Shown: positions 1 to 64,000 of the stretch, one piece after another
Numbering within the stretch: position 1 is the stretch's first letter
How the letters are laid out: each line of letters starts with the position of its first letter
From: Chitinophagaceae bacterium
GTDB taxonomy: Bacteria; Bacteroidota; Bacteroidia; Chitinophagales; Chitinophagaceae
Reading direction: 5' to 3'
DNA length: 64,000 nucleotides
Assembly (NCBI GenBank): GCA_947447465.1
Contig: CANFKE010000005.1
Span: forward strand, 62,001-126,000
Translations under genes and position numbers: made by a program
Notes under the pieces: generated by a model
Databases searched by the model: none
Told to the model about the DNA's origin: nothing
What the model saw: the letters and a program-made list of their open reading frames with translations, nothing else

Positions 1-70
1 GTGTAGTGTTTTCTGCCATTACCATCATCTCCGTTTACGTTAGTAAGTTGTTATAGTAATATCCCTTTCC

Positions 71-595
71 ATGAGCGAGATCGTCATCTGTAAGTCTGTT
101 TGGAAGGGCATTCGGTTGATATTATTGGGCTCTCTGTTCGTTATCCCATCCATTCTAATTTTGTTGAAAGGGGCAGAGGAAGATAAGCTGATATGTTGGT
201 TGGCCATTTGTCTTTTTGGATTGGTATATCCTGTCGGCCTCTCTATTATTATCGATCGCCGGCCTCAGGTCATCATCAATGAAACCGGTATTTTCGTTCG
301 CAACCTCAGCGATAAGGTCATTAATTGGGAGATCATGCGCAAGGCATACATTGCCGAGATCAATAAGCAGGCATTTATTTGTCTGGTAGTTGATGAGGAG
401 TATGAGCTTATGCACAGTAAAGGCAGGTTGTACAGGTCTGTAGTAAAGATCAACAAAGAGCTGGGCTTTCAGGAACTCAATATCTGGTTAAATAACGTCA
501 ACGTAAATAAAGAAAAGCTGCTTGCGCTGATACAGCAGGCTATTCATGCAACTCCTGAGGAGAGAAAAGGGCTGCTCGGATCTGGTAAAGTTTAA
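71..595 (+). CDS. small membrane protein of unknown function, STM3941-like
   Basis: A 174-residue protein with two hydrophobic segments near the N-terminus (about residues 13-33 and 40-62), then a soluble part with a pattern like INETGIFVRN and an alternating beta pattern ending in an amphipathic helix. This two-TM plus PH-like layout resembles the STM3941/YcxB-like family of small bacterial membrane proteins, but no catalytic motif is visible, so the function is unknown. The ATG at 71 gives a sensible N-terminus. It stands alone, convergent with the exporter gene to its right, and both run into the hairpin at 662-697. Confidence 0.7.
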   Translation: MSEIVICKSVWKGIRLILLGSLFVIPSILILLKGAEEDKLICWLAICLFGLVYPVGLSIIIDRRPQVIINETGIFVRNLSDKVINWEIMRKAYIAEINKQAFICLVVDEEYELMHSKGRLYRSVVKINKELGFQELNIWLNNVNVNKEKLLALIQQAIHATPEERKGLLGSGKV

Positions 596-661
596 CTGAT
601 CACTCGCCCTCATAGGGCTAAAACTATCCATCAAGCTTACTGTCCTTATAGTGTGTAAAAA

Positions 662-697
662 AAATACCCACCTGTCATTTACTGAAGGTGGGTATTT
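662..697. terminator. bidirectional rho-independent terminator
   Basis: A perfect 12-bp inverted repeat (aaatacccacct at 662-673, its complement at 686-697) around a 12-nt loop, A-rich on the left and T-rich on the right. It lies between two convergent genes and can serve both. Confidence 0.8.
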
Positions 698-763
698 ATT
701 ATTTCTGTTACTTACAACTGCACAACTATTTTGGCATTGCGCAACTGAATGATTATTCAAAAT

Positions 764-3133
764 TTACATCTTGATCACATCATCTTCGTCTTCTCCCATA
801 AGGAAGGAAACGGCGTTGTTCTTCTTTTCAATTACCTTATCCATCCACAGTAGTAACGCAGGTAGCAGGGTAAGATTGGTTACCATTGCCAGCAATAAAG
901 TTATGGAAGTAAGGTAGCCAAGTGACTTTGTGCCGTCAAATTGAGACAATGCAAATACGCCGAAACCCGCTACAAGAATAAGTGATGTATAGATGATGCT
1001 CAATCCTGTATCGCGAATGGTGCGGTGTACAGTATCTGCAATGCTGTCATCATGCTGAGCCAGTTCTTGCTTAAAGTTCACAAGAAAGCGGATAGTAACG
1101 TCGATAGTGATACCTAATGCCACGCTGAATACAAGGACCGTAGATGGTTTGATACGGATACCCATCCAGCCCATCAGACCGGCAGTTATCAACAGCGGAA
1201 CGATGTTCACAATAATAGATATCACCAATATTCTCCATGATCGGAAAACAGCTACCATACAGCCAAAGATGAACAGGAACGCCAGTATCAGGCTATCACG
1301 AAGGCTGTTCACAATAAATTTACTGCCTTCAAGGAAGGTAATACTGGTGCCTGTAAATGTTACTTTATACTTGGTAGAGTCGAAGAGCTTATCAACTTCC
1401 GGCTTTATCTTATCTAGCATTATTGGTAGGCGGTGAGAGCCTATATCCGCCATATTTACACTGATGCGGGCTTTACTCTTAGTGCTATCTACAAATGAGT
1501 GCAACAATTTGGCAAACATACTGCTGTTGTCTCCACCTTTTGTTCGCAGGTAGGGGAGCACGAATGCGGCCTGTATCGGATCTTCTGGAACTTCATAATA
1601 TACAGGGTCTCCTCCGAAATAGGCTTGATTGGCAAATTTGATACCTTCAGTTATTGCCAACGGACGACCAATTTCCGGATAGGTCTCCAGATATTTACAT
1701 AGTTTGTCCATCTTGCCCAGTGTTTCCAGCGATGCGACTCCGTTCTTCTTACGGGTGTCTATCACTATCTGCAATGGCATAATGCCCTTGAAATTATTCT
1801 CTAGGAACTTAAGGTCCAGATATATTTTATCTGATTTCGGTAGGTCATCAACGATGTGTGCATCATTCTTAAGGCGCAATACGCCCCATACCGACATGAC
1901 ACAAACGGCAATGGTGAATCCATAGATCCACATTCTGTGGCTGAATACCCACTTGGTTATCTTTTCCAATACTTTATTGATCCAGCCGCTTTCCAGATAG
2001 CTGGTGTGGCGGACATTTGGCGGAGGCAAAAAGCTGAACAATGCCGGAATAAATACCAGTGAGATAAAGAACAGACCAAGTATATTGATGCCGGCTACTA
2101 ATCCAAACTCTTTTAATAACACACTTTTTGTGAAGAAAAATACACCGAAACCTATACCTGCTGTAAGGTTGGTGAAAAACGTCACAATACCCATTCTGTC
2201 CACCATTCGCAGCAATGAGCGCATTTTGTTAGGGTTCTTGGCATACTCAAAATGATACCTGTTAAGCAGATATACACAATTGGGAATGCCGATGACCACT
2301 ACAAGTGGTGGTATCAATGCAGTAAGTAGGGTGATCTTGTAGCCGAGGAGTTCAATAGTACCCACAGACCAGATCACGCCTATCGCAACTACCAGCATAG
2401 ATGCTATCACTGCAGCTACAGAGCGGAAGAACAAGGCAAGAATGACCGCTGTCAGTACAAATGACAGTACAAGGAACAGGCGCATTTCGTGTTGCACCCT
2501 CATCGCCATCTCCGTCCGTATCAGTGGCAGACCAGAATAATGCATCTCCACATGATACTTTGCCCCGAAATCATTACCTAGCTTCACGATCTCATTGATC
2601 ACATCCGCACGTCCCTTAGAGTTAAGTACGTCTTTTTGTATCCATACCGTCATCAGGTAGGCATTCGAGTCAGGGTTATAAAGGAGACCTTTGTAAAAGG
2701 GGAGACTCAAAAATGCCTGTTTGATGCTATCTACATTGGTAAATGGCGGTGTCCCTGCTATTGGTGTTGCTTTTAGCTTTTGAGTGACCGTATCTTTTAC
2801 CAAAGCAATAGCCCCAGGTACACTCAGTACATTTTCTACTGCATGTACTTTAGATATTTTTTTAGCCAACAAGGCATAATCGTTAAAGAATGCAGGCGAA
2901 AAGAAGTCTTTAGTCTTTACGGCTATCGCCATCAGATTGCCATCTTCCCCAAACTCTGTCCTGAATTTCTGGTATTCTATATACTTTGGGTTGTCGGTAG
3001 GTACTGCGCTGGTAAATTCATAACTGAGTTTCACCTGCATAGCATAATAACCCATTACGCCGGTGATAGAGAGGAGAATTACTAGTAATGCAATACGAAA
3101 TTTTATAATAAAAGCGGCTATACTATGCCACAT
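764..3133 (-). CDS. RND superfamily (MMPL/Patched-like) exporter
   Basis: A 789-residue inner-membrane protein with the two-fold layout of the RND/MMPL family. TM1 lies at about residues 12-32, a large periplasmic loop at 33-215, a block of five TM helices at about 218-370, a sixth hydrophobic helix near 400, a second periplasmic loop at 420-610, and five more TM helices at 620-770. The motif GVIWSVGTIELLGYKIT and the paired block SVALGITIDVTIRFLVNF are typical of the central helices. The family uses the proton gradient to export lipids or hydrophobic compounds (hopanoid, mycolate and sterol-sensing relatives); the substrate here cannot be told. The C-terminus is acidic (GEDEDDV). No membrane-fusion or TolC-like gene adjoins it, so it is probably a stand-alone lipid exporter rather than a tripartite drug pump. 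Confidence 0.88.
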   Translation of the reverse strand: MWHSIAAFIIKFRIALLVILLSITGVMGYYAMQVKLSYEFTSAVPTDNPKYIEYQKFRTEFGEDGNLMAIAVKTKDFFSPAFFNDYALLAKKISKVHAVENVLSVPGAIALVKDTVTQKLKATPIAGTPPFTNVDSIKQAFLSLPFYKGLLYNPDSNAYLMTVWIQKDVLNSKGRADVINEIVKLGNDFGAKYHVEMHYSGLPLIRTEMAMRVQHEMRLFLVLSFVLTAVILALFFRSVAAVIASMLVVAIGVIWSVGTIELLGYKITLLTALIPPLVVVIGIPNCVYLLNRYHFEYAKNPNKMRSLLRMVDRMGIVTFFTNLTAGIGFGVFFFTKSVLLKEFGLVAGINILGLFFISLVFIPALFSFLPPPNVRHTSYLESGWINKVLEKITKWVFSHRMWIYGFTIAVCVMSVWGVLRLKNDAHIVDDLPKSDKIYLDLKFLENNFKGIMPLQIVIDTRKKNGVASLETLGKMDKLCKYLETYPEIGRPLAITEGIKFANQAYFGGDPVYYEVPEDPIQAAFVLPYLRTKGGDNSSMFAKLLHSFVDSTKSKARISVNMADIGSHRLPIMLDKIKPEVDKLFDSTKYKVTFTGTSITFLEGSKFIVNSLRDSLILAFLFIFGCMVAVFRSWRILVISIIVNIVPLLITAGLMGWMGIRIKPSTVLVFSVALGITIDVTIRFLVNFKQELAQHDDSIADTVHRTIRDTGLSIIYTSLILVAGFGVFALSQFDGTKSLGYLTSITLLLAMVTNLTLLPALLLWMDKVIEKKNNAVSFLMGEDEDDVIKM

Positions 3134-3582
3134 GCCGTAATAGTTAAGGTTAAGAAAGGCGTAAAAGTACTAAAATTGTTGGATTGCCTTTACTTATTAA
3201 TGTTTAGTTGTATTTGTCGTGTGGTTACTCACACAAACTACTCTGGATAGATGCTGGTCTTATGGTTCGCTGCTTCAGGTATAAATGTAGGTTTTACGCA
3301 GTGGGGTGTCGTATAGAACTCTTAAAATGGTTAGTTAGCAGGTAAAATAGCCCCGATTATTATTTTTAACTGAAATGAAAATATTGATAAAATATATCCG
3401 TAAAATAATGACTCGTTAATACTTACAATCGCAGTACTAGCGGACGGTCGGTGTGAATAAGGTGTGGATAAAGTTGGTGCCGAATAAAATGCCCCACAGA
3501 TTTATTTCCTTAATCGGTTGTTAAACTGACTCGTTTTTTTACATATTACTCAGAAAACTGCTTATTATTGTCCTTTAATATA
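3134..3582. other. 449-bp intergenic region between divergent genes
   Basis: AT-rich spacer between the exporter (minus) and the Rel/SpoT-like gene (plus). I see no ORF, RNA gene or strong hairpin. A weak TAnnTTTG-like box (TATTATTG, 3563-3570, one mismatch) sits just before the plus-strand gene; no clear box serves the minus strand. Confidence 0.5.
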
Positions 3583-5355
3583 ATGAGTATGCCGTCAAAG
3601 AAATATCAATCATCAATAGAAAGCAACAATGCTTTCATGATGAAAATGGAAGAGTTGGTTAAGGAGATCATTATCCAGAATAATGTACCATACTACCGGA
3701 TAGAGTCGCGGATGGATCATCAGCATAGTAGTTCAGGAGAGAACATTTATATACCTGTTATCAGGGTCATTACTTATTTCGAAGATTCGGTAAGCAAGAT
3801 CTCTGAGATCGTTTCTTCTGAATTCGATATATCTAATGAACGTTCAAAAGATAAAAAGAAAGTAAGACTGGATAGCTTTTCATACAAACACATTCAGCTT
3901 TCTGCGGGTTTAAAACCGGCAAGACAAGAGTTGATAGAGTATCGCAGGTCCGGAGCTAAAAGGTTCGAGATACATGTTTGCTCTATGTTGCAGGATGCAT
4001 GGGCGGGTATCGAAAAGGAACTTGGTTACGATAATTCTACCTTCCCTGAAGAAATGAAACGCGATTTCTACCGCGTTGGTGCGCTTTTGGAAATGGCCGA
4101 TCTTGAATTCCTGAAGATACGTAGCCAGCTCAACGCTAAGTACAATTGGGTAGAGCAGGCAGTTTATGATCAGAATGAAGAAGCGCCTATACAAGTTCCC
4201 GTTGCTCAGCCGGTAGTGGCCAGTGCTCCTGTAGCTCCGGCACCACAGCCTGTAGCTCAGTTCGTACCACCGGTTGCTGCACAGCCACAGCCTGTAGCAC
4301 AACCGCAACCACAACCTGTTGCTGCTGCTCCGGTAAATAATGGATACATTCCTCAGCAGGCAGCGCCGGTAAATGGTATGCAAGGGCCTAATGAGCTTAC
4401 ATTGCCAACACCTCAGCCGCAATATGCTCCTGCTCCGCAGCCAATACCACAACCTGCTCCGCAGCCCGTATATGTTGCGCCTGTAGTTGCTCAGGCATTG
4501 CCTGTAGTTGAGCAGTACGTGGCACCGGTTGTTCAACCAGTTGTTGAGCAATATGTAGCACCTGTGGTTCAGCCTGTTGTCAACGAAGTACTTCCTGTGA
4601 TCAACACCGCTACTCAGATGCACCAGATAGTGCCTCCTGTAGTAGATCCACAGATGGTTCAAAACACAGTTCACGAAGTAGCCAATAACATGGCACAAAC
4701 GCCTGTTGTTGAGCAGATACATCAGTCACATGAAGTAACACCTTCTGTATCTGCAGAAACGGTTAATGTTGCGGCTAACAATGTAAACGTTGCCAGCAAT
4801 AACACATATATCAACAATATTAGCCATGGCATAGAGTCGAAAGTAGAAAAGGAAGATATTCCTTTCTATGAGCGCGAACCAGAGCCTGTTAAACCTGTCG
4901 TTGCAGACGAAAATTCACAAATGACGGATGTGACCCTGAAACAATATGTGACAGGTAGCAAATTGATCAAAGAGGTGGATAGCGAAATAGCTCGTCGTGC
5001 AGGTGCTACATTGAATAATGAAGTAGATGTGGAAGGCGATGTAGAAAGATTGAAATACCTGAAAGTATTCTCTCTGAAACAGCTGCATGAAAGAGTGATA
5101 GACAACAAGAACGATATCATCGCATTCGCTGAAAAGTGGATAGGTAAGGATAATGGTGGTTCTTTCGATTCAGGTATTTGCCTGTTCTATCTGGAGTATC
5201 TGCTGGTAGGTAAGAAAAATGACCCTGCATTCGCTGTAGAATATGTACTGAAATTTATCTCAGATAACGATTACAGTGCGAGGTTCATCATCCCTACATA
5301 CAATTCTATCAGTAAGAACGATAAGCCTATCGCTTCTCATCTTACCCTTAAATAG
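3583..5355 (+). CDS. degenerate RelA/SpoT-like domain protein with Pro/Gln/Val-rich linker
   Basis: A 590-residue protein in three parts. Residues 20-185 match the RelA/SpoT (p)ppGpp synthetase fold, most clearly FEIHVCSMLQDAWAGIEKEL (128-147) and the helix DFYRVGALLEMADLEFLKIR (161-180). The catalytic signatures look lost: the Asp five residues before Arg61 is Tyr56, the usual YxSxH is Y101-KHIQ, and the usual ExQxR is E129-IHVC. Residues about 200-445 are low complexity, rich in Pro, Gln, Val and Ala, with a tandem VVEQYVAPVVQP motif. Residues 450-590 form an unrecognised, probably helical domain. I chose the ATG at 3583; an upstream in-frame TTG at 3568 would add five residues, and a second ATG is at 3589. 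The sequence suggests a nucleotide-binding or scaffold protein rather than an active synthetase (inference). Confidence 0.75.
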   Translation: MSMPSKKYQSSIESNNAFMMKMEELVKEIIIQNNVPYYRIESRMDHQHSSSGENIYIPVIRVITYFEDSVSKISEIVSSEFDISNERSKDKKKVRLDSFSYKHIQLSAGLKPARQELIEYRRSGAKRFEIHVCSMLQDAWAGIEKELGYDNSTFPEEMKRDFYRVGALLEMADLEFLKIRSQLNAKYNWVEQAVYDQNEEAPIQVPVAQPVVASAPVAPAPQPVAQFVPPVAAQPQPVAQPQPQPVAAAPVNNGYIPQQAAPVNGMQGPNELTLPTPQPQYAPAPQPIPQPAPQPVYVAPVVAQALPVVEQYVAPVVQPVVEQYVAPVVQPVVNEVLPVINTATQMHQIVPPVVDPQMVQNTVHEVANNMAQTPVVEQIHQSHEVTPSVSAETVNVAANNVNVASNNTYINNISHGIESKVEKEDIPFYEREPEPVKPVVADENSQMTDVTLKQYVTGSKLIKEVDSEIARRAGATLNNEVDVEGDVERLKYLKVFSLKQLHERVIDNKNDIIAFAEKWIGKDNGGSFDSGICLFYLEYLLVGKKNDPAFAVEYVLKFISDNDYSARFIIPTYNSISKNDKPIASHLTLK

Positions 5356-5379
5356 TCTCGTAGATTTCAAATATTGCTC

Positions 5380-5410
5380 AAGCCTCCCGATGATACGGGA
5401 GGCTTTTTTT
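5380..5410 (+). terminator. rho-independent terminator
   Basis: Stem agcctcccg (5381-5389) pairs with cgggaggct, followed by a run of seven T. It lies about 25 bp after the Rel/SpoT-like gene. Confidence 0.9.
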
Positions 5411-5800
5411 ATGCGCTGTAATAACCGCCTTTCGAAGTACTCTGTCTCTGAAAATTGACTATTCTTGACTCGGTTAGTCGGGATTAGATTATACGTACCA
5501 TGTCACAAGGTCCAGGTCTATAAAGATGCGAAAAGAGGGAGATTTGCCGGGTGAAATAATGAAAATGTTGCAGTTGGGCAGCATCAACTGTTCAAAGAGT
5601 TTATTGGGTATCCTAGTTAATAATTTGTATGGTAGGAATGTTTAAATTGACGATAAAATGCGTTTATGGTCGACTATTTTACAACAAAGAATATCAGATT
5701 GAACAAATTTTTCAAAAAAGTTGCACATTACAGAAAATAATTACTATCATTGTACAGTTTTTCTTTTGTACACAACTATTACAATATTAAATTGCCATTT
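5411..5800. other. 390-bp intergenic region with a candidate promoter at its end
   Basis: No ORF or RNA gene is visible. The last 80 bases become very AT-rich and carry the candidate promoter for the T9SS repeat protein (see 5721-5752). Confidence 0.5.
5721..5752 (+). promoter_or_regulatory. candidate Bacteroidota promoter (TTG-N21-TATCATTG)
   Basis: TTG at 5721-5723 and a -7 box TATCATTG at 5745-5752 (one mismatch to TAnnTTTG) with 21-bp spacing, in an A-rich stretch 49 bp before the ATG at 5801. It fits a strongly expressed gene but one -7 base is off consensus. Confidence 0.45.
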
Positions 5801-7096
5801 ATGAAAAGATTGAAGCTACTCTTCACACTTGCAATACCTGTTCTTCTTATGCAGAATGCACAGGCACAAACGTCTTCCAGACTTACCGCAAAGGCAGGTT
5901 GGTATAACAACGGTGCTATCTTCTTGCTTAATGACAGCACATCTTATGCTTACACCAATCCAAGAGGTGGTGATCTGATGCATACGTTGAAATACAACAC
6001 TGCTACTTCATGGAAAGTGTTGGCGGGTGATACTACTTATACCAGCGATTCTACAGTCTATCAGCAGTTTGATGCTAGCAATAACATCATCAGTCAGACT
6101 CGTACTTTCTGGAATGGTACTGCATGGGAGAACGCAACTAAGACTTTGCATTTCTATGATGGCAGCAACAATGTTGACACATCTGTAGCTCAGATATGGG
6201 GTGGTACAAACTGGGTAAATGTTTCTAGAAACGTTTACAGCTACACTTTGGGCAACCGTTTGTACTCTGATCAGTATCAGACTTGGAACAGTGCTACATC
6301 TACTTTCTCTCCTTCTGCTCAGAAGACTTACTTCTACAGCGTAGGTGGTAATCTTATCCAGGAGATCGGTCAGACTTACAGCTCTGTAACATCTACTTAT
6401 TCTTACTCTTACAAGTTCGATTATACATATACTACCGGCAACCAGCTTGCAAGCACTACTTACAGTGTATGGAGCGGTGCAGCTTGGGTTCCTAGCTACA
6501 TGTATAACTACACTTACGATGCAAGCAACAACCGTACAACTACTTTGTACCAGACTTACAACACTGTAAGTGCTGCTTGGGATAACGTAACTTTGAACAA
6601 CTACAGCAGCTTCGTAAGCTCAAACCCTCAGATGGAGATCGATCAGGTTTGGGATACTACAGGCGGTGGTTTCTGGAAGAACAATGTACAGCAGACTTAT
6701 GCTTACAACTCTTTCAACCAGTTGACTAACACAGTTGCTGAGTCTTGGAACGTTGCTGGTTTCTGGGAGCATGCTAACGGCGATCGCGCTGCTAACTACT
6801 ACTACGAAACTTACACTTCTACTGCTGTAAACAATGTAACTGCAAACGGCGAAGTTAATATCTTCCCTAACCCTGCTCAGAACGTTGTTAACTTCAAGTT
6901 GAACTGGAACGAAGCTCAGGCTTTCACTGTTTCTATCTTTGATATGAACGGTAGCGTAGTTCGTCAGTGGTCAGTACCTTCTACCGCTTCTTACACAGCT
7001 AGCATCCCTGTTCAGAATTTCGCAACAGGTAACTACGTTGTAAAGATCAACGGTACTAACGGTCAGATCGTTAAGCAGATAGTAGTAGCTCACTAA
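5801..7096 (+). CDS. secreted W/Y-rich repeat protein with T9SS type A sorting domain
   Basis: A 431-residue protein with signal peptide MKRLKLLFTLAIPVLLMQNAQAQ. Residues about 60-350 hold roughly six degenerate repeats of some 40-45 residues with the theme YxYxxxNxLxxxxYxxWNxxxxxW, a little like bacterial YD repeats but Trp-rich. The last 75 residues are a T9SS sorting domain: the IFPNPAQNVVNF start, the central GxV strand and the NYVVKINGTNGQIVKQIVVA end. It should therefore be exported across the outer membrane and anchored or released at the surface. Codon use is unusually uniform (Lys aag, Asn aac, Tyr tac, Thr act, Arg cgt), unlike its neighbours, which points to very high expression. 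The ATG at 5801 starts the signal peptide; the upstream TTG at 5750 is not needed. I know no function for the repeat. Confidence 0.88.
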   Translation: MKRLKLLFTLAIPVLLMQNAQAQTSSRLTAKAGWYNNGAIFLLNDSTSYAYTNPRGGDLMHTLKYNTATSWKVLAGDTTYTSDSTVYQQFDASNNIISQTRTFWNGTAWENATKTLHFYDGSNNVDTSVAQIWGGTNWVNVSRNVYSYTLGNRLYSDQYQTWNSATSTFSPSAQKTYFYSVGGNLIQEIGQTYSSVTSTYSYSYKFDYTYTTGNQLASTTYSVWSGAAWVPSYMYNYTYDASNNRTTTLYQTYNTVSAAWDNVTLNNYSSFVSSNPQMEIDQVWDTTGGGFWKNNVQQTYAYNSFNQLTNTVAESWNVAGFWEHANGDRAANYYYETYTSTAVNNVTANGEVNIFPNPAQNVVNFKLNWNEAQAFTVSIFDMNGSVVRQWSVPSTASYTASIPVQNFATGNYVVKINGTNGQIVKQIVVAH

Positions 7097-7119
7097 TCAT
7101 TAGTTATATATCATTCAAT

Positions 7120-7148
7120 AGAAAGGCCCCGATATTCGGGGCCTTTCT
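7120..7148 (+). terminator. rho-independent terminator
   Basis: Perfect 13-bp stem (agaaaggccccga with its complement) and a short loop, then tattttag. It lies directly after the T9SS repeat protein. Confidence 0.9.
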
Positions 7149-7185
7149 ATTTTAGGTCATTGATAGTATCAGTCCTCCTGATTAC

Positions 7186-7274
7186 GCGCTATAGTGGTTG
7201 CCAGTCTCCTTACTGGCACAGAGACTTGTCCTCTTTCGCCGTTGTTGGTCTTCTGACCAACAACCATAGGCGCG
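7186..7274. repeat. double-hairpin, REP-like palindromic unit
   Basis: Two close palindromes: gccagt/actggc at 7200-7217, and a perfect 10-bp stem at 7241-7264 (gttgttggtc, 4-nt loop, gaccaacaac). They are enclosed by an imperfect outer inverted repeat around 7186-7200 and 7260-7273. It lacks a T-run and lies between two terminators, so it is not simply a terminator. The two-hairpin layout resembles REP/BIME elements, but its sequence differs from the hairpins flanking the RAYT at 15.4-16.0 kb. Confidence 0.45.
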
Positions 7275-7300
7275 TCATTTTTGAGATGTAGTTATGGCCA

Positions 7301-7335
7301 ATAAAAAATGCCCGTAAGAAATATCTAACGGGCAT
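7301..7335 (-). terminator. rho-independent terminator of the threonine aldolase gene
   Basis: Stem atgcccgt (7308-7315) with acgggcat (7328-7335). Read on the minus strand it is followed by a run of six T. It lies about 24 bp past the aldolase stop. Confidence 0.85.
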
Positions 7336-7358
7336 AAAGTCTGTCTTTCAATAACTAA

Positions 7359-8378
7359 CTACAACTTACCTATCGCCTCTTTAAATAGCATTATATCTTC
7401 CTCCGCGGTATCCCATGAGCACATCATTCTAACCTCATGCGTGCTGTCTTTCCATACATAGAACGGGAAGTGCTGTTGCAGGGGCTCATACCAGTGACGG
7501 GGTATCTCTGCAAACAGGGCATTGGCCTGTACAGGTCGTGTAAACTTTACCTCCGGGAATGATGAAAGTGCACCATGCAACAACTGAGCCATGCCATTGG
7601 CATGAGCTGCAGTTCTACGCCATAGGTCATCAGTGAGCATAGCCTCGAATTGTGCGGCTATAAAGCGTGTTTTAGATGCCAACTGCATCACCTGTTTATG
7701 CTTGAAGGCTATATGCTTTTCCAGCTCCTTATTGAACACCAGAACGGCCTCTCCATACATCATGCCGGCCTTTGTTCCTCCTAATGATAGAATATCAACA
7801 CCTGCAGCACTACTGATGTCCTTAAGCTCACAACCCAGCGCTGTTACCGCATTAAAGAACCTGGAGCCGTCCATATGCAGATACAGACCATGCTCATGCG
7901 CCAGATCACTGATCGCCTTTATTTCGGCAGGGGTATAGAGTGTACCATATTCAGTGGTCTGCGTTATAGAGATCATGGCAGTTTGCGCATAATGCACATC
8001 TCCTTTGCGTATCAGCCTTTCCCTTATCGCTTCCGGCGTTAGCTTACCATGTTCATTGGCCGGTATTGCAAAATACCTGCATCCTGTAAATGACTCAGGA
8101 GCCGAAGATTCATCGCAATAGATATGAGAGGTATCTGAGCAGAGAATAGAATTGTAAGATTGTGTTGCGCTGCTGATACTCAGTACGTTAGCCCCCGTTC
8201 CGTTGAATACGAAATAAGCAGACAGTTCTGCGGCAAAGAGCTTACGCATTAGGTCTGTGGTACGTTTGGTGATCTCATCAGCACCATAAGAGCGTGCATG
8301 ACCGGTATTGGCATTGTGGAGGGCGGCCATTACTTCCGGCAGCACACCTGCATAATTATCACTTGCAAAGCTTTTCAT
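7359..8378 (-). CDS. low-specificity L-threonine aldolase family, PLP-dependent
   Basis: A 339-residue cytoplasmic fold-type I PLP enzyme of the threonine aldolase/beta-eliminating lyase family, cleaving L-threonine or L-allo-threonine to glycine and acetaldehyde. Seen in the sequence: the N-terminal FASDNYAGVLPEVM, the PLP phosphate loop FNGTGANVLSI (58-68), His85 which stacks on PLP, Asp170 and Arg173 in HMDGSRF, and the Schiff-base Lys203 in SLGGTKAGMMYGEAV. Length is normal for the family. The gene is divergent from the small secreted protein at 8442, with only 63 bp between the two starts. A related tryptophanase-like activity cannot be excluded, but the GGTKAGM motif favours threonine aldolase. 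Confidence 0.93.
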   Translation of the reverse strand: MKSFASDNYAGVLPEVMAALHNANTGHARSYGADEITKRTTDLMRKLFAAELSAYFVFNGTGANVLSISSATQSYNSILCSDTSHIYCDESSAPESFTGCRYFAIPANEHGKLTPEAIRERLIRKGDVHYAQTAMISITQTTEYGTLYTPAEIKAISDLAHEHGLYLHMDGSRFFNAVTALGCELKDISSAAGVDILSLGGTKAGMMYGEAVLVFNKELEKHIAFKHKQVMQLASKTRFIAAQFEAMLTDDLWRRTAAHANGMAQLLHGALSSFPEVKFTRPVQANALFAEIPRHWYEPLQQHFPFYVWKDSTHEVRMMCSWDTAEEDIMLFKEAIGKL

Positions 8379-8441
8379 TCAATATCTTTTGTGACACTAA
8401 AATTAAGGGTTTTCCGTACTTTAGAGGATAGAAATAACACA

Positions 8442-8951
8442 ATGAGAAAACAGGTGTTCTTTTTATTGGCGATGGTGCTCTCCACTACGTTATATGCCCA
8501 GCACCCTGTCAAGATCCGTAACCTCTGGACAAGGCCGCAGGTGCATGTGTTTTTTGAAGGCTACAAAGTATCTTTTGCTATCAGAGATATCAATAAGACG
8601 TTGGCATTGCTGAGGCAAGCTGGCGATAGCACCCATGCCAGTGTATGTAAATTAGATACCGCTAAAGATTACAATTATGCCCTGATGCATGGCACAGATC
8701 TGCAATATCGAGATGCTATGGAACCATTCATTCAGAACCTTGTAGGCCCCTTCTTGCTCACGGCCGGCAGAGCCGTTGTAGAAAGTGGCCGGCATAAAGT
8801 ACTGAAGGAAATAATCGTGGATATACAATACACTTCTCTGGGTGGAGATACTGTATTTGTTGAATTCTTCGATCCGGCTAATAATAAACGAATATTTTCA
8901 GGTATGATGCCGGTAGCCATATACGGAATGGATCTGGGGATAGATGATTAA
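8442..8951 (+). CDS. small secreted protein of unknown function
   Basis: A 169-residue protein with signal peptide MRKQVFFLLAMVLSTTLYAQ. The mature part looks like a mixed alpha/beta domain with no motif I recognise. The ATG at 8442 was chosen because it starts the signal peptide; the open frame extends upstream to 8298 but that part overlaps the divergent aldolase gene. The DUF72 gene follows 20 bp later on the same strand and may be co-transcribed. Confidence 0.7.
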   Translation: MRKQVFFLLAMVLSTTLYAQHPVKIRNLWTRPQVHVFFEGYKVSFAIRDINKTLALLRQAGDSTHASVCKLDTAKDYNYALMHGTDLQYRDAMEPFIQNLVGPFLLTAGRAVVESGRHKVLKEIIVDIQYTSLGGDTVFVEFFDPANNKRIFSGMMPVAIYGMDLGIDD

Positions 8952-8971
8952 ATGGAGACGAAAAGTATATT

Positions 8972-9880
8972 ATGGATTTTGGAAAACTACCCGAAAATGA
9001 ACTGGATCATATTGACTTTGCCCTTCCTCCCGATCCGGAGGTAAATGCGGCAATTTTAAAAAATGGCAAGGGCAATACTAAATTCCATATTGGCTGTGCA
9101 AGAATTGGCAGGAAGGAATGGGTTGGGAAATACTATCCTAAGAGTACCAAAGAGAAAGACTTTCTGACCCGCTACGCGCAACAATTCAATACTATAGAAT
9201 TCAATGGGTTCTTTTATAATCTGCATTCGCGTCAGCAAGTTGAAAAGTGGGCCGCAATGGTGCCAGACGATTTTCTGTTTTGCCCTAAATTCACACAATC
9301 TATAACTCATTTCAGAAGGTTGAAGAATGTGAGCAATGAAGTAGATGCCTTTCTGGAAGTTATTGAAGCATTTAAGGGCAACCTGGGCCCGGCATTCCTT
9401 ATGCCACACCCGCAAATGGGCGTAAGCAAACGAAACGATATACAGGATTTTGTAGCAGATATGCCAATAGATATTAGTCTGTTCATTGAGTTGAGACATG
9501 AAGACTGGTACGACCATGAAAACGGCTACGATCAAGCACTTTTTGATTTTATGGTGCAGCTAAAGCGAGGGCTGATCATTACGGATACTGCCGGCCGCCG
9601 CGACTGTGTACATATGCATCTCAGTACCCCTGAATGCTTCATTCGCTTTGTGGGCAATGGACTTCACCCCACAGATTATTCCCGTATAGATGCATGGGTG
9701 CAACGGATAAAACAATGGATGGATCAGGGGCTGGAGAAATGTTACTTTTTTATGCATCAGCATGAAGAGCTCCACTCACCGGAATTGATCAAATACTTTA
9801 TACAACAGCTAAACAAGCATGCGGGTACTAATATACCGCTACCTAAGATATACGATGATGTAATGCCAACACTGTTTTGA
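8972..9880 (+). CDS. DUF72 (YecE-like) family protein
   Basis: A 302-residue soluble protein of the DUF72 TIM-barrel family. Family features visible: FHIGCARIGRKEWVGKYYP near residue 38, the TIEFNGFFY segment, FLFCPKFTQSITHFRRL around 102-118, and the FIELRHEDWYD block near 172. YecE proteins are widespread and biochemically poorly defined; structural resemblance to sugar-isomerase/endonuclease IV type barrels has been noted for the family. It starts 20 bp after the small secreted protein and converges on holA. Confidence 0.88.
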   Translation: MDFGKLPENELDHIDFALPPDPEVNAAILKNGKGNTKFHIGCARIGRKEWVGKYYPKSTKEKDFLTRYAQQFNTIEFNGFFYNLHSRQQVEKWAAMVPDDFLFCPKFTQSITHFRRLKNVSNEVDAFLEVIEAFKGNLGPAFLMPHPQMGVSKRNDIQDFVADMPIDISLFIELRHEDWYDHENGYDQALFDFMVQLKRGLIITDTAGRRDCVHMHLSTPECFIRFVGNGLHPTDYSRIDAWVQRIKQWMDQGLEKCYFFMHQHEELHSPELIKYFIQQLNKHAGTNIPLPKIYDDVMPTLF

Positions 9881-9911
9881 TGATTGGTGAGATACGATAA
9901 GGACTTATCCA

Positions 9912-10907
9912 CTAATTCAACAACTGCCCAATCAATTCCTTCAACAACTCTTTATCATCATTGTTGCTTTTGATGCCAACTGCCATGGTGCTGTATTTGC
10001 CCAGCAGCATCAGGGCGCGCTCCACACGCGGACGTGGCCAGTGCTGCACCGCTGCCATGGTCTCCTTTAGTTTGAAGTAGCCGAGTGCTGCAATGATATC
10101 TTTTTCAGGCTTGCCTACCAGAAAGGTAGCCATATACAACTTACTGAAGTGACTGTAGAATGAACCGATCAACAATGGCATAGGAGCCGCTTTCGGGCTG
10201 TTCAGGAAGTAGTTGAGCATGCGGTATAGCTTATCCATGTCCTTACCTGTCAATACATCGGGGAATTCGAAAATGTTGTACTCTCTGCTGATGCCTATGT
10301 ACTTCTGTATCATAGCGGCAGTAAGCTCTTTCTCTTCAGGTACGTTGATGCGCACCTTGCTTATTTCGTTGACTACCTTTTGCAGGTCGTTACCCAAGTA
10401 GGTCGCTAGTATCTGCGCCTCACGTTCGCCTATGGCAAATCCTACTTCTTTACCATAGTCCTGTATCCAACCCGGCATGGCTGTATCTTTTATCTTCTCA
10501 GAGTTAAAGTACAGTCCTTTGTCTTTGGCATATTTAACTGCCTTTGTCTTACCATCGGCTTTTTTGAAACGGTATTCTATGAGCAGTACTGTAGTAGGCG
10601 ATGGTTTTTCGAAATAGCCCATCAATGATGCGAAATCCTTGAGCGAAGCAGCATCTTTGAGTATCACCACCTGCTTTTCGGCAAACATGGGGAACCTGCG
10701 GCACGCGTTGACCACATCGGCCCAGGTCACATCCTTGCCATATAGAGTGATCAGGTTAAAATCCTTTTCATGAGGAAGAAGTATATCATTCTCGAAATGC
10801 TCTGTGATCAGGTCTATGTAATAAGGCTCCTCACCATCTACCAGATAGAATGGTGCGTATTGCCTCATTTTGAGGGATTGGATGATCCTGTTATATTCTG
10901 CGTTCAT
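9912..10907 (-). CDS. holA: DNA polymerase III delta subunit
   Basis: A 331-residue protein with the three-domain layout of the clamp-loader delta subunit. The N-terminal AAA+-like domain begins PFYLVDGEEPYYIDLI, includes PMFAEKQVVILKDA and lacks a functional Walker A, as in other delta subunits. The middle segment contains LGNDLQKVVNEISKV, a family signature, and the C-terminal helical collar domain includes FYSHFSKLYMATFL. Delta opens the beta clamp as part of the clamp loader. The gene follows the exonuclease gene by 3 bp and is surely co-transcribed with it. Confidence 0.93.
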   Translation of the reverse strand: MNAEYNRIIQSLKMRQYAPFYLVDGEEPYYIDLITEHFENDILLPHEKDFNLITLYGKDVTWADVVNACRRFPMFAEKQVVILKDAASLKDFASLMGYFEKPSPTTVLLIEYRFKKADGKTKAVKYAKDKGLYFNSEKIKDTAMPGWIQDYGKEVGFAIGEREAQILATYLGNDLQKVVNEISKVRINVPEEKELTAAMIQKYIGISREYNIFEFPDVLTGKDMDKLYRMLNYFLNSPKAAPMPLLIGSFYSHFSKLYMATFLVGKPEKDIIAALGYFKLKETMAAVQHWPRPRVERALMLLGKYSTMAVGIKSNNDDKELLKELIGQLLN

Positions 10908-10910
10908 ACT

Positions 10911-11636
10911 TTATTCGTTCACAAAGATAGGCTGCGGGTCGATGTTATGGATGCCTGCCAGCCGCAAATATACTTTAGCTGAGGTATAAACATCCTGCAG
11001 ACAGTAGCGGCCTATACGGGCCAGGTCTTTTTCATCCCAGTAGGTGGTGCCTACCATACTGCCGTCAAGGTCGCTTTTGGGCGATGGGATACCCAGAACG
11101 GCTGCCAACAGAGAAAGCGATGTGAAGTTCTTATAATCGCCGAATCGCCACATGTCCATAGTGTCTATATGGTTCACTTCCCATGGCTTTTTGCCCTGCA
11201 CCTGCATACTTTTTGGTATATCTATAGCGTTGATGATCATGCGTCTGCAAAGAAAGGGAATGTCGAATTCTTTAATGTTGTGACCGCAGAATCTGAAGTC
11301 ATTATGCAGGGTAGTGAAGCGGTCAATGACCTTTTTGAAATCATTTAACAAAATCTTCTCATCATCATTTATCAGCGATTTCAGCCTCATTTTCCACACA
11401 CCCTCCTGTTCGTACAAGCTGCCTATGCCTATACATACTACCTTGGCAAATTCCGAGAAAACGCCCGCCCTGTCGCTGAAAAGCGCCGCCGGGTCTGGGT
11501 TTTCATCAGGAATATTTTTCAACATCTTGGTCTTTCTGGTCCATTCTTTCTGCAAACTTTCTGTTAAAAGACCAAAATCCTGCTCAGCGGGCACAGTTTC
11601 TATATCGATGAATAAAATACCTTTCAGTTGCTCCAT
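10911..11636 (-). CDS. predicted 3'-5' exonuclease, PolB-like exonuclease family 2
   Basis: A 241-residue DEDD-type exonuclease. Motif I is FIDIETVP (9-16), motif II is CGHNIKEFDIPFLCRR (about 118-133), and motif III is the C-terminal YCLQDVYTSAKVYLRL (about 212-227), which keeps the Asp. The family (DNA_pol_B_exo2) resembles the proofreading domain of B-family polymerases without a polymerase domain. It lies 3 bp upstream of holA, and this pairing suggests a role in DNA replication or repair, though its substrate is not established. Confidence 0.85.
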   Translation of the reverse strand: MEQLKGILFIDIETVPAEQDFGLLTESLQKEWTRKTKMLKNIPDENPDPAALFSDRAGVFSEFAKVVCIGIGSLYEQEGVWKMRLKSLINDDEKILLNDFKKVIDRFTTLHNDFRFCGHNIKEFDIPFLCRRMIINAIDIPKSMQVQGKKPWEVNHIDTMDMWRFGDYKNFTSLSLLAAVLGIPSPKSDLDGSMVGTTYWDEKDLARIGRYCLQDVYTSAKVYLRLAGIHNIDPQPIFVNE

Positions 11637-11657
11637 AGGAAACTATGTATATATTTG
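11628..11657 (+). promoter_or_regulatory. Bacteroidota promoter, TTG-N19-TATATTTG
   Basis: TTG at 11628-11630, 19-bp spacer, exact -7 box TATATTTG at 11650-11657. Transcription would start near 11664, about 35 bp before the ATG at 11700. The -33 part overlaps the start of the divergent exonuclease gene. Confidence 0.7.
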
Positions 11658-11699
11658 TACCAAATTAATTAGATCCACTTTAAAACCAAAAGTAGAATT

Positions 11700-12638
11700 A
11701 TGAGTCAATTTAATCAAGCCGGCACGCCGGAAGAAAGCAACAGTAAGAATAAACCCATTATATATTGGGTGATCATAGCTGTATTGCTTGTCGCTTGCAT
11801 CTTCCTGTTTGTAAGCAAAAACAAAATGTCTGAAGAAAACGAACTGAACAGCAAGCGTATGCAGGGTCAGTTGGATTCTGTAAGAACAGACAGAGCTTCT
11901 TTACAGTCAGATTTCGACGCTGCATCAGCTAAGATAGACCAATTAGTGTCTCAAAACGCTAAGTTGGACAGCAATATGCAGAAAGACAAAGAAGAAATGC
12001 TGGCCATGCAGCAGAAGATCAAGTCTTTGTTGGGTAATAGCAAAGCCAACGCTGCTGAGTTGAAGAAAGCGCGCGCTATGATCAATCAGCTTAACGATAA
12101 GACCGCTCAGTACGAAGCGCGTATCGCTGAACTCGAAAAGGAAAATGGTGTATTGACCAACAAGAATGTTGTTTTGACCAAGGAGCGCGACTCCACTGTT
12201 ACGCAGAACATTGCTATCAAGAAGATAGGATCTGTGTTACATGCGTCTAACATTCGTATGGAACCTATCCACAAGAAAAAGAATGGTAAGGAGAAGGAAA
12301 CTTCTAAGGCCAAGAAGGTGGATGTATTCCGTGTGAAATTTGATATTGATGAGAACAGAATAGCTGAAAGCGGAACTAAGCAGATATTCCTGCGCATCAT
12401 AGGCCCTGATGGCGCTATCATGAGCACTACTGCTAACGGTTCAGGCAAGATGACCACCAGCAAGGGAGATCAGGTGAGCTTCTCTATCATGAAAGAAATT
12501 TCTCTGGTAAAGGAAATGCCTGTGAAAGATGTAGTTGTTGACTGGAATCAGGATGGCGACTTCGCACGTGGTAACTACATGATCGAAATATACAGTGAAG
12601 GTTACAAAGTAGGTAGCGGCAACGTTACCCTGAAGTAA
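11700..12638 (+). CDS. single-pass membrane protein with long coiled coil
   Basis: A 312-residue protein: short cytoplasmic N-terminus, one TM helix (about residues 25-43), a long heptad-type coiled coil (about 47-170, rich in Lys, Glu, Gln, Asn, Leu), and a C-terminal beta domain (about 185-312) with VFRVKFDIDENRIAESGTKQ and a closing GNYMIEIYSEGYKVG strand pair. No enzymatic motif. The layout suggests an envelope protein that spans the periplasm and presents a beta domain, and it looks like a family found mainly in Bacteroidota. Its own promoter is at 11628-11657 and a strong hairpin follows the stop, so it is monocistronic. Confidence 0.75.
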   Translation: MSQFNQAGTPEESNSKNKPIIYWVIIAVLLVACIFLFVSKNKMSEENELNSKRMQGQLDSVRTDRASLQSDFDAASAKIDQLVSQNAKLDSNMQKDKEEMLAMQQKIKSLLGNSKANAAELKKARAMINQLNDKTAQYEARIAELEKENGVLTNKNVVLTKERDSTVTQNIAIKKIGSVLHASNIRMEPIHKKKNGKEKETSKAKKVDVFRVKFDIDENRIAESGTKQIFLRIIGPDGAIMSTTANGSGKMTTSKGDQVSFSIMKEISLVKEMPVKDVVVDWNQDGDFARGNYMIEIYSEGYKVGSGNVTLK

Positions 12639-12661
12639 GATCCTTACTGAAGTTAATATTG

Positions 12662-12727
12662 ATACTGCATTGTGAAATTGAGCGGGAATTGCTCCTTAAC
12701 AATTTTATAATGCAGTATTCTTTTTTG
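12662..12727 (+). terminator. long-stem terminator
   Basis: A 19-bp nearly perfect stem (12662-12680 with 12700-12718, two mismatched positions that can form wobble pairs) with an inner pairing in the loop, followed by tcttttttg. Confidence 0.8.
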
Positions 12728-12773
12728 TTCTGGGGGGGAGTGCTAATATTGCTCCTGTATCTAAGTGATAATT

Positions 12774-13460
12774 ATGGACGTATTTCCAGGGAAGATATTG
12801 ATAGTTGATGATGAGCCGGATATCGTTGAGTTCATCAGCTATAATTTAAGAAATAAAGGGTACCTGATCAACACTGCCCATGATGGCGTTGATGCTATTC
12901 GCAAGGCAAAAGAATTTAAACCGGACCTGATACTTATGGACATAAATATGCCCAATAAGGATGGAATGGAGGCCGTGAAAGAGCTGCGAGTATTGCCTGA
13001 GTTTGAGAATACCGCGATCATTTTTCTTACCGCGCTGAGTGACGAGAAGTATGAAATTGAAGGGCTAAAAATGGGAGCCGATGACTTTATCGCCAAACCA
13101 ATAAAACCTGAAGTATTAGCTACAAGAATTGCTGCTACACTCCGCAGATTCCGCAAGGACGAGAACCAGGAACAGAAACTTACTTTCGGTGATCTGGAGA
13201 TCAACAAGACCAAATTTTCAGTTTACTTCAAAGGCAATGAAATATTGCTGGCGAAAAAGGAATTCGAACTGCTTTCATTACTCGCATCAAAGCCGGGACG
13301 CGTATTTCTGAGAAATGAGATATTGCAACGTGTATGGGGTACAGATGTAATAGTTGGTGACCGTACCATTGATGTACATATCCGCAAGATCAGACAGAAA
13401 GCAGGTATAGATCTTATTACCACCGTAAAGGGAGTTGGATATAAGTTCGAATTAGAGTAG
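12774..13460 (+). CDS. OmpR/PhoB-family response regulator
   Basis: A 228-residue two-domain regulator. The receiver domain (1-120) has the acidic pair Asp12/Asp13 in IVDDEPD, phospho-acceptor Asp56 in LILMDINMP, Thr86 and Lys108 in IAKPIKPE. The C-terminal winged helix (about 130-228) ends with the family signature GDRTIDVHIRKIRQKAG and VKGVGYKFE. The histidine kinase gene starts 9 bp after its stop, so the two form an operon. The ATG at 12774 gives the standard N-terminus; the GTG at 12765 adds only three residues. PhoB-like by sequence, but no phosphate genes adjoin it, so the signal is unknown. Confidence 0.95.
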   Translation: MDVFPGKILIVDDEPDIVEFISYNLRNKGYLINTAHDGVDAIRKAKEFKPDLILMDINMPNKDGMEAVKELRVLPEFENTAIIFLTALSDEKYEIEGLKMGADDFIAKPIKPEVLATRIAATLRRFRKDENQEQKLTFGDLEINKTKFSVYFKGNEILLAKKEFELLSLLASKPGRVFLRNEILQRVWGTDVIVGDRTIDVHIRKIRQKAGIDLITTVKGVGYKFELE

Positions 13461-13469
13461 TTTAGTATC

Positions 13470-14540
13470 ATGTCTGTACTGGATACTAAAAATATCACGC
13501 CCCGTTCCTTATCGTTTTTTACGGCACTGATCATATCGCTGATCAACGCATTATTGAGCCTGTTGGTGCACCCAATGTGGTACACCCCGCTCATTGTGTT
13601 CTGCGTGACGTTCATTATCATATACAGCCTTTATTACTACACACTTCAGCGATTTATCTATCGCAAGATCAAGCTCATCTACAAGTTCATTTACCAGACA
13701 AAGGCTACCAAGAAGGAAGAGATCTTTTACAAACATATTCTGCCGCAAAAGTCGATAGAAGAGGTAAGTGAGGATGTAGAGAAGTGGGCATTGCAAAGAA
13801 AAGAGGAGATAGAGGTGCTGCAGAAGAATGAGCAATTCCGAAAGGAATTTTTAATGAATCTGGCGCATGAATTACGTACACCTATTTTTTCAGTTCAGGG
13901 ATATGTAGATACACTATTGGGTGGTGCTCTGGAGGATGAGAATGTGAATCGCAAATTTTTATCTAACGCATCCAAGAGTATAGACAGGCTGGTGCGCCTG
14001 GTAGATGATCTGGATGAGATATCTAAGCTGGAATCGGGTAAGATACCTATCATACAAGAGTCATTCGTGATACAGGACCTTATCAGCGATGTATATGAAG
14101 AGTTCTCACTGAAAGCCAAAGAAAGAAATATAGAACTGCTGTTCAAGAAGGGGACTGAACGACCGATATGGGTACATGCGGATATGCCCAAGATCAAGCA
14201 GGTATTGGTAAACCTTATAGAGAATGCCATTAAGTATGGCAATGATAATGGAACCATCACTTCGGGTTGTTATGTGGTCGATGATAAGTCGATCTATGTG
14301 GAAATATCTGATAATGGCCCGGGTATAGCAGAGGAGCATCTGCCCCGCATCTTTGAACGTTTCTATCGTGCCGACCGCAGCAGGGCAAGGGCAATAGGTG
14401 GTACCGGACTGGGGTTGGCCATTGTCAAACATATCATTGAAGCACATGGTCAAACGGTCAATGTGCGCAGCAAGCCGGGCGTAGGCTCTTCATTTGGCTT
14501 TACACTCGATAAGAGTGATGCTCCGCAACGTTTCATCTAG
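13470..14540 (+). CDS. sensor histidine kinase, PhoR-like
   Basis: A 356-residue inner-membrane kinase partnered with the upstream regulator. Two TM helices (about residues 14-34 and 38-58) are linked by only a few residues, so there is almost no periplasmic sensor. The cytoplasmic part has a dimerisation/phosphotransfer helix with phospho-His133 in NLAHELRTPIFSVQGY, and an ATPase domain with N-box LVNLIENAIKYG, G1 DNGPGI, F-box RIFERFYR and G2 GGTGLGLAIVKHI. The missing sensor domain suggests it responds to membrane state or to partner proteins (inference). Confidence 0.95.
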   Translation: MSVLDTKNITPRSLSFFTALIISLINALLSLLVHPMWYTPLIVFCVTFIIIYSLYYYTLQRFIYRKIKLIYKFIYQTKATKKEEIFYKHILPQKSIEEVSEDVEKWALQRKEEIEVLQKNEQFRKEFLMNLAHELRTPIFSVQGYVDTLLGGALEDENVNRKFLSNASKSIDRLVRLVDDLDEISKLESGKIPIIQESFVIQDLISDVYEEFSLKAKERNIELLFKKGTERPIWVHADMPKIKQVLVNLIENAIKYGNDNGTITSGCYVVDDKSIYVEISDNGPGIAEEHLPRIFERFYRADRSRARAIGGTGLGLAIVKHIIEAHGQTVNVRSKPGVGSSFGFTLDKSDAPQRFI

Positions 14541-14696
14541 TTCCATTACATTTTTCTGTGGCATAATTTTTGCGAGAAAATTTATAGAATAAGTGTGCCC
14601 TTTCGTTATTGTATAGTTCATAGGTTTGCCATGCGTTCTTAGTGTATGGTCATAGCGAGAGGAACATTTATTCCCTAACTTATTCAACCGGGAAAC

Positions 14697-15317
14697 ATGG
14701 AATTCGCAAAGATCAAGAACAAGGGGCAGGCGAGGCTATTTCAGAACGACCTGCTGGAGCTGATGACCAAGACACATCCGCTCATCGTTTACACGATGTA
14801 TTTCCCGGTAATAGCGTTGATGTTGTACTATGGCGCGCACACGCGGGGTTTATCCATAGGGCAAGAAGCATTGATATTCACCGCAGGTATTTTCTTTTGG
14901 ACCTTATTCGAATATATCATGCATCGTTATCTGTTCCACATTGTAGCAGAGAGTGTAAGGGCCAAAAGGATCATCTATACCATGCATGGCGTGCATCATG
15001 AATATCCCCGTGATAAGGACCGACTTTTTATGCCCCCGGTGCCGAGTGTGATACTGGCGGTGATCATATATTATTTCATGTATGCCTTTATGGGGTGGTA
15101 CGCGTTAGCTTTCTTTCCCGGCTTTTTATTTGGCTATATTTTATACGGGTCTATGCACTACGCCATACATGCCTTTGCCCCACCCAAATACCTCAAAGCA
15201 CTATGGCGCAATCATCATCTGCATCACTACAAGCAACCCGATAAAGGATTTGGAGTAAGTTCAGTGATTTGGGATGTGGTGTTCGGTACTGTTCCTAAGA
15301 AAGAGGATGTGAGTTGA
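14697..15317 (+). CDS. fatty acid hydroxylase-type di-iron membrane protein
   Basis: A 206-residue membrane protein with the full His-box set of the fatty acid hydroxylase/sterol desaturase family: H76-xxxx-H81, H97-GVHH101, H154-xxx-H158 and H173-HLHH177, set between four hydrophobic segments (about 28-47, 55-75, 117-136, 138-158). Boxes such as EYIMHRYLFH and HGVHHEYP most resemble fatty acid 2-hydroxylases, which in Bacteroidota could modify sphingolipid acyl chains (inference). Its last 10 codons lie in the left copy of the 39-bp direct repeat that flanks the RAYT insertion, so the gene remains intact and ends at TGA 15315-15317. Confidence 0.88.
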   Translation: MEFAKIKNKGQARLFQNDLLELMTKTHPLIVYTMYFPVIALMLYYGAHTRGLSIGQEALIFTAGIFFWTLFEYIMHRYLFHIVAESVRAKRIIYTMHGVHHEYPRDKDRLFMPPVPSVILAVIIYYFMYAFMGWYALAFFPGFLFGYILYGSMHYAIHAFAPPKYLKALWRNHHLHHYKQPDKGFGVSSVIWDVVFGTVPKKEDVS

Positions 15318-15326
15318 TCAAGCTGC
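15288..15326 (+). repeat. 39-bp direct repeat, left copy
   Basis: Identical over 39 bases to 16031-16069. It contains the end of the fatty acid hydroxylase gene, the stop TGA at 15315-15317 and the following TCA. It acts as the left flank of the RAYT insertion. Confidence 0.95.
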
Positions 15327-15340
15327 ATTTGTGATGTTAT

Positions 15341-15393
15341 ACTGGTCGAAGCGTCTCGCTTCGTCCTGCCAAGTGCAAGCGTCCCGCTTGCGA
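15341..15393 (+). repeat. left terminal inverted repeat with two REP-like palindromes
   Basis: Contains gaagcgtctcgcttc (15348-15362) and caagcgtcccgcttg (15376-15390). The whole 53 bases match the reverse complement of 15973-16025 at 46 positions; five of the seven mismatches cluster in the spacer between the palindromes. Confidence 0.9.
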
Positions 15394-15399
15394 GTATGG

Positions 15400-15951
15400 T
15401 CAAATAGACATTACAAGGTCAATTAGTCCTTGCGTACCACCACTGTAATCGTATGCGCTACTCCATTTCCAATGTGCGGGGTCAATTACAAATCCTGCTT
15501 TTACAGGATTGTTATGAATGTAGTTAACTCTCTGTATCATCATTTCAGATCGCGACATTTCTATAGGATGATTGTCTTGTTGCCACAATTGAAAGTCATT
15601 GTTGTTAGTATTATTGTAGCCCGCTTTTTTGAGCATGGTCATAATCCATTCTTTTCTGCTTTCATAAATACAGTTTTCTAACTCTAGTCTTATGTGTCGG
15701 GATGTATAGCTTTTCAGGTCACGAATAATATCTTCCAATTTATTACCGTTGGTCCCTATTATCATGTGCACATGATTGGTCATAATGACCCATGAACTGA
15801 CAAGGAGCCCCTTATTTTTCTGGCAATATTTTACACTGTCAATAAATATTTGTCTGTAATTATCTCTGGTGAAAATGTCTATCCAATTCACTATGGTGAA
15901 TGTCACAAAATAGAAAGCTTGTTGATCGGTGATTTTATATTTTAGCGCCAT
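15400..15951 (-). CDS. REP-associated tyrosine transposase (RAYT, IS200/IS605-like)
   Basis: A 183-residue single-strand DNA transposase of the Y1 HUH family. The HUH motif is H60-V-H62 in SWVIMTNHVHMI, the likely catalytic tyrosine is Tyr82 in LKSYTSRHI, and the C-terminal YIHNNPVKAGFV followed by WKWSSAYDY is a hallmark of RAYTs. Such proteins nick and join at REP hairpins, and this gene is bracketed by REP-type palindromes at both ends. It is oriented against the fatty acid hydroxylase gene. All key residues are present, so it may be active. It begins at ATG 15951, just inside the right inverted repeat. Confidence 0.92.
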   Translation of the reverse strand: MALKYKITDQQAFYFVTFTIVNWIDIFTRDNYRQIFIDSVKYCQKNKGLLVSSWVIMTNHVHMIIGTNGNKLEDIIRDLKSYTSRHIRLELENCIYESRKEWIMTMLKKAGYNNTNNNDFQLWQQDNHPIEMSRSEMMIQRVNYIHNNPVKAGFVIDPAHWKWSSAYDYSGGTQGLIDLVMSI

Positions 15952-15972
15952 GAGCTAGGATTTTGGTTTATT

Positions 15973-16025
15973 TCGCAAGCGAGACGCTTGCATGGTTCGG
16001 GACGAAGCGAGACGCTTCGACCAGT
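15973..16025 (-). repeat. right terminal inverted repeat with two REP-like palindromes
   Basis: Reverse-complement partner of 15341-15393. Contains the palindromes gcaagcgagacgcttgc (about 15975-15991) and cgaagcgagacgcttcg (about 16003-16019). Confidence 0.9.
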
Positions 16026-16030
16026 AGTGG

Positions 16031-16069
16031 ACTGTTCCTAAGAAAGAGGATGTGAGTTGATCAAGCTGC
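16031..16069 (+). repeat. 39-bp direct repeat, right copy
   Basis: Identical to 15288-15326. It still encodes the tail of the fatty acid hydroxylase out of context, and on the minus strand it supplies the stop codon (16061-16063) of the next gene. Confidence 0.95.
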
Positions 16070-16669
16070 GTGTTTATGATGGGTCTCGTTTGACAGGTAG
16101 TCGTGTATTTGTTGCTGCGTCAATTTGTGGTCTATATCGGCTATCACTTTGCGCGCGTCATCAACAAATCTTCGATCTTCTGCAGGCAGGCAATACTGGA
16201 ACAGATTGTATTCCAGCCATTTAGCATTTACATACCTGCCATTGAATTTGATGGTCGTTTTGTCGGTAAGGTTGGCAAAACTGCTTTTGCCTAACAGGTG
16301 TCCATACTGTTCAAAATCTCGTTGGGTAACGGCAGGTCTTTGTGGCGCTGCTGCGGTTGTTGGCTGAGTAGCACTTGGTACATAGTCGCTGGTAGTAGGC
16401 ATAGAAAATACTTCATCTACAACTTTTTCCCATGACTTCAGCGCTGCCGCTACTTCAGGCTCCTGTGTATTTTCTTTACGAGGTCTTGCAGGTTGTTTGG
16501 TAAGCCTCAGCAGGCAGGTGATCAATTTATGTTGCAGATTGGTTTCCTGTGGAGTGGGGAATCTTTGCCCCTCCGCACGGGCTTCAATAGATCGCTGAAA
16601 TGCCAGTATCTGATCGCATAGTTTTTGAGCAATAGTGGTGATGATATCGGGATTCAATAGTGCTGTCAT
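16061..16669 (-). CDS. hypothetical protein
   Basis: A 202-residue cytoplasmic protein without a recognisable domain. The N-terminal 75 residues are helical (DIITTIAQKLCDQILAFQRS), a Pro/Thr/Ala-rich linker covers about 95-120, and the C-terminal 85 residues include FNGRYVNAKWLEYNLFQYCL. The ATG at 16669 (MTALLNPD) is preferred; a longer frame to 16750 adds an unlikely Trp/Cys-rich extension. Its stop codon lies inside the right copy of the 39-bp repeat: before the RAYT insertion its stop directly abutted that of the fatty acid hydroxylase in the palindrome TGATCA. Confidence 0.65.
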   Translation of the reverse strand: MTALLNPDIITTIAQKLCDQILAFQRSIEARAEGQRFPTPQETNLQHKLITCLLRLTKQPARPRKENTQEPEVAAALKSWEKVVDEVFSMPTTSDYVPSATQPTTAAAPQRPAVTQRDFEQYGHLLGKSSFANLTDKTTIKFNGRYVNAKWLEYNLFQYCLPAEDRRFVDDARKVIADIDHKLTQQQIHDYLSNETHHKHAA

Positions 16670-16835
16670 GATAAGAGTTATTTGTGCCGTAAAATTAATT
16701 ACGACCTCACCACATAGCCAAAAAATGTGGATATCTTTTCGGAAACGCAAGCCTGTAGCGGAAAGTATTTTTTTGTGGTGATCATGTTTTCATCAGCCGA
16801 TGATATCTGAATGAATAGGATCGGAGTATCCATAC

Positions 16836-16867
16836 AAAAAGATGACCCGCACTTTTCCGTGCGGGTC
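16836..16867 (-). terminator. rho-independent terminator
   Basis: Stem gacccgcac (16844-16852) with gtgcgggtc (16859-16867). On the minus strand it is followed by tctttttg. It lies 25 bp after the stop of the next minus-strand gene. Confidence 0.85.
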
Positions 16868-16891
16868 GTCTCTATGAATGATGTCACTTAT

Positions 16892-17608
16892 TTATTTAGC
16901 ACCTGCCGGTATTGAATTGGGTGATTGTGGAGGTGTATTGATGTTGCGTTGTTTGTTCTTAGCCGGGCCATCGTACTGCGGACTGTTCTTACCATGATAG
17001 GGAGCATTAGCGTTGTTTATCGTATCGATATGACCAATGACCGTTGCCGGGGCAAGTGTATTTGTAGATTGGTCTGCAATAGATTGTGACTGCGGGACTA
17101 CAGGTGCAGATGGTTGTGTCATTGTCTGATTGGTGGTAGTGGCTATCACACCATTTTCGGTAATGGTGGTGGTTTTAATGATGGGTCTGTTGTCTGATGC
17201 GTCAATAGCTATTTTGTCTTTAGGACGAGGTACAGAATTAGAGGAGTTAGGTTTTTCATCGCATATGTGGTAATTGCCTTTTCCTTTACATACCTTAAAG
17301 TTCTTAGCATTAGGACTTTGTACAGATCCTCCCGGCACTACTGCCGTAGTATGGACAGCGGCAGGCTTAGTGCCGGCATTTGTTATCTTGCTAGTAGTGA
17401 CCGTTTTCTTTCTGCCCGATGGTTTGTCGCCACAAACATAATAGGTGGCCTTGCCTTTACACACCTTATAGTTTTTAGCGTAATTGAGTGTATCAGCAGC
17501 TTTGGTAGTTACTTTTCTTACTGTTGTAGTTGTGGTGGTCTTGCTCTGTGCGTTCGCGCTTATGCCCGTGAAAGTCAACAGGGTAAGCGCTATTATAGCT
17601 TGTTTCAT
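16892..17608 (-). CDS. secreted protein with duplicated KVCKGK...C motif
   Basis: A 238-residue exported protein with signal peptide MKQAIIALTLLTFTGISANA. Two copies of a short Cys motif, NYKVCKGKATYYVCGDKP (about residues 45-62) and NFKVCKGKGNYHICDEKP (about 101-118), sit in a Thr/Val/Pro-rich, probably disordered chain. Each copy has two Cys 9 residues apart, so each could form one small disulfide hairpin. No T9SS domain is visible at the C-terminus, so it is probably periplasmic or released. I do not recognise a family. Monocistronic, with its own terminator. Confidence 0.7.
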   Translation of the reverse strand: MKQAIIALTLLTFTGISANAQSKTTTTTTVRKVTTKAADTLNYAKNYKVCKGKATYYVCGDKPSGRKKTVTTSKITNAGTKPAAVHTTAVVPGGSVQSPNAKNFKVCKGKGNYHICDEKPNSSNSVPRPKDKIAIDASDNRPIIKTTTITENGVIATTTNQTMTQPSAPVVPQSQSIADQSTNTLAPATVIGHIDTINNANAPYHGKNSPQYDGPAKNKQRNINTPPQSPNSIPAGAK

Positions 17609-17703
17609 GGCGTTCGTTTTTAATAGTTCCGATTCACTTATACTTCTTATCGGATACTATGTAAAAGCCATGCCAACAGATATGCTGCAGATAGTTAGTT
17701 ATG

Positions 17704-18936
17704 CTACTCCTTTACCATCCTCTTTATAACCCGATCTCCTGTTTTATCATCGGTGAGAGTGGCTATGTATGTGCCGGGTGGGAGGGTAGAGATGTCTGTT
17801 GTTTCTTTTTCGGTTAGCAGGTGGGTTTGTTGCCAGAAATTACCCGTGATATCTGTGATAGTGATAGTGCAATTGGCTGCATGGTCTATGTGTAGTTGGT
17901 TAGTAGCAGGGCTCGGATAAAGTCGTATCAAATCGGTAGGAAAACCGAGCGATGATACGCCTGCAGGTACTACGTAGATCTTTACAGTGTCATAAGTTAT
18001 ATGCCCGCATAGATCCAGCATTACAACATAGGAGGTAGTTGTTGAGGGGTGTACATCTATTCCACCGCCATAGCCTATAGGCGTAGTGCCGCCCAGTACA
18101 TACCATTCACACGGCATGCCTTCTTCTGTACTGCCTATATGTATTGTATCTCCCAGCCCTATCAGCGCATCGGTACCCGCAAAGGCAGTGGCAGTGCTTT
18201 CTATAACGCTTACATCGTCAATGAGATACCATGTATAGTAATTGGCTGTATGCGGATGTTGCCTGACAGTATCAGTATTATCTGCATCAAAAAAATTGCC
18301 GATGGTGATGAACCGCTCAATTCCTGTAGCTGTAAAGTTGCCCTGTATTTTTACCCAGTTGGTAGTATCATCAATAACAGCGTTGGTGTACACCTGTGGT
18401 ATAAAAGAGGGGTGTGGCGAAGCGCATCCAACACTATCCTGCCCGGCATCTATCGCTCCATTGTCTAGGTATGCACCTATCCTGTTGACAGCATATTGCG
18501 ACTCTTGAGCCAATGTTACATAAAAAGAAACACAATAAGTTTTGCCCGCCACAAGATGATCATACAGTTTTCCTTGTGCATAATCCCTTTGGTAATACTC
18601 ACCAGGATATTCATTGTCATAGTAGGTTTCAATTTCCATCATCCCGTCTCCTGTGCGTGGATAATGATTATAAAACCCTCCAAGAGGAACTCCAACAAGT
18701 GATCCCACGGGCGAACATTTGTTGCAATATTCTGGTGAACATAGCGGTCCATAGCCCATAATATGTACAGTATCAATAGCTTGCCAATAGTCGGCGAACC
18801 TTATCTGATCGTACCCAAAGGGACAAGAACTGTATTGCTCAAAACTTCCGTTTCGTACATAATTAACCTGTGCTAACCCACTTAATGAGAGGAGGTGTAA
18901 CAAGGTAAGTGCGATAAGAAATTTCAGTTGATTCAT
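17704..18936 (-). CDS. secreted jelly-roll-like protein with T9SS type A sorting domain
   Basis: A 410-residue protein with signal peptide MNQLKFLIALTLLHLLSLSGLA. Residues 24-240 start with NYVRNGSFEQYSSCPFG and end with WYLIDDVSVIES, the frame of a galactose-binding-like or choice-of-anchor jelly roll found in many Bacteroidota surface proteins. Residues 245-330 look like an Ig/PKD-like module, and 335-410 are a T9SS sorting domain (LIRLYPSPATNQLHI ... GDRVIKRMVKE). A role in surface binding of carbohydrate or matrix is plausible but unproven. Even Cys content in the jelly roll suggests disulfides. Confidence 0.82.
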   Translation of the reverse strand: MNQLKFLIALTLLHLLSLSGLAQVNYVRNGSFEQYSSCPFGYDQIRFADYWQAIDTVHIMGYGPLCSPEYCNKCSPVGSLVGVPLGGFYNHYPRTGDGMMEIETYYDNEYPGEYYQRDYAQGKLYDHLVAGKTYCVSFYVTLAQESQYAVNRIGAYLDNGAIDAGQDSVGCASPHPSFIPQVYTNAVIDDTTNWVKIQGNFTATGIERFITIGNFFDADNTDTVRQHPHTANYYTWYLIDDVSVIESTATAFAGTDALIGLGDTIHIGSTEEGMPCEWYVLGGTTPIGYGGGIDVHPSTTTSYVVMLDLCGHITYDTVKIYVVPAGVSSLGFPTDLIRLYPSPATNQLHIDHAANCTITITDITGNFWQQTHLLTEKETTDISTLPPGTYIATLTDDKTGDRVIKRMVKE

Positions 18937-18983
18937 AGGATAAAGAATTTGAGTTGGTGCATAGCCGCCGAGAATTAAACCTA

Positions 18984-19018
18984 CAAAAAAAGTGCGGCAT
19001 TTTACAATACCGCACTCT
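18984..19018 (-). terminator. rho-independent terminator of the SPFH gene
   Basis: Stem agtgcgg (18991-18997) with ccgcact, extended by att/aat, followed by a run of seven T on the minus strand. Confidence 0.85.
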
Positions 19019-19040
19019 CTACTATAGTGGTTAGTTGAAC

Positions 19041-19994
19041 TTACTTTTTCTTTTCTGTGGTGTTGATGCCATCCTTTGTTTCAAAGCCCTGCAGGGTAGA
19101 CATGAGCTGCTGCATGGTGCGTTGATAGTTATCGCTGCTGCCATCAAGGAATATGGTATTGCCCTTTCCGTATTCTGCAAAGTGTTTTATGGCATCTGTC
19201 CACATAGAGAAGAGAATGAATGAGGCATCGAGATTGGCGGTCTCCATTTCCTTTGCGGCTACGGCCATACCATGTGCTACCTCTTCGCGGAAGAGCGCCA
19301 CACCCTGTCCGCGCATCTGTGCCGCCTGGCGTTCTGCTTCTGCTGATATCTTGATGGCGTTACCCTCTGCTTCCGCAGCCTTGGTCTTAGTAATCAGTAA
19401 TGCCTGTCCTTCATTCTCAGCCGCAGCCTTCAGGTTGTTAGAGGCCACTACCTGTGCCATAGAGCGGAGGATGGCTTCATCGAAGGTGATATCATTGATC
19501 TGTATATCCAGCAGGTGATACCCCCAACCTTCCAATTGGCTGTCCAATTCTCCCTTTACGTGTTGTATAATTTCAGAGCGCAGTTGCAATATCTCAGACT
19601 GCTTCTTTGTAGCCACAAAGCCGCGCACCTCACCTTCTACCGAACGGATAAGCGCCTGCATAAAGCTTTGTTCGTCAACGAACTTAAAGGCCACATTTTC
19701 AATGGTCGTACTTTCTTCGTTCAGAACGGAGTAGAGCAGCATGGCTGAGAAGTAGATATTGGCCTGATCCTGAGAAATGGCCTGGAACTTCAGCTCCTTC
19801 GAGCGGTTCTGGTAAGATATTCGCTTGAAGATCACCTCTATGAAGGGGATTCGGAAATTGAGTCCGGGATGCAGTATCCTGCGGAATTTTCCGAAAACGG
19901 TGATAACGGCTACGGTGCCTTGCTGTACCGTAACGAAGCACATGAATAATATGGCAATGATAATGATGAGGAACACCCCTGAAACTACCGGCAT
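19041..19994 (-). CDS. SPFH/Band 7 domain membrane protein (stomatin/prohibitin-like)
   Basis: A 317-residue protein with an N-terminal TM helix (residues 4-24) and an SPFH domain beginning QQGTVAVITVFGKFRRILHPGLNF, continuing to about residue 190. An Ala/Glu-rich coiled coil follows (about 190-255, AAAENEGQALLITKTKAAEAEGNAI type), which drives oligomerisation in this family. Family members form large membrane-bound rings and organise membrane microdomains or control proteases. No NfeD-like partner adjoins. The C-terminus is polar (TTEKKK). Single gene with its own terminator. Confidence 0.92.
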   Translation of the reverse strand: MPVVSGVFLIIIIAILFMCFVTVQQGTVAVITVFGKFRRILHPGLNFRIPFIEVIFKRISYQNRSKELKFQAISQDQANIYFSAMLLYSVLNEESTTIENVAFKFVDEQSFMQALIRSVEGEVRGFVATKKQSEILQLRSEIIQHVKGELDSQLEGWGYHLLDIQINDITFDEAILRSMAQVVASNNLKAAAENEGQALLITKTKAAEAEGNAIKISAEAERQAAQMRGQGVALFREEVAHGMAVAAKEMETANLDASFILFSMWTDAIKHFAEYGKGNTIFLDGSSDNYQRTMQQLMSTLQGFETKDGINTTEKKK

Positions 19995-20087
19995 GATGTA
20001 TATGATTTTAGCATACGAAAATATCGATTAATTTTTAATCTTTCAGGGTGAATTATAGGGTTAGGTGCAGAGTTGCTGATCACTTTT

Positions 20088-20095
20088 TAGTTTTG
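20088..20095 (+). promoter_or_regulatory. -7 box TAGTTTTG
   Basis: Exact TAnnTTTG match 43 bp before the ATG of the IPExxxVDY gene. No good -33 TTG at the standard distance. Confidence 0.5.
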
Positions 20096-20138
20096 TCTTT
20101 TCACTTTTAACTTAGTCACGTACCTTCACAAGTGGAAT

Positions 20139-20579
20139 ATGAGTGTTATCAAGTACAAACTGGATGAAGCGATAATGGAGGATGCCTTTTTTGAGGACAC
20201 CGCCCTTATTGGCATTGTGAGCGGTTTGCCGGCATATAGATTATGCTGGATGCTTAATAATTATTTCGATATAGCATTTGCCTGTCAGCCCGACATGACC
20301 CTGGAATTGTCGGTAAAAGGGAATAATAACTATCTACCCGTCTATCAGTATCAGTTTCCTAATAGTTATGACAGATATCTGTTGTATAAGTTGAAGGTGG
20401 ACAATATGTCGCTGCTGCCGGAAACGGGTAGGATGGATTATATGTGGCTGGTGCAGACCGCCACCTATGAGGAAGATGTTGTAGAGATCGTCAACAATTT
20501 GAAGAAGATACCGGATATTACATTATCTCAGATACTGGAGCGTAGCCAGTTAAAAAATGTGAAAAACCTGCTGGTTTAG
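20139..20579 (+). CDS. IPExxxVDY family protein
   Basis: A 146-residue cytoplasmic protein. The family-naming motif appears as LLPETGRMDYMWL (about residues 92-104), with Leu and Met in place of Ile and Val. The family is small, largely restricted to Bacteroidota, and has no assigned function to my knowledge. The N-terminus FFEDTALIGIVSGLPAYRLCWMLN is also typical. It sits alone before the DUF2723 gene. Confidence 0.8.
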   Translation: MSVIKYKLDEAIMEDAFFEDTALIGIVSGLPAYRLCWMLNNYFDIAFACQPDMTLELSVKGNNNYLPVYQYQFPNSYDRYLLYKLKVDNMSLLPETGRMDYMWLVQTATYEEDVVEIVNNLKKIPDITLSQILERSQLKNVKNLLV

Positions 20580-20685
20580 TATAATCAGAACTTTTTACGG
20601 GTTATTTTAGCCAATTAAAACAATTAATTTATTTGAAACTTTCTGACAGCGTAAAAGCAGTCGGCTGATAACTGTTTGTTTTTAC

Positions 20686-20693
20686 TATTTTTG
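20686..20693 (+). promoter_or_regulatory. -7 box TATTTTTG
   Basis: Exact TAnnTTTG match, with an expected transcript start about 16 bp before the ATG at 20716. Confidence 0.55.
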
Positions 20694-20715
20694 TCGCCTT
20701 GTCTAATTATACATT

Positions 20716-23700
20716 ATGCACTATCGTAAAGTCAATAACCTATTAGGTTGGGTTACCGGGGCAATAGCCCTTTTTGTTTACATGAGTACAATGGAGCCGA
20801 CCGTGAGCTTCTGGGATTGCGGCGAGTTTCTGTCTTGCGCGTATAAGCTGGAGGTGGGTCACTCACCGGGGGCTCCGTTCTTTATGATGTTGCAGCGCAT
20901 ATTCGCATTGTTCTCCGGTGGTAATGCATTTACGGGAGGTGATTCAAAGACTGCGGCCTATGCTATCAATGCTATGTCTGCTGTAACCAGTGCGCTTACT
21001 ATTCTTTTCCTTTTCTGGACCATCACTCACTTTGCCAAAAAGCTTTTGGTGAAGAAGGGCGACGAACCGGATAATACACAGTTGGCCATAATAATGGGTG
21101 CAGGCCTTGTTGGTGGCCTGGCATATACTTTCTCAGATACGTTCTGGTTCTCTGCTGTTGAGGCGGAAGTTTATGCGACCTCTTCATTCTTTACAGCTAT
21201 TACCTTCTGGGCGGTGCTGAAGTGGGAAGATGTTGCGGATCAGAAACATGCAGACCGTTGGCTGGTGCTCATCGCCTACATGCTGGGTCTGTCGGTGTGC
21301 GTCCATCTGTTGAACTTACTGACCATCCCTGCGGTAGCAATGGTATATTATTACAGACGATATGATGTTACCGTTAAGGGTACTATACTGGCATTCCTTG
21401 CCGGCTGTGGTATTCTTGGTTTCGTTCAGTTTGGTGTTATCCAGTATATACCTAAGATCGCTTCTAAGTTCGACATCATGTTCACCAATGGTTTTGGTAT
21501 GTCGTTCGATATGGGTTCTCTTTTCTTCCTGGTCCTGTTGATCGCTTTGATGGTATTCGGTCTGTTCTATGCTAAAAAGAAGAACATGGTATCACTGCAT
21601 ACAGCGGTATTATGTATCATCTTCATCATTATCGGTTACTCCAGTTATTTCGTAGCTATCATCCGCTCACGCGCAGATGTACCTATTGATATGACCAATC
21701 CTGATAACCCGATCAGCTTCCTCGATTATGTGAATCGTGAGCAGTTTGGACAGCAGCCGATATTCTTTGGTCCTTATTTCAACAGCCAGTACGATGAAAT
21801 CGATACATCGGGCAAGCTGTACACACAAAATAAAGTGAATGGTAAAGACCATTATGATATAGTAGGTGCCAAAAGAGTACCTATCTATAAGGGCGACCAG
21901 TCACACTTCTTCCCTCGTATCTGGGATCAGGAAGGTAATCATGTGAATTTTTATAAGAGTATGCTGGGCCTTGCAGATGGTCAGGACCCTACATCGGCAG
22001 ATAACTTCAAGTATTTCTTCGGCTACCAGATGAACTGGATGTGGTGGAGATTCTTTATGTGGAACTATGCCGGCCGTCAAAATGATATTGAAGGTCAGCT
22101 GGATCCTGAGCGCGGTAACTGGATATCAGGTATCGGTGCTATAGACAGGATGCGCGGATTGGGAGATACAGAGGCAATGGGTGAAGGTTATACCCGCAAT
22201 GGTGCGCACAACAGGCTTTACTTCCTGCCTTTCATACTGGGTGTGATGGGTCTTATCTACCAGTTCAACCGTAAGAGAAATGATGGTATGGTGGTGCTGA
22301 TGATGTTCTTCTTCACCGGCGCAGCTATCGGTATCTTCCTGAATATGAACCCGCTGCAGCCACGTGAGCGTGACTATGCATTTGCCGGTTGTACTTACGC
22401 CTATGCCATCTGGATAGGACTGGGTGTGCTGATGGTGAACGACTGGTTCCAGAAAGCAATAAAGGGTAGTGTAGGTGCTTATGCAAGTGCAGGTGTTTGT
22501 CTGCTGGCAGTACCTGTTTTGATGGCTGATGTGGAGTGGGATGATCACGATCGTTCGCACAAGACATTGGCGCATGATGTAGCTTATAATACTTTGTCTG
22601 CATGTGCTCCTAACGCTGTGTTGTTCACCTTTGGTGATAACCAGACCTACCCGCTGTGGTACATACAGGAAATAGAAGGATTCAGAAAAGATGTGCGTAT
22701 CATCAATACCAGCTTGTTGGGTATAGATTGGTATATAGATCAGTTGAATTATAAGGTCAATCAGGCTGACGCTGTGCCGATGGTATGGAAGAAAGTAGAT
22801 TATACAGGTGAAAGGGCCAATTATATCATGTACTACGACAACCCTAAGGTGGGCTTGTCTAAAACACAGTTCATCAATCTGGCTGACGTTTGTACGTTCA
22901 TGAACAGTAATGACCCTAATGCCAAGGTGCCTACACGCGGTGGTAACGAGCTGAACTACATGCCTACCAAAAACTTCTTTGTGCCTACTATGAGCAAGGA
23001 AGATCTGGTAAAGAATGGTCTGGCTTCTGCTGCAGATACTGCTAATATCATTACCGATATGAAGTTCGTATATCCTAAGGAGAGCGCTTACAAGAGCGAT
23101 CTGGCTATACTCAATATCATAGCCGCAGTAGCTAAGGAAGGCTGGAAACGCCCGCTTTACTTCGACGCAGGATTGCGCACAGGTGACTATGGTGGTACCG
23201 GCGACTTCCTGAGACTGGAAGGAACAGTATATCGTTTGATGCCGTATAAGTTCGTTGACTCTATCAAGAAGAGTTCTCCGATATTGGGTACTATCAATAC
23301 CGATAAGAGTTACAACTTGTTCATGGGCTTCACGTTTGGTGGTGCTGAGCGTAATGACGTTTACTTTGATGAGCCTAACCGCCATGAATTCGTTACTTAC
23401 CGTATGGATGCCTCTTATATTGCTAATGCGCTGGTAGCCGAGGGTAAGAAAGAACAGGCTGTGAAGTTGCTGGATAAGGTAATGACCGGTATCACTGAAC
23501 ATTCTTACTATTATGACTATACCGCATACTTCATTGCAGCCGCGTACTACCGTGCCGGCGATGTGAAGAAAGGACAGGAGTTGACCAAGAAGATAGTTCG
23601 TAATTCCGAGAACATACTGAATTGGGCCGCATCACTAAGTGATAATAACAAGGAAGCGGTTACCTTCGATATCAGACAGCAATTCCAGGTAATGCAGTCA

Positions 23701-23838
23701 CTGGCAAGTTCTGCGTACTATTCAGGTGATTCTACCTATGCGAAGACCATTGCTGCCAGCATGCAGCGTATGCAGCCTAACTTTGCCGCTCAGTTGAAGC
23801 AAACACAGCAGGCTCCGCAGGCAGGTGATGAAGAATAA
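20716..23838 (+). CDS. DUF2723 protein, O-mannosyltransferase-like (TMEM260-type)
   Basis: A 1040-residue membrane protein. The N-terminal 570 residues hold about 11-12 TM helices; the first luminal loop carries FWDCGEFLSCAYKLEVGHSP (about 34-53), the acidic catalytic-loop region of GT-C glycosyltransferases of this family. The eukaryotic homologue TMEM260 is a protein O-mannosyltransferase using a lipid-linked sugar. A large periplasmic region (about 590-930) follows and the last 110 residues are helical and TPR-like. In a bacterium with this many surface proteins, O-glycosylation of exported proteins is a reasonable role (inference). Promoter at 20686-20693 and a strong terminator frame it as a single gene. 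Confidence 0.88.
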   Translation: MHYRKVNNLLGWVTGAIALFVYMSTMEPTVSFWDCGEFLSCAYKLEVGHSPGAPFFMMLQRIFALFSGGNAFTGGDSKTAAYAINAMSAVTSALTILFLFWTITHFAKKLLVKKGDEPDNTQLAIIMGAGLVGGLAYTFSDTFWFSAVEAEVYATSSFFTAITFWAVLKWEDVADQKHADRWLVLIAYMLGLSVCVHLLNLLTIPAVAMVYYYRRYDVTVKGTILAFLAGCGILGFVQFGVIQYIPKIASKFDIMFTNGFGMSFDMGSLFFLVLLIALMVFGLFYAKKKNMVSLHTAVLCIIFIIIGYSSYFVAIIRSRADVPIDMTNPDNPISFLDYVNREQFGQQPIFFGPYFNSQYDEIDTSGKLYTQNKVNGKDHYDIVGAKRVPIYKGDQSHFFPRIWDQEGNHVNFYKSMLGLADGQDPTSADNFKYFFGYQMNWMWWRFFMWNYAGRQNDIEGQLDPERGNWISGIGAIDRMRGLGDTEAMGEGYTRNGAHNRLYFLPFILGVMGLIYQFNRKRNDGMVVLMMFFFTGAAIGIFLNMNPLQPRERDYAFAGCTYAYAIWIGLGVLMVNDWFQKAIKGSVGAYASAGVCLLAVPVLMADVEWDDHDRSHKTLAHDVAYNTLSACAPNAVLFTFGDNQTYPLWYIQEIEGFRKDVRIINTSLLGIDWYIDQLNYKVNQADAVPMVWKKVDYTGERANYIMYYDNPKVGLSKTQFINLADVCTFMNSNDPNAKVPTRGGNELNYMPTKNFFVPTMSKEDLVKNGLASAADTANIITDMKFVYPKESAYKSDLAILNIIAAVAKEGWKRPLYFDAGLRTGDYGGTGDFLRLEGTVYRLMPYKFVDSIKKSSPILGTINTDKSYNLFMGFTFGGAERNDVYFDEPNRHEFVTYRMDASYIANALVAEGKKEQAVKLLDKVMTGITEHSYYYDYTAYFIAAAYYRAGDVKKGQELTKKIVRNSENILNWAASLSDNNKEAVTFDIRQQFQVMQSLASSAYYSGDSTYAKTIAASMQRMQPNFAAQLKQTQQAPQAGDEE

Positions 23839-23891
23839 ATAGTTGCAGTGAGCAAATGATGATCTCACTCCGCATTTAAAGATAGCTTTAG

Positions 23892-23920
23892 AGCCGCCCC
23901 GAAATCTCGGGGCGGCTTTG
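23892..23920 (+). terminator. rho-independent terminator
   Basis: Perfect 11-bp GC-rich stem (23892-23902 with 23907-23917) around a 4-nt loop, then ttgtt. Confidence 0.85.
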
Positions 23921-23971
23921 TTATTGGCGGAAATGGAGATATTGGTCATCATTTCCGCTACTGAGAATAAA

Positions 23972-23979
23972 TAACTTTG
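23972..23979 (+). promoter_or_regulatory. -7 box TAACTTTG
   Basis: Exact TAnnTTTG match 34 bp before the ATG of the SdpA-like gene. The nearest upstream TTG is 27 bp away, longer than usual. Confidence 0.45.
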
Positions 23980-24013
23980 GTACTTTAGCGGTGGCACTGC
24001 CACTTTCTGAAGT

Positions 24014-24586
24014 ATGACAGATCAAAAGCATAAAATATCTGACCGTATGGTGCTCTTCTGCACCTGTATGGGATATGCGCTGTTCATGCTCTATGTGGTG
24101 TGCTCATTTGGCCACATAGGTGGCCTGCATAACAGGTATGTGAACAGGAAGGTAGCTTCAACACTATATCTGCCCAAATGGGATCTTTATACGGCATCAC
24201 CTCAAACACTGGTGAGCAGATTGTATAAGGTAGAAGGCGACAAAATAATGCAGGTAGATGTGCGACCTTTTGTACCTGCATATTTTTTCGGATTGGATAG
24301 GCGCACTAAGGTACTGGCTCAGGAAGTGTCGGTGATCAGCAGCGATACCGCGTTGTTGAACACCATGCGGCATTATGATGTAATAATGGAAGAGACAGGT
24401 GACATGAAGGCGGTATTGCAAGCAGATACGCTGATGTTCACTACTGTTGCCAGAAAGGAGATCACACTATTGAACGGGAAGTATCTGATAGCCATGTATG
24501 ACCCTGCCGATTGGTCGCGATACCGAACAGACAGGCATATGGCAAGGCCTATGCGAGTGGTAGCCGTAAATATTATAGCCCCATGA
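24014..24586 (+). CDS. SdpA-like membrane protein
   Basis: A 190-residue protein with one N-terminal TM helix (about residues 13-33) and an extracytoplasmic domain. The segment LYLPKWDLYTASPQT (about 52-66) resembles the conserved Pro-rich motif after the TM helix of SdpA, which in Bacillus subtilis works with SdpB to mature the SdpC killing peptide. The stop codon overlaps the start of the next gene (ATGA at 24583-24586), showing tight co-translation with an SdpB-like protein, and this partnership is the best support for the call. No SdpC-like gene follows. Alternative: an unrelated HTTM partner. Confidence 0.55.
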   Translation: MTDQKHKISDRMVLFCTCMGYALFMLYVVCSFGHIGGLHNRYVNRKVASTLYLPKWDLYTASPQTLVSRLYKVEGDKIMQVDVRPFVPAYFFGLDRRTKVLAQEVSVISSDTALLNTMRHYDVIMEETGDMKAVLQADTLMFTTVARKEITLLNGKYLIAMYDPADWSRYRTDRHMARPMRVVAVNIIAP

Positions 24587-25464
24587 TAGAAAAGCTGATC
24601 ACTTACCTGAAGAATAAACAGGTGCATACCCCGCGTATAGCACTGGCTCGCTTTCTGCTGGCCTTCGGTATGCTGTTGACGCTTATGTTCAATGATATGA
24701 GCATTGTTGCCAATCATAACTATAAGAGATTACCCGACTATAGTGCCCGTCATACCACCACAGTTTCTGTGCCGTTGAAGAAGATGGATGTCTTCATGCT
24801 CATGCCTCCGGGAGTGGCAAAGGGAGTGGTAGTAGTTATATTGCTTTTGGTAATGAGTGGATACTATCCCCGTGTAACAAGTGTATTGCATTTTCTGGCT
24901 TGTTTTGGTTATCACAATTATTTTCTCATTGTCAATGGTGGTGATGAGATCACGTATGTATTGTCTTTATTGCTGTTGCCGTTATGCCTGAGTGATCCTC
25001 GAAAAAATCAATGGCAGCGTATTGCGGTCTCATCATCTCAGCGCAATATTGTAGGTAATGTGGCACTTGCTGCCATTCAGATACAGGCTGCTTACATTTA
25101 CTTCAGTGCCGGATATGAGAAGCTATCCACTAAGGTGTGGACAGAAGGCACTGCGGTATTCTATTACACATCACACTACAGGTTGGGTGCTCCGACTTGG
25201 TTGCAGCATATCAATGAAATGGTGACTCTTACACCTATGGTAAAGGTATTATCATGGGGAGTACTTGCCTTCGAGTTTTTGCTTGCGCTATGCATTTTCT
25301 TCTCAGATCGACTCAGGAAAAAATTCTTTATTGCGGCACTAATTTTTCACTTGCTCATAGTGTTGAATTTCGGGCTTGTCTCCTTCTTCTTTGCTATGGC
25401 AGGGTTGCTTGTTCTTTATCTGGGTGTGCCTGGAAGAAAATGGCCGGAACGGCCCGAAAAATAA
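24583..25464 (+). CDS. SdpB-like / HTTM-domain membrane protein
   Basis: A 293-residue polytopic protein (about 6-7 TM helices). The segment IQIQAAYIYFSAGYEKLSTK, followed by VWTEGTAVFYYTSHYRL, is the HTTM/SdpB signature (hydrophobic helix, Lys, then Trp-x-x-Gly-x-Ala). HTTM proteins are related to vitamin K-dependent carboxylase; SdpB is needed with SdpA for SdpC toxin maturation. The ATG at 24583 overlaps the upstream stop; the open frame extends to 24511 but inside the preceding gene. A terminator follows at once, so the operon has just two genes. Confidence 0.7.
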   Translation: MIEKLITYLKNKQVHTPRIALARFLLAFGMLLTLMFNDMSIVANHNYKRLPDYSARHTTTVSVPLKKMDVFMLMPPGVAKGVVVVILLLVMSGYYPRVTSVLHFLACFGYHNYFLIVNGGDEITYVLSLLLLPLCLSDPRKNQWQRIAVSSSQRNIVGNVALAAIQIQAAYIYFSAGYEKLSTKVWTEGTAVFYYTSHYRLGAPTWLQHINEMVTLTPMVKVLSWGVLAFEFLLALCIFFSDRLRKKFFIAALIFHLLIVLNFGLVSFFFAMAGLLVLYLGVPGRKWPERPEK

Positions 25465-25500
25465 GACCCGACAAACTAAATGAGCTGCCGGGTCTTGTGT
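25463..25500. terminator. terminator between convergent genes
   Basis: Stem aagacccg (25463-25470) with cgggtctt (25489-25496), followed by gtgtgtttt. It begins inside the stop region of the SdpB-like gene. Confidence 0.7.
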
Positions 25501-25523
25501 GTTTTAGCGTATGCTATGAGTAG

Positions 25524-26168
25524 TTACAATTTCAAAGAAAGGAAGAATGCAACAGGCAAATTGAACCTGAATTCTGCAACCTTATTATCCGTATCATTTC
25601 CGTAATAGCTACCGGTAGTTTTTTCTGTTCCGGATAGGTAATACATACTTATTTCTGTACCGATCAATATCCTTTTTGAAAGACTATATCTCAGCCATCC
25701 CATTGGTCCTGCACCTAATTTCTGGCTTTTAAAACCTGTATTGTAGCCATAGACAGAGTTTTGATCTATAGAGGTATCAATATTCTTTAACACCAGGTCT
25801 ATTCCTGCACCTGCGCTCCATTTGTCAGACAACTTGAATGCTTTTTCGAATCCTACCCTAATGTCGACGCTTTGGGACTTCAGCTTTCCTCCGCCATCAA
25901 GAGATTTAGAGATAAAGTTGCAGCCAAAGCCTAACCGGAACCCCAGGCCGGATGATCTTTCTGTAAGATTATAGGTAAACAGGTATGGATTGGCAGCAGT
26001 ACTGCTGGTATTGTTTACGCTGAGTATCTGTTTGGTGAGTTCATTGATCTGTACACCTATGATATGGTCAAATTCTCTTGTTTTGGGTGCAGATGCAGCC
26101 CCATCCTGCGCATAGCCAATGTCGGTAACAGCAAGACAAAACAGGGTAGCGGTAAGTATCTTCTTCAT
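25524..26168 (-). CDS. outer-membrane beta-barrel-like protein, paralogue 1
   Basis: A 214-residue protein with signal peptide MKKILTATLFCLAVTDIGYAQ and about eight amphipathic beta strands, ending in the strand FNLPVAFFLSLKL with C-terminal hydrophobic residues, as in small outer-membrane barrels. Paralogous to the next gene upstream: both carry FDHIIGVQINEL / FDHVFGVQLNDL and NPxLFTYN segments, so they arose by tandem duplication. It is the third gene of a probable operon with the cytochrome c peroxidase. The ATG at 26168 starts the signal peptide. Function unknown. Confidence 0.7.
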   Translation of the reverse strand: MKKILTATLFCLAVTDIGYAQDGAASAPKTREFDHIIGVQINELTKQILSVNNTSSTAANPYLFTYNLTERSSGLGFRLGFGCNFISKSLDGGGKLKSQSVDIRVGFEKAFKLSDKWSAGAGIDLVLKNIDTSIDQNSVYGYNTGFKSQKLGAGPMGWLRYSLSKRILIGTEISMYYLSGTEKTTGSYYGNDTDNKVAEFRFNLPVAFFLSLKL

Positions 26169-26194
26169 ATGGCAGATCATGAGCTGACGGAAAT

Positions 26195-26890
26195 TTAGAA
26201 TTTAACAGAAATGTAGAATACCACGGGTACGCTTATTTTTCCTTCTGTAAGGTCATCATCTGTTTTGGTCTCACTATAGTTATGATAAGGGCCATCGTCT
26301 GTAGTTACAATGGTTTGTTTGTTGGTGCCGCGCAGGTAGTAGAAGCTGGTCTCTGTACCCAATAATATCTTATCGGTAAGATGATACCTCAGCCAAGCCA
26401 TACCTCCTCCACCAAGGGTCGTAGCCTTAGATGTAGTATTGGTAGTGTAAGTATATCCGCTATTGGTTACTGCAGTGGTCTTGTCGTCATTGGTCTTTAT
26501 GACCGCATCAATACCTGCGCCGGCACTCCATTTGTTAGATAGATGAAATGCCTTTTCACCTCCTATTCTGAACTGTATATCATTGATGTCTGAAGTTCTT
26601 TTCGTAACGTTATCGTTAGTGGTAGAAGAGTTGATGGTCATACCCACACCAGCCCTTAGACCCCATCCGCTCTTTCTGCTATTGAAGTTGTAAGTAAAGA
26701 GGAACGGGTTGGTGTTAGCTGCCGCGGTACTGTTATTGAAAGTGAATATCTGGCGCATAAGATCATTGAGCTGCACACCAAATACATGGTCGAACTTCTT
26801 CTCTTTAGGACCTGATAGATTGTCGGTTTGTGCAAAGGCAGAGCTGATGCATCCTGTAGAAAGGATGGCAGCCAATAGTATTTTTCTCAT
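26195..26890 (-). CDS. outer-membrane beta-barrel-like protein, paralogue 2
   Basis: A 231-residue protein with signal peptide MRKILLAAILSTGCISSAFAQ and the same layout as paralogue 1: FDHVFGVQLNDL, NPFLFTYNFNSRKSGWGLRAG, FHLSNKWSAGAGIDAVIKT, WLRYHLTDKILLGTETSFYY. The strand pattern suggests an eight-stranded barrel. It starts 3 bp after the stop of the cytochrome c peroxidase gene, so both are on one transcript. I chose the ATG at 26890 over a TTG at 26893. Confidence 0.72.
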   Translation of the reverse strand: MRKILLAAILSTGCISSAFAQTDNLSGPKEKKFDHVFGVQLNDLMRQIFTFNNSTAAANTNPFLFTYNFNSRKSGWGLRAGVGMTINSSTTNDNVTKRTSDINDIQFRIGGEKAFHLSNKWSAGAGIDAVIKTNDDKTTAVTNSGYTYTTNTTSKATTLGGGGMAWLRYHLTDKILLGTETSFYYLRGTNKQTIVTTDDGPYHNYSETKTDDDLTEGKISVPVVFYISVKF

Positions 26891-26893
26891 CAA

Positions 26894-28006
26894 TTATTTA
26901 GTTTTAAACGGGTTAGAGAATTTAGGGTCGGTGATCATAGTGTAATCAGTAAGCGTATTGAGGAAGGCAATAAGTGCCTGCTTTTCCTGATCAGATATGT
27001 TCATAGCGCGTGCCTTGTCATTACCATCTTTTAGTAATATATCCAGATTGGGACTGTTCTGTATATTATGGCTATAATGTTCCAATACATCATTGAGGGT
27101 TTTGAAGCGACCATCGTGCATGTAAGGACCAGTGAGGGCAACATTGCGCAGGCTTGGTATGCCGAATTTGCCATAATCATAGCTGTTGCCGGTAACATTA
27201 CCATTGCCTTTATCAGCATAAGACTCATCAAGGCCTATATCAACAAATCCTGAAGAGTAGTAATTGCTGGTCAGCACACGGTGGCAATTATCGCAATTGT
27301 ATTTAGTGGTAAACAGGTTAAGTCCCTGTGTTTCCAAGGCATTGAGAGCAGTAACATCTCCGGCTTTGTACCTATCGAATTTGGTATTGTGTGCTTGTAT
27401 AGATACAATGAAAGCCGCTACACACTCTGAGATACGATCGGTGGTAATGTTAGGGTCGCCATAGGCCTTTTGAAACAATGGCGGATAAAAAGAAAGTGAA
27501 GCCAACTTGGCCGGCAAAACAGATGGGTCATCAATACCCATTTCCACATGATTAGTAATAGGCCTGTTGATGAGATTCTTAACTATATTTTCTCTGCCAT
27601 CCCAAAACAGCGGGAAGTTGGTAGCAGCAAGGAAGTCGCTATAGAAAGTAGTATCGGTACCTTTAAGATTGGCAATACTCTGAGAGTTGCGACCTGTAAG
27701 GCGGCCTTCGTAGCCTGTGCTGAATCGTTTACCATCGGCAAAGCCCATAGCCTGCTGATGACAGCTACCGCAAGAGATAGCATTATTAAGAGACAGGTGA
27801 CCATCATAAAAAAGAACTCTGCCCAGCGTAGCCTTATCATTGATGCCGGGGTTATACCCTTCAGTTGTGCTATTGTAGTACTTAGCCGTAGTAGCAGGCA
27901 GATCGACTGTTGTGGTGCCGGCGGGTGCCTGGATATTGCTTTTGTGGCAAGATATCATGAAGGTGATAAAACCGGCGATAGAGGCCACGAAGATCAGTTT
28001 TCTCAT
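26894..28006 (-). CDS. di-haem cytochrome c peroxidase (MauG/CcpA family), lipoprotein
   Basis: A 370-residue protein with two haem-binding motifs, C79-GSCH83 and C238-DNCH242, in the spacing usual for bacterial di-haem peroxidases, plus GYEGRLTGRNSQSIAN and the closing PYMHDGRFKTLNDVLEHY segment. The N-terminus is a lipoprotein-type signal with Cys20 in MISC. It would reduce hydrogen peroxide at the periplasmic face using cytochrome c electrons, or act like MauG on a protein partner. It heads an operon with two outer-membrane barrel-like proteins, an unusual pairing that may hint at a specific protein substrate. Confidence 0.92.
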   Translation of the reverse strand: MRKLIFVASIAGFITFMISCHKSNIQAPAGTTTVDLPATTAKYYNSTTEGYNPGINDKATLGRVLFYDGHLSLNNAISCGSCHQQAMGFADGKRFSTGYEGRLTGRNSQSIANLKGTDTTFYSDFLAATNFPLFWDGRENIVKNLINRPITNHVEMGIDDPSVLPAKLASLSFYPPLFQKAYGDPNITTDRISECVAAFIVSIQAHNTKFDRYKAGDVTALNALETQGLNLFTTKYNCDNCHRVLTSNYYSSGFVDIGLDESYADKGNGNVTGNSYDYGKFGIPSLRNVALTGPYMHDGRFKTLNDVLEHYSHNIQNSPNLDILLKDGNDKARAMNISDQEKQALIAFLNTLTDYTMITDPKFSNPFKTK

Positions 28007-28081
28007 AGGGAATATGTTTTAGATGATGTGTACTAGTAAAATTAATATGTTTTCGCAATAAAACAAAAAATATATTTAAAC

Positions 28082-28717
28082 TTATTTTTTGGGTACATAG
28101 ATCACATACTTCTCTCTAAACGAATCTTCATCAAAAATATTGTCAACGGCCCATGCCTGTACGATCTCTTTCAATCCCGATTCGGTTATCTCCTTATCCA
28201 GATCGCCGCCTTTAAGACAAATGAGGCCATTGGGGAGCTCCTCACTTCTATGTCCCGGCCTCAGCAGCGGATTGACCCATCGCCACAGGTCGCCGAGCGG
28301 AGCAACCGCACGGGAAACAGCATAGTCGAATGTACGTCCTTTGATATCTTCTACACGGCTATGCACGGCTGTAACATTCTTAAGACCAATAGCAGAGGCC
28401 ACTTCGTTGACCACTTTTATTTTTTTGCCTATACTGTCGGACAGCATAAAGTTGACCTCCGGGAAGAAGATGGCCAACGGGATACCCGGGAATCCGCCTC
28501 CGGTGCCTATATCAACAACTTGTGTGCCCGGCTCGAAATTACAAATTGCCGCTATAGACAACGAGTGCAGTACATGCCTTTCATATAGCGAATCAATATC
28601 CTTACGAGAGATGACATTGATCTGTTCGTTCCAGTTCTTATACAATTCTTCCAGTTGCTGTAATTGCTGCAACTGGGTCTCATTGAAGTCGGCGAAATAT
28701 TTTAAGATTATGTCCAA
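28082..28717 (-). CDS. rsmG: 16S rRNA (guanine527-N7)-methyltransferase RsmG
   Basis: A 211-residue SAM-dependent methyltransferase. Family hallmarks: YERHVLHSLSIA, the SAM-binding VDIGTGGGFPGIPLAIFFP, VHSRVEDI, and DYAVSRAVAPL. RsmG makes m7G527 in 16S rRNA, and its loss gives low-level streptomycin resistance in several bacteria. It starts 10 bp before the end of the glycosyltransferase gene, so the two are co-transcribed. Confidence 0.95.
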   Translation of the reverse strand: MDIILKYFADFNETQLQQLQQLEELYKNWNEQINVISRKDIDSLYERHVLHSLSIAAICNFEPGTQVVDIGTGGGFPGIPLAIFFPEVNFMLSDSIGKKIKVVNEVASAIGLKNVTAVHSRVEDIKGRTFDYAVSRAVAPLGDLWRWVNPLLRPGHRSEELPNGLICLKGGDLDKEITESGLKEIVQAWAVDNIFDEDSFREKYVIYVPKK

Positions 28718-29838
28718 TGCTGTTTGTTTTTTTGAAGTATGTAAGGGAGGAAGGCAAAGTTATAGAGCATCCAGCCTATATCAAATAATGGGAGCAGGTA
28801 AACGATATTTTTTTCTTTCAGCTTAACGGCTGTAAATGCCCACAATATCCAGTAGATGATGCAACGTAACAGAAGGATATATGCCGATACCTGCCAATAG
28901 GGAGTGAAAGCCAGGTAAATGAAATACACCCATACAGCGGCCTGAGATATGCCATAGGCCGACAATAAGAACTGAACAGCCGGGCGATAATACTTGCCGT
29001 CGGACGTATGCCTTTGTTTTTGTTTGCGCCAGTTGTTGAAAGATTCCCGTGCTATGGAATAGGTATATGCCTCAGGGTCTGTGACCAGTGCCATGTTCTT
29101 TTGCGTAGCCGATTCTTTTACCAGCAGATCATCATCGCCTGTAGGTCCGAGGTTCCATTGTGGCGAGTTGAAGGCCCTCTGACATACTGCTTTGGTGCAT
29201 GCCAGATTGCGCCCTATTGCCAGGTATGGCTTGCCAATGAGAGCATAAGTGGTCAGTTGTAAAAATGTGTGCGTAGTCTCCCACCTGATGAATTTATTGA
29301 GCAATCCTGCAGCCGGTGCATGACCGGCATAGCCGGCAACTATCTCTTTACCTGCTGCAAGAGGCGCTGCCATATGCGCCAGCCAGTTGTTGGATGCAGG
29401 CCGGCAGTCGGCATCTGTAAGCAGCAACCAGTTGTTTGCTGCCTGAGCCACCCCGGTGCTCAAAGCAAATTTCTTACCTACTACAGTGCGTTTGACTTCG
29501 GGTGTAATAGTGATCTCCCTCAGATGCGGATATTGTTGTTGAAGATCAGTGAGTAATTGGTGTGTACCGTCGTCTGAACAGTCATTGACCACAACGACCT
29601 CATAGAGCGGAGCAGATATGTCTCCGTATTGCTGCTTTAACACCAGAGGTAAGTGACGACGCAGATTTTCTACTTCATTTTTGGCGCAGATGATTATACT
29701 CACGCCTTCCATTTTTGAAGGAGCTATCTTTTCATTATGTGCCGGTAATTTGAAAAAACGCAGGAACAAGAAGGCCACATACAGTATTTGTATGACAGAC
29801 CATCCGACGAACGCCCAGAAAACAATTGTACTCAGCAC
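28708..29838 (-). CDS. family 2 glycosyltransferase, membrane-bound
   Basis: A 376-residue protein: N-terminal TM helix (about 6-26), GT-A catalytic domain (VSIIICAKNE, VVVNDCSDDGT, LLTDADCRPA with the metal-binding Asp pair), and two or three C-terminal TM helices. The layout is that of processive or lipid-linked sugar GT2 enzymes; the acceptor is unknown. The start is GTG at 29838, and a perfect -7 box lies only 5-12 bp upstream, so the transcript is probably leaderless. Overlaps rsmG by 10 bp. Confidence 0.88.
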   Translation of the reverse strand: MLSTIVFWAFVGWSVIQILYVAFLFLRFFKLPAHNEKIAPSKMEGVSIIICAKNEVENLRRHLPLVLKQQYGDISAPLYEVVVVNDCSDDGTHQLLTDLQQQYPHLREITITPEVKRTVVGKKFALSTGVAQAANNWLLLTDADCRPASNNWLAHMAAPLAAGKEIVAGYAGHAPAAGLLNKFIRWETTHTFLQLTTYALIGKPYLAIGRNLACTKAVCQRAFNSPQWNLGPTGDDDLLVKESATQKNMALVTDPEAYTYSIARESFNNWRKQKQRHTSDGKYYRPAVQFLLSAYGISQAAVWVYFIYLAFTPYWQVSAYILLLRCIIYWILWAFTAVKLKEKNIVYLLPLFDIGWMLYNFAFLPYILQKNKQHWT

Positions 29839-29842
29839 CTGG

Positions 29843-29850
29843 CAAAGATA
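29843..29850 (-). promoter_or_regulatory. -7 box TATCTTTG (minus strand)
   Basis: Exact TAnnTTTG match whose predicted transcript start falls at about the GTG start codon of the glycosyltransferase. Confidence 0.5.
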
Positions 29851-29885
29851 GTATAAAGCGGTGCTTTGTGTAGAATGGCAGATAT

Positions 29886-29916
29886 ATTGCTACAGGCGCA
29901 TAGCACCTGCAGCAAT
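29886..29916 (-). terminator. hairpin after the NHL-repeat gene
   Basis: A 14-bp stem with two wobble pairs and a 3-nt loop, about 15 bp past the stop. No good T-run follows, so termination is likely but not certain. Confidence 0.5.
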
Positions 29917-29928
29917 TATACTTTTACT

Positions 29929-32130
29929 TTACTTCTTTAAGAACGGTGTTACTCTGTTGCCACGCGCATCGCCAGACATGAGGTAATACATACCAGATGG
30001 CAGGTCGGGGCCAAGATCTAAATTCTGTTCTATGTTATTACCCGAATGATAGATGGCAGTCTTGTAAACAGATTGTCCAAGCACATTTTTGATGTCTATA
30101 GTTACAATGCCTGCAGCACCATCATGTACACTTCCTTTCAGGGTAAAATGGCCATTGTTGGGGTTGGGGTAAACAGAAAAGCTTACAGATTCGGTCGTCA
30201 GATCGCCAACGGATAACTTGCCGGTGGAAATGTGAACGATATTGCTGGTATCAATGTCAGGAACAGCACAATAACCATTGCTGTGCATGACACAGTAGAA
30301 TGTGTCAGCACCATACATGGACTGTTGGTAAGTAGCATTGGTAGCTCCTGCTATCGGGCCTTGATTGTTGTACCATTGGAAGGTAGGGGCTGTACCTTCG
30401 TAAGTAAGATTGCTGAATAAAGTGATGATCTGACTCCAATAAGCCAGTACTGTATCAGGGTCAGCATGTATGGTAATAGTAGGCTTGTAGCTGGGAACCA
30501 CAGTTAGCGGAACGTCTATATGAGTAGTATTAGGGAATGCACAAGGATCATTACTGATCAAAACACAGGTAACGAAGTCTCCGGTAACAGGTATGTAAGA
30601 GAACATGCTTCCTGTCCACATATACACACTGTTCACGTACCATTTGAAGATTGGCGCAGAACCACCATTAGTAGCTGTTGCAGTAAATGTGATAGGAAGT
30701 CCTGCACATATAGTATCACCTGAATTAGTAAGGTGTAATACGGGCAAAATAGGTGGCAAAACTGTCATGATAATTGTATCAGATATGGCCAGTTTCATTC
30801 CTCCGTTAGCAGTATCAATTATAGAACAAGTTACAGTATCCTGATTATGAACTGTAGTAGAAGCATATACAGGAGAATTACCACCAACAGTCACACCATT
30901 CACTGCCCATCGGTAAACATAGGAATAATAGGCTTTGGTAGGATGTGCGGTGAAAGTAGCAGCTGTATTTCCGCAGAGCACCGGACTTGGTGTTACTGTT
31001 AGATGAAAAGTATCTACATAAAATATCTGACGTATTCTTCTTCCCCATGGGTTGCCACTTGTTCCGGGAGATCCTCTGTCGGCTATATACACATTTCCAC
31101 GACTATCGAAACATATCTGAGACGGATTATAGAATTTAGCAGCGGTTGGTGCACCGCCATCGCCCGAAAACCCTCCACTGATAGTACCGGCAAATGTAGA
31201 GATGATGCCCGCAGGGGTTACCTTTCTTATTTTATTTACATTTTGCTCTGTAAGATATAGATTGCCTGCAGCGTCAAATTTAAGACCAGCAGTGCCATTC
31301 AGCCTTGCAGACGTAGCGGCACCTCCATCCCCTGTAGAACCGGAGAATGCTGGTCCCATGCCAGCGAAAACAGAGATCACACCAGCCGTATTTACTTTAC
31401 GAACCACATAGTTGTTTCTATCAGCGATGTATAAGTTGCCTGCGGCATCAAATGCTATGTCGGATATGCCATCGAAGGTAGCTGCTGTAGCGGGACCTCC
31501 ATTGCCTAAAAAACCTAATGCTCCGGTACCTGCAAATGTAGTAATGATACCTGCTGTATTTACTTTTCGTACACGAGCATTACCATCTGCAATATAGAGG
31601 TTGCCTGCTGCGTCATACGCCAGACCGCTGACAGAACCCAAGCCTGCCGCTGTTGCGGGTCCTCCATCGCCGTTAACGATGTGAACTGACCAGTTGCCTG
31701 CAATAGTTGTAATTATCCCCGAAGGTGATATTTTTCTGACTAACTTATTGGTGCCGTCACCAAACACGATATTGCCTGCAGGGTCGAATATTATAGCAGT
31801 AGGTGAGGCAATAGATGCTGCTGTTGCCGGTCCGCCGTCACCGCTATAAACAGGCACGCCATTGCCGCAAATGGTAGAAAGAATACCATTACGGGTCATT
31901 TTCTTGATCACATGGTTGGTATTGTCGGTAAAATAGATCGTTCCGTTGGTATCAACCAGTGTAGCATAGGGGCAGCCAAGGTCTGCATTAACAGCAGGTC
32001 CACCATCGCCGGTGAAAGCGTAGCCTAAGTTGCCCGTACCTGCAATAGTTCGAATGATCTGAGCTCTTACAGAAACAGACAACATGATCAATAGAGTAAG
32101 TCCAAGTAGCTTAAGTCGGGCGTTGGTCAT
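29929..32130 (-). CDS. NHL-repeat beta-propeller protein with T9SS type A sorting domain
   Basis: A 733-residue surface protein: signal peptide (1-23), then six NHL-type repeats (about 25-365), each with the frame FAGTG...GDGGPATAA...AGNLYIAD...VRKV...G, enough for a six-bladed propeller. Two or three Ig/PKD-like modules follow (about 380-635), and a T9SS sorting domain closes the chain (YPNPNNGHFTLKG onward). NHL propellers bind protein, RNA or carbohydrate; here probably an extracellular binding or enzyme scaffold. Promoter box at 32162-32169. Confidence 0.88.
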   Translation of the reverse strand: MTNARLKLLGLTLLIMLSVSVRAQIIRTIAGTGNLGYAFTGDGGPAVNADLGCPYATLVDTNGTIYFTDNTNHVIKKMTRNGILSTICGNGVPVYSGDGGPATAASIASPTAIIFDPAGNIVFGDGTNKLVRKISPSGIITTIAGNWSVHIVNGDGGPATAAGLGSVSGLAYDAAGNLYIADGNARVRKVNTAGIITTFAGTGALGFLGNGGPATAATFDGISDIAFDAAGNLYIADRNNYVVRKVNTAGVISVFAGMGPAFSGSTGDGGAATSARLNGTAGLKFDAAGNLYLTEQNVNKIRKVTPAGIISTFAGTISGGFSGDGGAPTAAKFYNPSQICFDSRGNVYIADRGSPGTSGNPWGRRIRQIFYVDTFHLTVTPSPVLCGNTAATFTAHPTKAYYSYVYRWAVNGVTVGGNSPVYASTTVHNQDTVTCSIIDTANGGMKLAISDTIIMTVLPPILPVLHLTNSGDTICAGLPITFTATATNGGSAPIFKWYVNSVYMWTGSMFSYIPVTGDFVTCVLISNDPCAFPNTTHIDVPLTVVPSYKPTITIHADPDTVLAYWSQIITLFSNLTYEGTAPTFQWYNNQGPIAGATNATYQQSMYGADTFYCVMHSNGYCAVPDIDTSNIVHISTGKLSVGDLTTESVSFSVYPNPNNGHFTLKGSVHDGAAGIVTIDIKNVLGQSVYKTAIYHSGNNIEQNLDLGPDLPSGMYYLMSGDARGNRVTPFLKK

Positions 32131-32161
32131 AAGGACAATTTAAAAATATGGCTTATATCTA

Positions 32162-32169
32162 CAAAAATA
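32162..32169 (-). promoter_or_regulatory. -7 box TATTTTTG (minus strand)
   Basis: Exact TAnnTTTG match 32 bp before the NHL-repeat gene start. Confidence 0.55.
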
Positions 32170-32247
32170 CCGATAAAATATCATTTTACTGTCACAGCAA
32201 CGTTATGAATGAATATAAATTAAATTATGAAATTTATGTCTATGGGC

Positions 32248-32274
32248 ATAAAAAAGACCACCGGCAGGTGGTCT
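32248..32274 (-). terminator. rho-independent terminator
   Basis: Stem agaccacc (32255-32262) with ggtggtct (32267-32274), followed by six T on the minus strand. Ends the 3-hydroxyanthranilate dioxygenase gene. Confidence 0.88.
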
Positions 32275-32295
32275 CAATAATTTATCATTCAGAAA

Positions 32296-32820
32296 TTACT
32301 TTAGTGTAACAGGTGGTTGCATGATCGATCCGCATTTTTTGCATGTACGTTTGTGTTCATCAGCATAAAATGCTTCCATTACCGGAGGTAATTGCTTTAC
32401 GATATCCGATACGTTCATATACTCTTCATATAGTTTCTCGCTGCAGTTCTCGCAAAACCACATAAAACCATCGACTTCACTTGCATCACGTTTCTTTTCT
32501 ATTACCAGTCCAATTGTGCCGGCGCCACGTTGCGGACTGTGCGGTACCTTGCCCGGCAGCAGGAACATATCGCCCTGTTTGATAGGTATATCTACTATCT
32601 GTCCATCCTCTTGGATACGTACCACCACATCGCCTTCCAGCTGATAAAAGAGCTCTTCACTATTGTTGTAGTGAAAGTCTTTGCGGCTATTAGGACCCCC
32701 AACAATCATAACAATGAAATCGCCGGCTTCCTTATACACATTCTGGTTGCCAACAGGTGGCTTCAGTAAGTGTCGGTTATCTTCTATCCATTGGCTGAGA
32801 TTGAACGGGCGCTGTATCAT
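32296..32820 (-). CDS. nbaC: 3-hydroxyanthranilate 3,4-dioxygenase
   Basis: A 174-residue cupin enzyme that opens 3-hydroxyanthranilate to the precursor of quinolinate in the kynurenine pathway. Iron ligands His50, Glu56 and His94 are present in FHYNNSEELFYQLEGD and PGKVPHSPQR, substrate-binding Arg46 and Arg98 are in place, and the rubredoxin-like second iron site of bacterial enzymes is complete (Cys123, Cys126, Cys160, Cys163). The ATG at 32820 (MIQRPFNLS) is the usual start; a longer frame adds nine residues. No other kynurenine gene is in the window. Confidence 0.95.
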   Translation of the reverse strand: MIQRPFNLSQWIEDNRHLLKPPVGNQNVYKEAGDFIVMIVGGPNSRKDFHYNNSEELFYQLEGDVVVRIQEDGQIVDIPIKQGDMFLLPGKVPHSPQRGAGTIGLVIEKKRDASEVDGFMWFCENCSEKLYEEYMNVSDIVKQLPPVMEAFYADEHKRTCKKCGSIMQPPVTLK

Positions 32821-32891
32821 TTTGGTTCGCTGATTTGTGATGATCAATTATATTGTTAGTTTACTATCAGAGCTATACTACTGTTCGTACA

Positions 32892-34157
32892 CTATTTAAG
32901 TACTTTCATTTTTACTGTTTCTATACGTGTTGCCGTTACGAGCAAAATATCGAATTCGTAATTGTCCAGTATGATCTGTTCTTTTATTTTAGGTATGGTC
33001 TCATGACCTGCAATGATGTAACCCGATAATGTTTCAGATTGCTCAGTAGGGAAATCGAAACCGTATTTCTCATTGAGGTAATCTAATTCCAATCTGCCTG
33101 AGAAAATGTATTCATTCTCTGCCAACTGTTTTTCAACGTGCTCTTCAATGTCATATTCGTCATTGATATCGCCGAATATCTCTTCCAGTACATCTTCCAT
33201 GGTCACGATGCCGGCAGTACCACCAAATTCGTCCACCACCCAGGCTATACTCTTCCGCTCTTTAGTGAACCTGTTCATCAGGTCAACAGCACTCATAGCT
33301 TCGGGTATTGCGGTGATGGTGTGCAGGATCTCCTTTACCTCTTTGGGTCTTCTGTTCAGATCCAGATGGTGAATGTAACCAACAATATCATCGATAGTAT
33401 CGTTGTAAACAATGATCTTGGATAGTTTGGTCTCAATGAATTTCTGACGTGCCTCTTCTACAGAAGTGGTATTGATATCTATGGCTTCTACTTCATTGCG
33501 GGGTACCATACACTTTCTGATACGTACATTGACCAGATAGAGGGCGTTCTCAAACAACTCTGCATTGACTTCTCCATTTTCATTCTCATGCCCATGCATT
33601 CCTTGTTTAACAAAAACTTCAAGGTCCACTCTGTTAAAGACCTGTTTGTTTTCTTTGATCTTCACATTGAAGAGGTACTTGAGTATGAACTCTGATATTG
33701 AAACAAATACCTTGGCAATAGGGAAGAACAGATAGTACATTAAGAGCATGGGCAATGCAAAAATGGTGAGCACTGCTTCTGCTTTAGACCTGAAGATAGC
33801 TTTAGGTAAAAATTCAGCAAAAATGAGGATAACGATAGTAGCAATAAGTGTATCGATGGCCAACTTGGGATATTCTGAAAGTTGGATACCATAATGATGG
33901 AGGATCAGATCGGTAGTCTGCGAGAGCAAAAGACCGTAAATAACCACAAGAACATTAACGCCTACAAGACTGGTGCCTATGAACTCGGAAGGATTTTCCA
34001 TGAACCTTGCCAGTATCTGTCCTGAGAATTTACCTTGTTTCTTTCTTAGTTCGATATTAAGCTTGTTTGCCGATATGAAAGCGATCTCTGTGCCGGCGAA
34101 AAAGCCGATCAGCAAGATACACCCTAATATATATAGCAGTAAATGGGAAATGGTCAT
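32892..34157 (-). CDS. CNNM/CorC-type (hemolysin family) membrane protein
   Basis: A 421-residue protein with the order of the CNNM/TlyC family: DUF21 membrane domain (about 1-190, four TM segments, including the motif FIGTSLVGVNVLVV), a pair of CBS domains (about 205-325, with RIRKCMVPRNEVEAID and VVDEFGGTAGIVTMEDVLEE), and a C-terminal transporter-associated domain (about 340-421). Relatives are linked to Mg2+ or Na+ transport; in Bacteroidota a similar protein, GldE, is tied to gliding motility. This one cannot be assigned to GldE without a tree. A -7 box lies only 8 bp before the ATG. Confidence 0.88.
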   Translation of the reverse strand: MTISHLLLYILGCILLIGFFAGTEIAFISANKLNIELRKKQGKFSGQILARFMENPSEFIGTSLVGVNVLVVIYGLLLSQTTDLILHHYGIQLSEYPKLAIDTLIATIVILIFAEFLPKAIFRSKAEAVLTIFALPMLLMYYLFFPIAKVFVSISEFILKYLFNVKIKENKQVFNRVDLEVFVKQGMHGHENENGEVNAELFENALYLVNVRIRKCMVPRNEVEAIDINTTSVEEARQKFIETKLSKIIVYNDTIDDIVGYIHHLDLNRRPKEVKEILHTITAIPEAMSAVDLMNRFTKERKSIAWVVDEFGGTAGIVTMEDVLEEIFGDINDEYDIEEHVEKQLAENEYIFSGRLELDYLNEKYGFDFPTEQSETLSGYIIAGHETIPKIKEQIILDNYEFDILLVTATRIETVKMKVLK

Positions 34158-34164
34158 ATTGGTC

Positions 34165-34172
34165 CAAAGATA
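34165..34172 (-). promoter_or_regulatory. -7 box TATCTTTG (minus strand)
   Basis: Exact TAnnTTTG match 8 bp before the CNNM gene ATG, with a TTG about 23 bp further upstream (34196-34198). Predicts a near-leaderless transcript. Confidence 0.5.
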
Positions 34173-34333
34173 ATAAACCTTAATTACTTACCGGTCAATT
34201 GAGGATTAAGTATTGTGTAGCGAAATAAAAGAGCAAAGCAAATCATTGATCATAAGTGAGCGTAGCCTAAGTTGTAGTACAATTTCTTAACTAACCTGCA
34301 ACGGCAGCGAGCATGATATTTAAAAAAATGTCT

Positions 34334-34341
34334 TAGTTTTG
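34334..34341 (+). promoter_or_regulatory. -7 box TAGTTTTG
   Basis: Exact TAnnTTTG match 18 bp before the TTG start of the GtrA gene. Confidence 0.5.
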
Positions 34342-34358
34342 TCCAAATTTAAAACTGC

Positions 34359-34910
34359 TTGTTCGCTAAGATAAGAGATATTATTGTTGACGTCATTGAT
34401 TTTTGCCACGTACATATTCCCTTTGTAAAAGTCATACCCAAACAAACCTTCCGTTACATAGCCTGTGGTGGTACTAATACAGTATTAGGTCTTGTACTCT
34501 ACTCTCTTGTGTTCGTTCATGTATTACATCAGGCTGAATATGTGCATATTATAGGTGATCTTCAGATAACCAGCAGGGTTGCAGCTTGGTTCGTGCAGTT
34601 CATGTTTTGCCTTCCTGTGGGTTTCCTTTTATCGAGTTATGTTGTTTTCCCCGAGTCGCAGATACATGGCAGGGTACAATTGTTCAGATATATAATGTCA
34701 ACATTGATATTTCTGTTGATGTCATATGTTTTGACCAAGATGTTTGCCATAGTGATCCCGATAGTGAGAGCAGATATTGCGAATATTTTTGTTGCATTGA
34801 TCACTACAATATTAAGTTACCTTACTCAGCGCTTCTTTACTTTCAAAATAACCGAAGAAAATACGCCGGAGGAAGAAGTGGAAGTGGAGGAAGAAGTAGT
34901 GGCTGACTAA
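34359..34910 (+). CDS. GtrA family membrane protein
   Basis: A 183-residue protein with four TM helices. The N-terminal FRYIACGGTNTVLGLVLYS and the late FVALITTILSYLTQRFFTF are the GtrA-family signatures. GtrA-type proteins help move polyprenyl-linked sugars across the inner membrane for glycosylation of surface polymers. The C-terminus is very acidic (EEEVEVEEE). The start must be TTG at 34359, since no in-frame ATG precedes the conserved region and the promoter box lies just upstream. Confidence 0.85.
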   Translation: MFAKIRDIIVDVIDFCHVHIPFVKVIPKQTFRYIACGGTNTVLGLVLYSLVFVHVLHQAEYVHIIGDLQITSRVAAWFVQFMFCLPVGFLLSSYVVFPESQIHGRVQLFRYIMSTLIFLLMSYVLTKMFAIVIPIVRADIANIFVALITTILSYLTQRFFTFKITEENTPEEEVEVEEEVVAD

Positions 34911-34933
34911 TACAAGCAGGATATAGATATTAA

Positions 34934-34978
34934 ATGGAAAGGGTTATTGAATTGCTTCAATAACCCTTTCCATTTGGT
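34934..34978. terminator. strong bidirectional terminator
   Basis: Perfect 18-bp stem (34934-34951 with 34956-34973) around a 4-nt loop, between the convergent GtrA and EEP-nuclease genes. Confidence 0.9.
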
Positions 34979-34995
34979 ACTTTTTAATAATGATC

Positions 34996-36018
34996 TTACT
35001 GCTTTTCGATAAAGTACATGACTACCGGGAAGTGATCACTATAACCATTGTCCCATGTATGACTTATGGTATATGATCTATGTGGCAATCCTTTGTCCTT
35101 ACCCACACGATTGGTGAGCCAGTCTTTGTTAAATATTTCTTCTTTGTAATATTTCCATTTGTCATTGGTATTCTTTACGAAGCCTCCGGTTATCATTATC
35201 TGGTCAATGAGGTTCCATTCGCCCTGATAACTTTCCGTACCCATACCTTTTTTGTACATATTGATCCATGGGTTGTAGATGTCGGTAAGAGATACCTCTT
35301 TTTTGTCAGCTTTGGCCTTTAGTACCTCTATTACACCCTCGCTCGTAGGGTTATCATTAAGGTCCCCCATCAGCAATATTTTAGAATTGGGGTTTACCTT
35401 CAATAAAGAGTCGATAAGCTCTTTATCTACAGACGCAGCCAGACGACGGCCCGGGGCGCTACGAGCTTCACCACCCGACTTAGACGGCCAGTGATTGACC
35501 AGGAGGTGTACAGTATCGCCTGAAAGGATGCCACATACATATAATATGTCTCTGGTAGGGCGGGTTTGACCTAATTTCTCAAGAGGAACTCTCAAAGGCC
35601 TGGAGCTGATGACTTTAAAATATTTTGGATTATAAAGTATTGCCGTACTTATACCTCGTACATCGGGGGTAGGGTACCATATATATTGGTAATTTCTATT
35701 TTTTATCTCTGGTTGAGCAACAACAGCCTTAAGAACATTGTCGTTTTCTACCTCGGCCATGCCAATGATAGCCGGTCCGTCGGGGGTAACATCGGTGCCT
35801 AATTTCTGAAAAACAGAGGCAATGTTGTGCAATTTTTGAGGATACACTTCGGCAGAGGGTGTATTTTCAATATCATCTTTTGTCGGATCGTCTGTAGTAT
35901 CGAAGAAGTTTTCGCAGTTATAGAAACCGATGGCTACAACTTTATATTGCTGAGTTTGTGCCGAACCGGAATAAAAGGCGCCCAACAGCAGGGCAGACAT
36001 CACAATTTTTTTTATCAC
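34996..36018 (-). CDS. secreted endonuclease/exonuclease/phosphatase family protein
   Basis: A 340-residue exported enzyme (signal peptide MIKKIVMSALLLGAFYSGSA; GTG start at 36018). The EEP catalytic set is complete: Asn34/Glu36 in FYNCENFFD, Glu89 in GMAEVEND, His176 in LLVNHWPSK, Asp219/Asn221 in LLMGDLNDNP, and Asp328/His329 in GYSDHFPVV. EEP enzymes of this exported kind cut DNA, RNA or phosphate esters. It is divergent from the TonB-dependent receptor, with 170 bp between the starts, and I read it as part of a phosphodiester-scavenging locus. Confidence 0.9.
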   Translation of the reverse strand: MIKKIVMSALLLGAFYSGSAQTQQYKVVAIGFYNCENFFDTTDDPTKDDIENTPSAEVYPQKLHNIASVFQKLGTDVTPDGPAIIGMAEVENDNVLKAVVAQPEIKNRNYQYIWYPTPDVRGISTAILYNPKYFKVISSRPLRVPLEKLGQTRPTRDILYVCGILSGDTVHLLVNHWPSKSGGEARSAPGRRLAASVDKELIDSLLKVNPNSKILLMGDLNDNPTSEGVIEVLKAKADKKEVSLTDIYNPWINMYKKGMGTESYQGEWNLIDQIMITGGFVKNTNDKWKYYKEEIFNKDWLTNRVGKDKGLPHRSYTISHTWDNGYSDHFPVVMYFIEKQ

Positions 36019-36121
36019 GATCTATTTTTTTACAAAGAAAGTTAAAAAAGGTAAGCAGTATTCTAAAAACGTTGATGATAATAATATTATTCGCCCCGAA
36101 TAACAATTACTTAACCTCAGA

Positions 36122-36154
36122 TTGCAATTTATTCAAACGACCATCGTAAGTTTG
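36122..36154 (+). promoter_or_regulatory. Bacteroidota promoter, TTG-N22-TAAGTTTG
   Basis: TTG at 36122-36124 and exact -7 box TAAGTTTG at 36147-36154. The transcript would start near 36161, 28 bp before the ATG at 36189. Confidence 0.6.
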
Positions 36155-36188
36155 CTCCTCGATATAATTTTAAATGTTACTAATTTTT

Positions 36189-38999
36189 ATGCGTAGAGCA
36201 TTAAGTTTACTGTTGGTTCTTCAGGTCGTAGCCGTTACTTCCTTTGCTCAGGCAAAGAAGATCGGTATCATTAAAGGTAAGTTGATCAATAAGGTTACCA
36301 AAAATCCCTTTAATGATGTTAAAGTTACCTTGCCTGAACTGAATACGTTCACGATGTCTGAAGGCGAAGGTAATTTTTTGCTGAATGAGGTGCCATATGG
36401 CAGTGTGAGAATGATAATAGGTGGTGCTAACGCACAGCGCGACACATTGACCGTAACTGTAAACAAGGACGTTACAGACCTGGGTGAAATAATGGTGACG
36501 CCATTGCAAGGTGACGTTAGTGAGACCAGCAATGAGATCCCGACCATAGCTATTGAAGAAAGTTCTACTCAGGACGACGAGAATGCATCATCTGCTTCTC
36601 AAAGTTCTTCGGGTTTTTATGTTGCCAATCAGGATCCCTTCCTGCGTATAGCAGCACTAACTTTTGGTACTTACCGTTTCAGACCGAGAGGATATGACAA
36701 TACAGATGTGCAGGTGAATGGTATGCCATTGCAGGATCTGGAATCGGGTTATGCCTCTTTCAGTCAGATAGGTGGTTTGAATGATGTATTGAGAGATCGT
36801 GTAATATCTTATGGGCTGAAGCCTTCCGATTTCACTTTCGGAGCGGCAAAAGGATCTACTTACATTAATGCTACAGCTGCTGACCAAAGAGCAGGTACTA
36901 CAGTATCTTTCTTTAATAGTAACAGAAGTTTCAGAAACAGGATCATGCTGACACACAATTCGGGTATCCTGAAGAATGGTTGGGCATATTCCGCATCTAT
37001 ATCTCGTCGTTGGGCGAATGAAGGATATGTACCCGGAACATTCTATGATGCCAATTCATTTTATGGTGCTGTAAGCAAGCTTACCAAGAAAGGCCAGATC
37101 AACCTGACCGCATTTGCTGCACCTACAGTGCGCGGTAAGTCTTCTATGTCTCAGGATGAGATGTATGATCTTGCAGGCAGCCACTTCTACAATTCAGATT
37201 GGGGATATCAGGGAGGTAAAAAGCGCAATGCACGTGTGTCTGATGTGAATCAGCCAACCATTATCGCTAACTATACTTATAAGCCATCTGACAGAACACG
37301 TTGGAATACAGCAGTGGGTTATGAATTCGGTAAGAGCAAGAATTCTACCATAGACTTCTACAATGGTTATAGCCCTAATCCTGATTATTATAAGAACCTG
37401 CCTAGCTATTACATGACAGGAACTACAGCTAATCCTCTCGCCTATGCTGCAGTAAAGAACGATATTCTTGCGGACCCTACTAAATTGCAGGTGAAGTGGG
37501 ATAGCTTCTACCTGGATAACTACGCCAACATTACAACTATACACAATGCTAATGGAATAGCAGGTAACAACGTTACTGGGAAGCAATCTATATATGTATT
37601 GAGCAATTACGTTGATGATCTGAAAAAATTAGCTTTCAACACTAATATTGAACATGCGCTGAATGAGCACATCTCTTTGTTTGGTGGCTTGCAGGTAGTA
37701 AATCAGCAGGATGAATACTACAAACAATTGGTAGATCTGCTGGGTGGTGATTTCTTCGTGAACCAGAATCAGTTTGCCGTACAAACTGCGGTAAGCAATC
37801 CTAATTATAATCAGAACAACTTGCAGTTGCCTAACCAGTTGGTAAAGGTGGGTGATAAGTATGGTTATGATTACAAACTGAATGTGCTGAAAGCATTAGC
37901 ATGGGGTCAGGCTACATTCAGCTATAATAAATTCAACTTCTTTGCATCAGCAGAAGGTGGTAAGGTCTCTTTCAGCAGAGAGGGTTTAGTAAAGAATGGT
38001 CTTTTCCCTGATAACTCTTTAGGTAAGAGTGCTACAACCAGCTTTACTACTTATAAAACAAAGGGCGGTATATCTTATGCTATCAACCTGCGTAACATGA
38101 TCTATCTGAACGGTGGCTATTTTACAGATGCACCTACTGTTGACAATACATATGTATCTGACAGGAGCCGCGATATTACTATCTCTAATCCTAAGGTTTC
38201 TAAGACGATGACCACAGAGTTCGGTTATCTGATGAAGACATCAAGGTTGAATCTGCGTTTGTCAGGTTATGTTACTGACGTAACAGATAATACTCAGATC
38301 AAGAGATTCTTCAATGATGATGCGGCATTCCAGACTTTTGTGAACTATGTGATGCAGAATGTAAATACACGTTCTATAGGAACAGAATTTTCTGCTACAT
38401 TCAAGATCAACAAACAATTGAATGTGACCGGTGTTGCAGCAGTAGGTCAATATTTTTATACCAACAGACCTGATGTTACGGTGTTCTACGATAATGATCC
38501 ATCAAAAACAGCAGTCGCCCGTCAGGTGTATATCAAGAACTATTATTTGGGTGTAGGACCACAGTCTATCTACTCGCTGGATTTTGCATACCACCCGGGC
38601 AACAACTGGCGTGCAAATGTGAATCTGAACTACATGGACAGAAGTTATGTAGAAGTGAACCCTGACAGACGTACTCAGCAGGCTGCAGACAGAGTTGATC
38701 CTAGTACTACACAGTGGCATGCAATTTACGATCAGGAGAAGTTGCCGGCTGCTTTCACTGTTGATCTGAGTGCAGGTAAGTCTTTTGATGTGGGACATTA
38801 TGTAAAGAGCCTTCACCATAAAACAACTTTATTGTTCAATGCGGGCATCACCAATTTGCTGAACAATACCAACATTAAGATGACCGGTTATGAGCAGTTG
38901 AGATATGACTTTACTAATCATAATCCTGATAAGTTCCCTAATAAATACGGGTATGCATATGGTATCAATTACTTTGTAAATCTTAGTGTGAGGTTCTAA
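36189..38999 (+). CDS. TonB-dependent receptor
   Basis: A 936-residue outer-membrane receptor. Signal peptide MRRALSLLLVLQVVAVTSFAQ; a carboxypeptidase-regulatory-like domain (about 25-105, IGIIKGKLINKVTKNPFNDV); an acidic Ser-rich linker (about 115-140); a plug (about 145-230) with FRPRGYDNTDVQVNGMPLQD; and a long barrel ending ...YAYGINYFVNLSVRF with the terminal aromatic residue. It is not paired with SusD, so not a classic glycan system. The DUF5689 lipoprotein gene begins 34 bp downstream, and the EEP nuclease is divergent, pointing to uptake of nucleic-acid-derived or phosphorylated products (inference). An ATG at 36174 would add five residues and sits very close to the promoter; I prefer 36189. 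Confidence 0.88.
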   Translation: MRRALSLLLVLQVVAVTSFAQAKKIGIIKGKLINKVTKNPFNDVKVTLPELNTFTMSEGEGNFLLNEVPYGSVRMIIGGANAQRDTLTVTVNKDVTDLGEIMVTPLQGDVSETSNEIPTIAIEESSTQDDENASSASQSSSGFYVANQDPFLRIAALTFGTYRFRPRGYDNTDVQVNGMPLQDLESGYASFSQIGGLNDVLRDRVISYGLKPSDFTFGAAKGSTYINATAADQRAGTTVSFFNSNRSFRNRIMLTHNSGILKNGWAYSASISRRWANEGYVPGTFYDANSFYGAVSKLTKKGQINLTAFAAPTVRGKSSMSQDEMYDLAGSHFYNSDWGYQGGKKRNARVSDVNQPTIIANYTYKPSDRTRWNTAVGYEFGKSKNSTIDFYNGYSPNPDYYKNLPSYYMTGTTANPLAYAAVKNDILADPTKLQVKWDSFYLDNYANITTIHNANGIAGNNVTGKQSIYVLSNYVDDLKKLAFNTNIEHALNEHISLFGGLQVVNQQDEYYKQLVDLLGGDFFVNQNQFAVQTAVSNPNYNQNNLQLPNQLVKVGDKYGYDYKLNVLKALAWGQATFSYNKFNFFASAEGGKVSFSREGLVKNGLFPDNSLGKSATTSFTTYKTKGGISYAINLRNMIYLNGGYFTDAPTVDNTYVSDRSRDITISNPKVSKTMTTEFGYLMKTSRLNLRLSGYVTDVTDNTQIKRFFNDDAAFQTFVNYVMQNVNTRSIGTEFSATFKINKQLNVTGVAAVGQYFYTNRPDVTVFYDNDPSKTAVARQVYIKNYYLGVGPQSIYSLDFAYHPGNNWRANVNLNYMDRSYVEVNPDRRTQQAADRVDPSTTQWHAIYDQEKLPAAFTVDLSAGKSFDVGHYVKSLHHKTTLLFNAGITNLLNNTNIKMTGYEQLRYDFTNHNPDKFPNKYGYAYGINYFVNLSVRF

Positions 39000-39033
39000 T
39001 TCAAATAAGTAAATAACAATTAAATATAATAGT

Positions 39034-39858
39034 ATGAAGTTTTTTCGCTTTTCTTTAATGGTGTTGGGCGCAAGTATGTTATTCAATTCATGCGTAAAAC
39101 AAACCTATGATAGCCCGCCGGATACAAGTACCTATGATCCTAATGTTCCGGTACAGGCAACACTGAAGCAAATATCAGACATTGGTCAGAACCTGGGTAC
39201 AGGACATTCACGAGTATTGGGAGATACCACAGTTTGGGGAGTGGTAGTAGCAGACGACAGGTCGGGCAACTATTACAAGCAGATCATCATAGAAGATACT
39301 TCTTTCGGTGGATTGGTGTTATATATCGATAAGTCGTACATCTACAATGAATACCCTGCAGGTCGTAAAATATATGTAAAGTTGAAAGGACTTACTCTTG
39401 CTAACTACAATGGACTGCCGGAGATCGTTTACACAGCAGATCAGGCAGGTACTACTGTGCCAATTCCTTCAGGGTTGATCGGTAATTATGTAGTCAAAGC
39501 GAACTACCCTAATACTTCGGTACAGGCTCGTCAATTGTCAATTGAGCAGGTAAAGTCGAACCCTACACTTTATCTGAATACCTTGGTTACCATTTCTAAT
39601 GTACAGTTTGCCAGCGGATCATACGGTGCGCCTTATGCATCGCCTAGTTCTACAGCATCAGCTACTAACCGCGTTTTGGAAAGTTGCGATCATACAGTAA
39701 CAGCAACCGTACGTACCAGTGGTTACTGCAATTTTCAGCCATACCTGATACCTGCAGGTAACGGAACATTTACCGGTATTGTATCTTACTACAATGGTTT
39801 ACAGATGATCATCAGAGATACTACTGATATCAGCATGACAGCAACCCGTTGTCCTTAA
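39034..39858 (+). CDS. DUF5689 domain lipoprotein
   Basis: A 274-residue lipoprotein: signal peptide ending in the lipobox LFNSC (Cys20). The DUF5689 region (about 45-270) shows VWGVVVADDRSGNYYKQIII, GGLVLYIDKSYIYNEYPAGR, a central IEQVKSNPTLYLNTLVTI block and the closing IVSYYNGLQMIIRDTTDI. The strand order looks like two OB-fold-type modules, a fold that often binds nucleic acid. It follows the TonB receptor by 34 bp and is probably its surface partner, in the place SusD takes in glycan systems (inference). Confidence 0.85.
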   Translation: MKFFRFSLMVLGASMLFNSCVKQTYDSPPDTSTYDPNVPVQATLKQISDIGQNLGTGHSRVLGDTTVWGVVVADDRSGNYYKQIIIEDTSFGGLVLYIDKSYIYNEYPAGRKIYVKLKGLTLANYNGLPEIVYTADQAGTTVPIPSGLIGNYVVKANYPNTSVQARQLSIEQVKSNPTLYLNTLVTISNVQFASGSYGAPYASPSSTASATNRVLESCDHTVTATVRTSGYCNFQPYLIPAGNGTFTGIVSYYNGLQMIIRDTTDISMTATRCP

Positions 39859-39911
39859 TAATTAAATAATCTAAAATAGTGATGGGTAAGTTTTTTCTGA
39901 AATTTACCCAT

Positions 39912-39919
39912 TACCTTTG
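39912..39919 (+). promoter_or_regulatory. -7 box TACCTTTG next to a hairpin
   Basis: Exact TAnnTTTG match 30 bp before the ATG at 39949. An 8-9 bp inverted repeat (atgggtaa ... tttacccat, about 39883-39911) ends directly in front of the box and may be a weak terminator of the lipoprotein gene or an operator. Confidence 0.5.
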
Positions 39920-39948
39920 CTCAATCTTAAACAATAAAATACAGACAG

Positions 39949-40956
39949 ATGAAAAAAATTCTTCTACTCTCTTCAATGGTTGCATTATCTCTGGCAGCCA
40001 GCGCACAGTACACCCTAAGCGGTCTATCTCCATACACTCAGAATTTCGATGCTATCGGATCTGGCCTGCCTACAGGTTGGAACGTATATAGTGGTGCCAG
40101 CGCAACTTTTGGCGGTACTTTGGAAACTTTTAGTACTTCTACCAGCTATGGTATTTTCAACGATACTACTTGTGCAACTTCAGCAGTTGTAGGTGGTGGT
40201 TTTAAGAACTATGCTTCTGCTAACGCAGTGACTGCAGGTACATCATGCACTTTGCAGCAGTCTGAAACAAACAGAGCAATGGGTGTTCGTCAGGTATCTC
40301 CTTCAAATGCTACTCACCCGAATCTGGATTCAGGTGCGTCTTTCGTTTTCCAGGTAGCTAATACAGGTGGTATCACAGGTCTTGGTTGCTCTTTCAAATT
40401 ACAGTCTTTGGATACTTCAAGCCCACGTGTTACTACATGGAGATTGCAGTACAAGATTGGTTCTGCAGGTACATGGACTCAGGTTACTCCTACAGGTACT
40501 ATGACAACAGGTGGTCACTTGTTCAGCAACAATACTATTACTGCAAGCTTCGGTACTGCATTGGATAACCAGTCTTCAAATGTTTACTTCCGTATCGTAA
40601 CTATTGATTTCTCTTCAGGATCAGGTAACCGTCCTAGCACTGCGATCGATGATTTCAGTCTTACATGGACTGGCAAGGCTGGTATCGTTGATGTAACTTC
40701 TAACGCTACTTTGCCATTGAGCGTAACTAATGCTTCTACTTCTGCTATCGGTTTCAATTTCGATGCTGAAGATGCAGGTAACTATACTATCGTTCTTACT
40801 GATATGGTAGGTCGTAAGATCGCTACTCAGAATGTAGATGTAGTTCATGGCAATCAGAATGTTGGTTTCAACGGTCTTGCTTTGACTCCTGGTATGTACA
40901 TTGCTAAGATCAGCAATGGTGTTGCTTCAGGTATCACTAAGGTTATCGTTCAGTAA
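39949..40956 (+). CDS. secreted protein with T9SS type A sorting domain
   Basis: A 335-residue protein with signal peptide MKKILLLSSMVALSLAASAQ. Residues 21-245 form a jelly-roll-like domain (YTQNFDAIGSGLPTGWNVYSG near the start, VYFRIVTIDFSSGSGNRPST and IDDFSLTW near the end), common in Bacteroidota surface proteins next to nucleases. The last 75 residues are a T9SS sorting domain (TIVLTDMVGRKIATQNV ... GMYIAKISNGVASGITKVIVQ). The codon use in the C-terminal half is strongly biased (gct, act, aag), suggesting high expression. It lies in the run of phosphodiester-related genes but has no catalytic motif. Confidence 0.82.
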   Translation: MKKILLLSSMVALSLAASAQYTLSGLSPYTQNFDAIGSGLPTGWNVYSGASATFGGTLETFSTSTSYGIFNDTTCATSAVVGGGFKNYASANAVTAGTSCTLQQSETNRAMGVRQVSPSNATHPNLDSGASFVFQVANTGGITGLGCSFKLQSLDTSSPRVTTWRLQYKIGSAGTWTQVTPTGTMTTGGHLFSNNTITASFGTALDNQSSNVYFRIVTIDFSSGSGNRPSTAIDDFSLTWTGKAGIVDVTSNATLPLSVTNASTSAIGFNFDAEDAGNYTIVLTDMVGRKIATQNVDVVHGNQNVGFNGLALTPGMYIAKISNGVASGITKVIVQ

Positions 40957-40980
40957 TCAACATATTTGAATAGATATTTA

Positions 40981-41012
40981 AGAGGGCATCCCTATCGGGA
41001 TGCCCTCTTCTT
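40981..41012 (+). terminator. rho-independent terminator
   Basis: Perfect 12-bp stem (40981-40992 with 40997-41008), then tcttgttt. Confidence 0.9.
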
Positions 41013-41049
41013 GTTTACCACAATTGCTACACAATATGTTATAAATGCG

Positions 41050-41057
41050 TATTTTTG
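41050..41057 (+). promoter_or_regulatory. -7 box TATTTTTG
   Basis: Exact TAnnTTTG match, with TTG at 41024-41026 (23-bp spacing). The expected start near 41064 favours ATG 41083 over 41071 for the next gene. Confidence 0.5.
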
Positions 41058-41082
41058 ATGTTCTAAAAAAATGAGGATAGTG

Positions 41083-42336
41083 ATGAAAAGAAATATGTTG
41101 AAAGTGGCAATGATGACCACTTGTATGATGTATGCTGCAACCGGACACAGCCAGACAAAAATATTGTTTGATGCTACCAAAGCAGAATCTGCAGGTAATG
41201 CAGACTGGGTGATCGATGCAGATGTAAGGAATATTGATTGGTATCCTAATGCCATAATAGGCACAGGTAGTTTTTATACAGCAAGTAATGCACAACAAAT
41301 ACCTACGCCTGCACAAAGCGGGATCACTGCATCTACTGCAGAGACCTATTGGTCGGGTGGATTATCTGCCTGGGCGGTAGATTGTGCCAAGAAGGGATAT
41401 ACCGTAGAAAGTCTTCCTTACAATGGACAGATCACCTATGGTAATACCAGCAATCCTCAGGATCTGTCGAACTACAAGGTGTATGTTGTTGATGAGCCTA
41501 ATATTAAGTTCACCACAGCCGAGAAAACAGCAATCATGCAGTTTGTACAGAATGGTGGCGGATTGTTCATGATCTCCGATCATAATGTGAGCGATCGCAA
41601 CAGTGATGGCTGGGATTCTCCGCATATCTGGAATGATTTTCTTTCAACCAACAGCGTGCAACCATATCCGTTCGGTATCTACTTCGATACGGTTGATTTC
41701 TCACAGACAACAACCAACATCAGTGCTGCTGCAGGCGATTCTATCATTTACGGTCCTATGGGAACTGTAACCAAAGTTCAGTGGAGCGGAGGAACTACTA
41801 TGACATTGAATCCGGCACAGAACAGCACTGTAAAGGGTGTTATCTATAAAACAGGTACTACTCCGGGTAATACCAATGCAATGGTAGCCTATGCGCGCTA
41901 TGGCAGCGGTAAGGTGGCAGCAATGGGCGACAGCTCACCGGCTGATGATGGAACAGGTAATCCTGCCTGTACTATTTACAACGGCTATTTTGGTGATGCA
42001 TCAGGTAACCATCAGTTGCTGATCATGAATATGACCATCTGGTTGGCTACAACAGGTAGTACATCGCATGTAGGTGTGAGTGAGGTAAGCGGCAGCAATA
42101 ATACCATCAATGTATTCCCTAATCCATCTACCGGTGTTATCAATATATCAACAGGTGAGTTGCTCTCTAATACTTCAATAAATATCTATAATTTCGCGGG
42201 CCAGTTAGTTGCCAGCCAGAAGGTCGGTGACTTTTCAATTGGTAAGGATCAATCTTTTTCATTGCCTACAGGTACTTACATTGTAAAGGTACAGAGCAAT
42301 GAAGGGTTGCAAACTTCAAGGTTTACCGTATATTAG
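41083..42336 (+). CDS. secreted GATase1-like domain protein with T9SS type A sorting domain
   Basis: A 417-residue protein with signal peptide MKRNMLKVAMMTTCMMYAATGHSQ. The main domain (about 25-330) starts KILFDATKAESAGNADWVID and contains YKVYVVDEPNIKFTTAEKTA and VQNGGGLFMISDHNVSDR, the layout of class I glutamine-amidotransferase-like (DUF4350/IFT52-type) folds. This domain type often binds ligands rather than acting as an amidotransferase; no catalytic Cys-His-Glu triad is evident. The C-terminus is a T9SS sorting domain (INVFPNPSTGVINIS ... LQTSRFTVY). The next gene follows 14 bp later. Confidence 0.8.
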   Translation: MKRNMLKVAMMTTCMMYAATGHSQTKILFDATKAESAGNADWVIDADVRNIDWYPNAIIGTGSFYTASNAQQIPTPAQSGITASTAETYWSGGLSAWAVDCAKKGYTVESLPYNGQITYGNTSNPQDLSNYKVYVVDEPNIKFTTAEKTAIMQFVQNGGGLFMISDHNVSDRNSDGWDSPHIWNDFLSTNSVQPYPFGIYFDTVDFSQTTTNISAAAGDSIIYGPMGTVTKVQWSGGTTMTLNPAQNSTVKGVIYKTGTTPGNTNAMVAYARYGSGKVAAMGDSSPADDGTGNPACTIYNGYFGDASGNHQLLIMNMTIWLATTGSTSHVGVSEVSGSNNTINVFPNPSTGVINISTGELLSNTSINIYNFAGQLVASQKVGDFSIGKDQSFSLPTGTYIVKVQSNEGLQTSRFTVY

Positions 42337-42350
42337 TAGAAAATAATTTT

Positions 42351-43358
42351 ATGATCAAGAGGATATCCGTAGTAATTGCAATCATCTGTACTCTGTTTTG
42401 TGGTGCTGCAGCCACCTACGCATGGGGCGTATGGGGTCATAGTAAAATAAACAGGGGTGCTATTCTTGCGTTGCCACGTGAGGTTGGTCTGTTCTTTTAC
42501 AACCATGCCGATTTTATCACAGAAGAGTCTGTTGCACCTGATATCCGCAAATACACCATGGGTGATAAGACTGAGTTTCCCAGGCATTATATAGACTTGG
42601 AAAACTACAATTATACCACACCTTCGGCAATGCCCAGAACACTGGAAGCCGCAAAGGCAAAATATGGTAAAGACAGTGTAGATAAGTATGGTACACTGCC
42701 ATGGACAATACAGGAAGTAATGACCAAGCTGACCGCAGCTATGAAAGCAAAGAACAAGTCAGAGATCTTGTTTTTGTCAGCTAATTTGGGTCATTATATA
42801 GGTGATGCGCACATGCCGTTACATACTACCATCAACCATGACGGACAGTTGAGCGGCCAGAAGGGCATACATGCTCTTTGGGAGTCTCAGTTACCTGAAT
42901 TGTTTGGTAAGAACTACAGTCTATATACCGCTGAAGCGCACTATATAGACAATATAGAGAAGGCTACCTGGGATATCATAGACAGCAGTCATAAGCTGAT
43001 GATACCACTCTTGTATAACGACAAGAAATTGCGCAAAGACAAGCCTGTTGAAATGCTTTATAAGATAGGTGCTAATGGCCAGCCTGAAGAGAATAAATAT
43101 GGCCAGAAGACACACGCATATGAGTATGCGCATGTATATCATGAATTGTTGGAAGGCATGGTGGAACATCAGCTAAGAGCAGCCATATCAGCTACTTCCA
43201 GCTTCTGGTACACAGCATGGGTGAATGCAGGAAGACCAGATCTCACAGACCTCGATCCGAAGTATATCACCGAGCGCAATGAGAAGTTCTATAAGGAAGA
43301 TATCAAGTACTTCAAGCAAGGCAAGATCACCGGCTATAAGGTGATCAATGAGTACTAA
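42351..43358 (+). CDS. secreted S1/P1 nuclease / zinc-dependent phospholipase C-like enzyme
   Basis: A 335-residue exported protein; after cleavage near Tyr-Ala the mature chain would begin with Trp (WGVWGHSKINRG), as in S1/P1 nucleases and bacterial phospholipase C, where the N-terminal Trp binds zinc. Other zinc-ligand motifs are FPRHYIDLENY, HYIGDAHMPLHT and GIHALWES. These enzymes use three zinc ions to cut phosphodiester bonds in nucleic acids or phospholipids. The gene lies 14 bp after the GATase-like protein, in the phosphodiester locus. I cannot decide from motifs alone whether the substrate is DNA/RNA or lipid. Confidence 0.8.
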   Translation: MIKRISVVIAIICTLFCGAAATYAWGVWGHSKINRGAILALPREVGLFFYNHADFITEESVAPDIRKYTMGDKTEFPRHYIDLENYNYTTPSAMPRTLEAAKAKYGKDSVDKYGTLPWTIQEVMTKLTAAMKAKNKSEILFLSANLGHYIGDAHMPLHTTINHDGQLSGQKGIHALWESQLPELFGKNYSLYTAEAHYIDNIEKATWDIIDSSHKLMIPLLYNDKKLRKDKPVEMLYKIGANGQPEENKYGQKTHAYEYAHVYHELLEGMVEHQLRAAISATSSFWYTAWVNAGRPDLTDLDPKYITERNEKFYKEDIKYFKQGKITGYKVINEY

Positions 43359-43409
43359 TTATCAGTTGCAGGAGATAGAAGATAGTGAGGTAATAATACA
43401 GATCATTCT

Positions 43410-45611
43410 TTGAAAAACAGGTCATTAAGAATAAATGGAAAACCACATCGCACAGTATTGTGCAGTGTGGTTTTCTTTGTTTGTACATGGCTATGTTCTG
43501 CGGCTATGGCACAGATCAATGTGAATGGCGGACAAACAGCCTCAGTATTGGCGCAGAAGCTGGCGGGGCAAGGGGTTACGGTTCTCAATGCAGTGCTGCG
43601 CTGCCCGTCTCAGGCCAATGGACTGTTTACCGTGGTCAATAGTAACCTGGGGCTGGATAGTGGGATAGTATTGACCACAGGCAGGGCACAGACCATAATA
43701 GGTGCTTATGGAGTCAATGGTCCTGCGGATGCATTGGCGAGCAGCGATAATGGCGTACCAGGCGACTCGATGCTCAACATTCTTTCAGGCCAACATACTT
43801 TGGATGCATGCAGGCTGGATTTTGATGTAGTACCTGCCGGAGATACTGTGAGCATAGACTATGTGTTCAGCTCAGAAGAATACATCAGTGCAGTTTGCGG
43901 ACCTTATAATGATGTGTTCGCATTCTTTATTTCAGGGCCGGGAATTGCAGGGTTAGATAATATGGCATTGGTGCCGGGCACTACAATTCCTGTTACTATC
44001 AATTCTATCAACAATGGTATCCCGGGTTCGACCGGTAACATTATCAATTGCACATCAATGGGGCCGGGGTCTCCGTTCACTGCTTATTACAACGATAATG
44101 CATCCGGAACCTCCATTACACATAAGGGTATGACCACCGTACTTAAAGCTATGCATGTGGTCAATCCGTGCGATACCTACCACTTCAGAATAGTGATCGC
44201 TGATGCAGGTAATGCCAAATACGACTCAGGTGTATTTCTTGAAGCGGGTAGCCTGAAGACCGGCGACTATAAAGTGCAGGCATTGGCCACGCCGGTATTC
44301 GACGGTTTATTACCAATCTGTATCAAGGGCTGTTTGCCCGGTCATTTCAGAGTGAAGAATCCTAAGACGAAAGCAACACCACAGGTGATAAGATTTGCAA
44401 CAACGGGTAGTGCGGTAAGCGGGGTGGACTATGTACCTCTTGCAGATAGTGTAGTGATACCGCCATACTCTGCATATGCTGATGTGCAGGTGTTTGGGTT
44501 GCCAACTGCTATCAACGGACCAAAGACACTGGGCATTACCATTTTTGCACCTGCAATATGTAATAGTGTAAGCTATGACGCAGATAGTGCGGTATTGACC
44601 ATCTATGACACCATCCATATTTCTACACACCCAACGGATACCATGATATGCGGTAATGATAGTGTGTTGCTGAAAGTAACAGGCGATAGTATCTATAATT
44701 ATAACTGGATACCGCTTACAGGTCTGTATGGTGGCAACTCAATGACCCCGCTGGCCTTTCCTGCTGTCAGCACAGTATATACCGTCACAGCTTCATTACC
44801 CGGAACATCGTGTCCGTTCAAGACGGCAACGGTCAATATGATCACCCGTGCTACTGCAGGCATAGTTTTGGTTGCCGACACTCAGGTGTGTTACAACTCG
44901 TCTTTTCAGCTGTCACCTGTCGTAGCTCCTGCCAATTCGTTCTATAGCTATTACTGGACAGGTCCTGGTGGATATTCAAGTACGGTAGAACAACCGCTGC
45001 TACCTGCCAATGAGCCTGCTAATGCCGGTACATATCATCTGGAGGTATTGAATGATACCAATGGCTGTAAGGGCAGAGCAGATATCAATGTCGCCATATT
45101 TACACCTCCGTTACCATCTGTTATCTCCCCTGCGTATTATTGCCTCAATGGGCAGTCAATGGCACTCAATGCATACGGCAATGAGGTACGTTGGTACTTG
45201 CCCGACGGAGCAATGGTTTCTTCCGCTCCGGCTCCGCCTGTAGCTGCTTTGGCTAAATACATCTATCAGGTGAGTAATGTGGTCAATAGCTGCGAAAGCC
45301 CTAAAGTGGATGTAGAAGTAAGGGTAGAAAAATGTTGTGATGGCAATGTATTTATCCCTACAGCATTTACGCCTAATAATGACGGATTGAATGATCTATT
45401 CAGAGTGCAGGCAGATTTTTCTTATTCACTAAAGGAAATGTCGGTCTATAATCGTTGGGGGCAGGTGGTCTATAGTGGTAATGTGGGTGCCTGGGATGGT
45501 AATTTTGGTGTCGGCCCTGCTGATGCGGGCGTTTATTATTACCGTGTGATCTTTGGTTGTATATTAGGTGGTAATATGCAAGTGACAGGGTCGGTAACGC
45601 TAGTTCGCTAA
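43410..45611 (+). CDS. choice-of-anchor L protein with gliding-type (T9SS type B) sorting domain
   Basis: A 733-residue surface protein. The TTG start at 43410 is needed to include the signal peptide (ending CSAAMAQ); no in-frame ATG is available upstream. Residues 35-290 are a choice-of-anchor L domain (GGQTASVLAQKLAGQGVTV, IDYVFSSEEYISAVCGPYND). Residues 290-400 look like a Calx-beta-type module, and two Ig/PKD-like modules follow. The last 85 residues are the gliding-motility-associated C-terminal domain (FIPTAFTPNNDGLNDLF, MSVYNRWGQVVYSG), the type B signal seen on SprB-like proteins. It is the only type B cargo among the complete genes of the window. Confidence 0.88.
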   Translation: MKNRSLRINGKPHRTVLCSVVFFVCTWLCSAAMAQINVNGGQTASVLAQKLAGQGVTVLNAVLRCPSQANGLFTVVNSNLGLDSGIVLTTGRAQTIIGAYGVNGPADALASSDNGVPGDSMLNILSGQHTLDACRLDFDVVPAGDTVSIDYVFSSEEYISAVCGPYNDVFAFFISGPGIAGLDNMALVPGTTIPVTINSINNGIPGSTGNIINCTSMGPGSPFTAYYNDNASGTSITHKGMTTVLKAMHVVNPCDTYHFRIVIADAGNAKYDSGVFLEAGSLKTGDYKVQALATPVFDGLLPICIKGCLPGHFRVKNPKTKATPQVIRFATTGSAVSGVDYVPLADSVVIPPYSAYADVQVFGLPTAINGPKTLGITIFAPAICNSVSYDADSAVLTIYDTIHISTHPTDTMICGNDSVLLKVTGDSIYNYNWIPLTGLYGGNSMTPLAFPAVSTVYTVTASLPGTSCPFKTATVNMITRATAGIVLVADTQVCYNSSFQLSPVVAPANSFYSYYWTGPGGYSSTVEQPLLPANEPANAGTYHLEVLNDTNGCKGRADINVAIFTPPLPSVISPAYYCLNGQSMALNAYGNEVRWYLPDGAMVSSAPAPPVAALAKYIYQVSNVVNSCESPKVDVEVRVEKCCDGNVFIPTAFTPNNDGLNDLFRVQADFSYSLKEMSVYNRWGQVVYSGNVGAWDGNFGVGPADAGVYYYRVIFGCILGGNMQVTGSVTLVR

Positions 45612-45645
45612 TGTAAATTCACTCTTCTCTATAATTATTATATAC

Positions 45646-45653
45646 CTATCTTT
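45646..45653 (+). promoter_or_regulatory. -7 box TATCTTTG
   Basis: Exact TAnnTTTG match 65 bp before the PLD-like gene; no TTG at -33 distance. Confidence 0.5.
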
Positions 45654-45717
45654 GCCGCCCTATTACAAACGTTTAACAACGTGTTGAATAGGGTATTATT
45701 TTCAAAAACGTTAACTA

Positions 45718-47142
45718 ATGCGATCCCTCAAATTATTTATGCTGGCTATATGCTCTGTCGTAGCCATTCATGCCAGTGCAGGCAATAAGATCAAGTACTA
45801 TTTCAATCATCCGGTAGATAACACGGTGTCTAGTGGAGTGGATGCGATAAACCTTAATGGGCGTATTGATGATACCCTGATAGCATATATCAATCGTGCC
45901 AAATTCACACTTGACATCGCCGTATATAACTTTACTTCTTATTCTGGGTCCGGCGATCTCAGTAATGTGGTCAATGCCATAAATTCTGCCTATACACGCG
46001 GGGTAAAGATCCGTTGGATACACAACGGAACCTCTGCCACAGCAAATAGCGGACTTACTACTGTAAACTCAGCTATACCTCGTTTGGCAAGCCCTAATAC
46101 CAGCACCTACAACATTATGCACGATAAGTTCATGATAGTAGATGGCAAATCTTCTAATCCTGACGATGCTATTGTATGGACAGGATCAACTAACTGGTCT
46201 GTAGCGCAGTTTGAGCAGGACTATGATAATGTTGTGATTGTTCAGGATTCAGCTCTTGCACATGCTTATCTTGGAGAGTTCAATCAGATGTGGGGCGATA
46301 CAGGTATGACACCTAATATGACCGTATCTAAGTTCGGCCCGTATAAAGCAGATCTCGGACGACATAATTTCACTATCGACGGAAAGCAGGTAGAGCTATA
46401 CTTCAGCCCGTCGGACGGAACAAATAATCATATTAAATCATCTATACTTACAGCGTCTAAAGACCTGTATTTCGGAGTTTATACCATGACCGACAATGGT
46501 TGCGCCAACTCTATAGCTACTGTGAAAATGAATGGTGCGTATGTAGCCGGTATATTGGATCAATACAGCAACTATAGCGGGAATAGTGCATATACTACTA
46601 TAACATCTACATTGGGCAGCAATTTTATAGAATATACAGGCAGCTATTTGTACCATAATAAATATGTGGTAATAGATCCATCAGATGCCTGCTCTGACCC
46701 GATGGTGCTTACTGGTTCACATAACTGGACGAATGCTGCCAATACACAGAATGATGAGAATACACTCATCATACACGACCCTACAGCGGCTAACATTTAT
46801 TTACAGGCATTCAGAGGTGATTTTTATGCATTGGGAGGAACACTTACTAAGGTTTATGGATGTACCAGTGGAGTAGGTGGTATTGAGGCCGCTGAAGCTC
46901 ATTTGAATGTCTATCCTAATCCATCAGGTGGTGAATTTACATTGTCTTTATCATTGCCACAGGCACAGGGTGTATCTGCTTATTTGATAGATATGGCAGG
47001 ACGTAAATATGAATTGATGAATAATATTTGGCAGCCGGCAGGGCTGTTCTCTTCTACTTTTAGCGCACCGGCAGTAGGGGTTTACCTACTAAAAGTCGTT
47101 ACAAATAATAAATTATACAACTATCAGATAATCAGGAACTAG
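45718..47142 (+). CDS. secreted phospholipase D-superfamily enzyme with T9SS type A sorting domain
   Basis: A 474-residue protein with signal peptide MRSLKLFMLAICSVVAIHASA. Both HKD motifs are complete: His135-Lys137-Asp142 in IMHDKFMIVDG, and His313-Lys315-Asp320 in YHNKYVVIDP, each followed by a Gly-Ser pair (WTGSTNWS, LTGSHNWT). The fold therefore holds a full two-motif active site in one chain. The superfamily includes phospholipases and Nuc-type endonucleases. The last 80 residues are a T9SS domain (VYPNPSGGEFTLSL ... LYNYQIIRN). Third phosphodiesterase of the locus after the EEP and S1/P1-like enzymes. Confidence 0.9.
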   Translation: MRSLKLFMLAICSVVAIHASAGNKIKYYFNHPVDNTVSSGVDAINLNGRIDDTLIAYINRAKFTLDIAVYNFTSYSGSGDLSNVVNAINSAYTRGVKIRWIHNGTSATANSGLTTVNSAIPRLASPNTSTYNIMHDKFMIVDGKSSNPDDAIVWTGSTNWSVAQFEQDYDNVVIVQDSALAHAYLGEFNQMWGDTGMTPNMTVSKFGPYKADLGRHNFTIDGKQVELYFSPSDGTNNHIKSSILTASKDLYFGVYTMTDNGCANSIATVKMNGAYVAGILDQYSNYSGNSAYTTITSTLGSNFIEYTGSYLYHNKYVVIDPSDACSDPMVLTGSHNWTNAANTQNDENTLIIHDPTAANIYLQAFRGDFYALGGTLTKVYGCTSGVGGIEAAEAHLNVYPNPSGGEFTLSLSLPQAQGVSAYLIDMAGRKYELMNNIWQPAGLFSSTFSAPAVGVYLLKVVTNNKLYNYQIIRN

Positions 47143-47250
47143 AACAGGTGTAAATATTAAATACCTCTACTTTTAGTTATTATAGATACTAGATAATAAA
47201 AAAATATTATTTTTACCCATTTAACAGTAATATTTTCATAATATTTCCTG

Positions 47251-47281
47251 TTGGAATTGCAAGATAAATTAAATAAATTTG
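47251..47281 (+). promoter_or_regulatory. Bacteroidota promoter, TTG-N20-TAAATTTG
   Basis: TTG at 47251-47253, exact -7 box TAAATTTG at 47274-47281. Transcription would start near 47288, 15 bp before the ATG at 47303. Confidence 0.7.
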
Positions 47282-47302
47282 CAGATTAAAATATCCCCAA
47301 TT

Positions 47303-50300
47303 ATGAGACACACTTTATGTACGACGGTTTTTCGGTCACCCGGTATTCTACTTATTTTATTAATCACCCTGCTGTTTTCGCCAAAAGCGGAGGCGCAAAC
47401 TACTTATACCTGGGCTGCTGCTGCTGCAACTTCGTGGTGTAGCACCGGAAACTGGTCACCAGCTGCTATTCCTGGCAGTCCGGATATCGCAAAGTTCAAT
47501 AGTAATACAAGTCCAACTGCAGGTGCGCAAATCAGTATAAATCTTAATGCAGGGCCTAATAATAATGGTGCGAATAGTCAAATTGTAGGTGCGATATACA
47601 TTGCTAGCCCTCGAAATACGGGTATTACACTTGGAAATAGTACTGCAACAAATGGTACTCTGGTGTTAAATGGTACATCTTTGACTATTGGTGGTAACAG
47701 TAACGTTATTCTTGCTAATGATTGTATTACGTTGACCAACGCATTTACTATTAATCAGAATGTAGGTTCAGGAACTGGATTAATGCCTTTGCTTATTGGT
47801 AGTGGTTCTACTCCGAAAATAATTTATACCGGACTTGGAACAATTACATTAACCGGAAATATTATTACCGTAGGTACAACAATTACCGGATCTAATCCTT
47901 TGACTTTCTTGGGTGGCGGTACAGTATCACTATCAGGTGGAACATATTCCGGTGCAAATGGTGGTATCTTAAAATTATCAGGAGCTAACACCGGGATGAC
48001 CGGTGCTATTGTTGTTGGTGGTACTACCACTAACAGCGGTATTTTACAGGCAGATGGATTAAGTGCACTTGCGGGTACTACAGACCTTACTATCAATCCA
48101 TATAGCCAGTTATTTTTGGGGATAACAGGTACATATGTATTTGGTACGAATGGTAAAGTAACATTGAATGGTGTTGGTAATAATGTGACTACAACTTATG
48201 GTCTTGGTGCATTGAAAAATGCTGCTGCGGCTACTTTTCCAGCAAGCATTGTAATGGGGTCAGATGCTACAGTTGTTGCTAATACTACACTTACATTGTC
48301 AGGTGCGGTAGATTACACATTGGGTCAGTTGGTTAAGAGGGGTACAAGTGGATTGATATTGTCAGGTACCACTACTACAGGTTCGGGAACCAATGGTATC
48401 ATCATGAGTGAAGGAACGCTTACGGTCAATTCAGGTCACTCTATAGGAGGTCCTTCCGGTGGTCCGCTTACGTTTGCTCAGGTCAGTGGTGTAACAACAG
48501 GTACTACGGTTACGATAAGTAATAATCAGATATTGAATTCATTGAGTAGTTCATGGGCTACTTCACTTGCTACTACTACCAATACTTTGATCATCCCAAC
48601 AGGGGTAACCGTTTCATTGACCCAAAGCTCAACAACAACTTTTGGTGACGGACAGAATAACACTAATAAAAATATTCTTTCAGGAGCTGGTGCGATTGTG
48701 AAATCGGGTAGTGGAACACTTAATCTTACAAGTGGTAACCATAATCATACCGGTTCATTGACAGTGAGCAATGGTTCATTGATCTTTGCACAGACAGCAG
48801 GAACAAGTACAATTGGTAGTGCTGCTGTTACCTTAACAGGAGGTACTATTACTTTAAGTCCCGCGGCTTCATCTTCGCTTACTTTCGGTTCGGGTGGTAT
48901 AAAGAGCCAAACAGGTGGTAATTTGATCGTAACAAACTCGGGTACTACTACACTTGGTCCATTAGCTATGGCAGGTGGTAGTATCACCGTTACCGGTAAT
49001 AGCGCACCTGTGTTAGGTAGCGCTACCATTAGTATTTCCGGTGGTGCTTTAAAGATCGTATCAGGGGCTTCAACAACTGTATCATTAGGTGCTACAGCAA
49101 TAACGCTTTCAGGTGGTTCAATAGATGTATCCGGTTCTTCAACTACAACACTTGGTCCTATCAATGTGGGTACAGGTAGTACAGCAGCATTTACCAACAC
49201 TGCAGGTTCATTGGCTTTCGGTAATTTCGTAGTATCGGGTGGTACTGCTACTATCAGCAATACAGCCGCTCCTGTTACAGGTGCTGCTTCAGTGTCACTT
49301 ACAGGTGGTACATTAACTATTGCTCCCGGCGCATCTACATCTTTGACAATGGGATCAACCTCTATCACACTTAGTGGAGGAGCTCTCAATGTTGCAGGTT
49401 CTGCAACCACTACGTTAGGAAATATCTTCTTTGGTGGCGGTTCCGGTACCTTTACCAACACCGGTGGATCGTTGGCTTTAGGTAACCTTACTTTGTCGGG
49501 AGGTTCGGTTACTATTAGTGGTAATACTGCGCCTATTACAGGTGCTAACACTATTACAATTGCTACAGGTCGTACATTAAGTATCAACTCGGGTGCATCT
49601 ACAATATTGTCATTGGCATCTACGTCACTTACTTGTGCTGGTACATTATTTCTAACTGGCTCATCAACAACAACCCTCGCCGGATTATTTACAATGGCAT
49701 CCGGAGGTGTTGGTACACTTTCTAACCTTGCACCACTTACGCTTGGTAATGTTGTAGTATCAGGTGGTGCGCTTTCTATTACCAACTCATCAACAGTTAC
49801 CGGTAGCAGTGTTACCATTTCATCGGGTTCATTGAATATCAACTCCGGTGCATCAACATCGATAGTGTTGGGTGGAACCACCATAACAGGTACTCTTAAT
49901 GTTGCGGGGTCTTCTGCAACAACTTTGGGCAATCTTACTTTATTAGGTGCAGGTGCAGCAAACTTGGCAAATTCAGTACCGATCACAGTAGGTAATATTT
50001 CAATGGCCGGTAGTTCTTCTCTGACCATATCTAACTCTACTGCAGGTGTTTTTGCAGGAGGCTCAAGCATTACCTTAGCTACTACCGGAACATTGAATTT
50101 GAACACGGGCTCTTCAGCTCCGCTTGCAATTGGCGGTACAAGTGTTACATTGAATGGTGGTACTATATCATTGTCAGGTTCATCTCCTGTTACTCTTGGA
50201 GCGGCAGGTATTGCAGGTACCACAGGTACTACCAATATTACCAATTCAGCATCTTCTGCACTGAATGTTGGAAATATTGCACTGGCAGGTGCTACTATCT

Positions 50301-53300
50301 CAATTACTAATAATGCTAATTTTTCTGAGATCAGTTCTGGTAACAGTATCTCTATTTCATCGGGGGCACTTAAGTTAAGTTCAGGTGCACCAATTGTATT
50401 AGGTAGCAACGGTATCACTCTTTCCGGTGGATCTATACAAGCTGTAGGGTCATCAGCCTTAACACTAGGTGCAGGTGGTATTAATGCCGGAGGAACTTCT
50501 ACATTAACAATAGGTAATTCTGGAATTGTTAATTTGGGTAATATTATTCAATCAAGTGGTACCATTACTTTGGCCGCTTCTTCCGGAGGTTCTATTACTC
50601 AGTTAGCGGGTACCAATTCAATAACATTATCAACGGGTACACTTAGAATTGCGCCTGCATCAGGTTCCTCTTATATATTAGGGGATGGTAGTGTTGCGGT
50701 TTCTGGTGGTGCCATATCAATATCCGGCTCTGGTACAGGTACCTTCGGTAATGGTGGCATTAACATGACAGGTGGTATCATGAATGTTGCCAACTCTGCT
50801 GCAACAACACTTGGCGATATTACTGTAGCAACAGGTGCTACTTGTACTTTGGCACCATCGTCCTCAATAACTGTAGGTGATGTAGTAGTTTCCGGTGGTG
50901 TTGTTTCAGTTGCAGGTGCTTCCGGTGCTATTCTGACTCAGGTGGCCGGTGGTAATACTATAAGTGTTTCTTCAGGTACATTGAGGATTGCATCTGTTGC
51001 AGGGTCATCTTATGTTCTTGGTGATGGCGGTATAGCTGTTTCGGGTGGTACCATATCAATAACCGGAACTGGACCGGGTACATTGGGTAACGGTGGTATC
51101 AATATGACAGGTGGTAATTTAAATGTTGCCAATTCCGCAACAACAACTTTGGGATCTTTATCCGTTGGAACGGGAGCAAATAGCACAATAAATGCTACCG
51201 CTGCTGGTATATTATTCAATGATATTTTGGTTTCAGGTGGTGCGTTGACTATCTCAAATGCTGTTGTAGCAGGTACATTATCACAAGCAGGCAGCAATCC
51301 GATCACGATCACCGGCGGTACAATGAGACTAACTCCCGCAGCGGGAACTTTCTCGTTTGCCAATAATGGGATATCAGTTAGTAATGGCAATCTGGTAATA
51401 AACCCGGCATTTGCGGCAGGTCTTACTATCGGAGGTAGTATTACTCTACTTGGAAATGGTTCATTATCACTGACCCATAATTCTTCAACAACACTTTCAA
51501 ACATTGTAGTTTCAGGAGCAAATGCGACACTTACTGAATCAAGTAGTGCCACATTGACGATCGGTTCGTTGAAAGTTTCAGGCAGTAGTTCAAGTGTGAC
51601 ATTAAGTAACTTAACTACTACTTTTCAAAATGGTGCCTTTAACTTGTCTGATGGAATAACGACAATAATAGGAAGTGCTGCTGCATCGAAAGCAACGTTG
51701 GGTATCGGTTCTTCAGTTTCACTGTCTGGTGGCTTATTGAATCTTAACATGACCACTGCAGGGGCAGCTATCACATTGTCTGGTGGTGTGAAATTGGATA
51801 ATGCAGCTATTTCGTTTGCAGGAACATCTGTAAATAGTACTATTACCGGCGCTTCTGTTACCTTAATAAATTCCAGTACAATTACATTGGGTACAACAGG
51901 ACAGCTCAAGTTTGCAGCCAGCTCTGCAAATAGCTGGAATACAGGTGCTACGATAACAGTATATGGTTGGAGCGGTAGCTTCACCAATGGTGGTGCAACT
52001 ACTACAAGTGGAAAACTGTTCTTTGGAACATCTGCTTCTGACCTTGGGGCGACCAATCTTAATACAATAAAATTTGTTGTAGGTGGTATTACCTATGATG
52101 CACTTCAACTTAGTACAGGTGAAGTTGTTCCTAAGGCTACACTATCTGCTGTTATCAGCAGCCCGGCAGCGCCTTATTATAATGATGTTAATAACAACCT
52201 TTCTGTTAGCTATACATATACCGGACCAACTGTGGCTCCGGGTACAGTATATACTGTTGAGGTTTCAAGTGTATCAGGAGTTTATACTGCACCATTAGTC
52301 TCAACAACAACAACAGTTAGTCCTGTATCTGTATTTATACCATCATTAACACCGGTGGGAAGTTATTACCTGAGAGTGACTACTAGTACTCCTGCTAGTA
52401 TCATCGGTTCAGAGGTTATTTTTAATCTGGTTGGTCATCCTCCGGTTGTAACATCTTTAAGTGCATATCGCAATCTTGTTCCCGGTCAGATCTTGACAAT
52501 TACGGGTTCAAACTTCAATGCTGTATCTTCTTTAAATACAGTATATTTCGGTTCAATAGGTGTTACTCCGGGAGTATCTTCTACTATTACTTCACTTAGT
52601 GTAACAGTGCCTGCAGGTGCCTCATACGACTACGTTACTGTATTAGATAAAGCTACTCACCTTTCGGCCAATTCGCCGAAGGTATTCATGCCTGATTTCG
52701 AAAATTCATTTTTTACTTCTACGTTCAACACACAGGATACAATTAATATTGCTACACAGCGAAACAGCTCTTCATATGTAATGGGGGCAGTTAATACTGT
52801 ATCTGCTGACTTTGATGGAGATGGTGATATGGATATCGTTGCAGTGACAGGAAATTTAAGTCCTACCTTGGCACACGTCATCTACTATACCAATAACGGT
52901 GCTAATGGTACAGCTGATTTATCGAGCGCTAACTTTACCTTATCTGATACATTGAAATTAGGTGGATTCCTTGGCTCAAGTATGAAAGTCGGTGACTTTG
53001 ATGGTGATGGTAAACCGGACATAGCTTTGGCTAGTAACTTTGGTTCAACCATAGGTTTATTACGAAATAGCACTACTAACTTCGGTGCAGGTGCTACATC
53101 TTATACTTTCGAATCGGTGAAGTTCATCAGTCTGAATCCTAATGGTCTTAATCCTCAGTCATTACAGGTTGCAGACATCGATAAAGATGGTAAGCTGGAC
53201 ATAGTTGTAGGTAGTCGCGGTACAGCAGATAATCAGAGTAAGTTGGTGATACTTAAGAATAACTGTACGTTAGCAAGTTCTTTTTCTACTTCATCATTCA

Positions 53301-56300
53301 CTGCTACTTATTATACTTCCAATCCCAATTATTCCGCAACAAGTACCGCTGTTACAACAGGCGATTTTGATAACGATGGAGATATAGATGTTGCATTGGT
53401 GGATCAGTCAGGTACCAGTACACCATCAACTATTACTTTGTTCGAAAATCTTTATGCGGCAGTGGGTGATATCAATTTCAGTATGCATTCTACTTTAACT
53501 GCCGATAAGGGTACTACAGACGTAGCTGCAGGTGATTTTGACAATGACGGAAATATTGATATAGTGGCAACAAATAATGACAACAACACTATTGTCGTTT
53601 ATCAGAACAGCGGTGCATTTGCTATCGCTACTACTCCAACACTTACACTTTCAGGTGGTGCATTGAATAAACCTTCATCAATTGCTTTGGCAGATATGAA
53701 TGGTGATGGAAAGGTGGATATGGTCATTAACAGTTTGGATCTGTTCAATTCTCCTTCAGACAGAATGGCTGTTTACTTGAATATGTCTTCAGGTAGTACA
53801 ATAACATTTGCATCACCTGTTACCTTATACAATGGTGGGTATGCATATTCTACAGGTCTTACAATAGCGGATGTTGATAAGGATAAGTATCCTGATATGA
53901 TCATCAGCAATAGTAATAATGGTCGAATCACAATAATCAGAAACAAGCCTATCATTAATATGGGTGCTATCAATGGTGCGCCTTCACCTCTTTGTTATCA
54001 GGCGGCTACTACTCTGTCTTACTCTACATCTACTATTGGTTCACCATATACTGATAATCCTATTCCTACAGATCTTACAGGAGTATGGACGAGCAGTGAC
54101 CCTACATTAGCATCCATTAATTCATCTACAGGTGTGGTGCAGGGGCTTGCAGCAGGTAACCCTAATATATCTTACACGTTAACTGTTACAGGTACTAATA
54201 TTTCTAACTCATCAACTATTTCTTTAACTGTTGATAAGGTGGAGATTGCTCCTGATCCTACCGGTGCATTATGTATGGGGGCAACTACATTGCCTATTAC
54301 CTACGCTGTTAATGACGGCAGTCCTACAAATTATAGCATCACTTATGGTTCAGCTGCATCTGCAGTTGGATTTGTAGATGTGTCAAATGCGGTCATTTCA
54401 GGTGCAGCAATTACAATAGCGGTGCCGGGTACAGTTGTGGCAGGTCAGACTTATACATTGTCACTTACTGTTTCTGACGGTAGTTGCGTAAGCACTCCGG
54501 CCAATGAAGTAAGTTTCTCATCATACGATCTTCCGGTTGCTTCTATCAGTGCATCTAATGCTACTCCTTGTAACAACCATTATGCGGAGATCAACTTCAC
54601 GGGTACACCTGATGCAACTTTCAATTATACTGTTGATGGTGGCAGTGCGATCAATGAAACACTTACAAGTGGAGTCTTCGATCTGCAATTCCCGCATGTT
54701 ACTGCTAATCATACCTATGTATTGGTTGATGTACAAGATCTGCATTGTAGCAATACCTATAATACGTCTGTTAGTATGAACCCTATTTCATTGAATTGGG
54801 TAGGCGGAGTATCCGGTCATACTACAGATTGGCATCAGCCGAACAACTGGTCTTGTCTTACTGTGCCGGGTGATACCGATCATGTATATATCAGCAATAT
54901 TACTCCTGCTCCGGAATTGTTGTCAGATTCTGTAGGTAATGCTTATGACATCACTCTATTGTCAGGTGCAACACTTACATTGAATAGTTCGTCAACGCTG
55001 CACGTGAAGGATAGCCTTATCAATAATGGCTCTGTGAATGGTGTCGGAACTTTAGTGCTTGATGGTTCATCGGCTCAGGTACTTGATGGTATCGGATCTA
55101 TAAATAATCTTACATTGAATAACAGTGCTGGCGCTGCTATCAATACCGGTGCTCGTACTACAATTAAATCTACTCTTACGGTAACTTCCGGAAATCTGGC
55201 TACTAACGATAGTCTTGCTTTGGCTTCAGATGCGAGTGGTAGTGCAAGGATCGCTGAGATACCTTCATCCGGGGCTTCTATAACAGGTAATGTAAGGGTG
55301 TATCAATATATCCAAGCCGGTTATCGTCGTTTCCGCTTCTGGGCACATCCGTTCAGAGATACAATATCTCTGAAGCAATTACAGACATACATGGATATCA
55401 CCGGAGCCGGAGGAGCTTCTAACGGATTTACTCCAACCGCTTCAAATGCCCCTTCAGCATTCAGGTTAGATCCATTTACCGAGAATTCATCGTTGGGTTA
55501 TGACCCGGGATGGAAGGCGATCACCAAGATCAATGGTACTGAGGCCGACTCTAATAAATTGAAACCCGGACAGGGTCTCCGATTGTTTATGAGAGGCGTG
55601 AAGGGTGAGAATATGGGCTACCCTCCTTATGTTGTTCATGAGAATACTCTTGCTATGTTTGGTCATGTGAATCAGGGTAATGTATCTATAACGCTTAACA
55701 GAGGCTCTACCGGCATACCAACCAATATGGATTTCAATATGGTGGGTAACCCTTATCCATCTCCTGTCAACATAGGTGCTGCATTGTGGGCTGCAAGTGA
55801 TATCAATCCTTCAGGCACTAATAACATTACCGGTGCTGCGGGCTATGTATGGGTTGCATCTTTGGGAGTTGCAGGTCAGTTCTTGCCTGTTGATATCAAT
55901 GGCTCTAACTACTTCCTGCAAGCTAATGCATCATTCCAGGTGCGTGCGGCAGCAAATAATACTCACCTGTTATTTACTGAAAGCATGAAGTCTGATACGG
56001 TAGGTACAATAGTATTCAAGCAAGATGAGAATGAGCATGTTACATTGAATATCTATGATGCTAATTATCACATGTGGGATCTTTGGAAACTAAGATTTAA
56101 CAGTGCTGCCAACGATGCTGAAGATGCTAAGTATGATGCCGTTAAGCCATCAGGTGCTGATTTCAATTTCTATAGTATCTCTGCGGATAATAAGAGAATG
56201 GTGATAGATGCGCGTCCTTATGCTGCTGATGCAACTATACCATTGGGTATCTCCAGTCCTTACAAGCAAGACTTCATCATCAGAGCTGATGATATGAAGC

Positions 56301-56710
56301 TGCCTGAGGGTGCTGCATTATTCCTGCATGATAAGATGCTGAAGAAATACGTTGAACTTACTGACGGAGGCGAATACAAGTTCACCATCTCTGATGATAA
56401 GTCATCACAGGGCAATGAGCGTTTTGAACTGGCATTGAAGCCTGCTGAAGTTGTCGCTAAGAATTTCAAGGTTACAATGGCACCTAATCCTACATCTGAT
56501 GATGTGAAGATATCGTTCACTTCAAACAAGAAGGACAACGTATCAGTAAGGGTAATGGACATGTCTGGTGTTACTGTTTATACACAGGATCTGGGTGCTG
56601 TGCAAACAGGTAATACCACCATTTCACTGGGTAAATTCGCATCTGGTATCTACATGATAGAGCTTACTTCAGGCGATCAGAAATCACTACAGAAGTTGGT
56701 AAAGGAATAA
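47303..56710 (+). CDS. giant T9SS surface protein: beta-helix repeats, TIG, seven-fold FG-GAP propeller
   Basis: A 3135-residue protein with signal peptide (1-30, ending KAEAQ). Order of parts: an autotransporter-associated beta-strand-like region (about 35-490); about ten long repeats of roughly 85 residues (490-1450) with the theme ITLSGGxLxxxGSxTTTLG and very high Ser/Thr/Gly, probably a beta-helix stalk; an IPT/TIG domain (about 1712-1796); seven FG-GAP/VCBS motifs of the DFDGDGDMDI type (about 1833-2216), enough for a complete calcium-binding seven-bladed propeller; a Big2-like module near 2255-2310; Ig-like segments; a G8-like region (about 2500-2620); and a T9SS type A sorting domain in the last 80 residues (MAPNPTSDDVKISF ... 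LQKLVKE). I start it at ATG 47303 and not at the TTG 47279 inside the promoter. Probably a surface adhesin or fibre. Confidence 0.88.
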   Translation: MRHTLCTTVFRSPGILLILLITLLFSPKAEAQTTYTWAAAAATSWCSTGNWSPAAIPGSPDIAKFNSNTSPTAGAQISINLNAGPNNNGANSQIVGAIYIASPRNTGITLGNSTATNGTLVLNGTSLTIGGNSNVILANDCITLTNAFTINQNVGSGTGLMPLLIGSGSTPKIIYTGLGTITLTGNIITVGTTITGSNPLTFLGGGTVSLSGGTYSGANGGILKLSGANTGMTGAIVVGGTTTNSGILQADGLSALAGTTDLTINPYSQLFLGITGTYVFGTNGKVTLNGVGNNVTTTYGLGALKNAAAATFPASIVMGSDATVVANTTLTLSGAVDYTLGQLVKRGTSGLILSGTTTTGSGTNGIIMSEGTLTVNSGHSIGGPSGGPLTFAQVSGVTTGTTVTISNNQILNSLSSSWATSLATTTNTLIIPTGVTVSLTQSSTTTFGDGQNNTNKNILSGAGAIVKSGSGTLNLTSGNHNHTGSLTVSNGSLIFAQTAGTSTIGSAAVTLTGGTITLSPAASSSLTFGSGGIKSQTGGNLIVTNSGTTTLGPLAMAGGSITVTGNSAPVLGSATISISGGALKIVSGASTTVSLGATAITLSGGSIDVSGSSTTTLGPINVGTGSTAAFTNTAGSLAFGNFVVSGGTATISNTAAPVTGAASVSLTGGTLTIAPGASTSLTMGSTSITLSGGALNVAGSATTTLGNIFFGGGSGTFTNTGGSLALGNLTLSGGSVTISGNTAPITGANTITIATGRTLSINSGASTILSLASTSLTCAGTLFLTGSSTTTLAGLFTMASGGVGTLSNLAPLTLGNVVVSGGALSITNSSTVTGSSVTISSGSLNINSGASTSIVLGGTTITGTLNVAGSSATTLGNLTLLGAGAANLANSVPITVGNISMAGSSSLTISNSTAGVFAGGSSITLATTGTLNLNTGSSAPLAIGGTSVTLNGGTISLSGSSPVTLGAAGIAGTTGTTNITNSASSALNVGNIALAGATISITNNANFSEISSGNSISISSGALKLSSGAPIVLGSNGITLSGGSIQAVGSSALTLGAGGINAGGTSTLTIGNSGIVNLGNIIQSSGTITLAASSGGSITQLAGTNSITLSTGTLRIAPASGSSYILGDGSVAVSGGAISISGSGTGTFGNGGINMTGGIMNVANSAATTLGDITVATGATCTLAPSSSITVGDVVVSGGVVSVAGASGAILTQVAGGNTISVSSGTLRIASVAGSSYVLGDGGIAVSGGTISITGTGPGTLGNGGINMTGGNLNVANSATTTLGSLSVGTGANSTINATAAGILFNDILVSGGALTISNAVVAGTLSQAGSNPITITGGTMRLTPAAGTFSFANNGISVSNGNLVINPAFAAGLTIGGSITLLGNGSLSLTHNSSTTLSNIVVSGANATLTESSSATLTIGSLKVSGSSSSVTLSNLTTTFQNGAFNLSDGITTIIGSAAASKATLGIGSSVSLSGGLLNLNMTTAGAAITLSGGVKLDNAAISFAGTSVNSTITGASVTLINSSTITLGTTGQLKFAASSANSWNTGATITVYGWSGSFTNGGATTTSGKLFFGTSASDLGATNLNTIKFVVGGITYDALQLSTGEVVPKATLSAVISSPAAPYYNDVNNNLSVSYTYTGPTVAPGTVYTVEVSSVSGVYTAPLVSTTTTVSPVSVFIPSLTPVGSYYLRVTTSTPASIIGSEVIFNLVGHPPVVTSLSAYRNLVPGQILTITGSNFNAVSSLNTVYFGSIGVTPGVSSTITSLSVTVPAGASYDYVTVLDKATHLSANSPKVFMPDFENSFFTSTFNTQDTINIATQRNSSSYVMGAVNTVSADFDGDGDMDIVAVTGNLSPTLAHVIYYTNNGANGTADLSSANFTLSDTLKLGGFLGSSMKVGDFDGDGKPDIALASNFGSTIGLLRNSTTNFGAGATSYTFESVKFISLNPNGLNPQSLQVADIDKDGKLDIVVGSRGTADNQSKLVILKNNCTLASSFSTSSFTATYYTSNPNYSATSTAVTTGDFDNDGDIDVALVDQSGTSTPSTITLFENLYAAVGDINFSMHSTLTADKGTTDVAAGDFDNDGNIDIVATNNDNNTIVVYQNSGAFAIATTPTLTLSGGALNKPSSIALADMNGDGKVDMVINSLDLFNSPSDRMAVYLNMSSGSTITFASPVTLYNGGYAYSTGLTIADVDKDKYPDMIISNSNNGRITIIRNKPIINMGAINGAPSPLCYQAATTLSYSTSTIGSPYTDNPIPTDLTGVWTSSDPTLASINSSTGVVQGLAAGNPNISYTLTVTGTNISNSSTISLTVDKVEIAPDPTGALCMGATTLPITYAVNDGSPTNYSITYGSAASAVGFVDVSNAVISGAAITIAVPGTVVAGQTYTLSLTVSDGSCVSTPANEVSFSSYDLPVASISASNATPCNNHYAEINFTGTPDATFNYTVDGGSAINETLTSGVFDLQFPHVTANHTYVLVDVQDLHCSNTYNTSVSMNPISLNWVGGVSGHTTDWHQPNNWSCLTVPGDTDHVYISNITPAPELLSDSVGNAYDITLLSGATLTLNSSSTLHVKDSLINNGSVNGVGTLVLDGSSAQVLDGIGSINNLTLNNSAGAAINTGARTTIKSTLTVTSGNLATNDSLALASDASGSARIAEIPSSGASITGNVRVYQYIQAGYRRFRFWAHPFRDTISLKQLQTYMDITGAGGASNGFTPTASNAPSAFRLDPFTENSSLGYDPGWKAITKINGTEADSNKLKPGQGLRLFMRGVKGENMGYPPYVVHENTLAMFGHVNQGNVSITLNRGSTGIPTNMDFNMVGNPYPSPVNIGAALWAASDINPSGTNNITGAAGYVWVASLGVAGQFLPVDINGSNYFLQANASFQVRAAANNTHLLFTESMKSDTVGTIVFKQDENEHVTLNIYDANYHMWDLWKLRFNSAANDAEDAKYDAVKPSGADFNFYSISADNKRMVIDARPYAADATIPLGISSPYKQDFIIRADDMKLPEGAALFLHDKMLKKYVELTDGGEYKFTISDDKSSQGNERFELALKPAEVVAKNFKVTMAPNPTSDDVKISFTSNKKDNVSVRVMDMSGVTVYTQDLGAVQTGNTTISLGKFASGIYMIELTSGDQKSLQKLVKE
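48780..51650 (+). repeat. Ser/Thr/Gly-rich coding repeat array
   Basis: Degenerate tandem repeats of about 255-260 bp inside the giant protein. A pair around 50560-50870 and 50870-51180 is the most alike at protein level (LRIAPASGSSYILGDGSVAV versus LRIASVAGSSYVLGDGGIAV), showing recent duplication of one unit. Confidence 0.7.
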
Positions 56711-56732
56711 TTCAATAGCTATTTTTTATTGT

Positions 56733-56761
56733 AAAAGGGGCGCAATATGCGTCCCTTTTTT
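56733..56761 (+). terminator. rho-independent terminator
   Basis: Stem aaaaggggcgc with gcgtccctttt (one G-T pair), followed by T. It lies 22 bp after the giant gene. Confidence 0.85.
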
Positions 56762-57549
56762 GTTGCCCTGTCGGGTAAAAATCATGCTTTTCATGTACTA
56801 CAATATGGCCTTGCAGTGAACAAAATAGGGTCTTATAACAGGAGTTGAATGGTACGATCAATGCGCTGCAACAGCCCCTTGTTATGGGCAATGTTTGATC
56901 ATACATTACTACGCTAACTATCTTCTATTTGCTTGATTTTCAGCAAATTCACGTAGCATTTTCGATGATAAGGATCATCATTTTATTCCGATCGGTGTTC
57001 GCACATCTATCATTTTGGACATTTTTGGACCCTGATATCGACAAATTTATAAACACGATTTCCACATTTTTCACATTTTTGGAAATTCAGAATATTTTTC
57101 TTATGCGGTGTTGTTTTTCTCTGAAAGCCGCGCCAATTCTGCATTTCATGTAATGCATGTAACTAATGATTTACTTTTTATGCATTAGTTAATTGTAGAA
57201 TATTAATTTTTATTGTTGGTTGATTGTTAATGTGTGTTTTTTAATATTCATAATACCTTAACTTTGGATTTAACTAAAAGCTAATAGTACTGCGATAAAT
57301 ATTATTTCAGCTATTTGCAAACAGTTGATTATCACTACAAATAAGTAAACATTAACTAATAAACATAAATAAAGAGTAAAACATCAACCAAAATCAAATA
57401 TTTTTTACTGAAAATTAAAAATTCATAACAATTATTTGTTTTTAAGTTGATAAATGAATATTTTGCGATTAAATTCTACATCCCACTTGTATGGGGTGTT
57501 AATTATTATTTAAAGTGTACCCAATTTGAAGCATTTAAAATTTGTGAGT
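56762..57549. other. 788-bp AT-rich intergenic region
   Basis: No convincing ORF or RNA gene. From about 57150 the sequence is strongly AT-rich. It holds a -7 box TAACTTTG at 57259-57266, which would give the next gene an unusually long leader of about 275 bases. I see no structure in the leader that I can name. Confidence 0.5.
57259..57266 (+). promoter_or_regulatory. -7 box TAACTTTG
   Basis: Exact TAnnTTTG match; the -33 zone is a T-run rather than TTG. It lies 284 bp before the start of the giant Ig/FnIII gene, so a nearer promoter may exist. Confidence 0.35.
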
Positions 57550-60500
57550 ATGAAGAAGATATACCTCTTTCTCGTTGTTAGCTGCCTTTCGTTGGTAGCG
57601 TTTAATTCATTCGGACAGTTGTATGCTGTAGATCCGGCCGGCGATGGTGGTTTTGAGACCGGTGCGACATTTGCAGCTAATAACTGGACTACAGTAAACC
57701 CTGCAAATACTGCACTATGGCAAATTGGTACAGCGGCTACTGGCTACTATGCTGGAACCCGTGGTGCATTTGTAGGGCCCAACGCTACTACTTACAGTTA
57801 CAGTACCACTGCTTCAAGGACTTGCCACATGTATCGTTCAGTAACGATACCTGCTGGGGCAACAAATATTCAACTTGACTTTAAATTGAGACAATTGGGG
57901 GAAACAGGTTGGGATAGGTTGCTTGTGTATACTGCACCTACCACTGTTACTCCTGTTTCCAATTCACCCGCAGCAAGTAGCACAACTTTGACTGGTGCTA
58001 CGCTAGTATTTACCGGCAACGCAAGTTCTTATACTGCTTTTACACAGGTAGCAACTATTTCTCTTCCTGCATCATTGGCAGGTACCACCTTTCGCCTTAT
58101 ATTTACCTGGCAGAACGATGCATCGGGTGGTACTAGCCCTGGTGCTGCGGTTGATAATATCAGCGTAAAGTATTGCCCTGCAATTTCTATTACTGCAAGT
58201 CCTTCAACTACAATTTGCGCTGGTTCTACTTTAACACTTACTTCTACTACATACGCCGGAGCTGCTTATTCATGGACCGGTCCAAACTCATTCACTTCTG
58301 CTGTACAGAATCCTGCAGGTTTTACTGCCTCTGCACTTTCTGCGGGTACTTATTCTGTTCGTGCTACTCAGGGTACCTGTACTGTTTCAGGAACTTCTAC
58401 AATTACAGTAAATGCGGTGCCAACCGGTATTACCAGCAGTACAGGTGCATTTACATTATGTCCATCAAGCACTATAACTTTAACAGGTGCACCATCTGGT
58501 GGTACATGGAGTCGAACAGGTGCTGCCATAGGAGTGCCAACAAGTGCGGGTGCAATTACCGGTGCTTCTGCCGGATCTGCAACAGTAACTTATACAGGTT
58601 CAAATACTTGTACGCTTACACAAAGTGTGACAGTTGCAACTGCTCCTACAACTCCTACAATTACCCGAAGTCAAAGTTGGTATTGTAGTGATGGTTATGG
58701 TGGACCTGTAACATTGACCCCGGCCGGAACAGGAACAGATTTTACCTGGTCTCCAGCATCAGGGCTTAGCTCTTCTACCAGTTCTACTGCCACGGGTACC
58801 TCTGTTATTGCCACTCCATCTGTTACTACTGTTTATTCTGTAACTGCCTTATTAGGTTCTTGTACCACTTCATCAAGCATTACATTATATAATGACCCGG
58901 TTGCTACCTTTATTGACGTCACCGCCAATGGAGCAGTGCCTACCGGAGGAGATGTTATTTGTTATCCGGGTACAGGTTATTTCTGGGCAGCTGTTTCTGC
59001 TACACCACTTACTTATGCGGTTGGTGGGTTTGGTACCTATTCTTCATCTGACCTTGCAGTGGCTACTGTAGATGCAGGTGGTACAGTTTATGGTATCACC
59101 ACAGGTACTGCTGTAATATCTTATACTGATGCATTCTGTAACGTAGCAATAGGTCGTACGGTTTCTGTTTCAGGTGCTGGTTTTACCATCTCAGTTTCTC
59201 CTTCTTCTGCCAACTATTGCTCTACAGGGTCAGGTATTACCCTTACCTCTAGTGCTGTTGGTGCTACCCCTACTATCTTTGCTTGGGTAGATGGAACGAC
59301 GGGTGGTGCGCCATCGGGTTTAAGCAGTACTACTACTTCATCGGTAGTGGCTACACCTTCTGCCGCAGGTAATACAACTTATGTATTGGCCGCTACAGAT
59401 GGTGCATCCGGTTGTCATGCCAATTCTAATCTGGTGACCATTAATAATAATACACCGATCATATCTGGTGGTACTGTTACTATATGTCAGGGGGCAACTA
59501 CTACATGGGTAGCATCGGGAGGTGCTGGTACATGGACTGCCCTTAACCCTACTATAGCTACTGTTACTGCCGGTGGGGTAGTAACAGGCGTATCAGGAGG
59601 TGTTGCAACTATACAGTTCTCCAATACAGCTTCCGGTTGTACGGTAACCAGAAATATTACTATCAATGCACTTCCTACATTGTCTGCTACTCCTGCAAGT
59701 GCTGCGGTATGTAGTGGTGTGGGTGTTACGCTTACTGCATCTGGTGCATCCACATATACTTGGGCACCAAATACCAGTTTGTCAGCAACCGTTGGTTCAT
59801 CTGTAGTTTCTACAGCTGCTAGTGCTATTACTTATACCATCACAGGTACTGCTGTAACAGGTTGTACTAATACATTGACAAAATCAGTTGGTATCGGTAA
59901 TGCCGTTTTTGCTACAGCATCTGCAAGTGCAGCAACTGTTTGTCCTAGTGGTTCTGTTACAATTACCGGTTCAGGTTCAATCTCTTCCGGTACTTCATAT
60001 ACTGTAACATCAATACCTTACGCATTGCAGACCATCACTACGCCTAGTAATGCGGCTGTTGGTGATCAGGTGAGCACTAACTATTCAATTGGTTTTACTT
60101 TCAATTATTATGGTACTAACTACAGCACTGTCAATATTTGTACAAATGGTAATATTAACTTTGGTGCTCTAAACACTGTTGGTTATGGTGCCGCTATCCC
60201 TAGTACTTCACTTGCTCAAGGTTCTATTAATATATTCTCACATGATATGAATACCGGATCTGGTACCATCACTTATGGTATTGCCGGTACCGCACCTAAC
60301 CGTAGGTTCATTGTATCTTATAATAATTATGGTGAGTGGGTAGGTACAGGTACTAACAGTGGTCAGATCATATTATATGAAACTACTAACGTAATTGAGA
60401 TCCATATTACCAACTCTACAACTTCGCAGTCATACAGTTCTACTTGTGGTATCCAGAATATAGCGCAGAATGCCGGTGTTGCTGCTCCAGGAAGAAACTA

Positions 60501-63500
60501 TAATGTATTCAACATTACTACTCCTGAAGCTTGGCGTTTCTATCCTACTATCGCTTCGGCTACATACGCATGGACTCCAACATCCGGTGTAACTTCTACT
60601 GGCGCAGCAAGTACATCTGCTACAGTGCCATCTGCTACTACTTATTCAGTAACAATTACAGATGCTACTACAGGTTGTAATGCAACGGCTACGGTGCCTG
60701 TAGGTATTTATCCTGTTGTTCCTGTAACCAACCCAACAGCTGTACCTACTGGTCTTACATTCTCAAGTACTACTTCATCAGGTACAACATTGAGCTTGAC
60801 CGCAGCTTCACCTGCACCTACTAATTACCTGATCGTAAGAAGTACTGTTGCTTTCTCAGGGACGCCTACTGATAATACTACTTATGGTGTAAGTACTACA
60901 TTGGGTAATGGTACTGTAGTGGCTAATGCTACAGCTGCACCATTCTCTTTGATTGGTTTGAATGGTAATACTCAATACTACTTCACAGCTTTGCCATACA
61001 ATGCTACCAGCTGTGCAGGGCCATTATATTATGTGGGTACACAGCCATCTCAGGGTGTTATCACCTGCCCTGCTACGCCTAGTACACCTGCGGTCTCTGC
61101 CGGTGGTCCTGGCGGTATGACGCTTACTTGGTCATCATCTACAGGTGGCGGTGCTACTACTATTACTTATTCTGTTGCAGTGGCAACTGATGCTGCTTTC
61201 ACAGCGCCTATCTCAGGTTCGCCATTTACTGCAACTACTAATTCTTTAAATGTTACCGGTCTTACATCAGGTACTACTTATTATTATCGTGTCACTGCCA
61301 TAGGTGCAGGTACTTGTAATAGTTCAGTATCAAGTTCTGGTAGTTATTTGTTACCTACTGCTGATTATAGCACAGTAACAATGACCGGTTTCAATCAAGA
61401 CCTCGTTGCTGAAGGTTCGGCTGCTCCTACAGTAAGTACTTCTTTGGCTTTTGAAGGAGCATATGATTTCCTTTCTAAGGATTATAGTTATTCAACTGCT
61501 GTTACATATGGGTTGCCTATAAATGGTGCCTTCACCAGTGCTTCTACTGCTGGTGTACCTTACCAGTTGCCTGCTTATAACGGTAACAACTTCTTAAGAA
61601 TTACCGGTTCAGCTATTGCCAGCCCGGTAACTTCAGGGACTATTACATTAAGTACGCCTCAGTACGCAAGTAATTTATATGTTTCTGCTACAGGTAGTGC
61701 GGCATCAAATACAGTTAATTTCACTGTTAACTATACCGACGGTTCTAGTGAAGCACCGGTAAGTGTTACCATTGCCGACTGGTATGGTGGTACGCCAAAA
61801 TCATTGGCTGCAATTGGTCGTATCAGTCGTGCTACAGGTACACCTCCCGATGGTACTGCTACAGATCCTAACTTATATGAATATTACCTGCCTATATCTG
61901 CTGCTAACTACACTAAGTTGATCAGATCTATTACTGTGGCAGCTACAGGTACAGGTGGTTACACTGCGGTAGGTGCCGTAAGTAAGAGAGCAGGTGTTAT
62001 GCAGGCTTCTACTTCTTCATTGTCTGCTTTTGCATCAACTACTGTTGGATGTAGCTCTACTACTTTGTCTTTTACTATTACAGGTTCTACTTTATATCCT
62101 ACAAACGGTACTATAGTAGGTACAGCGCCTACGGGCTTCCAGATATCTGCAGATGGCACTACATGGGGTTCTACCGCTAACTTTATTTATTCAGGTAATG
62201 CAATGTCGGCGGTTCCTGTTTATGTAAGATTTACTCCTGTATCAGTAGGTGCTGCTGCAGGTAACGTTACCTTCAGCGGTGGTACTGTCAATACTCCTCC
62301 TTCTATAGCAGTTTCAGGTACTGGTACTTTACTTTCTGTAAGTGCTTCATCTTCTGCTACCGGTGTGTTGTGTACAGGTGGTTCTGCTACCCTTTCAGGT
62401 TCAGGTTCAGGAGTAGCTTCTTATACATGGTCACCAGCTGCTGGCCTTAGTGCTACAACCGGTGCTGACGTAGTAGCTACGCCTACTGTTACAACTACAT
62501 ATACTGTTACAGGCTTTAATGCTACAGGATGTACTTCTGCTTCAAGTACCGTAACGGTTACTTATAACGAAAACACAACAGCAATATCTGCTCCGGGCGG
62601 TGCTTCTACTATCTGCTCTCCTGGTTCATTGGCATTGATAGAGACTGGTACCGGTGGTACATGGTCAACAACTGCTGCCGCTACTTTGGCTACTGTTAGC
62701 TCTGGTGGTGTGGTATATGCAGGTTCTGGTACAGGTGTTGCTTCTATTACTTACAGCAACCCTACCTGCGGTGGTGATGCTACTTACGATGTTACAGTAT
62801 CTCCGGGTGGTTTCACTGTTCTGGTTACAGCATCTCCATCTGCCAACTATTGTAATAGCGGTTCGTCAATATCATTGACCGCTGATGATGGTGGTGCGGG
62901 TGCAGCCTTTACATGGAGCCCTGCTACCGGCCTGAGTGCTACAACAGGTGCTACAGTATTTGCAAGCCCTTCTGCTACTACAGTTTACACTGTTACGGGT
63001 GGATTGGGAATATGCAGCAACTCATCTACGATCACTGTTACCAATGTTACCCCTGCTGTTATTACAGGTGGTTCTGTAACAATATGCCGTGGTCAATCTA
63101 CTACATGGTCAAGTGCTACTACTTTGGGTACATGGACTTCAAGTGATAATACCATTGCATCTGTTAACTCATCTACTGGTGTGGTTACTGGTACTGCTAC
63201 TACGGTTTCAGGTACTGCTACTATCACATACACAGTTGGTGGTTGCTATGTAACTCGTAATATCTTCGTTAATATTCTACCTACTATTACTGCTACTCCT
63301 GCTACTGCTGCAGTATGCGGTGGTACTGGTGTTACGCTTACTGCTTCAGGTGCTTCTACCTACTCATGGGCTCCGGGTACAGGCTTAAGTGCTGCTACCG
63401 GTGCTTCAGTCGTTTCAACTGCTGCATCAGCTATTACCTATACTATCACAGGTACTACTGCTGCCGGTTGTACAAATACACTTTCTAAGGCTGTAGGTGT

Positions 63501-64000
63501 AGGTGCCGGTGTAAGTGCTACTGCTACTGCCAATACATTCACAGTTTGTGCGGGTAGTCCTGTTACGTTGACAGGTGCCGGATATCTTTCATCTGGTACT
63601 TCTTACACCGTAACTTCAATTCCGTTCAGCTACGTTGCATTGGATGGTTCGGCTACAAGCTCAGTAACAGGTGATGAAACCAACTCTGCTGCTTTATCGT
63701 TACCATTTACTTTCAATTTCTTCGGAACTAACTATACTCAGTTCTCATTGCAGTGTAATGGTTTCTTGACATTTGGTGCTACAATTCCGGGTACTAACTA
63801 TAGCCCGAATAACTTGCCAAGTACAGGTAATCCGAATCCTGCTATCATATTGTTCGGTAGAGACTTGAATACCAATACTACTTTGGGTGCTACCAATCCG
63901 ATCCAGTATGAAACATTTGGTACTGCTCCTAACAGAAAGTTTGTTGTTTACTTTAAAAATGTGAACACTTACGGAACTGATGACCTTGCATTTGATGGTC
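57550..64000 (+). CDS. giant Ig/FnIII-type surface protein, 3' end outside window (partial)
   Basis: An uninterrupted frame of 2150 codons from the ATG at 57550 to the window edge, with no stop. Signal peptide MKKIYLFLVVSCLSLVAFNSFG. Residues about 27-205 form a MAM/choice-of-anchor-like domain ending AVDNISVKYC. Then come serial Ig/PKD-like modules with paired Cys and the theme CxGxxxTLTxSGxxTYxWxPxTGLSxxTG. Interspersed are Big2-like modules (NPTIATVTAGGVVTGVSGG), a domain with FTFNYYGTNYSTVNICTNGN, and an FnIII module (about 1171-1275). One long block is duplicated (59.2-60.5 kb and 62.8-64.0 kb). A T9SS signal is expected downstream but cannot be seen. Probably a SprB-like adhesin. Confidence 0.85.
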   Translation, partial: MKKIYLFLVVSCLSLVAFNSFGQLYAVDPAGDGGFETGATFAANNWTTVNPANTALWQIGTAATGYYAGTRGAFVGPNATTYSYSTTASRTCHMYRSVTIPAGATNIQLDFKLRQLGETGWDRLLVYTAPTTVTPVSNSPAASSTTLTGATLVFTGNASSYTAFTQVATISLPASLAGTTFRLIFTWQNDASGGTSPGAAVDNISVKYCPAISITASPSTTICAGSTLTLTSTTYAGAAYSWTGPNSFTSAVQNPAGFTASALSAGTYSVRATQGTCTVSGTSTITVNAVPTGITSSTGAFTLCPSSTITLTGAPSGGTWSRTGAAIGVPTSAGAITGASAGSATVTYTGSNTCTLTQSVTVATAPTTPTITRSQSWYCSDGYGGPVTLTPAGTGTDFTWSPASGLSSSTSSTATGTSVIATPSVTTVYSVTALLGSCTTSSSITLYNDPVATFIDVTANGAVPTGGDVICYPGTGYFWAAVSATPLTYAVGGFGTYSSSDLAVATVDAGGTVYGITTGTAVISYTDAFCNVAIGRTVSVSGAGFTISVSPSSANYCSTGSGITLTSSAVGATPTIFAWVDGTTGGAPSGLSSTTTSSVVATPSAAGNTTYVLAATDGASGCHANSNLVTINNNTPIISGGTVTICQGATTTWVASGGAGTWTALNPTIATVTAGGVVTGVSGGVATIQFSNTASGCTVTRNITINALPTLSATPASAAVCSGVGVTLTASGASTYTWAPNTSLSATVGSSVVSTAASAITYTITGTAVTGCTNTLTKSVGIGNAVFATASASAATVCPSGSVTITGSGSISSGTSYTVTSIPYALQTITTPSNAAVGDQVSTNYSIGFTFNYYGTNYSTVNICTNGNINFGALNTVGYGAAIPSTSLAQGSINIFSHDMNTGSGTITYGIAGTAPNRRFIVSYNNYGEWVGTGTNSGQIILYETTNVIEIHITNSTTSQSYSSTCGIQNIAQNAGVAAPGRNYNVFNITTPEAWRFYPTIASATYAWTPTSGVTSTGAASTSATVPSATTYSVTITDATTGCNATATVPVGIYPVVPVTNPTAVPTGLTFSSTTSSGTTLSLTAASPAPTNYLIVRSTVAFSGTPTDNTTYGVSTTLGNGTVVANATAAPFSLIGLNGNTQYYFTALPYNATSCAGPLYYVGTQPSQGVITCPATPSTPAVSAGGPGGMTLTWSSSTGGGATTITYSVAVATDAAFTAPISGSPFTATTNSLNVTGLTSGTTYYYRVTAIGAGTCNSSVSSSGSYLLPTADYSTVTMTGFNQDLVAEGSAAPTVSTSLAFEGAYDFLSKDYSYSTAVTYGLPINGAFTSASTAGVPYQLPAYNGNNFLRITGSAIASPVTSGTITLSTPQYASNLYVSATGSAASNTVNFTVNYTDGSSEAPVSVTIADWYGGTPKSLAAIGRISRATGTPPDGTATDPNLYEYYLPISAANYTKLIRSITVAATGTGGYTAVGAVSKRAGVMQASTSSLSAFASTTVGCSSTTLSFTITGSTLYPTNGTIVGTAPTGFQISADGTTWGSTANFIYSGNAMSAVPVYVRFTPVSVGAAAGNVTFSGGTVNTPPSIAVSGTGTLLSVSASSSATGVLCTGGSATLSGSGSGVASYTWSPAAGLSATTGADVVATPTVTTTYTVTGFNATGCTSASSTVTVTYNENTTAISAPGGASTICSPGSLALIETGTGGTWSTTAAATLATVSSGGVVYAGSGTGVASITYSNPTCGGDATYDVTVSPGGFTVLVTASPSANYCNSGSSISLTADDGGAGAAFTWSPATGLSATTGATVFASPSATTVYTVTGGLGICSNSSTITVTNVTPAVITGGSVTICRGQSTTWSSATTLGTWTSSDNTIASVNSSTGVVTGTATTVSGTATITYTVGGCYVTRNIFVNILPTITATPATAAVCGGTGVTLTASGASTYSWAPGTGLSAATGASVVSTAASAITYTITGTTAAGCTNTLSKAVGVGAGVSATATANTFTVCAGSPVTLTGAGYLSSGTSYTVTSIPFSYVALDGSATSSVTGDETNSAALSLPFTFNFFGTNYTQFSLQCNGFLTFGATIPGTNYSPNNLPSTGNPNPAIILFGRDLNTNTTLGATNPIQYETFGTAPNRKFVVYFKNVNTYGTDDLAFDG
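59179..60520 (+). repeat. long coding repeat, copy 1
   Basis: Multi-domain block whose counterpart begins at 62809, offset about 3630 bp. Shared order: SANYC module, ICxG/Big2 module, AVC Ig module with VVSTAASAITYTITGT, then SSGTSYTVTSIP and FTFNxxGTNY domain, then GTAPNRxFxVxxxN. Confidence 0.8.
62809..64000 (+). repeat. long coding repeat, copy 2 (cut by window end)
   Basis: Second copy of the block at 59179-60520 with the same domain order; some stretches such as VVSTAASAITYTITGT are identical in protein while others, notably the Big2 module, have diverged. Confidence 0.8.

What the first reader, a model, noticed from the sequence alone, without database searches (positions are those of the whole stretch)
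15288..16069. RAYT element flanked by an exact 39-bp direct duplication
Seen: 39 identical bases at 15288-15326 and 16031-16069 bracket a 704-bp segment with one RAYT gene. Known: HUH Y1 transposases of the IS200/IS605/RAYT group insert without target-site duplication, and RAYTs are usually regarded as domesticated, single-copy and immobile. A long exact duplication around a RAYT implies recent movement by an unexpected route, such as staggered double-strand entry, template switching or replication-linked repair. This could be a mobile RAYT unit with its own rules.
Basis: partly seen in the sequence, partly recalled or inferred. Interest (0 to 1): 0.72.

Follow-up and report, generated by a model that had tools for sequence, protein, structure and literature searches.

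The report
RAYT insertions with long flanking duplications
A small bacterial gene long thought to be settled and immobile, bounded by hairpin repeats, appears to have jumped between two genes and copied a stretch of its landing site on both sides, and some relatives show the same kind of long, variable footprint.

Summary
39 identical bases (15288-15326, 16031-16069) bracket a REP-RAYT-REP unit. Both copies contain the abutting stops of two convergent genes, so each gene keeps its own 3' end.

It recurs. Of 140 RAYT units with inverted REP arms, 13 have a strong direct repeat outside the arms, against 0 of 308 shifted placements. By eye, 5 of the 13 are duplicated target (39-134 bp), 7 are REP-made repeats, and 1 does not abut; a sixth case scores lower. 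A same-genus relative of one case has both genes contiguous with a single copy of its 91 bp. Lone REPs show duplications of 35 and 188 bp in this genome, and 37 bp in a relative against an element-free site.

Not universal. Most RAYT units and REPs show none, one filled/empty pair lacks it, and the 87%-identical RAYT at this same junction in a sister species lacks it.

Best reading: Bacteroidota (subclass 2.6) RAYT/REP units are mobile and can insert by a route that copies about 35-190 bp of target twice, unlike IS200/IS605. The pattern and two empty sites are shown; the fork-coupled mechanism is inferred.

The parts
14697..15317 (+). gene A: fatty acid hydroxylase family protein (206 aa); its last 30 bases, stop included, lie in the left copy of the duplication
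   Evidence: ORF; Pfam PF04116, 1.6e-21; orthologues in 9 of 10 other same-genus genomes
15288..15326 (+). left copy of the 39-bp direct duplication (3' end of gene A plus 9 bases identical to the 3' end of gene B); possibly extends to 15336
15340..15393 (+). left REP arm (two hairpins)
   Evidence: inverted repeat I1; related copies elsewhere in the genome
15400..15951 (-). RAYT (REP-associated tyrosine transposase, 183 aa; NHVH, WQ and YIHNNP motifs)
   Evidence: NCBIfam NF047646 106 bits, cut-off 80; Pfam PF01797; alignment A1; profile match to solved TnpArep 4er8, 9.8e-08
15973..16026 (+). right REP arm, inverted relative to the left arm
16031..16069 (+). right copy of the 39-bp direct duplication; contains the true 3' end of gene B; possibly extends to 16081
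16061..16669 (-). gene B: convergent gene of unknown function (start codon chosen by me at 16669; one search lists the ORF to 16750 from a TTG)
   Evidence: ORF; no Pfam or NCBIfam match; beside gene A in G010 and G004 too

Best explanation
The segment is a mobile REP-RAYT-REP unit that inserted at the joined 3' ends of two convergent genes, and the act of insertion copied the target twice, so both genes kept intact ends. I think the RAYT, a single-strand-specific HUH nuclease, joins the unit to one strand at a replication fork or single-stranded gap. The second junction is then made by host replication or repair resuming upstream (template backtracking, or filling of a long 5' overhang), so roughly 35-190 nt of target are copied twice. 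Shown: long direct repeats at or near the REP ends at several independent loci, and two relatives with contiguous, single-copy target. Inferred: that the RAYT catalyses it, the fork, and the strand events.
For: Both 39-bp copies hold the A-stop/B-stop junction with no element inside, so the unit went into a site where A and B abutted. G090 has 89/91 identical bases 3 and 4 nt outside its REPs; same-genus G100 has both genes and a single target contiguous at 74% identity. Other RAYT units: G064 125/134, L255 76/82, G060 83/90 plus a further block, and the weaker Mucilaginibacter sp. L294 45/56. Lone REPs: own genome 34/35 at the uvrA 3' end and 183/188 at C19; G010 36/37 at the uvrA 3' end, where G004 has a single copy and no REP. 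Controls: 13 of 140 units score 35 or more, against 0 of 308 shifted placements. Lengths vary widely, as expected if a host process rather than enzyme geometry sets the second junction. The 39 bp are young: own and G010 agree at only 33 of 67 four-fold sites of gene A (49%).
Against: Only 6 of 140 units show it by my own sorting; one of the 6 (G060) is partly made of REP-like hairpins whose copy number I did not check, and one (L214) is diverged and lies 17 and 38 nt from the arms. Of 93 REP sites in three genomes I judge 3 to be target duplications. The two clear empty sites were looked at because a duplication was already known at that locus or gene. Of the two pairs not so chosen, L301/L358 has no duplication (though G004 has REP-bearing tandem copies next to it) and L277/L355 has only a 14/16 match that 8 of 274 mismatched pairs equal or exceed. 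The 87%-identical RAYT at the same A/B junction in G010 has none, and two independent insertions at one junction is an awkward coincidence. Polarity at G090/G100 rests on two genomes; the G099 locus has no gene A. Inserts carry 0-60 nt beyond the REPs.
Confidence: 0.58

Rival explanations
1. A REP or RAYT unit first inserted without duplication. Later a flank-plus-unit segment was tandemly duplicated and the second unit was lost, leaving flank-unit-flank.
For: Tandem flank-REP arrays exist here (L280, L288, L315), and tandem REPIN clusters that include flanks are described in P. fluorescens (PMC3116915, passages seen). REP hairpins do get deleted: G004 carries what looks like a hairpin-deleted scar opposite L312.
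Against: At the own, G090 and Mucilaginibacter L294 loci the unit would first have had to interrupt gene B and then be lost to the base to restore it. In G010 at the uvrA 3' end, the right copy runs straight into the flank seen in G004, with no scar.
Confidence: 0.17
2. The 39-bp repeat and some others are assembly artefacts or strain mixtures in metagenome-derived genomes.
Against: The other duplications have diverged copies (98%, 93%, 93%, 92%, 80%), which an assembler does not invent. One case (L214) is from a genome not labelled a MAG, Mucilaginibacter sp. L294. They occur in different genomes around REP arms.
Confidence: 0.08
3. The unit is old and shared with G010 at the A/B junction. 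In the own lineage an element-free allele later recombined with the filled allele, or the unit left and re-entered the same junction, making the duplication secondarily.
For: G010 has the orthologous RAYT between the same genes, and RAYT and gene A are about equally diverged between the two genomes (87% and 86% aa). G004 carries a REP-like remnant at that junction.
Against: It does not explain the duplications at unrelated loci, and it still needs an insertion that makes the duplication. The exact identity of the copies is far younger than the own/G010 split.
Confidence: 0.17

Closest known systems
RAYT / TnpA-REP (REPtron) of subclass 2.6, Bertels group 5
   Same: HUH and tyrosine motifs, REPs in inverted orientation on both sides, related REPs elsewhere in the genome, Bacteroidota relatives (table passages of PMC6006769).
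   Different: RAYTs are described as single-copy, vertically inherited and not copying themselves (PMC8049555, passages), with no evidence of mobility (PMC8266576, passages). Here units look inserted, with long duplications.
IS200/IS605 insertion sequences
   Same: Y1 transposase superfamily (Pfam PF01797).
REPINs and tandem REPIN clusters of Pseudomonas
   Same: Short non-autonomous hairpin elements thought to be moved by a RAYT; flank-plus-REPIN tandem arrays are known (PMC3116915 passages).
   Different: The clusters are described as tandem flank-REPIN units; single elements between two copies of unique target are not mentioned in the passages I saw.
Casposons
   Same: Also associated with unusually long target duplications (recalled; the only paper holding the phrase 'long target site duplications' with 'bacterial' and 'transposase' is on casposons, PMC9939771, seen as a listing only).
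   Different: Unrelated enzyme (Cas1, recalled); not compared here. Lengths in the present cases are variable.

Membership tests
RAYT (REP-associated tyrosine transposase) | matches the curated family model | tested here: met
   NF047646 REP_Tyr_transpos 106.2 bits, cut-off 80
RAYT (REP-associated tyrosine transposase) | HUH motif and single catalytic tyrosine | tested here: met
   H60, H62 and Y144 invariant in the 11 aligned sequences, this one included
RAYT (REP-associated tyrosine transposase) | inverted REPs on both sides, with related REPs elsewhere in the genome | tested here: met
RAYT (REP-associated tyrosine transposase) | immobile, vertically inherited | tested here: inconclusive
   own and G010 RAYTs are diverged as if vertical, yet the own copy has a young duplication and G090's unit is absent from the G100 site
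TnpA-REP subclass 2.6 | NH[LIV]H, WQ and YIH[QN]NP motifs, Bacteroidota | tested here: met
   NHVH, WQ, YIHNNP against the table passage of PMC6006769; four loci whose RAYT genes are identical to ones held from same-genus genomes are titled Chitinophagaceae bacterium or Flavipsychrobacter stenotrophus
IS200/IS605 | IS200/IS605 transposase model above cut-off | tested here: not met
   NF033573 27.8 bits, cut-off 55
IS200/IS605 | insertion without larger target duplication | tested here: not met
   39-bp duplication, and others
DDE transposon with a fixed target-site duplication | constant duplication length | tested here: not met
   34/35 to 183/188

The most novel reading that the evidence does not exclude
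RAYT units and their REPs in Bacteroidota are living mobile elements that spread by a replication-fork-coupled single-strand insertion. Its second junction is set by host synthesis, leaving long, variable target duplications that let them land inside gene 3' ends, even between abutting convergent genes, without breaking them.
Probability: 0.4. Interest if true: 0.78.

Novelty: new variant of a known kind. Interest (0 to 1): 0.58.

Why it matters
[quoted passage not shown] Insertions caught with both junctions readable would give the missing footprint: they define element ends, suggest that RAYT genes themselves can move, and point to host replication as the second half of the reaction. The duplications would also explain how such elements can be tolerated in gene-dense genomes, because a landing inside a gene's end is repaired by the copy it makes. 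The prediction can be tested in culture with a catalytic mutant.

Tried and rejected
Considered and rejected: chance (controls); the 39-mer as a dispersed repeat (40 of 48 candidates scored, no other match to query bases 1-39); an RNA family in the window (Rfam gathering search, none). Seven of the 13 strong flank repeats (L069, L136, L104, L112, L245, L202, L242) were set aside because the repeat contains REP hairpins or is a tandem REP array. L096 (63/63) was set aside because it lies 73 and 120 nt from the arms. L058 (222 nt) reaches the end of the fetched stretch and was not counted. That sorting was by eye. L142 (17 nt), L272, L131 and L117 (14-15) and L049 (12 nt, seen by eye) were too weak to count. 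Of 93 REP sites, 13 scored 18 or more; I kept L274, L276 and L083 as target duplications and set aside L280, L288 and three L315 rows (tandem), and L319, L332, two L080 rows and L324 (older, not abutting, or made of other repeats). The mismatched control there is weak: 3 of 368 pairs also reach 18 (53, 26, 20), because loci share repeat arrays. L277 scores only 8 in that test (rank 37 of 93).

Led nowhere: a donor for the 60-nt extra sequence beside the G010 uvrA REP (only short partial matches outside the REP part); empty sites for the G064 case (no other genome held in its genus) and for own L083; the second batch of filled/empty pairs (L280 and L332 found a partner, neither clean). Filled/empty comparison of G010 and G004: of 40 G010 REP sites, at least 6 were shared with G004 by both flanks; I queried pieces from 6 of 12 chosen sites. 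Of these, L277 and L301 gave the comparisons described; L283, L312 and L316 did not face clean empty sites; L292 matched on one side only.

No structure prediction, fold search, PADLOC or PHROGs search was run.

Full report
What is there. The 39-base direct repeat is exact and lies where the finding says. Between the copies sits one RAYT gene on the minus strand (15400-15951) with inverted two-hairpin REPs at 15340-15393 and 15973-16026. The protein passes the curated RAYT model (106 bits, cut-off 80), has NHVH, WQ and YIHNNP motifs, matches the solved TnpArep 4er8 as a profile (9.8e-08), and fits the Bacteroidetes subclass 2.6 of PMC6006769 (table passage; section 25 read). The own genome has further REP matches at 20 fetched stretches and two distant RAYTs at 40% identity.

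Why an insertion with duplication is the simplest reading here. The left copy ends gene A (stop TGA 15315-15317) and is followed by nine bases that are the end of gene B. The right copy holds the same A end and the true end of gene B (stop TCA at 16061-16063). Neither copy has anything between the two stops. So the unit entered a site where the two convergent genes abutted, and the target was copied. With gaps allowed the repeat reaches 47/51 and comes within 3 and 4 nt of the REPs.

Is it a one-off? In the first set 87 of 92 had enough flank and 75 of those had inverted arms; in the second, 65 of 76 qualified. Of these 140 units, 13 have a direct repeat scoring 35 or more across the unit, against 0 of 308 placements of the same frame elsewhere in the same loci (best 12) and none above 13 in 414 mismatched pairs. 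Sorting by eye, five of the 13 are target-like and abut the arms: this locus; G090, 89/91; G064, 125/134; L255, 76/82; and G060, 83/90 plus a further block, partly REP-like. A sixth, weaker one is Mucilaginibacter sp. L294 (L214, score 23, 45/56 with gaps, 17 and 38 nt from the arms). In this locus, G090 and L214 the duplication spans the stops of two convergent genes; in G064 it holds about 120 coding bases of the neighbouring gene, as judged from the ORF tables. The G090 and G064 duplications matched only at those loci in their genomes (in G090 40 of 58 candidates were scored).

Empty sites. In G100, of the same genus as G090, the two genes and a single copy of the 91 bp are contiguous, aligned end to end at 74% identity. 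For lone REPs, G010 carries a REP at the 3' end of uvrA (label: on the own copy) between two copies of 36/37, while G004 has one copy running into the same downstream sequence. The own genome has a different REP duplication (34/35) at that gene and a REP pair between two copies of 183/188 elsewhere. These two empty sites were looked up because a duplication was already known at the locus or gene, so they do not measure frequency. Two pairs not chosen that way split: G010 L301 against G004 L358 shows an insertion with no duplication, beside REP-bearing tandem copies in G004; G010 L277 against G004 L355 shows a 14/16 repeat that 8 of 274 mismatched pairs equal or exceed. In the wider set of 93 REP sites I accept three.

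What speaks against a simple story. In G010 the 87%-identical RAYT lies between the same genes A and B with no duplication. G004 lacks the RAYT there, but its A/B spacer holds a remnant that resembles a hairpin-deleted REP, like the one seen opposite L312, so it is probably not a virgin site. Own and G010 differ strongly (gene A 77.5% DNA identity; 33 of 67 four-fold sites identical), so the exact 39 bp must be younger than their split. Either the junction was hit twice or the unit left and came back. I cannot decide between these.

Mechanism. Clear lengths run from about 35 to 188 bp with no shared target motif that I noticed (not tested). A transposase cutting both strands at a set spacing would give one length. 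I favour a RAYT joining the unit to one strand at a fork or gap, with host synthesis making the other junction further back. This is inference; no call tests strand, fork or catalysis.

Prior knowledge. The passages I saw say that larger target duplications are not made by IS200/IS605 (PMC2817692), that tnpA-REP mobility lacks evidence and the spreading mechanism is unknown (PMC8266576), and that RAYTs are single-copy, vertically inherited and do not copy themselves (PMC8049555). Tandem REPIN clusters including flanks are known in P. fluorescens (PMC3116915). PMC3733652 holds none of the terms duplicat, target site or direct repeat, and PMC3686654 discusses RAYT gene duplication and novel RAYT sites but not target duplications in the passages seen. 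Among the titles and abstract openings listed by searches I saw none reporting long duplications around RAYT or REP elements; the library holds only openly licensed papers, so this is not proof of absence. Bertels et al. 2017 was not read.

Noticed in passing
L083:1903-2395 (own genome C19, outside the window); query L083:2250-3000: The first ~90 bases of the query, inside the duplicated stretch, belong to a very abundant interspersed repeat with palindromic parts: about 40 matches each in G004 and G010 (40 candidates scored in each) and fewer in several other same-genus genomes.
   Followed up: no
L014 (A/B spacer) and L357 in G004: Scars that look like REPs with their hairpin stems deleted, leaving only the spacer and the CCAGT end, suggesting a recurrent way REPs are lost.
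   Followed up: partly
L078 (own) and L186/L274 (G010): The 3' end of uvrA carries a REP with a different target duplication in each of two species, as if some gene ends are hit repeatedly.
   Followed up: partly
L280:600-920 (G010): A gene end and a REP are tandemly duplicated (flank-REP-flank-REP), like the tandem REPIN clusters described in Pseudomonas.
   Followed up: partly
window 16831-16880: A 22-nt inverted repeat (82% complementary) with a 6-nt loop, possibly a transcription terminator.
   Followed up: no
L010 and L011 (own genome C43 and C54): Two further RAYTs only 40% identical to this one, with their own inverted arms and no long flanking duplication.
   Followed up: partly
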